Part shown: positions 1 through 32,627 of the stretch, one piece after another
Layout of the letters: every line of letters begins with the position of its first letter
Position numbering within the stretch: position 1 is the first letter of the stretch
Assembly (NCBI GenBank): GCA_022709505.1
Contig: JAKLIR010000002.1
Span: 1 to 32,627, forward strand
Direction: 5' to 3'
Length of the DNA: 32,627 nt
DNA from: a bacterium
GTDB lineage: Bacteria; UBP15; UBA6099
Made by a program: the position numbers and the translations under genes
Notes under the pieces: model-generated
Databases searched by the model: none
What the model was told of the DNA's origin: nothing
What the model saw: the letters and a program-made list of their open reading frames with translations, nothing else

Positions 1-1
1 G

Positions 2-529
2 GTGTTCCACGAACGAGAAATCACATACTCGATGGCGGTTCCCGCGGACTGGTTTTCCGGGGGCATAGAAGGCTCGTACGCGGACATCTGCGGTGCAATG
101 GCGGAAGGACTCGGCTTTTTCCAAAAGGATTTTGAATTTTCTCCGGTTAATGATATTATCTACAAGGATAAAAAGGTGAGCGGAAGCGCTCAGGCGAGAA
201 GAGGCGGCTATTTGCTGCAGCACGGCACCGTGCTTCTCGAAACCGACCTTGAAAAGATGTTTGCTCTCCTGAAAGTGCCTGTGGAAAAGACGCGCAGGCA
301 CGGACTCGACGCGCCGAGGCGGAGGGTGGCCACATTGAGCGAGATCGCGGGCCGCCCGATAACATTCGAAGAAGCGGCCGGCGCGCTAATTAATGGTTTT
401 AAAGGGCGTTTCGAAATAATCGCTACGAACGTTCCCGTGTCGGAAGCGGTTTCCGAAGCAGCCGAGAGACTCGAAAAAAAATACGGAAGCGACGAGTGGA
501 ACCTTGGAAGAGACCCTTCCGCCCGGTAA
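2..529 (+). CDS. Lipoate-protein ligase A family protein (5' partial)
   Basis: The reading frame is open from the left edge, so the N-terminal part of the protein lies outside the window and the first codon here is probably not the true start. The visible 175 residues match the core of the LplA/biotin-lipoate ligase family. They start with a segment resembling the family's FHE-x-E-x-TYS motif (residues 2-10), followed by a KVSGSAQARR segment (58-67) and QHGTVLL. Lys58 sits where the family has its catalytic lysine, which binds the lipoyl-adenylate. Such enzymes attach lipoate or octanoate to lipoyl domains in the cytoplasm. The C-terminal ~50 residues (ending near GSDEWNLG) match the short helical tail of small ligases. 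A related octanoyltransferase (LipM type) is possible and the missing N-terminus would help decide. The next gene starts 46 bases downstream. Confidence 0.85.
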   Translation: MFHEREITYSMAVPADWFSGGIEGSYADICGAMAEGLGFFQKDFEFSPVNDIIYKDKKVSGSAQARRGGYLLQHGTVLLETDLEKMFALLKVPVEKTRRHGLDAPRRRVATLSEIAGRPITFEEAAGALINGFKGRFEIIATNVPVSEAVSEAAERLEKKYGSDEWNLGRDPSAR

Positions 530-575
530 AGCGGTCGCACCCCGGAAGCACCAATATAAGGAGGATCTCCCCAGT

Positions 576-1085
576 ATGAAATTCAAAGCACAGTACACAT
601 TCGACGGCCCCATCGATATGGTGTGGGAGGCCCGCGAGAAGAGGTTCGAAAACCCGGACCAATTCCCGGAAATGCAGAAACATCAGGAAATCGAACGCCG
701 CGAGGAGGGAAAGAAAATATTCTCGAAGCGCCTCATCGAGCTCTCCGCGAGCATCCCGGGCGCTCTTCAGAAAGTTCTTTCTCCCGAAATGCTGAAATGC
801 GTTGACGATTCGGTTTACGACATGGAGAACAACGTCCACTCATGGACGATCAAACCGAATTTCAAAACCAAAGTTTTCACCTGCGTGGGATACTCGAAAT
901 ACAACGAGTTCGACGAAGGCGGACAGAAGAAAACGAAACGCGAACTCGAACTGACCGTGACCGTCGATATTCCTTTCGTTGGAAAGATGGCGGAACAGGT
1001 AATAATGGACGCGTACAAGAAGAATCTCGAAAAAGACAACGAGACGATTTCCAAGATGATCTCGATAATGAAGAAGGCCGGATAA
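576..1085 (+). CDS. SRPBCC/START-like protein (DUF2505-type)
   Basis: This is a 169-residue protein. I chose the ATG at 576 because an AAGGAGG ribosome binding site lies at 558-564; the in-frame upstream ATG at 504 falls inside the preceding gene. The N-terminus (MKFKAQYTF-DGPIDMVW) has the beta-strand/helix start typical of START-like folds of the DUF2505 kind, and the protein ends in a long amphipathic helix (about 135-166, with EQVIMDAYKKNLEKDNETISKMI) that usually closes the ligand cavity. No signal peptide or membrane segment is visible, so it is probably cytoplasmic. The family binds hydrophobic ligands, but no ligand can be inferred here. It is probably co-transcribed with the ligase upstream and the nitroreductase downstream. 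Confidence 0.7.
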   Translation: MKFKAQYTFDGPIDMVWEAREKRFENPDQFPEMQKHQEIERREEGKKIFSKRLIELSASIPGALQKVLSPEMLKCVDDSVYDMENNVHSWTIKPNFKTKVFTCVGYSKYNEFDEGGQKKTKRELELTVTVDIPFVGKMAEQVIMDAYKKNLEKDNETISKMISIMKKAG

Positions 1086-1136
1086 TCCGTCCGGCTGAGG
1101 AGCGCGGCGGGGCTCCCGGATTGAAAGGAATGAGTT

Positions 1137-1712
1137 ATGAATGTTTACTCGGCGATACTGAGACGCCGAAGCATAAGGCGGTACAAGGAGCAGCCGATTC
1201 CCGAGTCGGTCGTATATAAATTGATCGACGCGGCGAGGCTCGCACCCTCCGCGGGAAATGTGCAGCCGCTCGAGTTCGTGACGATCTGCTCGCCCGAAGG
1301 GTGCGAGATGGTTTTCCCGACGCTGAAATGGGCGCGCCACATACAGTCCGGGGACACGCCGCCCGAGGGGAAGCGCCCCACGGCTTATGTGATAGTCCTT
1401 ATAAACAGGCATGTGATGTCCAAGGGCGGAGGACACGAAGCCGGCGCCGCGGTGCAGAACATAATGCTCGAAGCTCTCGAGGAAGGACTCGGCACCTGCT
1501 GGCTGCGTTCCATAGATCGAGCAGGCCTCTCGGAGAAACTCGGCGTTCCGGACAAATATGAAATCGACAGTGTCGTGGCGATCGGAAAACCTGCGGAAGC
1601 GCCGATGACGGAGGCAATTAAAAACGACACGGTTTATTGGAGAGACGACAGGGGCGTGATGCATGTGCCCAAGCGGGTGACGGACAACATTCATCACCGC
1701 GAAAAGTTTTGA
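1137..1712 (+). CDS. Nitroreductase family protein (FMN-dependent)
   Basis: This 191-residue protein carries the hallmarks of small nitroreductases. The N-terminal RRSIRRYKEQPIP (residues 10-22) contributes the FMN phosphate-binding arginines, APSAGNVQP (36-44) is the family helix-cap motif, and a central AAVQNIMLEALEEGLGTCW-type helix follows (about 101-120). The FMN-contacting strand near VVAIGKPAE (about 146-154) is also present. The enzymes are cytoplasmic homodimers that reduce nitro compounds, quinones or other small electrophiles with NAD(P)H. The physiological substrate cannot be told from sequence. An AAAGGA ribosome binding site precedes the ATG. The gene is 51 bases behind the START-like gene on the same strand. 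Confidence 0.9.
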   Translation: MNVYSAILRRRSIRRYKEQPIPESVVYKLIDAARLAPSAGNVQPLEFVTICSPEGCEMVFPTLKWARHIQSGDTPPEGKRPTAYVIVLINRHVMSKGGGHEAGAAVQNIMLEALEEGLGTCWLRSIDRAGLSEKLGVPDKYEIDSVVAIGKPAEAPMTEAIKNDTVYWRDDRGVMHVPKRVTDNIHHREKF

Positions 1713-1732
1713 CCCGTTCCGGGCCGCCCCGC

Positions 1733-3724
1733 ATGTCGCACAGCCGCATGGCTTTCCCGGAAAACATATCGATCGTTCAATTAGCGCCGCCCCAAGTCGC
1801 AACGGGCGGCGATTTTATTTACCGGCTTCTCCAGCCGGACGCCGCTCTCGCCGCCGTTCCCGGATTTACTACTGTAAGCGCCGTCAATCTCGTCCGCGAA
1901 CGGCTGGAACTCGCTCTCGGCGCCGACCTGCTCGTGCTCCAGTTGCTCGGAGACCCCGATCTGCTTCCCATCATGTTCGAAAGAAAGCGAAAAGGGCTTG
2001 CCACGGTATTCGAGATATCGGACAATTTTCTGTCGTTCCAACCTTCGAACCCCGCCGCCGCATTCTATAACGATCCTGAAAACAGGGCCTGCATTCTTCA
2101 GTTGATTTCCCAATGCGACGCGGTTCAGGTGACGGTTCCGGCGCTCGCGGAAATCTTCTGCCGCTACAACCCGCGGACTGTCGTTTTCGAGAACCGGATG
2201 GCTTCTCTCGGGAAGCCCGAACGGCCCGAGGGCCCGATCGTCGTGGGATGGGGCGGCAGCGTGGGGCACCTCGAAGACATCCGGCGGATTGCCCCGGCGC
2301 TTGTTGCGTGGGCGAGGAAAACCCCCGGTGTCAAGCTCGCCGTCATGGGCGACGCGGCGTTCAAGGAATTGTTCGCCGAACTTCCCCCGGCCCTTTTTGA
2401 ATACACGCCGCCCGGCGGCCTCGACGATTTTTATAACTTCATTCAGACGATCCACATAGGCATCGCACCGATCCGGGACGACCCTTTCAATCTCTGCCGG
2501 TCGGACGTCAAATTCATGGAGTACGCCTCTCGCGGCGCCGCGCCCGTGTGCTCGAATGCCCCGACGTACGGAAGGAATGTAAGGGACGGCGAAACCGGGT
2601 TGCTTTTCAGCAACACGGACGAATTGATCTCGCGACTCGACTCGCTCGTTTCCGCTCCCGAACTCAGAGCAAGGATAGCGAAAAACGCATACGAATACAT
2701 TAAGACGGAACGCATGGAGTCCGACGGCGCGCGCATAAGGGCGGAGTTTTACACGGAACTGCTGAGAGAGAAAAAAGGCGGGGGCCGATTGTCGGGAAAC
2801 CGGCTCGAAGAGATAAAAACACTCAAGAAGACACCGGGCGTTTCACACTATCTTCACGTCCCGTCGGATATCGAGGAGCTCGTTTACTCCGGGCTTGTTT
2901 ATCAGTTCAACAGAGGAGAATTCGCGGAGGCCGAGAGATGTTTCAGAGAAGCCGCCGCCGCCGCGCCGGATTACTTTCAAGCGCATTTCTACCTCGGGAA
3001 CCTGCTTATGCGGGAAGACACGCGCGAGGCGGAGAAATATTTCCGCCGGGCGTTGGAAATCTGGCCGGAATCATGCGAGACGGCCTTGAGGATCGCGAGG
3101 CTTAGGTTCGCGGTCGGAAGAAAAAAGGAAGCCCGGGGCATGGTGGAAAAGATCATGACCGCGCGACCGGAATACGCGCCCGCCTGCAACTTCAAGGCGG
3201 AGATGCTTGAGATGGAGGGGGACCGCCTCGGAGCGGAGACCGCACTTGAGGCGGCTGTCGCGGCAAATCAGTACCACATCCCTTCGCTTGTCGCGCTCGG
3301 AGTTTCAAGCCTCGAAAGCTCGGAGTATGAAAAGGCGGTGGAATATTTCAGGGAAGCGTCCGGGGCGTCTCCCGACCATGCGGAGGCGAGATACGGGCTC
3401 GGCATGGCGCTGAAGGCCGTGGGCGCGAAGGAGGAAGCGGGCGCTGAGTTGCTCGCGGCGATGCAAACCGGAAGAGACTGCGCCGATCATTCCGCGCGGG
3501 CTTATCTCGAAATCGCACTCGAACATTATAAGAAAGGCGACGTCGCGAAGGCGGGTAAGATGATATCATCCGCGCTCGAAGTCGCTCCGGAGCAGCCCGA
3601 TCTTCTCTTCTGGATGCTGAGAATAAGTGCGAAGAGCGGAGATAAAGAGGCGGAAGCCGCTTATGGGGAACGGCTCCGGCTTGCCGACACTCAAGGCCGT
3701 TTCAAGCGTTACTATCAAACATAG
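1733..3724 (+). CDS. Glycosyltransferase (GT-B/GT4-like) fused to TPR repeats
   Basis: This protein has 663 residues from the ATG at 1733; the frame is open further upstream but overlaps the nitroreductase, and an ATG at 1748 is an alternative. No strong ribosome binding site is seen. Residues 1-165 form a Rossmann-like acceptor domain. From about 168 (VVGWGGSVGHLEDI) comes the nucleotide-sugar-binding domain of GT4-like enzymes, with the donor-site segment around FMEYASRGAAPVCS (about 261-274) and the typical GETGLLF loop. Residues about 387-650 hold tandem TPR units (for example YFQAHFYLGNLLMRE and HAEARYGLGMALKAVG). It probably transfers a sugar to a protein or surface polymer, with the TPRs as scaffold, but donor and acceptor are unknown. 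No transmembrane segment is visible. Confidence 0.8.
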   Translation: MSHSRMAFPENISIVQLAPPQVATGGDFIYRLLQPDAALAAVPGFTTVSAVNLVRERLELALGADLLVLQLLGDPDLLPIMFERKRKGLATVFEISDNFLSFQPSNPAAAFYNDPENRACILQLISQCDAVQVTVPALAEIFCRYNPRTVVFENRMASLGKPERPEGPIVVGWGGSVGHLEDIRRIAPALVAWARKTPGVKLAVMGDAAFKELFAELPPALFEYTPPGGLDDFYNFIQTIHIGIAPIRDDPFNLCRSDVKFMEYASRGAAPVCSNAPTYGRNVRDGETGLLFSNTDELISRLDSLVSAPELRARIAKNAYEYIKTERMESDGARIRAEFYTELLREKKGGGRLSGNRLEEIKTLKKTPGVSHYLHVPSDIEELVYSGLVYQFNRGEFAEAERCFREAAAAAPDYFQAHFYLGNLLMREDTREAEKYFRRALEIWPESCETALRIARLRFAVGRKKEARGMVEKIMTARPEYAPACNFKAEMLEMEGDRLGAETALEAAVAANQYHIPSLVALGVSSLESSEYEKAVEYFREASGASPDHAEARYGLGMALKAVGAKEEAGAELLAAMQTGRDCADHSARAYLEIALEHYKKGDVAKAGKMISSALEVAPEQPDLLFWMLRISAKSGDKEAEAAYGERLRLADTQGRFKRYYQT

Positions 3725-3769
3725 CCCGGATTCTTTATTGGGATTCGACGTTTTTTTGACGAGTCCGGG
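3725..3769. repeat. Hairpin in the convergent gap after the glycosyltransferase gene
   Basis: CCCGGA (3725-3730) pairs with TCCGGG (3764-3769) around a loop containing a run of seven T. The right part (GGATTCGACG, seven T, then GACGAGTCCGG) closely resembles the right-hand hairpin of the repeat at 19123-19152. It may act as a bidirectional terminator between the converging glycosyltransferase and cyclase genes, or be a relic of the dispersed repeat family. No functional test is possible from sequence alone. Confidence 0.4.
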
Positions 3770-3814
3770 ATGAAACCCGACGGTTTCCGAACGCGAACGT
3801 CACGCTTTGCCGGA

Positions 3815-6670
3815 TCAGAAAACGTAGTTTTGTCTGTGAGTAGCCTCCGCCAAAAACTTATCGAACTCAGCGTCGGGCGGATTCTCTTTCGCTTCGACGA
3901 CCCTTTTTCTGAACATCTTCGCCGGCTTGTCGTCGGGGATGTGCTTGAACACCTCGTCGAGTTTTTCCAGCGATTCGTCCCATTTTCTCTCGAAAAACAG
4001 AATCACTGCTTCCTCGTGGGCGCGGATTCCCTTTTCCAGTTCGTCCGGAATCCCATCCGATTTCTTCGCCAAGAGCTCGTATATTTTCACGGGTTTTTCG
4101 TAACCTGAAATCCATGCGATATCGAGCAGGCGCGTTATTATGTGTTCGTCCGCTTCGGCTTTCGTAAACTCGCTTATCGTCTTCTGCGTGTCGTAGGTCT
4201 TCCCTCCGCTTTCGAGGTGTTCGCCGAATTCGACGGCGTGCCCCATGGAGGTGTAGTTGAACCGTTTCACCGATCCCATGTTTCCCGCGATCAGGTCTCC
4301 GGTGTTCACTCCGCAGCGGACTTGTATGTCCGGTTTTCCTCTCTCTTTCCATCCCACTCGCAGTTCGGCTATTTTTTTCTGCATGTCGATAGCGCAGAAG
4401 CAGCAGTTCTTGGCGTGCTCCTCGAAGTATATGGGCGCGCCGAAGATTCCGAGCACGGCGTCTCCGATGTACTTGTCGAGCGTGCCGCCGTAGCCGAGCA
4501 GGATGTCCGTCATCGCAGTGAGGTATTCGTTCAGGAGCTCCACGAGGTCTTCCGGAGACATGGTTTCGGATATCGTCGTGAAACCCGCGATGTCCGAGAA
4601 GAATACCGACGCATGTGTCATTTCTCCGCCGAGCTTCAATTTATCCGGATCTTTTATGAGTGTTTCGACGACCTGCGGGTTGACGTAAGTCGAGAACATT
4701 CCCTTCATCTTTTTCTTTTCCTGCTCCTCGGTGATGAATCTGTAAAGGAATACGAGAATGAAAGTGAGGATTACGAGTGAGATGGGGACGAATAGCGGGG
4801 CGTCGATTCTCATTTTTATGAAAAGATAGCTGCAGAAGACGAAATAGGCGGCGGTTGTCAGGATCATTATCAGGAAATTGATCATCGCGACGATGAAAGC
4901 CGAGTTGTGTTTAACCGCGCCGCCGGCGAATCCGAACCCTACGCCGAGGACGAGAAATATCAGAACAATGAAAATCGGCGATGTCTGTCTGATGAAAAGG
5001 TTCTCGGTGATCGTGTTGATCGCATTCGGGTGAAGCCCGAGTTCTTTATATCTCGCTTCGAGGGGAGTCGGCGTGGTTTCCGCCGCGCCGGTGGCGGTCA
5101 GTCCGACTATGAAAATCTTGTTTTTGAATGAATTAACGAAAGCTTTTAGCCCTTTAGCTTCCTTTTCGGTTATGGTTTGTAGTACCGACATCTCGGCTTC
5201 TTCCAGAGGCACCATCTGTTCTCCGGGCTTCAGATGGAGATTCTTGTCGTTTTTCTGCCATATACGATACCTGTTGATCGAAGTGTACAAGTTTCTCAGG
5301 CTTAAGTGCGGGAACAGAGTTGTGTCCGCCCAAACCCCGGTCCAGTTCACAAGCATCGTCCCTCCGGGGAGAAGCGGGATCACGATGTCGCCTTTTTTGT
5401 GAGTTTTCGGGTGGACGGCGTTTTTGAGGATGATGCTGTCTCTGTTGAAAACCACATTCTTTTTATCAACGCCGAGGTAACGCATGGCCAGCAGAAGGTC
5501 GATGTGCGGATAGAGTCGCCCGTTGTATTCGACCACGGGAGCTATCATGCGCATCGTCCCGTCACCTATGCTGAACTCGGCCTTGCGGGCTCCTTGTCCG
5601 ACTGTTTGTTCTCCTATGATGGGTGTAACAGGTTTGATCTTGTTCAGCTTTGTGAATGTGTTTTCAAGACCTTTGGGAATCTTCCACGAAACTTTTAAAT
5701 TCTGTTTCTCGAAATTCGAAATCTCGAAGTCTTTCGCGGCGCGGTCGGCAGTCATCCGCCGAACGGCGTGTTTCGAAAATGTTCCGTCCTTTTCACTCAA
5801 CAAATAGTCGAAATCGGAAGTAACGAAATTCCTGTAGGCATCGTACATCGCGCCTTCGATCGGATTGTTGGGCCTGCTGCTCGTTGGGTAAGACAAATAC
5901 TTTTCGAACGCCTTTTTCAGTTTTGGGTTCGTTTTTATTTCTTTCGACGTGTACGGGGAGGCGATCCAGTTCTTAGAGTCGTAAGTGAAGTAAACGTTTT
6001 TCGCGGGGCCGGCGGCGGCGGCGACCGCGGATTCCCTGTCCGGAGCGAGCGCCGAGAGGTCTTTGTTCTGTTCCGCGAAAGACGCCACCTGCTGCATCTG
6101 CATGTCCGAATTCGAGAGGTCTTGCGAGAAAATCACTTCGTCGAGTTTCGCCGCGAGCGGGCCGGCGACCGAAGCCGCGTCCGGTCCCCCGAGCAGCTCG
6201 GTATAGTATTTTAGATTGTCGATCATTCCCGTTTTCAATTGAACGTCTTGGGACACGATCGCGGATATCTGATTGAGCACGTTCGTGAAGTTGCTCTTGA
6301 CGTCCGGGTCTATTTTTCTTCCGAAGGGCCGGGAGTAGTTGAGGTCGAAAACGGTGGCGAGAGCATGGCCGTTGTCTTTACCGAGCGCGTTGATGATGTC
6401 TATGTAATAAAGAGGGTCGTCCGGGAAAGTTCCTTCGAATTCGAGAGTCGTCTCGTCGATCTCGACAATCACGAAGTCCTTGTTCACGGGGGGCTTTGAA
6501 AGCGACTTGCGGAGCTTGAACTTGAAGTCGAGGTTGTAGTTGTCGAACGACTTCAGCGGCCCTGAGAAATAAAGGACGAGGAACACTATCGCGATGGCGA
6601 GCCCGATAATAGGTCCGACGATCCTGTTTCGCTCCTCGGTTTTGTTAGGAAGTTTGAAAGGAAGTTTCAT
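3815..6670 (-). CDS. CHASE2-domain class III nucleotide cyclase, C1-like half
   Basis: The protein has 951 residues and a GGGGGAG ribosome binding site (minus strand, 6679-6685). One membrane segment (about 17-38) leads into a long extracytoplasmic CHASE2 sensor (about 40-560), followed by three membrane segments (about 565-583, 590-618, 624-643) and a cytoplasmic class III cyclase domain (about 690-865). The tail (about 875-951) has a TPR-like helix pair. Both metal-binding aspartates are present: Asp693 in FFSDIAGF and Asp737 in DKYIGDAVLG, 44 residues apart. The purine-contacting Lys733 is also present. However, the transition-state Asn and Arg (the N and R of AVNLAAR in ordinary cyclases) are Glu814 and His818, and the usual GD is Gly-His811. 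Alone it should not form a normal active site. The neighbouring paralogue has the opposite defects. The gene follows its partner by 36 bases, so they are almost certainly one operon. Confidence 0.9.
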   Translation of the reverse strand: MKLPFKLPNKTEERNRIVGPIIGLAIAIVFLVLYFSGPLKSFDNYNLDFKFKLRKSLSKPPVNKDFVIVEIDETTLEFEGTFPDDPLYYIDIINALGKDNGHALATVFDLNYSRPFGRKIDPDVKSNFTNVLNQISAIVSQDVQLKTGMIDNLKYYTELLGGPDAASVAGPLAAKLDEVIFSQDLSNSDMQMQQVASFAEQNKDLSALAPDRESAVAAAAGPAKNVYFTYDSKNWIASPYTSKEIKTNPKLKKAFEKYLSYPTSSRPNNPIEGAMYDAYRNFVTSDFDYLLSEKDGTFSKHAVRRMTADRAAKDFEISNFEKQNLKVSWKIPKGLENTFTKLNKIKPVTPIIGEQTVGQGARKAEFSIGDGTMRMIAPVVEYNGRLYPHIDLLLAMRYLGVDKKNVVFNRDSIILKNAVHPKTHKKGDIVIPLLPGGTMLVNWTGVWADTTLFPHLSLRNLYTSINRYRIWQKNDKNLHLKPGEQMVPLEEAEMSVLQTITEKEAKGLKAFVNSFKNKIFIVGLTATGAAETTPTPLEARYKELGLHPNAINTITENLFIRQTSPIFIVLIFLVLGVGFGFAGGAVKHNSAFIVAMINFLIMILTTAAYFVFCSYLFIKMRIDAPLFVPISLVILTFILVFLYRFITEEQEKKKMKGMFSTYVNPQVVETLIKDPDKLKLGGEMTHASVFFSDIAGFTTISETMSPEDLVELLNEYLTAMTDILLGYGGTLDKYIGDAVLGIFGAPIYFEEHAKNCCFCAIDMQKKIAELRVGWKERGKPDIQVRCGVNTGDLIAGNMGSVKRFNYTSMGHAVEFGEHLESGGKTYDTQKTISEFTKAEADEHIITRLLDIAWISGYEKPVKIYELLAKKSDGIPDELEKGIRAHEEAVILFFERKWDESLEKLDEVFKHIPDDKPAKMFRKRVVEAKENPPDAEFDKFLAEATHRQNYVF

Positions 6671-6706
6671 CTTCGTATCTCCCCCAGAGATATTTTCACG
6701 AAAAAG

Positions 6707-9571
6707 TTATTTCGTAGTCATTGTATATACGCCGTCCCAGCCCTCTCCGGGCGGGTTCGCTTTATAGTCTTCACATCGTTCTATATAGATTCTGCTCGGG
6801 CCGTCCGTGTGGCGTGCTTCGAGAGCGAGCTTGAATTCCGAGATCGCTTCGTCCCACTTTTGTTCGAGGTACAGATTGATTCCTTTTTCAAAGTGCTCCA
6901 AGCAGCGCGCCATGTCTTCGGGCAGTCCGGTATCTTTTTTCTCGATGAGTTCGTAAACCTTGACGGGTTCGAGCTTTCCTTTCACCCTGATGCTGTCGAT
7001 AAGCCGGGCGATCACGGCGTGCTTCGTCTTTTCATAGGTGTTTTCGCTTATCATGAGTTTCGTGTCATATTGCTTGTTTACGCCGAGGATACGAGCCGCG
7101 AGGTTGACCGCGTCGCCCATGATCGTGTAGTTGAATCGCGACTGGGAGCCCATGTTCCCGGCGATCATCTTTCCGGAATTCAGCCCGACGCTCGTGTATA
7201 TGGGTTTCTTGCCCTCGGCTTTCCACTTCTTGTTCAGTTCGAGCGTTCGGTTGTACATGTCTATCGCCGAGAAACAAGCTTTGACGGGATTGTCCTCGAA
7301 ATGAACGGGCGCGCCGAATATCGCCATGATGATACTTCCCTCATATTTGTCGAGCGTGCCGTCGTATTTGAAAATGTCTTCCGTCATTTCGGTGAAGTAT
7401 TCGTTGAGGCGCTCGACGAGTTCCTCCGCGGTATCGGTCTCGTTGAGCCCCGGGCCGGACGCGAGGGCGAACATCGCCGTCAGGTCCATCTTTTCGCCGC
7501 CGAGCTGGAGCTTTTCGGGGTGCTGAATCAGCGTGTCCACGACCTGCGGGTTGACGTATGTCGAGAACATGGCCTTCATCTTCTTTGCTTCCTGCCCCTC
7601 CGTCATGAACCTGTAAACTATGACCATCAGGTAAGTAAGGATTATTGCTATGATTGCGGGCACGAGAGGTATCCACAGTCGGTTGAATGAGAACGCGATC
7701 ACGGTGGCGATGAAATATCCCGCCACTGCGCCGAATGTGATCAGTGCTCCTATCGCCTGTTTCGCCGCTCCGCCGGCGTAGCCGATCCCGACGCAGATGA
7801 TTACAAGCACAACGAAGAACGACCAGAAAGAAACAACTTTGATGAAAAGCTCGTTCACGATCGTATTAACGAAGTTCACGTGCATCCCGACGAGAGGGTA
7901 TCTCGGGTCCAAGGGCGTTGGATTGAGGTCGTGAGTGTCTGCGGCGGTCATTCCCGTCATGCTTATCTTGCCGTCGAAGAAACGGAGCGTTTTCACCGCA
8001 TCGGCTTTTTCTTCCTTGTTGAACGAGGCGAGTCGCTGTTGTTCGAGTAAAGACATCGGTTCGCCGCGCTCTTGTTTTTTCATCAGGTTGTAGATAACCG
8101 ATGCATCGTATATCTGCTTGAAACTTCTGTGTGAGAACTGCCTCGGATTGTTGAATTGTCCGGCCCAGTTCACGAGAACCTTGTCCCCTTCATACAGTGG
8201 AATGATGATTTTCCTCCGTTTTTTCTCATGCGGGACCTTGCAGTTGTTCAGAATGATCCTTTCTTTTTCGAAACGGAGGTCTTTCATCCCTATATCGAGA
8301 TACCGCATCGCGATTATAAGGTCTATGTGAAGATATAATTTTCCTTCGAACACAACGGCGGGCGCCGCGCTGCGCACCGTTCCATCCTGTTTTTGGAATT
8401 CGGGTTTGACATATCCTACGCCGGCGACGTACTCGCCAACTTCGGGAATCGGGGTTTGCATATTTATGACATTCATATAACTGCGCAGGAGTTCCTTTAT
8501 CTCGGCCGGTTTTCCCCGCGGTGTTATGCCCAACTTGCCGTTTATAGCGAGAGCCTTGTCATTTTGGGTCTTCAATTTTTTGATTTCAGCAGATATCGCG
8601 GCCCGCTGTTTCTTTGTGAAAGGCAGCGGTTTCCCGCCGTTGATTTCTTTTTTCTTGCTGCTGTCGAGGAGTTGCTGGAGTTCTTCCGGAGAAAGGTTTC
8701 TCAGAGCAAAGTTTACGAGGACTTCAGTCTGATTTTTTGTCTGCGTCCTATCCGCAAGGACTATCAGGCGTGCGAAAATTTCATGGGCTTTCTTATTGTA
8801 GAGTATGTCGTTGAAGCCGTAAGGAGTGTCTTCTTTGTTATTAACTATTTGAGCGAGGTACACGTTTCCGGCGATGGCGATAGCGTCGTGGAGAATCTTG
8901 TCCCGGTCCGGAGCGAGAGTCGCGAGATCGGCGTTTTCGCTTAAGAAAGCGCCGGTGCTTTTAAGCGCGTCGAGACTTGTGACGAGCTGCTGGTCGCCGA
9001 TGGCTTTAAGTAGTCCGCTCGCGGCGCTTTTCAGGGTTGCGGCGCTACCGGGGGTTTTGAGCGAAGCGGATATGTCGTAAAGGGCGGTTTTAAGATTTCC
9101 GATAGCCTGCTGGTTGGCCTGATAGCCGGAAACGAGGTTTTCGAATTGAGCGCGGAACACGTCCGCCATTTCCACATTCAGAGCCGGCCCGGCCGGGTCG
9201 AAGAAAAACACGTCGAAGAACGTCGCCTTGGTTCTCGACCCTTTTTCCCCGAGGGCTTTTATTATTTCGGCGTATAGGGTTCTGTCGTACGGCCACGGTT
9301 TCCATTCATAACTCTCGTCGTCGATGTCGAGCAGAACGAGTTTATCCGGGATCAGCTTTCGGTCGAGCGCCCCTCTGAGCCTGAACCGCATGTCGTACGC
9401 CCTGTATTCGAATGCCTTGAGTTGGTCGTGGACTTTTCCCACGATAAAAACGTTATCCGTGCCGTCATGGGCGATGATCCCCATGAAGACGGCGATGAAA
9501 GCGCCGAGAACTATCCCCATGATCCTGTTCCGCTGCTCGTGGGTCAAGGAGATTTTCTTGGAAAGTTTCAT
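6707..9571 (-). CDS. CHASE2-domain class III nucleotide cyclase, C2-like half
   Basis: The protein has 954 residues, is a tandem paralogue of the gene downstream and has the same architecture: N-terminal membrane anchor (about 18-40), CHASE2 sensor, three membrane segments (about 570-650), cyclase domain (about 695-870) and a TPR-like tail. A GGAGG ribosome binding site lies at 9580-9584 on the minus strand. Here the transition-state residues are intact: Asn823 and Arg827 in GDAVNLAAR, with Asp820 and Thr816. But the first metal-binding Asp is replaced (Ala702 or Leu703 in MFALASG, depending on alignment) and the second is Ser746 in DKYEGSIIM, while Lys742 is kept. That is the residue pattern of the C2 half of mammalian adenylyl cyclases, where the second position is also Ser. 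Most likely it pairs with the downstream protein to make one composite active site. Cyclization of ATP is the default guess; GTP is not excluded. Confidence 0.9.
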   Translation of the reverse strand: MKLSKKISLTHEQRNRIMGIVLGAFIAVFMGIIAHDGTDNVFIVGKVHDQLKAFEYRAYDMRFRLRGALDRKLIPDKLVLLDIDDESYEWKPWPYDRTLYAEIIKALGEKGSRTKATFFDVFFFDPAGPALNVEMADVFRAQFENLVSGYQANQQAIGNLKTALYDISASLKTPGSAATLKSAASGLLKAIGDQQLVTSLDALKSTGAFLSENADLATLAPDRDKILHDAIAIAGNVYLAQIVNNKEDTPYGFNDILYNKKAHEIFARLIVLADRTQTKNQTEVLVNFALRNLSPEELQQLLDSSKKKEINGGKPLPFTKKQRAAISAEIKKLKTQNDKALAINGKLGITPRGKPAEIKELLRSYMNVINMQTPIPEVGEYVAGVGYVKPEFQKQDGTVRSAAPAVVFEGKLYLHIDLIIAMRYLDIGMKDLRFEKERIILNNCKVPHEKKRRKIIIPLYEGDKVLVNWAGQFNNPRQFSHRSFKQIYDASVIYNLMKKQERGEPMSLLEQQRLASFNKEEKADAVKTLRFFDGKISMTGMTAADTHDLNPTPLDPRYPLVGMHVNFVNTIVNELFIKVVSFWSFFVVLVIICVGIGYAGGAAKQAIGALITFGAVAGYFIATVIAFSFNRLWIPLVPAIIAIILTYLMVIVYRFMTEGQEAKKMKAMFSTYVNPQVVDTLIQHPEKLQLGGEKMDLTAMFALASGPGLNETDTAEELVERLNEYFTEMTEDIFKYDGTLDKYEGSIIMAIFGAPVHFEDNPVKACFSAIDMYNRTLELNKKWKAEGKKPIYTSVGLNSGKMIAGNMGSQSRFNYTIMGDAVNLAARILGVNKQYDTKLMISENTYEKTKHAVIARLIDSIRVKGKLEPVKVYELIEKKDTGLPEDMARCLEHFEKGINLYLEQKWDEAISEFKLALEARHTDGPSRIYIERCEDYKANPPGEGWDGVYTMTTK

Positions 9572-9631
9572 GTCGTGATCCTCCCGTATGCGCCGGCGGC
9601 CCAGCCGCGCTTATATCACGCATCCGTTTCG

Positions 9632-9675
9632 ATAAGATTGATTCTTATTATCCTCATTTGAGATAAAGTATTATA
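9632..9675 (-). promoter_or_regulatory. Possible promoter and operator for the cyclase operon
   Basis: On the minus strand a perfect TATAAT lies at 9675-9670, in an AT-rich block that contrasts with its surroundings. No good -35 box is visible at the usual spacing, so an activator may be needed. Just downstream of the expected start point is an imperfect palindrome, ATAAG(9632-9636)-7 nt-CTTAT(9644-9648), a possible operator. This is weak evidence. The 178-base gap 9572-9749 holds no gene. Confidence 0.35.
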
Positions 9676-9749
9676 TCTTTTTTTTAGCGAAAAAATCTTC
9701 ACCCGCCGAAAATGCGCCCGGCCCGTGAAAGCGGCGTGGGGCGCGCGCC

Positions 9750-11000
9750 TCACGGCTCGACCGGAATATCCGGCGGCGAGATCCTTTTCGTGGAAAGAAG
9801 CTTCGGCGCCTGATTTTTAAGAGCGCCGAGAAGCAGCGCGCGCCCGTGAGCGAGCTTCTTTCGTTGCGGAGTCTCGCCCGAAGCGAGTTGAACGAGTTCG
9901 AAGATGTGATACACCGGCTTGGCGCCGGGTATCACCGAAGTCGCCGCGGAGAACGCGAGAACGCATCCGGCGCAGTAGGCGAGCACCGCGTCCGCGCCGG
10001 TTTTCGCGGCTTCCGAGTACGCGCGAAGAGCGGCCGACGTCACCGCGAGCGGGTGATAGTTCTTCTTGGCCGGGAATCCGCCTCCGATTCCGCAGCAATA
10101 TGCGCAGTCCCTGTTGTGGGGCATTTCCACGACTTCCGCGCCGAGTTTTTCGAGAATCTTTCTTGGAAGCTCTTCGTATTCCGGCCCTATGACTTTCGCA
10201 TGGCACGACTCCTGAATGGTGACTTTCATCCCGAGCGGTTTAGTGATTTTAATTTCGCCGCTTTCGATTTTTCCCCAGAGCCACGGAAGGTAGGCCGTTA
10301 TCTCCATGTCGGTTTTCAGCCCGAACTTGGGAAGAACGTTTGTGAAAATGCTGTAGCCGGCCGTGCAAAGGACCATCATTTTTTTCGCGCCGAGTTTTTC
10401 GAAATAGCGGTTGAGCCTCGCGGCGGTGGCGCGAAGCTGGTCGTGCATCCCCGTCCTGAAGTACATTTCGCCGCAGCAGTATTCCATCCCTCCGCGGATG
10501 TTCAAATCCCGCAGGAAGGACGCCTGAGTGAGAACCGGTATCGAACATATATTGCAGCCGGGATACGCGAACTCCTCGCACGGCGAGAGGTCGGACCACT
10601 TTTCGAGAAGTTTTTTCTCTTCCGCCGACAAGTGGGCGACGGCGTTCGTCCGGAAGTTATCCGGGTCGTGAGGCTGAAAAAAAGACGACCATGCCGGAAG
10701 CCCGCGGCGAACGTGCTCTTCGTTGAATCTTTCGAGGAACAGAGACAAGGGGTTCGCGCCGTTCGGGCATGTCAGGTTACAGGAGAAACAAGTCTCGCAT
10801 TTGTATAGTACGTGCGCGCCGGGCGACCCACGCCGCAGGGCCGTCATCTCCCTTTTCGCGGCGGATTCGGACAGCCCCATCACCGGGCATTCGGAAAGAC
10901 ACTTTCCGCACACCTCGCACGCGTCCGCGTCGTAGGGTTCGAGCAGCGCCGCGCCTCTCTTTTTTTCAGTCTTCGAATTCGGAGTGTTCATCTCTTCCAT
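9750..11000 (-). CDS. Fe-S/CCG-domain redox protein (GlcF/HdrD-like)
   Basis: This 416-residue cytoplasmic protein starts with two four-cysteine ferredoxin motifs, CxxCxxCxxxCP at residues 28-39 (CEVCGKCLSECP) and again at 68-79 (CETCFSCNLTCP). Two cysteine-rich CCG domains follow: one with PGCNIC then CCGEMYF, the other with ESCH, CCGIGGGF and CAGC. This order is that of glycolate oxidase subunit GlcF, the LutA/LldE group and heterodisulfide reductase HdrD. Such proteins pass electrons between a flavin dehydrogenase partner and quinone or a disulfide. No FAD-binding partner is adjacent, so the substrate is unknown. The first ATG has a GGGAGAG site directly upstream; a second ATG nine bases later is less likely. 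It is divergent from the OstA-like gene. Confidence 0.85.
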   Translation of the reverse strand: MEEMNTPNSKTEKKRGAALLEPYDADACEVCGKCLSECPVMGLSESAAKREMTALRRGSPGAHVLYKCETCFSCNLTCPNGANPLSLFLERFNEEHVRRGLPAWSSFFQPHDPDNFRTNAVAHLSAEEKKLLEKWSDLSPCEEFAYPGCNICSIPVLTQASFLRDLNIRGGMEYCCGEMYFRTGMHDQLRATAARLNRYFEKLGAKKMMVLCTAGYSIFTNVLPKFGLKTDMEITAYLPWLWGKIESGEIKITKPLGMKVTIQESCHAKVIGPEYEELPRKILEKLGAEVVEMPHNRDCAYCCGIGGGFPAKKNYHPLAVTSAALRAYSEAAKTGADAVLAYCAGCVLAFSAATSVIPGAKPVYHIFELVQLASGETPQRKKLAHGRALLLGALKNQAPKLLSTKRISPPDIPVEP

Positions 11001-11074
11001 TTTCTCTCCCGCATTTTACCGACGATTAAAATAATCCCCAATTATAAGTTCCATCCGGCGCTCCGGTAAACACA

Positions 11075-11122
11075 ATGGTTGTTTAAAACCATGGTGACAT
11101 ATCGTTGCTGTAATGATAAAAT
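11075..11122 (+). promoter_or_regulatory. Sigma70-type promoter with an adjacent inverted repeat
   Basis: GTGACA (11094-11099) and TAAAAT (11117-11122) are separated by exactly 17 bases, each matching the sigma70 consensus at five of six positions. Transcription would start near 11129, reading into the OstA-like gene. A perfect 6-bp inverted repeat, ATGGTT(11075-11080)-GTTTAA-AACCAT(11087-11092), abuts the -35 box and could be an operator. The 180-base divergent gap 11001-11180 contains no other clear signal. Confidence 0.55.
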
Positions 11123-11180
11123 CAAATTGCCGGGATAGGCGCATTTTTGCGTGACCGGAATAACTCAATGGAATTGAATA

Positions 11181-12929
11181 TTGATTAAAAGGATAGAGAC
11201 ACGAACCCCGCGGAGCGGAAAACGGACGGTCGCCGTTTCGGTCGCCGTTGTGTTATTGCTGTTTCTGGCCGCCGTCCGCGCCGAAGCGCTGTCGGCGCCT
11301 TACACCCTCGGCTCGAAATACATCCTGTTCGACATAGATAAAAAGATCATATACTGCGAAGGCCAATCCGAATTTCTTTATAAGACAATGAGAGTGCAGG
11401 CCGACACGATCCGGGTGGACGTGAAATTCCACGTCCTGTATGCGGAAGGGAACGTTGTCGTGAGCACGATGGGATCGACCTCGAAGGCGGCGCCCGCCGC
11501 GCAGCAGGAAACCATCGCGGAAGAGGACGCCGAGCGGATCGAGCGGGAAACAACCAGCCGCGAAACGGCCTCGGGGTCCGACTATCAAGGCGAGCAGTTC
11601 AGGTTCGACATAGAGCGCATCGCCGGAGAACTCATTCAAACGCGGAAGAACTACAGGCATATATACCTTCAAGGCGAGGCGCTGAACGAAGTGTCGCAAT
11701 TGCCCGTCATGAACGAAGGGGAGTTCCTCTACGACGAGCCGGAAGTGACGACGAACGCGGTGACTGCTTCCCGCTTCAGAGTGTCGCCCGGAGACCAATA
11801 TGAAGCGTGGCACGCAAGGATGTGGGTGAAAGGCAACAAAGTTCTGAATGTTCCTTACTATACCAATTCGAGCAAGAAGATAACACCCGGCAACTGGCGG
11901 CTGAAAAGCGTGAGCTACAGCTCGAACACCAACTGGAACATCGGCGCGAGCGTGCGGTACAGCGAAAAAAGAACAAGACAGGGATTTGTGGATCTCGTGT
12001 ATAAAAAGAGCGGGGACACAAGGTACGCGCTCGGCCTGAATCAGGCGTTTCAACTCGGAAAACTGACGGCGGGATCGTTCTCTCTTTCGAACGCGCTGAC
12101 GGGAGATTCAGGATACATGCTTTCGTTGAACAGACACGGCGGCTCGATGAGGTCTCAGTCTCTTCAAATCGGCTACGATCGCGAAAATCCCGTCAATGTT
12201 CGCTTGACGGGCAACACGAAATGGGACAAGAAAAGAGTCCGGGGATTCGTGTACGCGACACGGAGCCGGACGCAGTCGGACCCGAGGATCAACGCTATTT
12301 TTGATGTCGATCAGGACACCAAGTATCTCGGAAAAAGCCGGACGGTCGGATATCAGATCAACACTCACGCCACGTATGAATCCGGCGGATATGAAGATGC
12401 TGTTTCGGACGGGAACGTATTCGTGGCGGTGAGCGCGTTTCACACCGGAATAAACCTTTCGAAGAGGTCCCGCGTGAGCATGTCCTCTTCGTCGGGCCTC
12501 GGCGCCGGCACTGAAGGCGACGTGCGCGGCAACATGAGCGGCGCGTTGCGATACAGCTTAACAACGCGGGGCGGCCGACTTTACAGCCTGAGCTACTCCG
12601 CCCGAAACAGCCGCAGCTACGGTCGCGGATATGCGGATCAGGGCCTGTCCGCCTCGGTCTCGGTTTCCCGCTCTTCAAAATCCACGTTTAGCCTCTATTC
12701 CTCTTACGACCTCAGGAAATCCACTTTCGGCTCGGTATCAACGAACATCGATTATATCTTCAGCAAGAAGTGCAGATTGTGGTCCGACATGACCTACGAC
12801 CTCGTTGAAAATCATCTGGCCTCCAAAAATTTCAACATGAGTTACAACATGTACGGAACGCTTGTGAACACCCGGTGGTTTGTGGAATCGAACGATTTCA
12901 TGTTCGATTTTTCAACCAATTTCAGATAA
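11181..12929 (+). CDS. OstA/LptD-like outer-membrane beta-barrel protein
   Basis: The protein has 582 residues from a TTG codon; an in-frame stop lies six bases upstream and no ATG precedes the signal peptide, so TTG is the only sensible start. No clear ribosome binding site is visible. Residues about 16-37 form a signal peptide (hydrophobic core AVSVAVVLLLFLAAV, then AEA). Residues about 40-95 resemble the OstA/LptA-fold repeat (YILFDIDKKIIYCEGQ, VQADTIRVDV, LYAEGNVVVS) seen in LptD and LptA. From about 195 to the end there are alternating amphipathic strands rich in Ser, Tyr, Arg and Asn, as in outer-membrane barrels. It is shorter than usual LptD (about 780 residues), and I do not see the conserved LptD cysteines, so it is more likely a relative with its own role. 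A promoter is at 11094-11122. A second barrel protein follows. Confidence 0.7.
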   Translation: MIKRIETRTPRSGKRTVAVSVAVVLLLFLAAVRAEALSAPYTLGSKYILFDIDKKIIYCEGQSEFLYKTMRVQADTIRVDVKFHVLYAEGNVVVSTMGSTSKAAPAAQQETIAEEDAERIERETTSRETASGSDYQGEQFRFDIERIAGELIQTRKNYRHIYLQGEALNEVSQLPVMNEGEFLYDEPEVTTNAVTASRFRVSPGDQYEAWHARMWVKGNKVLNVPYYTNSSKKITPGNWRLKSVSYSSNTNWNIGASVRYSEKRTRQGFVDLVYKKSGDTRYALGLNQAFQLGKLTAGSFSLSNALTGDSGYMLSLNRHGGSMRSQSLQIGYDRENPVNVRLTGNTKWDKKRVRGFVYATRSRTQSDPRINAIFDVDQDTKYLGKSRTVGYQINTHATYESGGYEDAVSDGNVFVAVSAFHTGINLSKRSRVSMSSSSGLGAGTEGDVRGNMSGALRYSLTTRGGRLYSLSYSARNSRSYGRGYADQGLSASVSVSRSSKSTFSLYSSYDLRKSTFGSVSTNIDYIFSKKCRLWSDMTYDLVENHLASKNFNMSYNMYGTLVNTRWFVESNDFMFDFSTNFR

Positions 12930-13008
12930 CCTTCGCACGAGGCATCCCGATAAAATCCGTCGCCGAACAGGTTTCCCTCCGCCGAAAAGATGGTAGAATT
13001 TCACCTTA

Positions 13009-16000
13009 ATGACCTATTCGATCGGATTGCCGCGAAATAAACATGCGCGCTTCACAACCCGGCGCACCGCAACGCTTTTTGTTTCGCTGACCGCCTTTTT
13101 GATTTTTTTCTCCGCGGCCGCCGCATACCTTTTCGCGACCCCCGCAGAGTCGCAGGAAATCACGGTTAATCAATCCGCGGGCATCGAGTTCGAGGAAAAC
13201 GACGGCTTCGGCTACACTCTTTCCCCCGACGACGAAAACTACAAGCCGCTTCCTCCCGCGCCGGCCGCTCCGGCGAAAAAGGGCGTCCCCGGAAAAATCA
13301 ATCCTTCCGATAAAACCTCGACATCCTATCCGCGGGCGATGCCTGAGTTCCCGGAACTTTTTAAAGAGGAATCGCCCTCCGCACCCGCGCCGAAAGCCGC
13401 GACGCCGGTGGCTAAACCTAAGACCGTACTGAAAAAAGCGGATATAAAATCATCGAAAAAAATGTATAGGTACGAAAACGGGCGCCCGGCGCTCCCGAAA
13501 ACCGCTGCGACCGATGAACCTCGGGACGAGACGGTGGAACCCGAAGAAGCGACGAAAGCAGCGCCGTCGCCGGGGAAAGCCGAAACCACGCCTGAAGAAG
13601 AGGCGCCCGGGGAGCAGGCCGAAGGCGTTGAAGAAGCCGCCTCGGAACCGCCGCCCGAACCGGCTTTCCCGCCCACGTCGAAACACAACCGCGGACAACG
13701 AAAACCCGCGGAACCCGGAAAGATCAGAATCACCGGCAACCTCGAACTCGGCTACCAGACCGCTTCGGCCTCCGGCTACGAAATTGGATTCCTTTCCCAA
13801 AACGGACTTCTTTATTTCAACGACGATTTCCAGCAGAAAACGCGATTGATGGTGGACGGTCTTTTTCAAAACGGTCTTTCCGTCAGCGGTCTGTTCGTTG
13901 AAAATCCGTTTCAAGACAAACAATTCAATCTCAACCTGAGCGGCCCGCACGGACACGCCAACATGGGAGACGTCGATGCGGCTTTCAAGGCGGGCCAGAT
14001 GACGGGCTTCCAAAAAACAATCCGGGGGCTCGATTTCGCATACAACACGGGCAAGCTTACTTTCACCGGCTTGCTTTCCCGGCAGAAGAGCGAAACCACG
14101 CACGAGACTTTCAGAGGCCAAAATATAAGAGGACCTTACGTTCTAAGAGCGACGTCGATCCTCAGGGACAGCGAAGTCGTGACTATCAACGGCCGGCAGG
14201 TCCCGAAGAACGAATACGTGTTGGATTACTTCCTCGGGCAGATCACTTTCAACAGCAACATAGACCCGACGAGCGTGGTGGACATCACATACGAGTCCGT
14301 GCTGCTGGTGTCGATCAACACCGGCTCGCTGAACGGTTTCTCGGTGAACACCGACCCGAAGAACAGGCGCTACGACATCGGGGCCGCGTACCTCGAGGAA
14401 GGAACGAGCCGCGCGACGCGGGAGACGCTTTTCGAAACATCCACCGACATCGACGGCTTGTCGGCGGCGTCCGGCACGGCCCACAACCTCGGCCACATAA
14501 AGCTCGTGAAGGAAAGCGAAATTGTTTCGAGAATAAGCGGGCTCCAATCGGAGCTGCTGTCCCGAGACAGGGACTACACGATCGATTACCCCGCGGGCTT
14601 GATCTCCTTCCTTCGCACGTTCTCCGCCTCGGATACGATTCGCGTCTCTTTCAGCTATTACAACCAGAACTACCTACAGTGGGTGTCCCGCGAAGAACTT
14701 CGAGGCACGGCCCGCAGTTCATACATCCTTCAGAAGGAAAAAGTGTATTCCGGTTCGGAAGTCGTGGAACTCTACATCAACGATACCTACGTGCGCAGAT
14801 TGACGCGGGACGTCGATTACACCATCAGTGAGGCGAACAACTCGATCGACTTCCTCGACTCCGGTGTTCGACCCGAGTCAACTCAAGCCCGCTATGTTTT
14901 AATCAGTTACGAAATAGTACCGGCGAACGTGCCGGGCAGCAGGGACGTGAAAAGAAAAGTAACGGATTTCACGGCCCGCGTCACGCTCGGCCCCGCGACA
15001 CTCAGAGCAGAAGTTTCGAGCACCGACTCGGACATAACCCTCAAGACGGTTCAGATCCTCGAGGAAAGAGTCGCAACGGTGGGCGCCGCCACCACTGACG
15101 GTGTTTTCCCCCTCCAGTTCGAAGCCATTCGCGGAACCGAGGAGGTCTTTTTCAACGACACCATATCGCCGTTGTCCCGCCAGTTGCAGGGCGCGGACTA
15201 CGTTCTCGAATACGACGCCGCACTGGAAGCGACCGTGCTGAAATTTAAAAAAACGATTCCCCCGGGGACGACGATTCTCGCGAACTATAAATATTCACCC
15301 GCCGCTCTCTACGGAGTCGAGCGGAGCGGGAGCGCCGTGAGAGCTCTCGCCGACGTGAAACTTCCTCGGAACGGCGCCCTACAGGCGGAATTCATGAACA
15401 AGAGTCTCTACTTCGCTCCGCTGACAAGCTACAACGACATGGAGACCGACCGCTCAATGCTCCAGTTCAACATATCCCCGTTCAGACATGCAACATTCTC
15501 CGCCGGCTGGCTCAGCCAGAAATACGGCACGGATTTCTCGAACGGAATCGACATGCTCACCGATGAATGGAACAGCCGGCTCGAATATGATTTCGGCCGC
15601 GGCCGCTCCGCCGCATACTCGTTCGCCGCCAGATCGAAATACGACAGCAAGGATGTAAGAAGCACCGATCAGCAACAGGACACGCACAGGCTCGACGTAC
15701 ATTACACGCGCGGCGCGAAACGCAGGCTGTCTCTCGACACCCATCTCGAGACCCGCAACCTCTCGGATAAAACGGAAAAAACCAGCGACCTTCAGGTGCT
15801 CAAGACCGGCTTCAGCTTGGCGTACACCACCGGCCCGGCGCTCACGCTGAAATGGAACAGCGACGGGAACTCGGTGAAGTCCATCGCCCCGGCCTCGGTC
15901 GGCTCATCCGGAGATTTCACCACGAGAACCATCTCGAACGTCCTCGAACTTTCTTGGCTTCCACACCCGATCTGGACCGTTTCAGCACAGTACGACACCC

Positions 16001-16749
16001 AGTCCATAGCCGACACCCGGCCTCTCGAAACCGACTCCGAACTCGACGACATTAACATAACGCTGCTCGCGAAACCGAAAAACCACATCGACACCGCCAT
16101 GTTCAACTTCCTTCGACAGCACAGACCGAACCCGTACTACGGCGACTCTCTCGTGCAGACCGCCACAACGAGGCTCGACTACAAGCTCGGCCCCGTGTGG
16201 ATAATCACTCCGAGCTTCATCAGCACCGAATCTGAAATATCCGAGAGCAGCCGCAGCACCAGCCGCGACGCCGGCATCCGCGCTTCCTACAGAAACGACG
16301 CAAAACGCGGATGGTCCGCCACCGCTGAGTTCAATCACAACAACCGCTCTTCATCCTCCGCAAACTCAGACGGCACATGGGAGGAAACACCCGGCTCACA
16401 AAATAAAACCGCTTTCACGACGAGCTTTATCCCAAGCGCGCGCATACAATGGAAAAACAGCCTTTCTATCGTGAACGATACGTCTTCAACCGTATCAAGC
16501 AAACTAACAAGCTTCGGCTCGACCCTCAACTTCGTGTACTCACCTTCAACCAAACTGAGCCTGCTTTTCAACAAGGAAAAATCGCAGTCCGGTTCTTCGG
16601 ACCGAACACGCTACCAGTTGAATTCCGAAACCCTTCTGGACCGTTATTTCTCCCTCGAATTCTCGCTCAAAAAGGAAAAACAAGGCGGCGAGTCCGCTCA
16701 ACAGTACGACGGCACTCTGCTGAACGTCGGCCTGAAGGCAGAATTCTGA
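13009..16749 (+). CDS. Giant outer-membrane protein with SprA-like repeats
   Basis: The protein has 1246 residues. Residues 20-48 form a signal peptide/anchor (FVSLTAFLIFFSAAAAYLFA). A low-complexity Pro/Ala/Glu/Lys stretch (about 75-230) would span the periplasm. Four related units follow: VLDYFLGQITF (about 405-415), DYTIDYPAGLISF (about 522-534), VDYTISEANNSIDF (about 601-614) and DYVLEYDAALEATVLKF (about 730-746), each followed by a short strand of the type I-x-V-x-Y-x-Y. The same DYxIDYxxGxIxF unit occurs in SprA-type and other very large outer-membrane proteins. The C-terminal half (about 770-1246) is rich in alternating strands and ends in Phe (KAEF), the classic barrel signature. It is probably an outer-membrane channel or translocon-like protein of unknown cargo. 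The ATG has no ribosome binding site but sits 9 bases after TAGAAT (12994-12999). Confidence 0.65.
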   Translation: MTYSIGLPRNKHARFTTRRTATLFVSLTAFLIFFSAAAAYLFATPAESQEITVNQSAGIEFEENDGFGYTLSPDDENYKPLPPAPAAPAKKGVPGKINPSDKTSTSYPRAMPEFPELFKEESPSAPAPKAATPVAKPKTVLKKADIKSSKKMYRYENGRPALPKTAATDEPRDETVEPEEATKAAPSPGKAETTPEEEAPGEQAEGVEEAASEPPPEPAFPPTSKHNRGQRKPAEPGKIRITGNLELGYQTASASGYEIGFLSQNGLLYFNDDFQQKTRLMVDGLFQNGLSVSGLFVENPFQDKQFNLNLSGPHGHANMGDVDAAFKAGQMTGFQKTIRGLDFAYNTGKLTFTGLLSRQKSETTHETFRGQNIRGPYVLRATSILRDSEVVTINGRQVPKNEYVLDYFLGQITFNSNIDPTSVVDITYESVLLVSINTGSLNGFSVNTDPKNRRYDIGAAYLEEGTSRATRETLFETSTDIDGLSAASGTAHNLGHIKLVKESEIVSRISGLQSELLSRDRDYTIDYPAGLISFLRTFSASDTIRVSFSYYNQNYLQWVSREELRGTARSSYILQKEKVYSGSEVVELYINDTYVRRLTRDVDYTISEANNSIDFLDSGVRPESTQARYVLISYEIVPANVPGSRDVKRKVTDFTARVTLGPATLRAEVSSTDSDITLKTVQILEERVATVGAATTDGVFPLQFEAIRGTEEVFFNDTISPLSRQLQGADYVLEYDAALEATVLKFKKTIPPGTTILANYKYSPAALYGVERSGSAVRALADVKLPRNGALQAEFMNKSLYFAPLTSYNDMETDRSMLQFNISPFRHATFSAGWLSQKYGTDFSNGIDMLTDEWNSRLEYDFGRGRSAAYSFAARSKYDSKDVRSTDQQQDTHRLDVHYTRGAKRRLSLDTHLETRNLSDKTEKTSDLQVLKTGFSLAYTTGPALTLKWNSDGNSVKSIAPASVGSSGDFTTRTISNVLELSWLPHPIWTVSAQYDTQSIADTRPLETDSELDDINITLLAKPKNHIDTAMFNFLRQHRPNPYYGDSLVQTATTRLDYKLGPVWIITPSFISTESEISESSRSTSRDAGIRASYRNDAKRGWSATAEFNHNNRSSSSANSDGTWEETPGSQNKTAFTTSFIPSARIQWKNSLSIVNDTSSTVSSKLTSFGSTLNFVYSPSTKLSLLFNKEKSQSGSSDRTRYQLNSETLLDRYFSLEFSLKKEKQGGESAQQYDGTLLNVGLKAEF

Positions 16750-16785
16750 AACGCGGAAGCATCGCCGCGAATCAAAGGAGGTTTT

Positions 16786-17862
16786 ATGTATTACAACCAT
16801 GACAGGAACTGGGGCTGCAGAATCTCCGACGAACATGTGTTCAGGGGCGTGAAAACCCTCATTCTCGAAAACGAGCTGCTCAGAGTTTCAATCCTGCTCG
16901 ACAAAGGAACGGACGTGTATGAATTCCTTTACAAACCGCTCGACATAGACTTCATGTGGCGGGCGCCTAACCCGCTGAGGGACCCGCGCGCCTTCGTTTC
17001 GACAGGCTCGCGCGCGGACGGTTTTTTCATGGACTACTACTTTGGAGGCTGGCAGGAAATATTCCCGAACGGCGGCGTGGCGCTCACCTACAAGGGCGCG
17101 GAACTCGGGCAGCACGGCGAAGTATCGATCATTCCGTGGTCCTGCCGCATTGTCGAAGACACCCCCGAACAGGTTTCCGCCGTGGTGTCCGTACGTACGT
17201 ATAGAACGCCTTTTTACATAGAGAAAAAACTCACGCTGAAGACCGGCGTGGCCGCGCTTTTCATGGATGAGAAAATAGTGAACGAAGGACGCGAGGAAAT
17301 GGACTACATGTGGGGGCACCATCCGGCGCTCGGGCACCCGTTCATAGACGCCACCTGCCGGCTCGATGTGCCGGCAAAGCGCGTGGAAGTTCACTCTCCA
17401 TTATTCTGCGACACAAGCCGCCTCACCCCCGGCGCCGTCTTCGACTCGTTCCCCATCATCAAGGACAAAGACGGCCGGGACTACGATCTCTCGGCAGTTC
17501 CGCCGCCCGACGTTAAGACAAGCGAAATGTGCTATCTTCTCGGACTCGACGACGGGTGGTACGCCGTAACCAACACCGGAAAAAAAGCCGGCTTCGGAAT
17601 GTGGTGGGACAAGGACATTTTCCCGGTCATCTGGCTATGGGAGGTTTTCACCGGCAACTTCGGCTATCCGTGGTACGGGCGCACGTACAACCTCGCTCTC
17701 GAACCGTGGTCGAGCCATCCGGGAGGCATGGCAAACGCTCTCGCACGCGGAACCACCCGGAAGATAGGCCCCGGCGAACAACTCGAAACCTCTCTCACCG
17801 CGGTGGCGTATCAGGGCTTGGATAAAGTCGGGAAAATTTATAAAGACGGCAAAGTCGAATAG
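16786..17862 (+). CDS. DUF4432/aldose-1-epimerase-like sugar-binding protein
   Basis: This 358-residue protein has a strong AAAGGAGG site at 16774-16781. The beta-rich sequence fits the galactose-mutarotase fold of the DUF4432 family: an N-terminal strand pattern (LENELLRVSILLDKGTDVYEF), an FGGWQEIFPNGG segment (about 86-97), YMWGHHPALG (about 173-182) with candidate catalytic histidines, and EPWSSHPGGM (about 306-315) near the end. There is no signal peptide, so it is probably cytoplasmic. Family members are thought to bind or epimerize sugars or sugar acids; the substrate here is unknown. It starts 36 bases after the giant outer-membrane gene and may share its transcript. It converges with the DUF4097 gene. 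Confidence 0.75.
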   Translation: MYYNHDRNWGCRISDEHVFRGVKTLILENELLRVSILLDKGTDVYEFLYKPLDIDFMWRAPNPLRDPRAFVSTGSRADGFFMDYYFGGWQEIFPNGGVALTYKGAELGQHGEVSIIPWSCRIVEDTPEQVSAVVSVRTYRTPFYIEKKLTLKTGVAALFMDEKIVNEGREEMDYMWGHHPALGHPFIDATCRLDVPAKRVEVHSPLFCDTSRLTPGAVFDSFPIIKDKDGRDYDLSAVPPPDVKTSEMCYLLGLDDGWYAVTNTGKKAGFGMWWDKDIFPVIWLWEVFTGNFGYPWYGRTYNLALEPWSSHPGGMANALARGTTRKIGPGEQLETSLTAVAYQGLDKVGKIYKDGKVE

Positions 17863-17915
17863 TTCTTTCGGTTTTCCAGTGAAAAAATGGTTTCGCCCGG
17901 CGGACGGCGGCGCGG

Positions 17916-18896
17916 TCAGTTCTTTTTTATAAGGACGTCGCCGCTGATGGTCTTTACTTGCAGGCTGTTGCCGCCCGCGCCGATCCGCGCTTCCATGCTC
18001 CTGTCCTGTTTGTTCATGGACTTCGACGGAAGCTCGCAGTTGATATCTCCGGAAATCGTTCCCACGGAAATGTCGAGATCGGATTTTTCCGGCAGAGCTA
18101 CGGACACATCCCCGGAAGTCGTCGAGATGCCGATCGCGTTTTTCGGGATCGACGCCGATGCATAACTAATATCTTCGCTGACTGTCTTCAGTTCGATCTC
18201 TCCGCCGCCGGTTTTTCCGGATTTCACATCGATGGAACCGCTCGTCGAAACGGCTTTGACCTTTCCGCCGCATTCCGCTATCTTGATGTCTCCGCTCGTC
18301 GTTTTCACATCTGTTCCACCCGAGACGTTTGACGCGGAAATATCTCCGCTTGTGCTGCGCGCCGTAGCTCCGCCGCGGCCCGCCCCGAATATCTCTATGT
18401 CTCCGCTTGTCGTTTCCGCCCGGACCGACTCCGAGCCTCGCCCTATTATCACATCTCCGCTAACCGTGCTCACCTTCGCCGTGCTACCCTTCGGCGCAAC
18501 TATTTCATAGTCTATCCAGCCGTTCGATTTCAGCCAGTTCTTCGGATATTCCGTTCTAACTTCCACTCCGGAACCATCGTTTTTCACTATCATCTTGTAT
18601 TTCGGAGCGTACCGTTCCGCGTCGGCCTGCGACTTTGCGCGCACGCATTTCTCGGCGGTCACCTTCACGCTTTTTATGTCTTCGAAAGTGATTTTTATTG
18701 ATCCCGCTATCTCTGAAACCTTAATGTTCACCGGTGCGGCGACCGGGATGTTCTTGACGATGATTTCCTTGTGTTCGGCTTTCATAACGCCGAACTTTCC
18801 AGCGATATCGACCGGGTTTATCTTGGTGGAGCAGCCGGACCCTCCGAACAGCGCGGCGGCGAGGATGATAATCAGAAAACAATTTACTTTCTTCAT
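17916..18896 (-). CDS. DUF4097 beta-solenoid lipoprotein
   Basis: The protein has 326 residues from the ATG at 18896, preceded by a GGAGGAG site; the longer frame to 18938 adds 14 residues without a ribosome binding site. The N-terminus (MKKVNCFLIIILAAALFGGSGC) is a lipoprotein-like signal peptide with a possible lipidated Cys22. From about residue 130 to the end there are nine near-regular repeats of ~20 residues, each built around the motif T-x-SGD-I/V (VSGDVII, TSGDIEIF, TSGDISAS, TSGDIKIA, TSGSIDVK, VSEDISYA, TSGDVSVA, ISGDINCE, ISGDVLIK). This is the DUF4097 adhesin-like right-handed beta solenoid. The cellular role is unknown. The protein probably sits in the periplasm or on the cell surface. 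It is monocistronic and converges with the epimerase-like gene. Confidence 0.85.
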   Translation of the reverse strand: MKKVNCFLIIILAAALFGGSGCSTKINPVDIAGKFGVMKAEHKEIIVKNIPVAAPVNIKVSEIAGSIKITFEDIKSVKVTAEKCVRAKSQADAERYAPKYKMIVKNDGSGVEVRTEYPKNWLKSNGWIDYEIVAPKGSTAKVSTVSGDVIIGRGSESVRAETTSGDIEIFGAGRGGATARSTSGDISASNVSGGTDVKTTSGDIKIAECGGKVKAVSTSGSIDVKSGKTGGGEIELKTVSEDISYASASIPKNAIGISTTSGDVSVALPEKSDLDISVGTISGDINCELPSKSMNKQDRSMEARIGAGGNSLQVKTISGDVLIKKN

Positions 18897-18974
18897 TGTC
18901 TCCTCCTGATTTATTTTCTCTTTGTCATCAATATGCACGCAAATGCATCGAAATACAAGTGATTCGATTCAACT

Positions 18975-19150
18975 CGAATCCGTCATTTGGATTCGGGAGC
19001 AATGATTCAGAACGGATGAAAAGCAAGGCGGAAGGAGTATTTTTAAAGTGAGCGTACCGAGATGTACGTGAACGAAAAAATGTGACGACAACGAAGCAGT
19101 TCGCCGCTATGAACATTGCACTGGATTCGGCGCACTATTGACGAATCCGG
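18975..19150 (-). repeat. Divergent copy of the three-hairpin dispersed repeat (opposite orientation)
   Basis: The 357-base gap 18897-19253 has no gene. Its centre holds a ~176-bp element with a hairpin at each end and one inside: CGAATCC(18975-18981)/GGATTCG(18989-18995), CGTAC(19053-19057)/GTACG(19064-19068), and GGATTCG(19123-19129)/CGAATCC(19142-19148). Compared with the reverse complement of the repeats at 25448 and 26852, it has the same length, the same hairpin order and shared islands (GGATGA near AAGGCG; AGCxTAC-6 nt-GTAxGTGA). It therefore looks like a diverged relative lying in the other direction. Confidence 0.6.
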
Positions 19151-19167
19151 GTCAAAATGAAGGATTC

Positions 19168-19196
19168 TTCACACATGCCGAACTAAGAGATATACT
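19168..19196 (+). promoter_or_regulatory. Sigma70-type promoter for the PfkB-family kinase gene
   Basis: TTCACA (19168-19173) and TATACT (19191-19196) lie 17 bases apart, each a five-of-six match to the sigma70 consensus. The expected start is near 19203, about 50 bases ahead of the gene. It lies immediately outside the dispersed repeat at 18975-19150. Confidence 0.55.
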
Positions 19197-19253
19197 ATAA
19201 ATTCCGCCGGCGGCCAGAGTCTGGGCGAAAAAACCGGCGAGGCATAGGGGTGA

Positions 19254-20405
19254 ATGGAGATGAGGGACGAGGAAAAGAGAATGGTCCGCGCGCTCAGGGC
19301 GGCGGTCGGCGCGCGCGGCGCCGGGAAAATCAAGGCCGTGGTGGGGCTCGATGGTTTCATAGACGAAATTGTGCACGTGGTCTCCGCGAGAAAGGACCAC
19401 GAGACGTATAAACGACTTGAAATGATGGGCGACTACGCCGACAGGATAAAGAGCTTCGCTGGAAAGAGCGGCAATATTGAATACGTGCCGCAGCGTGTGA
19501 AAATCGGAGGCAACGGCCCGATCATGGGAAACGCGATCGCCGCGCTCGGCGCCTCCACCACTTACATCGGCAACATCGGATGGCCGGAAGTCCACCCGGT
19601 TTTCAAAGTGATGGAGGAGACCGCCGAACTTATCACTCTCGCGGAACCTTGCCACACGGACGCCGTGGAATTTCTCGACGGGAAAATTATGATCGGGAAA
19701 ATGGCGCCCATATCTCAGGTCACTTGGGAGCGGCTGATGGAGGTCGTCGGGATGACTCGCCTGCAATCGCTCCTCGACAGCGCGGACCTTCTCGCTCTCG
19801 TGAACTGGACGATGATCACGTTCATGTCCGACATCTATGACCGCCTTCTCGCGGATGTTTGCCCGAAGTTTTCTCCCGGAAAAGAAAGATACGTGTTTTT
19901 CGATCTCGCCGACCCGCAGAAGAGGGAGACCGAAGACATAGCGCGGATGCTGTCTCTCGTCGGGCGGTTTTCGAAATATTACAAGGTGATCTTCGGGCTA
20001 AACGGCAGAGAGGCGCGGCAGATCGCCGACGTTCTCGGCGTGGGAGTTCCCGCCGACCTTCCGGATTCCGTCGAAAAGACGAGCGAAGCGATTTCCCGGT
20101 CGATGGGGATATATTCAGTGCTCGTTCATCCGGTCGAATTCGCGGTGACGACCATCGGCGGGAATACGTACAGGCAGGACGGCCCGCACACCAAGAAACC
20201 GGTGATCACAACCGGCGCGGGGGACCACTTCAACGCGGCGTTCTGCCTCGGACAGACGCTCGGAATGGATCCCCGGACGTCTCTTCTCATGGGGGTTTGC
20301 AATTCGGGTTATTACGTAATGTCGGGCCGCACGCCTTCGCTTGAGGACCTGATGGGGTTCATGGAAAACTGGCGCGACGATCCTTTCGGACTGATGTCGT
20401 TATGA
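19254..20405 (+). CDS. PfkB/ribokinase-family carbohydrate kinase
   Basis: This protein has 383 residues. The ribokinase-type N-terminal glycine motif appears as VKIGGNGPIMGNAIAALGA (about 82-100), and the C-terminal signature as TTGAGDHFNAAF (about 319-330), where Asp324 is the likely catalytic base. It should phosphorylate a small sugar or nucleoside in the cytoplasm using ATP. The sequence is divergent, with a longer N-terminus than ribokinase, and the substrate cannot be assigned. The ATG at 19254 is only three bases from an AGGGG ribosome binding site (19246-19250); the in-frame ATG at 19260 has better spacing and may be the true start. A promoter lies at 19168-19196 and a strong hairpin follows the gene at 20452. 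Confidence 0.8.
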   Translation: MEMRDEEKRMVRALRAAVGARGAGKIKAVVGLDGFIDEIVHVVSARKDHETYKRLEMMGDYADRIKSFAGKSGNIEYVPQRVKIGGNGPIMGNAIAALGASTTYIGNIGWPEVHPVFKVMEETAELITLAEPCHTDAVEFLDGKIMIGKMAPISQVTWERLMEVVGMTRLQSLLDSADLLALVNWTMITFMSDIYDRLLADVCPKFSPGKERYVFFDLADPQKRETEDIARMLSLVGRFSKYYKVIFGLNGREARQIADVLGVGVPADLPDSVEKTSEAISRSMGIYSVLVHPVEFAVTTIGGNTYRQDGPHTKKPVITTGAGDHFNAAFCLGQTLGMDPRTSLLMGVCNSGYYVMSGRTPSLEDLMGFMENWRDDPFGLMSL

Positions 20406-20451
20406 CACGTCGGCGGACGGGAAGGATTTTTAAAGGAACCGAGTAATCAGC

Positions 20452-20478
20452 CCCGATTTTTCCGGTGAAAAATACGGG
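20452..20478. repeat. Strong hairpin after the PfkB-family gene
   Basis: CCCG-ATTTTTC (20452-20462), loop CGGT, then GAAAAAT-A-CGGG (20467-20478) form an 11-bp stem with a single bulged A. The stem closely resembles the left-end hairpin of the ~173-bp repeats at 25448 and 26852 (GGATTTTTC-ACCR-GAAAAATCC). It may serve as a terminator-like structure between the kinase and the regulator gene, or be a solitary repeat end. No T-run follows it. Confidence 0.5.
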
Positions 20479-20517
20479 TTGAAAATAAACAAATCACTTC
20501 AGAGGGATTGAGAAGCC

Positions 20518-21064
20518 ATGCCTAACACAACCAAAGAGCAGGACTTCGCGGGAAAGATGAAACGTTTGCACGAAGGGAAAAATATCCATCGAAGCGCTCG
20601 CGGCGGCCACGGGATTTTCAGCGGATTATCTCGAAAAAGTGGAAAAGCGGGATGTCATGCCGCCGGTTTCCGCCATCATCCAGATTTCAAAGGCGCTCGT
20701 CGTTGACGCGGGAAAGTTTCTCTCAGCCGACGACACGAAGACGGGCCGTAAAAAGGCGGAAAGTTTTTCAAAAAGGAAAAATGCGTATTTCTACAAAACG
20801 CTTACGCCCGACGCCGAGCATAAGCACATGAAAGGATTCCATGTAACAATTCCGCCGGAATCCGACCATGAAGGCGTTGAGTATAAGCACGAGGGCGAGG
20901 AATTCATTTATGTTCTCGACGGCCGACTCGAAATCAAGGTCGGCCCGGACCTCAGAAGCCTGAAAAAAGGCGAAACGATTCATTTCGATGCGAATAAAAC
21001 CCACCGACTCCGAAACCCCGGCAAGAAAAAAACCGAGCTCATCGTTGTCGTGTACACACCCTGA
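20518..21064 (+). pseudogene. HTH-cupin transcriptional regulator, broken by a +1 frameshift
   Basis: Two frames together encode one protein. The first (from ATG 20518) reads as far as KMKRLHEGK. The second continues with ISIEALAAATGFSADYLEKVE, a textbook XRE helix-turn-helix, and ends in a cupin domain (about residues 105-181; KGFHVTIPP, HEGEEFIYVLDGRLE, HFDANKTHRLRN). The join is a run of five A at 20578-20582. Removing one A gives a continuous 181-residue reading frame with no other defect, so this is one recent single-base insertion or a sequencing error. Regulators of this type sense a small molecule with the cupin and bind DNA with the HTH. The gene ends 11 bases before the acyl-CoA dehydrogenase gene, its probable neighbour in an operon or its target. 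Either part alone would probably be non-functional. Confidence 0.85.
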
Positions 21065-21075
21065 CGGAGGCCTTC

Positions 21076-22212
21076 ATGTCGATACTTCTGACCGAAGAGC
21101 AGCACATGGTTCAGCTTATGGTCCGCGATTTCGCGCGGAACGAGATTGATCCGGTCGCCGCTCGAAACGACCGGGAGGAAAGATTCCCGGCCGACATCCT
21201 GAAAAAAATGGGCGGGCTCGGACTCATGGGGATGATGGTTCCGGAACAATACGGCGGCGCGGGGGCGAGCGCGGTCTCTTACATTCTCGCGGTGGAGGAA
21301 GTGGCGGTGGCGTGCGCCTCGACCGCCGTCACCATGTCGGTGAGCAACTTGTCCTGCGGGCCTCTGTTGCTTTTCGGCAACGAAGCGCAGAAGCGAAAAT
21401 ACCTGACGCCGCTCGCCTCCGGGAAATGGCTCGGCGCTTTCGCAATAACCGAACCCGAGACCGGCTCCGACGCGGCGAGCGTCTCGACAAAGGCGGTGCG
21501 CAAGGGAAACCATTATGTGATAAACGGCCGCAAAAACTTCATCACTAACGGCGCTTACGCCGATGTCTTCATAGTGATAGCAAAGACCGGAGACGAGCAG
21601 AGGGGCAGGGGGTTGAGCGCGTTCGTGGTTGAAAAAGGGACGCCCGGACTCGAAATAGGCAGGGAGGAAGACAAGATGGGGCTTCGCGCCTCGAACACGG
21701 TGGGGTTGCTGTTCGAGGATTGCCGCGTACCGGCTGAAAATCTCCTTTCCGAGGAGGGACAGGGGTTCCGCATCGCCATGGCGGCGCTCGACGGCGGCAG
21801 GATCGGCATCGCAGCGCAAGCCACCGGCATCGCTCGAGCCTGCCTCGAAGAAGCTGTGAAATACGCGACCGAGAGAAAACAGTTCGGAAAAACGCTCGCC
21901 AAACATCAGGCGGTGCAGTGGATGATCGCAAACTCCGCGCGAGACGTGGAGGCGGCGCGACTGCTGAACATGAGCGCCGCACTTTCAAAAGACCGCGGCG
22001 AACCGTTCTCCTACGAAGCCGCGATCGCCAAGCTGTTCGCCACCGAAGCGGCCAACCGTATCTCTTACGACGCGCTTCAGATTCACGGCGGCTACGGATA
22101 TACGAAGGAATATAAGATCGAAAGATTGTACCGCGACGCGCGTGTTACAACGATATATGAAGGAACTTCGGAAGTTCAGCGCATCGTGATCGCCAACCAT
22201 CTCCTGCGGTGA
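21076..22212 (+). CDS. Short-chain acyl-CoA dehydrogenase
   Basis: This 378-residue protein with a GGAGG site at 21066-21070 is a full-length acyl-CoA dehydrogenase. It carries AITEPETGSDAAS (about 122-134), the FAD/substrate-binding signature, NGRKNFITNG (about 151-160), and the C-terminal QIHGGYGYTKEYKIERLYRDAR segment. The catalytic base is Glu362 in IYEGTSEVQR, the position used by short-chain and butyryl-CoA dehydrogenases. It oxidizes an acyl-CoA to the trans-2-enoyl-CoA and passes electrons to electron transfer flavoprotein. No ETF, thiolase or enoyl-CoA hydratase gene is in the window, so chain length and pathway are open. It follows the frameshifted HTH-cupin gene and converges with the thioesterase gene, 21 bases away. 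Confidence 0.95.
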   Translation: MSILLTEEQHMVQLMVRDFARNEIDPVAARNDREERFPADILKKMGGLGLMGMMVPEQYGGAGASAVSYILAVEEVAVACASTAVTMSVSNLSCGPLLLFGNEAQKRKYLTPLASGKWLGAFAITEPETGSDAASVSTKAVRKGNHYVINGRKNFITNGAYADVFIVIAKTGDEQRGRGLSAFVVEKGTPGLEIGREEDKMGLRASNTVGLLFEDCRVPAENLLSEEGQGFRIAMAALDGGRIGIAAQATGIARACLEEAVKYATERKQFGKTLAKHQAVQWMIANSARDVEAARLLNMSAALSKDRGEPFSYEAAIAKLFATEAANRISYDALQIHGGYGYTKEYKIERLYRDARVTTIYEGTSEVQRIVIANHLLR

Positions 22213-22233
22213 GCAACGCCGCGCGCGCCGAAC

Positions 22234-22686
22234 TTACATAGTATGGGTGCGCGGCGCCTTCCGGCCTTCGATCTTTTCGATCTCCGAGATTATGTCCTCG
22301 GGGATATCGACTCTTTTCAGATTCCGGTAATCGTAATAAACGCCGATGCTCGCGCCCACCGCGGCGATCTCGCCCCGCGCGCGGCTGTACACCGCGTAAT
22401 CGATTTTCATCTCGCTCCCCTGAACGCTCAACGTCCGCGCGCCGACCGTTATGGTGTCGGGGAATGTCACCGGCCTTATGAACCGGCAGTCGGTCCATGC
22501 GAGGATCGGGCCGATGCCGGACTGTTCCATGTGCCGTCTCAACCCGATCATTTCCCCGTAGTGAACCCTCACGTTTTCGAAGTATTTGAAATACCTCGTG
22601 TTGTTCACATGCTGGAAGGCGTCCATGTCGCCCCATTCTATTTCTATATCTTTTTTAACTTTAAAATCGTCGATGGATACCATCAT
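22234..22686 (-). CDS. 4-hydroxybenzoyl-CoA thioesterase-fold (4HBT) acyl-CoA thioesterase
   Basis: This 150-residue hotdog-fold protein has the 4HBT signature WGDMDAFQHVNNTRYFKYFE (residues about 18-37), with the first Asp of GDMDAFQHVNN at the usual catalytic position. It hydrolyses acyl-CoA or aryl-CoA thioesters in the cytoplasm; the preferred substrate is unknown. An AAAGGAA site is six bases before the ATG. It begins 15 bases after the photolyase stop codon, so both are probably one transcript. The acyl-CoA dehydrogenase lies just beyond it on the opposite strand. The two could act in the same acyl-CoA metabolism, but that is only suggestive. Confidence 0.9.
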   Translation of the reverse strand: MMVSIDDFKVKKDIEIEWGDMDAFQHVNNTRYFKYFENVRVHYGEMIGLRRHMEQSGIGPILAWTDCRFIRPVTFPDTITVGARTLSVQGSEMKIDYAVYSRARGEIAAVGASIGVYYDYRNLKRVDIPEDIISEIEKIEGRKAPRTHTM

Positions 22687-22701
22687 GCTACGTTCCTTTC
22701 G

Positions 22702-24063
22702 TCAGCCGCCGCGCGCGCGGCCCGGGGTCAATCCCGCTATATATTTTTCGACATCGAACTTCGACGCGCAACCTTTCCAGTTCATGAACCTTATCTTGCC
22801 GAACACTTTGCGCTCCGGCCATGGGCGGTCGTGGACTCCTCCGACGCACCATGCGATTCCGGCGTACCCGTTCGGATCGCGGCCGTCCAATTCGTATTTA
22901 TCATTGAGATAGATCGCCGTCCTCATCGCCTGCTCCGGCGTCTCGCTCCATTCGAGAATCTTTTTCCCCCAGTACATCCTCATATATCCGTGCATCCTTC
23001 CGGCGGCGACCATGCCGGCCTGCGCAGCGTTCCACAATTCATCGTGCGTGCGCGCTCCTTCGAACTCTTCCGTCGTGTAGATATATTCCCTCGCATCCTT
23101 TAAATGATCGTTTAACGTTTCGCGCGCCCAAGCCGGGAAACCGCGCGGCGAATCATAAAAAGGATTGTAGAGGCAGAAGTTATCCGCAAGCTCGCGCCGG
23201 ACGATCAATTCTTCGAGGAAAGCCGCCGCGGCCGCCGCATCGCCGCGACGTACTGTTTCGACAGCCACCCTCTGCGCCGATATCTGCCCGAAATGCAGGT
23301 AAGGGGAAAGACCCGACTGCGCGTCCTCATTCGGATCGTTTCTCGCCTCGTCGTATTTTGAAAGTCCTTGATCGAGAAACGAAGACAGCGCCGCCCGCGC
23401 GGCTTTTTCCCCGGGAACGATCTCTTTTACAGCCGGGATGGAGGGGGCCGCGCCGAGACTCTTCAAGAGCCGTCTCCAGTCCGGCGGGTTCTTTTCACCC
23501 GGATATTCGCCGGGATGCTTTTTCACCGCGGGCGGAAGATCGTCGAGGAAATCGCCTATCCGTTTTTTTATCTTCGGGCGGATCGTGTATGCTCCGTATT
23601 CGAGCTTTCCTGACACCGCGCGACAGGGAATTATGTTGTGCGCGTCAACCTCTAAAAAAGGAATCTTAAGCCGTGCCGCCGCCTCGAACCGCCATTCCAT
23701 TTTGATGCGCAACGGATCGAAATCCGATACGATCGCACCGGGCTTTATTCGTTTCGCGAATCGGACGATCTCCTCCGCCGGATTTCCCGCGAGCACTTTG
23801 AAAGCGATGTTCAGCCGGCGAAGTCTGCTCTCCAGTTGCGCGAGCCCCGCGAGCATGAACTCGTATTGCCGCGCCGCCGCGCCGAGAAAATTCGGGCTGA
23901 GGCAGAAAACGACGAATAGCGGACTTCCCGCGGAGAGCGCGAGAGACTGTGCGTATGAAAGCGCCCAGTTGTCCGCAACCCGCTGGTCTCTGCTCATCCA
24001 ATACAGAACGGGTCCGGTGGTTTGTGCTCCTTCTTTCAAGACTGTGACTCGCGCCGGATTCAT
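22702..24063 (-). CDS. Class II deoxyribodipyrimidine photolyase
   Basis: The protein has 453 residues from the ATG at 24063 (an upstream ATG at 24102 adds 13 residues that look non-family). It has the class II features: YWMSRDQRVADNWALSYA near the N-terminus for the photolyase-homology domain, and the FAD-binding helical domain ending in ARTHDELWNAAQ, MHGYMRMYWGKKILEW and DGRDPNGYAGIAWCVGG. It repairs UV-induced cyclobutane pyrimidine dimers using light, with reduced FAD as cofactor. No ribosome binding site precedes the ATG, but a TAGAAT box lies only seven bases upstream (24071-24076), so the mRNA could be leaderless. It is the first gene of a two-gene operon with the thioesterase, divergent from the peptide cassette. 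Confidence 0.92.
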   Translation of the reverse strand: MNPARVTVLKEGAQTTGPVLYWMSRDQRVADNWALSYAQSLALSAGSPLFVVFCLSPNFLGAAARQYEFMLAGLAQLESRLRRLNIAFKVLAGNPAEEIVRFAKRIKPGAIVSDFDPLRIKMEWRFEAAARLKIPFLEVDAHNIIPCRAVSGKLEYGAYTIRPKIKKRIGDFLDDLPPAVKKHPGEYPGEKNPPDWRRLLKSLGAAPSIPAVKEIVPGEKAARAALSSFLDQGLSKYDEARNDPNEDAQSGLSPYLHFGQISAQRVAVETVRRGDAAAAAAFLEELIVRRELADNFCLYNPFYDSPRGFPAWARETLNDHLKDAREYIYTTEEFEGARTHDELWNAAQAGMVAAGRMHGYMRMYWGKKILEWSETPEQAMRTAIYLNDKYELDGRDPNGYAGIAWCVGGVHDRPWPERKVFGKIRFMNWKGCASKFDVEKYIAGLTPGRARGG

Positions 24064-24119
24064 AAAGGATATTCTATCACTCCGGGCCGGGAGAGACAGC
24101 ATTGCCGGCCTGAATGATT

Positions 24120-24153
24120 CGATTTCAACCCACGTTAGTGAAAAATGCAGGCC
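24120..24153 (+). repeat. Fragment of the ~173-bp repeat (right end only)
   Basis: These 34 bases match the right end of the repeat copy at 25587-25620 at 28 positions, in the same orientation, including TTTCAACCCAC and GAAAAATGC. The left and central hairpins are absent. It lies between the photolyase and the kinase gene, just upstream of the kinase promoter, and so marks the left side of the peptide cassette. Confidence 0.6.
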
Positions 24154-24188
24154 GAAGAAAAATCAAACTGTCCCGGCCGCATCGTGGT

Positions 24189-24216
24189 TTGACATCGAAT
24201 CGGGGCATAATATAAG
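24189..24216 (+). promoter_or_regulatory. Strong sigma70-type promoter for the kinase/PqqD genes
   Basis: A perfect TTGACA (24189-24194) and TATAAG (24211-24216, five of six) are separated by 16 bases. The expected start near 24223 gives a short leader with GGAG (24230-24233) before the ATG at 24241. This is the best promoter in the window. Confidence 0.65.
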
Positions 24217-24240
24217 GTAAGTTCGGCTTGGAGAAAGAAA

Positions 24241-25074
24241 ATGGCTGAAAGAATCGAAATCGACGCCGGTGGATTGCGGTTGGGGATAACGACCGCCGAG
24301 TCGAACTTGGTTCGGCCGGTATTGGTTCATACCGTCGCGAGCCGCCGCGATCCAGATTTCATGCTCGAAGTTGTTTCGAAACAAGAGGTGCGCCTCGGCC
24401 GCGGGTTTGAAATCGAACAAAAGGGCGATTGCTTCCTGTTCGGGATGCAGGGTGTCGATTGCCGGCTTGACATAGGAAAGAGAGAGGGAAAGCTTGATGT
24501 CGTTCCGGACGCGGGAGCGCTCGAGTATGCCATGAAAGTGATTATCTCCGTCCTCTTGCTCAACAGGGGCGGGGCGATCTTTCATGCGGCTGGAATCATT
24601 GTGGGCGGCGCGGGTTTGGTGTTCGCGGGTCCGCACGCGGCCGGAAAAAGCACGGTTGCATCTTATGCGCTTGAAAAAGGGCTCACCGTCATCGATGATG
24701 AAAACATAATTATCGCGAGGGCGGCGGACGGCCGGTTCCGGCTGTTCGCGATGCCGTTCGAGGGTCGGGTGGGCGGGGCTGATGCGTATGGCTTGAGAGA
24801 AGGGCATTCTCTGTCGGCGATCTTTTTCCCGAGGCACGGAAACGGCGCTGCTGAAACAGTAAAATTGACCGGAACCGCCGCGGCGAACAAAGTTTTTGAA
24901 AACGTCTGTTATTTACCACCTGAAAGAGGTATCATTGGCCTATCTCTGGAAGTCATTGATGCGCTGATAAAAAACATACCGATCGCCGACTTGTGCTATG
25001 CCCTTGATGAAAGGGAGAGCCTATGGGATGAAACGGGGAGATTTGTGGAAGAAAATTTACATTCATTCGCCTGA
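24241..25074 (+). CDS. HPr-kinase-like P-loop kinase of a RiPP cassette (HprK-related kinase A type)
   Basis: This 277-residue protein has a C-terminal half resembling HPr kinase/phosphorylase: FHAAGIIVGGAGLVFAGPHAAGKST contains the conserved His and a Walker A loop (Gly130 to Thr138, with Lys136), followed by VIDDENIII with the acidic pair that binds metal in HprK. The HprK C-terminal phosphorylase loop is not visible, and the Glu after the P-loop Ser is Thr. HprK homologues of this size occur next to PqqD-like proteins in lasso-peptide clusters, where some phosphorylate a C-terminal serine of the peptide, and in a poorly known HprK-related/PqqD system. The PqqD-like gene overlaps its 3' end, so they are co-translated. 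Its substrate is probably a peptide, perhaps the precursor at 26679, but that is inference. Confidence 0.8.
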   Translation: MAERIEIDAGGLRLGITTAESNLVRPVLVHTVASRRDPDFMLEVVSKQEVRLGRGFEIEQKGDCFLFGMQGVDCRLDIGKREGKLDVVPDAGALEYAMKVIISVLLLNRGGAIFHAAGIIVGGAGLVFAGPHAAGKSTVASYALEKGLTVIDDENIIIARAADGRFRLFAMPFEGRVGGADAYGLREGHSLSAIFFPRHGNGAAETVKLTGTAAANKVFENVCYLPPERGIIGLSLEVIDALIKNIPIADLCYALDERESLWDETGRFVEENLHSFA

Positions 25075-25318
25075 TTGCGCGTGGCGGGAGATCGGCGGCG
25101 AGGTTTTCATCGTCTCCTCCAAGTCCGGCGGCGTCCACATGCTGAATCCCGTGGCGTCTTTCATCTGGACCCACCTCGACGGAAACAGCACTGTCGCCGC
25201 CATTGCATCGGAACTTGAGAAGGAATTCGATGTGGAAAACAGCACAATCAATAAAGACATCCCGGAGTTCTTCGATGAAATGACTAAGATCGGTATTGTC
25301 TCCGAAAAGCAACTTTAA
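25028..25318 (+). CDS. PqqD-family peptide chaperone (RiPP recognition element)
   Basis: This protein has 96 residues from the ATG at 25028, which has AAGGGAG about ten bases upstream; in-frame ATGs at 24998 and 25007 are alternatives. It overlaps the kinase gene by 47 bases, showing tight coupling. The sequence fits PqqD: a short beta segment (GGEVFIVSSKSGGVHMLNPVA) and then three helices (ASFIWTHLDG, VAAIASELEKEFDV, KDIPEFFDEMTKIGIV). PqqD proteins form the winged-helix RiPP recognition element that binds the leader of a precursor peptide and hands it to a radical SAM maturase or other modifying enzyme. A radical SAM/SPASM gene and a small Cys-containing peptide follow. The likely leader ligand is the YEKP segment of that peptide. 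Confidence 0.85.
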   Translation: MKRGDLWKKIYIHSPDCAWREIGGEVFIVSSKSGGVHMLNPVASFIWTHLDGNSTVAAIASELEKEFDVENSTINKDIPEFFDEMTKIGIVSEKQL

Positions 25319-25447
25319 TCAGGGTTGAATCTTTTTCGCCCCCTCCGCGTGAGAAATCCATTTTGAAAGCTATTAAATAAATTTTCATAATCTCGAATAT
25401 TCCCCAATATACCTTTATGCCGGATTTTGTTTTATTCTTATTAAACT
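25319..25447. other. AT-rich spacer after the PqqD gene
   Basis: This 129-base stretch between the PqqD stop codon and the repeat copy is markedly AT-rich (for example ATTAAATAAATTTTCATAA near 25372). I see no gene, no convincing terminator and no consensus promoter in it. Confidence 0.5.
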
Positions 25448-25620
25448 GGATTTTTCACCAGAAAAATCCGGGAAATCGTAAAAAGGGCGATCTACGGTGT
25501 TGCATCATCGACTCGAACTCGGTCACATACTAAACAGTATGCTCCCTCGTTCTCGCTCGATACGCCTTGTATCTCATCCCTTTTTCCGATTTCAACCCAC
25601 ATTGGGGAAAAATGCGGGTT
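25448..25620 (+). repeat. ~173-bp three-hairpin dispersed repeat, copy 1
   Basis: The element has three inverted repeats: GGATTTTTC(25448-25456)/GAAAAATCC(25461-25469), CATACT(25526-25531)/AGTATG(25536-25541), and AACCCACATT(25594-25603)/AATGCGGGTT(25611-25620, one mismatch). Copy 2 at 26852-27025 has the same length, orientation and hairpins. No protein is encoded; it resembles a MITE or a REP-type composite element. The right-end hairpin contains the ATG at 25612 used by the radical SAM gene, so this copy forms that gene's 5' leader and could affect its expression. Confidence 0.8.
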
Positions 25621-26682
25621 AAAGGCGGTCGAAACGCTTTTTCAAGGAAAGAGGTTTCGGAGTTGGAGAGAGATTCGGTTCTCGAAAAAATGTACGAAGA
25701 AGCGGTGCGGCTCCGGCGGCTCCTATCAGTTCATTTCGAACTGACTCATAACTGCAATCTCAGATGCAAGCATTGTTACGTTTGTCCCTCGAAGGGATTG
25801 GAAATGGACGCCGATACCGTGATCCATGTGCTTGAGAAGATAGCGGAACGCGGCGCGCTTTTTTTGACTTTCACTGGCGGGGAGCCGCTGGTCCGGGAAG
25901 ATTTTTTTGAGATCGCGCTTGCGGCGAAGGCTCTCGGTTTCTCAATCCGGGTTTTTACAAATGGAACGCTGATCGGAGAGAAGGAAGCAGACATCTTTGG
26001 GGAAATTTCCCCGCTCGAAGTAGGGGTGAGCCTGTACGGAGCGAACCCGGAAACCCACGATTCAATTACCGGAGTGCCCGGCTCTTATCTGAAAACCCGC
26101 CTCGCGGCGGAGGCGCTCATTAAAAGAGGGGTGCGCGTCACTATTAAATCGGTAATCATGAAGCCGAATTTCGAGGAATACGGCGAACTGATCGACTATT
26201 CCAAGGGCATAGGCGCCAAATACCTGTTTGACATTACGGTTTTTCCGAAGGACGACGGAGACAAGCAACCGCTGGTGTTGCGGCTTGAGGACGAGCGGAT
26301 TGAAAAGATCTTTTTGGACCCAAGGCTGCGCGGTGCGGGCGGGGAGGGGCGCTCCGGTTGCCGCGGCCCGGTTTGCGACCTAAACACCGCATCGATCGCG
26401 ATATCCCCGGAAGGAGATATTTTCCCTTGTCTTCAGCTTCGGATTTCGCTTGGGAACGTAGCGGAGGGAGAGATAGATTCGGGCATATCGAAAATTACGG
26501 CTAAAGACGGCCCGATAAAGAGAATTTTAAAGGAAAATGAGTTGAAATTATGTTATAATTGCAATGTGAGGAAATATTGCACGAGGTGCCCCGGCCTCGC
26601 GCAGCTTGAAGATGGGGATGTCATGGGCCCTTCTTTGTGGGCTTGCAGAATCGCCGCATCAAGGGGGAAATCTCAGCAATGA
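25612..26682 (+). CDS. Radical SAM/SPASM peptide maturase
   Basis: This protein has 356 residues from the ATG at 25612; the frame is open upstream (TTG at 25567) but that part is repeat sequence. CNLRCKHC (Cys48, Cys52, Cys55) is the CxxxCxxC motif that binds the SAM-cleaving Fe-S cluster, and TGGEPLVRE (about 91-99) is the SAM-contacting GGEP motif. The C-terminal SPASM region has at least eight cysteines (CRGPVC, FPCLQ, LCYNCNVRKYCTRC, WACR), enough for two auxiliary Fe-S clusters. Such enzymes build thioether, C-C or epimerized residues in precursor peptides. The tiny gene at 26679 overlaps its stop codon by ATGA, so the peptide is the obvious substrate. The type of cross-link cannot be predicted. 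Confidence 0.85.
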   Translation: MRVKGGRNAFSRKEVSELERDSVLEKMYEEAVRLRRLLSVHFELTHNCNLRCKHCYVCPSKGLEMDADTVIHVLEKIAERGALFLTFTGGEPLVREDFFEIALAAKALGFSIRVFTNGTLIGEKEADIFGEISPLEVGVSLYGANPETHDSITGVPGSYLKTRLAAEALIKRGVRVTIKSVIMKPNFEEYGELIDYSKGIGAKYLFDITVFPKDDGDKQPLVLRLEDERIEKIFLDPRLRGAGGEGRSGCRGPVCDLNTASIAISPEGDIFPCLQLRISLGNVAEGEIDSGISKITAKDGPIKRILKENELKLCYNCNVRKYCTRCPGLAQLEDGDVMGPSLWACRIAASRGKSQQ

Positions 26683-26843
26683 ACCAAAATTCAGACAACA
26701 ATAGCCAAGGCTCGAAAAAACGCCCTTATGAAAAACCGACTATAAAATCCGGGACCATCAAAGACACTTTTCTTGCATGCGGCAAGTGTACTAACGGCCC
26801 CGTGGATCAATTCCTCTGTAATATTTTCCCGGAATTAAGCTGA
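26679..26843 (+). CDS. Putative RiPP precursor peptide, 54 residues, Cys-containing
   Basis: The ATG at 26679 overlaps the maturase stop in ATGA, a translational coupling typical of maturase-peptide pairs. The 54-residue product has a polar leader, a KKRPYEKPTI segment (residues 13-22), and a C-terminal core holding Cys34, Cys37 and Cys47 (CGKC, then LC). The YxxP motif with a following hydrophobic residue and Gly25 resembles leader motifs bound by PqqD-type recognition elements, for example in lasso peptides. There is no double-glycine cleavage site. The peptide ends in Ser54 (FPELS). In paeninodin-type lasso peptides a C-terminal serine is phosphorylated by an HprK-like kinase, so Ser54 is a candidate target. 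It may have been missed by automated annotation because of its size and overlap. Confidence 0.75.
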   Translation: MNQNSDNNSQGSKKRPYEKPTIKSGTIKDTFLACGKCTNGPVDQFLCNIFPELS

Positions 26844-26851
26844 ACTTACTC

Positions 26852-27025
26852 GGATTTTTCACCGGAAAAATCCGGGAAATTGTAAAAAAGAGCGATCCAC
26901 GGCGTTGCATCATCGACTCGAACTCGGTTACATACGAAGCAGTATGCTCTCTCGTTCTCGCTTGATGCGTCTTGTGTCTCATCTCTTTTTTCAATTTCAA
27001 CCCACCTTGGTAAAAGATGTGGGCT
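26852..27025 (+). repeat. ~173-bp three-hairpin dispersed repeat, copy 2
   Basis: Same orientation and length as copy 1, with GGATTTTTC(26852-26860)/GAAAAATCC(26865-26873), CATAC(26931-26935)/GTATG(26942-26946), and a degenerate right-end pair around CAACCCACCTT and AGATGTGGGCT. The two copies share long identical islands such as GCATCATCGACTCGAACTCGG. It begins eight bases after the precursor stop codon, where it could act as a terminator-like or RNA-stabilizing structure. Confidence 0.8.
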
Positions 27026-27140
27026 AATTACAATTTAATTTTTGAATGCTTTTATTTTGGGTATAATTTTTCAGTTGGTTTTAATTTATTAATTTATATA
27101 TATCATATATTGAATACTAAAAGGGATTGAAAAGCAGAAA
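27026..27140 (+). promoter_or_regulatory. AT-rich promoter region of the nucleotidyltransferase gene
   Basis: This stretch is extremely AT-rich, unlike the genome around it. It contains a perfect TATAAT at 27062-27067 without a well-placed -35 box. The gene's ATG (27141) is 74 bases further down, with AAGGGA at 27121-27126 as a rather distant ribosome binding site. I see no gene here. Confidence 0.4.
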
Positions 27141-29465
27141 ATGACGAAAAGGAATAGACACGAAAACATTACGGCAGCCAGAAAGCTGCTTTTTTCTCTA
27201 ATGAAAGCCGAAACCGATCAGAAAGCCGCTCCCGCGGTCTTGGAGGAAATTAGAAAAGGCATCCCTTGGAATGACGTGATCAGAGACGGAGTCGCGCCTT
27301 ATGTTTATGACATAATCAGAAAAATCGGCCTCGAAAAAGAGATTCCTGACTCGGCCGGAACGGCGCTTGAGAAAAGATTCGTTGAAAACACCTGTAGAAA
27401 CATCATCATGATGGAAGAACTTGAAATAATTGTGAAATCACTAAACGCAGAGGGAATCGTCCCGGTGCTTCTCAAAGGCGCGGCGCTCGTTCTAAGCGGT
27501 GCATATTCACACCCCGGCCACAGGTGGATGAAAGATATGGACATACTTGTCCGCCGGGAGCAGTTTGAAGCGGCGTCCGCCGCACTGACCAAGGCTGGAT
27601 ATTCAGGGGCGGGTTCGAGAGGCCACCACAAGGCATTTTCCGTGATGCGGGAATTCCCCATTGTTCTGGAACTTCATAAAAAGTTTTTCAATCCCGACAA
27701 TCCCATACATCGTTTTGCTTTCGATCTGCCCGAAGAAGAATTCATTGACAGAGCAACGAAAATAGATATAAATGGAATGTCTGTTATGTTTTTGACGGAG
27801 GAAGATAATTTATTATATCTTTTATGTCATGCCGCGAAGGAGGGACTTGGAAGTTTTAAATTATTGGTCGATATCCACAAATCGAAGATTGAAGATGAAG
27901 GTAAAGACCAATTGTTTGGAAATTATTGTGAAATATACAAAATACATAAATCTATATATAATTTAAAAGATATTATAGAAATGTCTGTTAATGGTGGTTG
28001 CGTTTTGGGGAATCCCGGCGGCGGGATTGAAAACGAGTTGCCGGAGAAACTCGGGAAATACGGCGAGGCGTTGGATTTAGGAAAAAACGAGGTTCCTGAT
28101 AGTTTCGGCCCATTAAGACAAATGGGCTCTATCAGGGGAGCGGCGCGGAAAGCAAAGGCTATGCTTGGAATACCATTCTATATTCTGTTTAAGAGAAAAA
28201 GTAACCTTAAATTAGTAAATTTTGCCATATTCGGGATTATTCTCGCTTCCATTTTGTCTTTCACCGGCATGGCCGCGAATGCGGCAAAACCCCTGCAAGC
28301 GGAAGTTCTTCACAGCGGACTCAACATCAAAAGCGGAGCGCCGGTGCTTCTCATTAATCAAGGGTCGGAAAAAGGGATCAGAAAGGGAGAAGAGTACGAA
28401 GTATCGATTGCCGGCAGAAGGATAGGGATTTTGCACATCAGTAATACTTTGCCGGAAAGCGCCGTCGGCGAATTCGATTCCATATTCAACGAACCGGCCC
28501 CGCGGATAGGCGCGAAAATCAACATATCTTTACTCGGAGGGCAGGACTCGTCGGACACGAGGTCCGGAGGGGGGCCCGAAAACAACGAGATACCCGAAGC
28601 TCTTAAAAAAGGATACAAATTGGGCGCTTCGGATGTGCTTGCCATAACCACCATTCCCGAAAATAAATTGCCGCACAGCGTGACCGTTCGACCGGATGGG
28701 ATGATATCTCTTCCATACGTGGGGCTTATTGCCGCGGCCGGTCGCACTCAGTTCGAAATCAGCGAAGAAATAAGGTTGAAGCTTAAAAAAGATTTCAAAG
28801 ACCCGTGGGTCGAAGCTACGGTTACGGAGTATCACAGCAAGACGGTCCGCGTCCTCGGAGAAGTTAACAAACCGACTCTTCAAGGCGGGGGAGAGGGCGA
28901 ATATTCGTTAAAAGAAAACGTCAGGCTGATCGATTTCGTGGCGAAGATAGGCGGGCTCGGTGAAAAGGCCGACGTAAAGAGGTTGCGACTGATCAGGCGG
29001 AACAGCGACAGCGTAAATCTCGATCTAACTAAGGCCATTGAGGAGCCGAACTCGGAAATGAATGTCATGCTCGAGGACGGGGACGTGATATACGTTCCGA
29101 CGATCTCCGAGAGCGAAAGAGTCCGGGTGATGATGCTCGGTCAGATCGGGAAACAGGGCATGATCGAGCTGGACCCCGCGAAGACGACGATCATGGATGC
29201 GATTTCGACGGCGGAAGGACTCTCGACGAACGCGGCGCTCGACCAGATTTTCGTGGTTCGCATGGAAGGCAAGCAACAGACTGTAACACAGTTGAGACTG
29301 GACAAGATCAAGCGCGGATTGGCCGACATCGGATTCCAAGTTCAGAACGGAGACATCATTTACTTTGCTTCCGTGAAAACGAAGAAGCCGCTCGACAGGC
29401 TGAACGATTTGCTAAAAGACATAATCCCGTCGCTCAATTTCATACTTCTTATCGACAGACTTTGA
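27141..29465 (+). CDS. Fusion of NTP_transf_5 nucleotidyltransferase and polysaccharide export (OPX/SLBB) protein
   Basis: This 774-residue open frame joins two unrelated parts. Residues 1 to about 290 look like the NTP_transf_5 nucleotidyltransferase family: LLKGAALVLSGAY (about 110-122), then HRWMKDMDILV with the metal-binding Asp132 and Asp134, then VLELHKK and a long helical tail. Residues 358-382 form one hydrophobic helix followed by AANAAKP, which looks like a signal peptide. About 384-465 is a small beta domain. From about 490 comes the Poly_export domain (YKLGASDVLAITTIPEN, DGMISLPYVG), then two SLBB segments (about 575-650 and 680-740) and a C-terminal amphipathic helix, as in Wza/KpsD-type exporters. 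Base composition also changes: the first ~900 bases are AT-rich, the OPX part is not. The frame has no stop at the junction, though an internal ATG near 28159 could start a separate OPX protein. A gene fusion, recombination product or misassembly are all possible. Confidence 0.8.
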   Translation: MTKRNRHENITAARKLLFSLMKAETDQKAAPAVLEEIRKGIPWNDVIRDGVAPYVYDIIRKIGLEKEIPDSAGTALEKRFVENTCRNIIMMEELEIIVKSLNAEGIVPVLLKGAALVLSGAYSHPGHRWMKDMDILVRREQFEAASAALTKAGYSGAGSRGHHKAFSVMREFPIVLELHKKFFNPDNPIHRFAFDLPEEEFIDRATKIDINGMSVMFLTEEDNLLYLLCHAAKEGLGSFKLLVDIHKSKIEDEGKDQLFGNYCEIYKIHKSIYNLKDIIEMSVNGGCVLGNPGGGIENELPEKLGKYGEALDLGKNEVPDSFGPLRQMGSIRGAARKAKAMLGIPFYILFKRKSNLKLVNFAIFGIILASILSFTGMAANAAKPLQAEVLHSGLNIKSGAPVLLINQGSEKGIRKGEEYEVSIAGRRIGILHISNTLPESAVGEFDSIFNEPAPRIGAKINISLLGGQDSSDTRSGGGPENNEIPEALKKGYKLGASDVLAITTIPENKLPHSVTVRPDGMISLPYVGLIAAAGRTQFEISEEIRLKLKKDFKDPWVEATVTEYHSKTVRVLGEVNKPTLQGGGEGEYSLKENVRLIDFVAKIGGLGEKADVKRLRLIRRNSDSVNLDLTKAIEEPNSEMNVMLEDGDVIYVPTISESERVRVMMLGQIGKQGMIELDPAKTTIMDAISTAEGLSTNAALDQIFVVRMEGKQQTVTQLRLDKIKRGLADIGFQVQNGDIIYFASVKTKKPLDRLNDLLKDIIPSLNFILLIDRL

Positions 29466-29490
29466 GAGCGGCGCGGCGGTTGGGGCGAAA

Positions 29491-31689
29491 ATGCAGCAAG
29501 ACCTTAGTTTAAGCGAATATTGGCATGTGCTTCTAAAGCGCAAATGGGTCGTCATTTTCACGTTTCTCGTGTTCGTGACGTTCTCATTTGCATTCACATC
29601 CATACAAAAACCGGTTTACATGGCGAAGGCGACGGTCCGGATCGATCAATACAAGTCCGTGATGAACGTTATTTCAGACCTTCTGAGATGGAGCCCCGGC
29701 GAAATAATGTCAACCGAGGTGGAAACAGCGCAGAGCGCGATCGTTCTTGAAAAAGCCGCGCGGGAGATAGGCCGGATCAAACCCGGCGCCACCAAGGTGC
29801 AACGTTACGCCGCGGTGGATTCGCTTCGAGCACAAGTGAAAGCGGAACGGATCGAAAGAACGAACATGATCCAGATTCAAACAACGGCCTCAAACCCCGA
29901 CGAAGCCGCTTCGATAGCCAACGCCGTGGCCGAGGCATATCGCGAGGAAAGCAAAACCGCGAACGCCGAAGATGTGCGAACGGCTCGAGTGTTCGTGGAA
30001 GACCAACTGAAAAAAGCACAGATCCAGCTTCGGAAATCGGAAGATATGCTACGTAATTTTAAAAGGCTGCACAGCACCCTTTCAGTGGATTCTGAAACCA
30101 AAATCACTCTCGACAGGCTTTCCGCGCTGGAAAGCGAGCTGCTTCAAATAAGAAACCAGCGACAGCAGATCAGGGCCGAGCTTTCAGACCTTTCAGCCCG
30201 ACGCCGGAATCTCGATGTTAAAAAGGAAGTCAACACCGCGGATTCCGGGCTTGCAGTGAGTATGTACAACAAATGGACGGGCATACAGGAGAAAATCGAC
30301 ACGGAATCGAAAGAACTCACCGAAGCGAATCCCGACATGCAGAACCTTCGCCGGGAAGAAAGAAGAACGTGGAACCGCCTCGTTGATACGGTGAAGAATT
30401 CGATGGATGCGAAAACACAGGAGTTGAGCAGGCAGGACGATGCGCTCGCCGCTCGCGAGGGAGAACTATCAGGCCTCGTAGGGTCCGAATTGTCAAAGAT
30501 ACCGGACAAAGACCTCGACCTCAGCCGGCTCACCAGAGAAGTATCGGTCAACGAGGAGCTATACACCCTCCTTAACAGAGAATTCAAACAAGCCCAAATA
30601 AAAGAGATGGGAATGGTGAGCCAAGTAACGCTTGTAAGCCCCGCCATTCCTCCGAAAGCGCCGATCAAGCCGAACAAAAGATTGAGCATGATAATCGGCA
30701 TAGTTCTCGGACTCATCCTCGGCGCCGTCCTCTCAACGCTCGTGGAAAGTTTCGACACCTCCATCGGCGCGATGGAAGATATAGAACGCTTGCTGAACGT
30801 GCCGGTCTTGGCCGCCGTTCCTCGCTTCGACTACAACGGACGGGCCCATCTGCCGTCCTTCATGTTTAAAAGAACTCCGACCCACGCCGTCTCCGATTTC
30901 AGCAAGGTGCTTCCAACAGTTTTCAACCCGAGCAGCGCCGAAGCCGAAGCGTACCGGCACTTGAGGACGAACTTCCAATTCTCGCGAATGAAAGACGACA
31001 AAAAAGTTTACCTCGTCTCAAGTTCAGGTTCGCAGGAAGGGAAATCGATAACCACGTCGAACCTCGCGGTGGTCCTTGCGCAGAGCGGGCAGAAAACACT
31101 GCTTATGTCCTGCAACCTCCGCCGTCCGTCAGTCGATAAAATCTTCGGCATTCCGCGAAAACCCGGAATCACGGATATCCTGATAGGCGCTGTAACGATC
31201 GAAGAGGCCACTCATACTTTCGCCGACATAGTCATGGGGGAAATGGACTGGGAACCGGCTCTCAAACTGCCCGGCATAGATAATCTGCACATCCTTCCGT
31301 CCGGCACATCTCCGCCTAATCCGACCGAGCTGCTCGAATCAAATCAGATGGAGAACCTGATAAACGGGCTGAGAAAGAAGTACGATATCATCCTCATCGA
31401 CGCCCCGCCCGTGCTTCCCGTCACCGACTCTCTTCTGCTCGGCTCGAAAGCGGAGGGCGCAATTCTCGTTTACCAACTCGGGCACCTCCCGCGCCGCGCT
31501 CTGATCAGAGCGAAAAAGCTCATGGAAGGTGTGGGAATAAATATCGTCGGAATCGTGCTCAATGATGTCAGACCCGAATTCCACGGCGTGGCGCCGGTTT
31601 ACATCTCTCATGAGTATATGAAAGCAACGAAAAAAGTAATGCAGGATCCCGAACGCGTGCCCGAGCACGATCCCTTCATGGAGAGTTAG
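29491..31689 (+). CDS. Wzc-like polysaccharide chain-length protein with degenerate BY-kinase domain
   Basis: This 732-residue protein has the Wzc layout: membrane helix (about 19-38), a periplasmic Wzz-type domain with long coiled coils (about 170-360), the Pro-rich SPAIPPKAPIKPNK segment, a second membrane helix (about 398-418) and a cytoplasmic BY-kinase domain (about 480-700). Walker A is SSSGSQEGKS (Lys518) and Walker B is ILIDAPPV (Asp637). The Walker A' motif, normally VDxDxR, is instead LLMSCNLRRP, with Ser540 and Asn542 replacing both aspartates. The tail has only two tyrosines (in VAPVYISHEYM) and no Tyr cluster. It probably sets exopolysaccharide length with the OPX partner 25 bases upstream, but autokinase activity is doubtful. 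Confidence 0.85.
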   Translation: MQQDLSLSEYWHVLLKRKWVVIFTFLVFVTFSFAFTSIQKPVYMAKATVRIDQYKSVMNVISDLLRWSPGEIMSTEVETAQSAIVLEKAAREIGRIKPGATKVQRYAAVDSLRAQVKAERIERTNMIQIQTTASNPDEAASIANAVAEAYREESKTANAEDVRTARVFVEDQLKKAQIQLRKSEDMLRNFKRLHSTLSVDSETKITLDRLSALESELLQIRNQRQQIRAELSDLSARRRNLDVKKEVNTADSGLAVSMYNKWTGIQEKIDTESKELTEANPDMQNLRREERRTWNRLVDTVKNSMDAKTQELSRQDDALAAREGELSGLVGSELSKIPDKDLDLSRLTREVSVNEELYTLLNREFKQAQIKEMGMVSQVTLVSPAIPPKAPIKPNKRLSMIIGIVLGLILGAVLSTLVESFDTSIGAMEDIERLLNVPVLAAVPRFDYNGRAHLPSFMFKRTPTHAVSDFSKVLPTVFNPSSAEAEAYRHLRTNFQFSRMKDDKKVYLVSSSGSQEGKSITTSNLAVVLAQSGQKTLLMSCNLRRPSVDKIFGIPRKPGITDILIGAVTIEEATHTFADIVMGEMDWEPALKLPGIDNLHILPSGTSPPNPTELLESNQMENLINGLRKKYDIILIDAPPVLPVTDSLLLGSKAEGAILVYQLGHLPRRALIRAKKLMEGVGINIVGIVLNDVRPEFHGVAPVYISHEYMKATKKVMQDPERVPEHDPFMES

Positions 31690-31693
31690 CGGA

Positions 31694-32497
31694 ATGTATC
31701 TCGAACACTGGAAAATGAAGCTCAAACCTTTTGAAAACATCCCCGACCCGAGATTCTTCTTCGCGTCTCCCCAACACGACGAAGGGCTCATGCGGCTCGT
31801 TTACAGCATCGAGGAGAAAAAAGGCGCCTCCCTTCTGACAGGGGGCTTCGGTTGCGGCAAAACCCTGCTCGTCAACACGCTGATGAACAAAGTCCTCCGC
31901 GGCCGGTTCAAATTCGCAATGGTTTCCAATCCGCTGCTTTCACCCAAGGAAATGCTCGGGGAAATATTGAGAAAACTCGATCACCACACACCCGGAGACA
32001 CGGACAAAGTCGATCTGCACATGAAACTCGAGGAAGTGCTGCTGAACAACATGCGCGACGGCCGGAACACGGTGATTATCATAGACGAAGCGCACGTCAT
32101 CGAAAGCGCTCAGGTGCTGGAAGAGATAAGAATGCTTCTGAATTATTACGACTCGGGTCAATTTCTCCTGACGTTGCTCCTCGTGGGACAACCGGAATTG
32201 ATGGAAAAAATCCGCAGGAACCCCGCCATGTCTCAGAGAATAGCCGTCAAATACGAATTAAGTCCCTTCACCAAGAAACAGACCACCGAATACATAACCC
32301 ACAGGCTTTCAGTCGCGGACGCGCCGCCGACCGTTTTCACAACTGAAGCAATAGACTTGATTCACGATTATTCCGGCGGAATCCCGAGGAAGATAAATCA
32401 TGTATGTGACATGTCGCTCTTCATTGGCTATACTAGGAACGAAGAAGTCGTAACCCCGAAAATCGCTGGAGAAGCCGCGGCCGAGATGGGCGGGTGA
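31694..32497 (+). CDS. ExeA/XrtA-associated-type AAA ATPase of the exopolysaccharide locus
   Basis: This 267-residue ATPase starts MYLEHWKMKLKPFENIPDPRFFF, the family's typical N-terminus (also seen in ExeA/GspA and in ATPases of exosortase-linked exopolysaccharide loci). Walker A is GGFGCGKT with Lys56, Walker B is VIIIDEAH (Asp131-Glu132). A Sensor-1-like QPELMEKIRR and a C-terminal winged-helix segment (IPRKINHVCDMSLFIGY) follow. It starts four bases after the Wzc-like gene and precedes another gene by two bases, so it is in the same operon. Its role is probably energizing assembly of the export machinery. No exosortase gene is in the window, so membership of an exosortase system is only a possibility. 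Confidence 0.88.
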   Translation: MYLEHWKMKLKPFENIPDPRFFFASPQHDEGLMRLVYSIEEKKGASLLTGGFGCGKTLLVNTLMNKVLRGRFKFAMVSNPLLSPKEMLGEILRKLDHHTPGDTDKVDLHMKLEEVLLNNMRDGRNTVIIIDEAHVIESAQVLEEIRMLLNYYDSGQFLLTLLLVGQPELMEKIRRNPAMSQRIAVKYELSPFTKKQTTEYITHRLSVADAPPTVFTTEAIDLIHDYSGGIPRKINHVCDMSLFIGYTRNEEVVTPKIAGEAAAEMGG

Positions 32498-32499
32498 AG

Positions 32500-32627
32500 A
32501 TGGTCGAATTCAGGAAAGCCGTAAAACTCGAACAGATAACTCAAAGCGCAAACAACATTTTTGCGCCCGGCCCGGAGCAGGAGCAACCCCGCTCGGATTC
32601 TTTCATGCAGGAACTACTCCCCACCGA
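32500..32627 (+). CDS. Hypothetical protein, N-terminal part only (3' partial)
   Basis: An ATG two bases after the ATPase stop codon opens a frame that runs off the right edge. The 42 visible residues begin MVEFRKAVKLEQIT and then turn Gln/Pro/Glu-rich. No signal peptide or known motif is visible. Its tight spacing indicates the same operon as the ATPase; I cannot assign a function. Confidence 0.55.
   Translation, partial: MVEFRKAVKLEQITQSANNIFAPGPEQEQPRSDSFMQELLPT

Follow-up and report, generated by a model that had tools for sequence, protein, structure and literature searches.

A 32,627-nt stretch of bacterial DNA (hereafter the window) holds genes for an HprK-like kinase, a PqqD protein, a radical SAM/SPASM maturase, a small peptide and a nucleotidyltransferase in close succession, raising the question of whether these make and tailor one peptide and, if so, of what kind. 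The gene set is real as the initial annotation listed it. We consider, with a probability of about three in four, that the cassette is a RiPP operon and that it represents a radical SAM branch, not described before, of the paeninodin/LPP group, with the pathway proposed below.

The operon and its precursor peptide

The kinase, PqqD, maturase and 54-aa peptide genes, all on the forward strand, form one operon. As had been noticed earlier, the kinase (24241..25074) and PqqD (24998..25318) genes share 77 nt, and the maturase stop (25612..26682) overlaps the peptide start (26679..26843) by an ATGA at 26679-26682, an overlap that recurs in two relatives. Two copies of a 161-nt repeat bracket the maturase and peptide genes, and might be thought to have put this pair beside unrelated genes by chance. 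However, the repeat, which has at least 40 copies across the genome and was not found in plasmids, is a dispersed element, the window's gene order is kept in two other genomes (G001 and G002), and kinase, PqqD and maturase co-occur across phyla. Chance assembly is therefore, for practical purposes, ruled out.

The first gene encodes a 277-aa P-loop protein that we predict to be a precursor-peptide kinase. Its AlphaFold model (pLDDT 93.3) has the HprK/PEPCK fold (Foldseek E 1e-8 to PEPCK), and the catalytic residues H115, K136, D153 and D/E154 are conserved in an alignment of 64 homologues, the second acidic residue being Glu in the window protein and in 23/64 kinases. Matches to named families are weak: Pfam Hpr_kinase_C at E=0.029, HprK_rel_B at 35 bits (cut-off 200) and, also weakly, ScmC. 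The earlier name 'HprK-related kinase A' (TIGR04352) does not hold (18.1 bits against a cut-off of 200); judged by these scores, the protein is a member of an unnamed subfamily. By contrast with that name, the PqqD assignment stands, as the 106-aa product matches PF05402 at E=2e-16. This RiPP recognition element (RRE) has as its closest solved relative 9X8Z (LppB, the leader-binding protein of LPPs; E 2.5e-6).

The 356-aa maturase matches Radical_SAM (1.9e-21) and SPASM (5e-05) in Pfam. We chose its ATG start; a longer TTG start (25567) falls within the dispersed repeat. Its CxxxCxxC motif (C48/C52/C55) is invariant in alignment A1, as are the auxiliary cysteines. The top full-length NCBIfam match is the sactipeptide maturase StsB, under cut-off, and no close characterised maturase predicts the type of cross-link.

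Conservation, ATGA coupling, substitution pattern and leader profile all mark the 54-aa product (MNQNSDNNSQGSKKRPYEKPTIKSGTIKDTFLACGKCTNGPVDQFLCNIFPELS) as the precursor. It lies directly 3' of the maturase gene in three relatives, being 69% identical over 48 aa to its counterparts in G001 and G002, and 42% identical to the one in G006. Comparison with locus L021 gave pS=0.88 and pN=0.20, indicating strong purifying selection, and therefore the 54-codon ORF is a real gene. The peptide is matched by a leader-only profile, and its YxxPxI motif (Y17-I22; 26727..26744), common to homologues, is the predicted RRE-binding site, fitting the [Y/W]xxPx[L/V/I/F/A] pattern recognised by discrete RREs (PMC13381572). 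It contains three Cys (C34, C37 and C47) and ends in Ser. The first core cysteine, C34 (26778..26780), lies 17 residues from the leader Tyr, a distance that is 20 residues in 37/56 precursors and 18 in 10, and is the likely maturase target. The conserved precursor with a leader, the RRE and the modifying enzyme that characterize a RiPP cluster are all present, and the product of the cassette is very probably a short peptide carrying modifications.

Kinase-linked maturases and the precursor C terminus

The survey took in 62 maturase loci linked to a kinase, drawn from many phyla, with 54 kinase-less loci as controls. Two findings would have spoken against the initial annotation, namely homologous loci with no conserved small peptide, or a kinase/PqqD pair that never co-occurs with the maturase. 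Neither was seen: the peptide is conserved after the maturase, and kinase, PqqD and maturase occur together in the 62 loci and in 20/20 hold-out loci. The hold-out was drawn around G337; sampling around G093, G044, G344 and G225 gave 2-8 genomes each.

The PQQ and mycofactocin pathways also have PqqD plus a radical SAM/SPASM enzyme at their core. The peptide could by analogy be the precursor of a redox cofactor or signal, with the P-loop protein as a regulator, and library matches to PqqE and mycofactocin maturases fit that idea. We nevertheless regard it as very improbable, given that further cofactor-pathway genes were not found in the window, that the cores carry three Cys in a variable sequence, and that the kinase accompanies the maturase in every hold-out locus.

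Precursors were located by the leader-only profile and their C-terminal residue was then read. Ser or Thr ended 31/41 of them (26 Ser + 5 Thr), against 20+18 of 378 ordinary proteins (10%), and likewise 13/16 hold-out precursors (9 Ser + 4 Thr; that of L258 was trimmed by hand at the N-terminus, its C-terminus unaltered). Among all distinct kinase-linked precursors, 44/57 end in Ser/Thr and 13/57 otherwise. The window's Ser54 (26838..26840) is the predicted phosphorylation site. An alternative is that the kinase targets a Ser/Thr inside the peptide, on the model of LppK, which acts on core Ser3 in LPPs (PMC13381572), and that the C-terminal Ser is conserved for other reasons such as recognition by the maturase or a transporter. 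The precursors lacking a terminal Ser/Thr favour this, as do Ser-ended precursors with no kinase found nearby (L163 and L177, and L175 and L183, which have the nucleotidyltransferase); kinase-free loci in the closest maturase clade include several cut by contig ends or with Ser-ended precursors. On the other hand, characterised lasso kinases target a C-terminal Ser, and one near-identical precursor set varies at its end solely by a Ser/Thr swap (PCFS/PCFT), so that modification at an internal site seems to us unlikely.

The nucleotidyltransferase, the export operon and a proposed pathway

The next gene (27141..29465, forward strand) encodes a 774-aa NTP_transf_5 nucleotidyltransferase fused to a Poly_export/SLBB exporter. 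It does open with NTP_transf_5 (27279-27881; Pfam 3.1e-41, DxD intact), as had been claimed, but the cassette end previously placed at 28200 cuts away the in-frame Poly_export/SLBB part (28605-29363; 2.7e-16). D132 and D134 of the nucleotidyltransferase are invariant, and the domain has weak matches to the Pol-beta NTase fold; in L022 and L233 the two parts are separate, overlapping genes. Downstream on the same strand lie a Wzz/Wzc-type chain-length determinant with an autokinase domain (29491..31689; Pfam and NCBIfam) and an ATPase resembling those associated with XrtA/PEP-CTERM systems (31694..32497; TIGR03015 at 196 bits, cut-off 324.5), both of an exopolysaccharide (EPS) operon.

Does the nucleotidyltransferase belong to the peptide pathway? 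In the window's lineage it belongs to the EPS operon, and that operon can stand apart from the cassette: G001 has its cassette on a different contig from the NTP-export-Wzc-ATPase operon, and in G004, which holds the same operon, no close cassette copy was found. The RiPP system could therefore comprise kinase, PqqD, maturase and peptide only, a realistic possibility that we nonetheless lean against. Family-wide, NTP_transf_5 is found near 26/62 kinase-linked maturases versus 0/54 controls, it is fused to a RiPP-type (SipW-type) signal peptidase in seven loci, and precursors that have it nearby all end in Ser/Thr (18/18, versus 13/23 without it). Its inclusion in the cassette by the initial annotation fits the linkage seen across the family, but in this lineage the enzyme is part of the EPS operon. 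EPS genes were near 17/62 kinase-linked loci and the signal peptidase near 36/62, each versus 0/54 controls. Near the cassette in the window we found no leader peptidase: the SipW-type enzyme is absent within 6 kb there and in close relatives, and the 81%-complete window genome gave one weak match with an internal stop.

On our best reading, a radical SAM enzyme modifies this RiPP, and the peptide's C-terminal Ser receives a phosphate and probably a further decoration. By analogy with 9X8Z-type RREs, PqqD would bind the YxxPxI leader and present the precursor to the radical SAM/SPASM enzyme, which would modify the Cys-containing core, most likely by cross-linking the first Cys through a thioether, as the near-fixed distance of this Cys from the leader motif suggests. 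The kinase would then phosphorylate Ser54, as argued by its conserved catalytic residues, the conserved C-terminal Ser/Thr and the precedent of paeninodin. With less certainty, NTP_transf_5 might next extend the phosphate with a group derived from a nucleotide or sugar, in the manner of PsmN in pseudomycoidin. In most homologous loci the SipW-type signal peptidase would cut off the leader. The frequent linkage to EPS genes suggests that the product may leave the cell together with surface polysaccharide or be joined to it, and a role for the peptide at the cell surface or in export is plausible. More tentatively, and rather doubtfully as a whole, these loci might constitute a new phylum-spanning RiPP class of peptides cross-linked by radical SAM enzymes and phosphorylated at a C-terminal Ser/Thr by the HprK-like kinase. 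NTP_transf_5 would then use the phosphate to link a sugar or nucleotide, and the peptide would serve as cap, primer or anchored partner of an exported surface polysaccharide. Because Ser/Thr-ended precursors track NTP_transf_5 and the signal peptidase, both the kinase-then-nucleotidyltransferase order and the link to polysaccharide export are directly testable.

Comparison with known systems

Many bacterial phyla carry this combination, often close to genes that export surface sugars, and we found no published description of it; a search for RiPPs combining radical SAM and HPr kinase, covering the open-access literature and leaving subscription journals outside its scope, returned nothing relevant. 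SynChlorMet (SCM, NCBIfam TIGR04248-04251) likewise has an HprK-like ScmC, a PqqD-like ScmD and radical SAM/SPASM ScmE/ScmF, but with two maturases to the window's one. Membership was rejected on bit scores against cut-offs (ScmC 24.4/125, ScmD 40.7/100, ScmE 93.1/400, ScmF 71.7/400), and only 1/45 related kinases reached E 1e-10 to ScmC. The HPr-rel-A system was also rejected (TIGR04352 as above; TIGR04353 at 23.4 bits versus 35). Sactipeptide and ranthipeptide loci share a SPASM maturase adjoining a small Cys peptide, and StsB is the top full-length match here; its score is far under cut-off, however, and those classes are without kinase, nucleotidyltransferase or C-terminal Ser.

Paeninodin and pseudomycoidin are closer, sharing the HprK-like kinase, the conserved C-terminal Ser and an RRE with a YxxP-type leader, and pseudomycoidin also the nucleotidyltransferase. 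The pairing typical of phosphorylated lasso peptides, a His-Lys-Asp-Asp kinase with a Ser-ended precursor, is present, the second Asp being Glu in the window. In place of the Asn-synthetase-like cyclase the window has a radical SAM enzyme; as the initial annotation held, no lasso cyclase is there, PF00733 matching only on other contigs of the genome. The core of that annotation's proposal, phosphoryl tailoring alongside a radical SAM enzyme where lasso peptides have their cyclase, is well supported by comparison; the kinase A name falls away, and the nucleotidyltransferase, though linked across the family, sits in the EPS operon here.

Lasso peptides and, from 2026 on, LPPs (PMC13381572) are the known cases of RiPP phosphorylation. 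With LPPs the cassette shares a discrete RRE, an HprK-like kinase and an NTP transferase (an EPS-operon gene in the window's lineage), linkage to capsule/EPS loci, YxxP leaders, which in some homologues read YxxPxV...FET as in LPPs, and a SipW-type leader peptidase, present in most homologues but not in the window. In contrast, LPPs are linear products with the kinase as sole primary modification, and their description notes linkage to capsule genes with no mention of radical SAM (PMC13381572), whereas the present cassettes include a radical SAM/SPASM maturase, and their cores are rich in Cys. The apparent target here is a C-terminal Ser/Thr rather than core Ser3, and the cassette occurs in many phyla while LPPs are reported as Bacillota-restricted. 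That kinase, peptidase and nucleotidyltransferase of the same types accompany a radical SAM enzyme over many phyla indicates that the tailoring they provide does not depend on the ring-forming chemistry.

The cassette and its gene context

The cassette is real and conserved, and represents a radical SAM branch of phosphorylated RiPPs that is apparently undescribed so far. Every gene named in the initial annotation was found where it had been placed. The HprK-like kinase gene (24241-25074) overlaps the PqqD gene (24998-25318), and the radical SAM/SPASM maturase gene (25612-26682) has its stop within the ATGA that opens the 54-codon precursor peptide gene (26679-26843). NTP_transf_5 (E 3.1e-41) does open the next frame, as proposed, but this ORF (27141-29465) encodes a fusion protein, because the domain reads in frame into Poly_export and SLBB. 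While the fusion may be true, it may also reflect a lost stop; the two parts are separate genes in the relatives G001, G002 and G004. The ORF also contains an internal signal-peptide-like stretch, and is followed 3' by a Wzz/Wzc gene and an XrtA-type ATPase gene.

Judged by its conservation, the peptide gene is real. In three relatives tblastn places a homologue immediately 3' of the maturase: identity is 69% over 48 aa for G001 and G002, and 42% for G006. Between the window and G001 the ATGA overlap is preserved, and the peptide gene shows pN 0.20 against pS 0.88 (synonymous sites saturated). The peptide has three Cys, the first at a nearly fixed position, and from this we infer cross-link chemistry.

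Two copies of a 161-nt repeat (25462-25622 and 26867-27027) bracket the maturase and peptide genes, with a fragment at 24120-24151; at least 40 copies, 89-96% identical, occur across the window's genome. Elsewhere in the window, two tandem CHASE2-adenylate/guanylate cyclase proteins of ~950 aa each are encoded on the minus strand (3815-9571).

The kinase and the C-terminal residue

The kinase matched only weakly in sequence libraries. Its AlphaFold model, from a 45-homologue alignment (pLDDT 93.3), had as best PDB matches PEP carboxykinases, known fold relatives of HPr kinase. All 64 homologues share H115, G130, G135 and K136; D153 is kept in 59, and residue 154 is acidic (D or E). Characterised lasso-peptide kinases use a catalytic His-Lys-Asp-Asp set and target the precursor's C-terminal Ser (PMC9266682).

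Searching named genome contigs and 386 whole genomes with the maturase alignment, and fetching the matching regions, yielded 62 loci with an HprK-like kinase near the maturase, under record titles including Omnitrophota, Elusimicrobia, Planctomycetota, Verrucomicrobia, Kiritimatiellia and Chloroflexota. Precursors were sought with a leader-only profile, so the C-terminus had no influence on selection. The 41 distinct precursors recovered from kinase-bearing loci terminate in Ser in 26 cases and in Thr in five; for 378 ordinary proteins encoded at these loci the corresponding counts are 20 and 18. At the final position Ser makes up 63% of residues, compared with 8.6% over the remaining core. 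Binomial values for this enrichment assume independent rows, which related sequences are not; the Ser/Thr-ended precursors are, however, spread over several clades of the maturase tree.

A hold-out set (a separate draw of 400 genomes of G337's phylum, plus one locus from another draw), not wholly independent because the phylum was picked for G337 (L157), already in the first set, gave kinase and PqqD at 20/20 maturase loci and Ser (nine) or Thr (four) at the end of 13 of 16 distinct precursors. Within one hold-out genus the ends alternate between PCFS and PCFT.

The pattern has exceptions. Thirteen of 57 kinase-linked precursors lack a C-terminal Ser/Thr, and for some precursors that do end in Ser no kinase lies within reach. 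A second RiPP-like system in the window's genome (L036; G000:C48, 5949-7489) comprises PqqD, a radical SAM/SPASM enzyme and a peptide ending EADK; its relatives L164 and L166, from the window's own bacterial family, which are among the 13 and also end EADK, have the HprK-like kinase. In another kinase-linked group (L170, L172), precursors end ...TRCT(S/G)EPPAIKG, unlike the Ser-ended majority.

Signal peptidase, nucleotidyltransferase and export partners

Near the 62 kinase-linked maturases we found a signal-peptidase-like protein of the archaeal/SipW type (Ser...His; Pfam S24/S26) at 36, NTP_transf_5 at 26 and EPS-type genes at 17; seven loci (L041, L048, L060, L147, L151, L152, L155) carry signal peptidase-NTP_transf_5 fusions in a single ORF. 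Among 54 control maturase loci, which lack the kinase, none had a signal peptidase, NTP_transf_5 or EPS-type genes, but these maturases are farther in sequence than the kinase-linked ones and therefore show association with the maturase group, not with the kinase alone. Precursors end in Ser/Thr in 18/18 cases with NTP_transf_5 nearby versus 13/23 without.

The predicted NTP_transf_5 structure (pLDDT 81) weakly matches nucleotidyltransferases of the Pol-beta type, among them MenT1 and ANT(2''), and FKRP more weakly still; D132 and D134 are invariant. Because the NTP-export operon stands without an adjoining cassette in G001 and G004, the nucleotidyltransferase's role in the window is less certain than the kinase's.

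Comparison with known phosphorylated RiPPs

By analogy, the window system would work like the LPPs (Linear Polyphosphorylated Peptides) and phosphorylated lasso peptides, yet it falls outside both groups, as no lasso cyclase lies on the window contig, no SipW-type signal peptidase was found for the system and a radical SAM enzyme is added. Phosphorylated lasso peptides, in contrast, have a lasso cyclase; in one of them, pseudomycoidin, PsmN puts hexoses on the phosphorylated C-terminal Ser (PMC9266682). Among solved structures, the nearest relative of the window PqqD is LppB in complex with its leader (9X8Z). LPPs occur in Bacillota, often in capsule loci, and are phosphorylated at core Ser3; the corresponding set described for them comprises an RRE, an HprK-like kinase, a SipW-type peptidase and an NTP transferase, with no mention of a radical SAM enzyme (Nat Commun 2026, PMC13381572).
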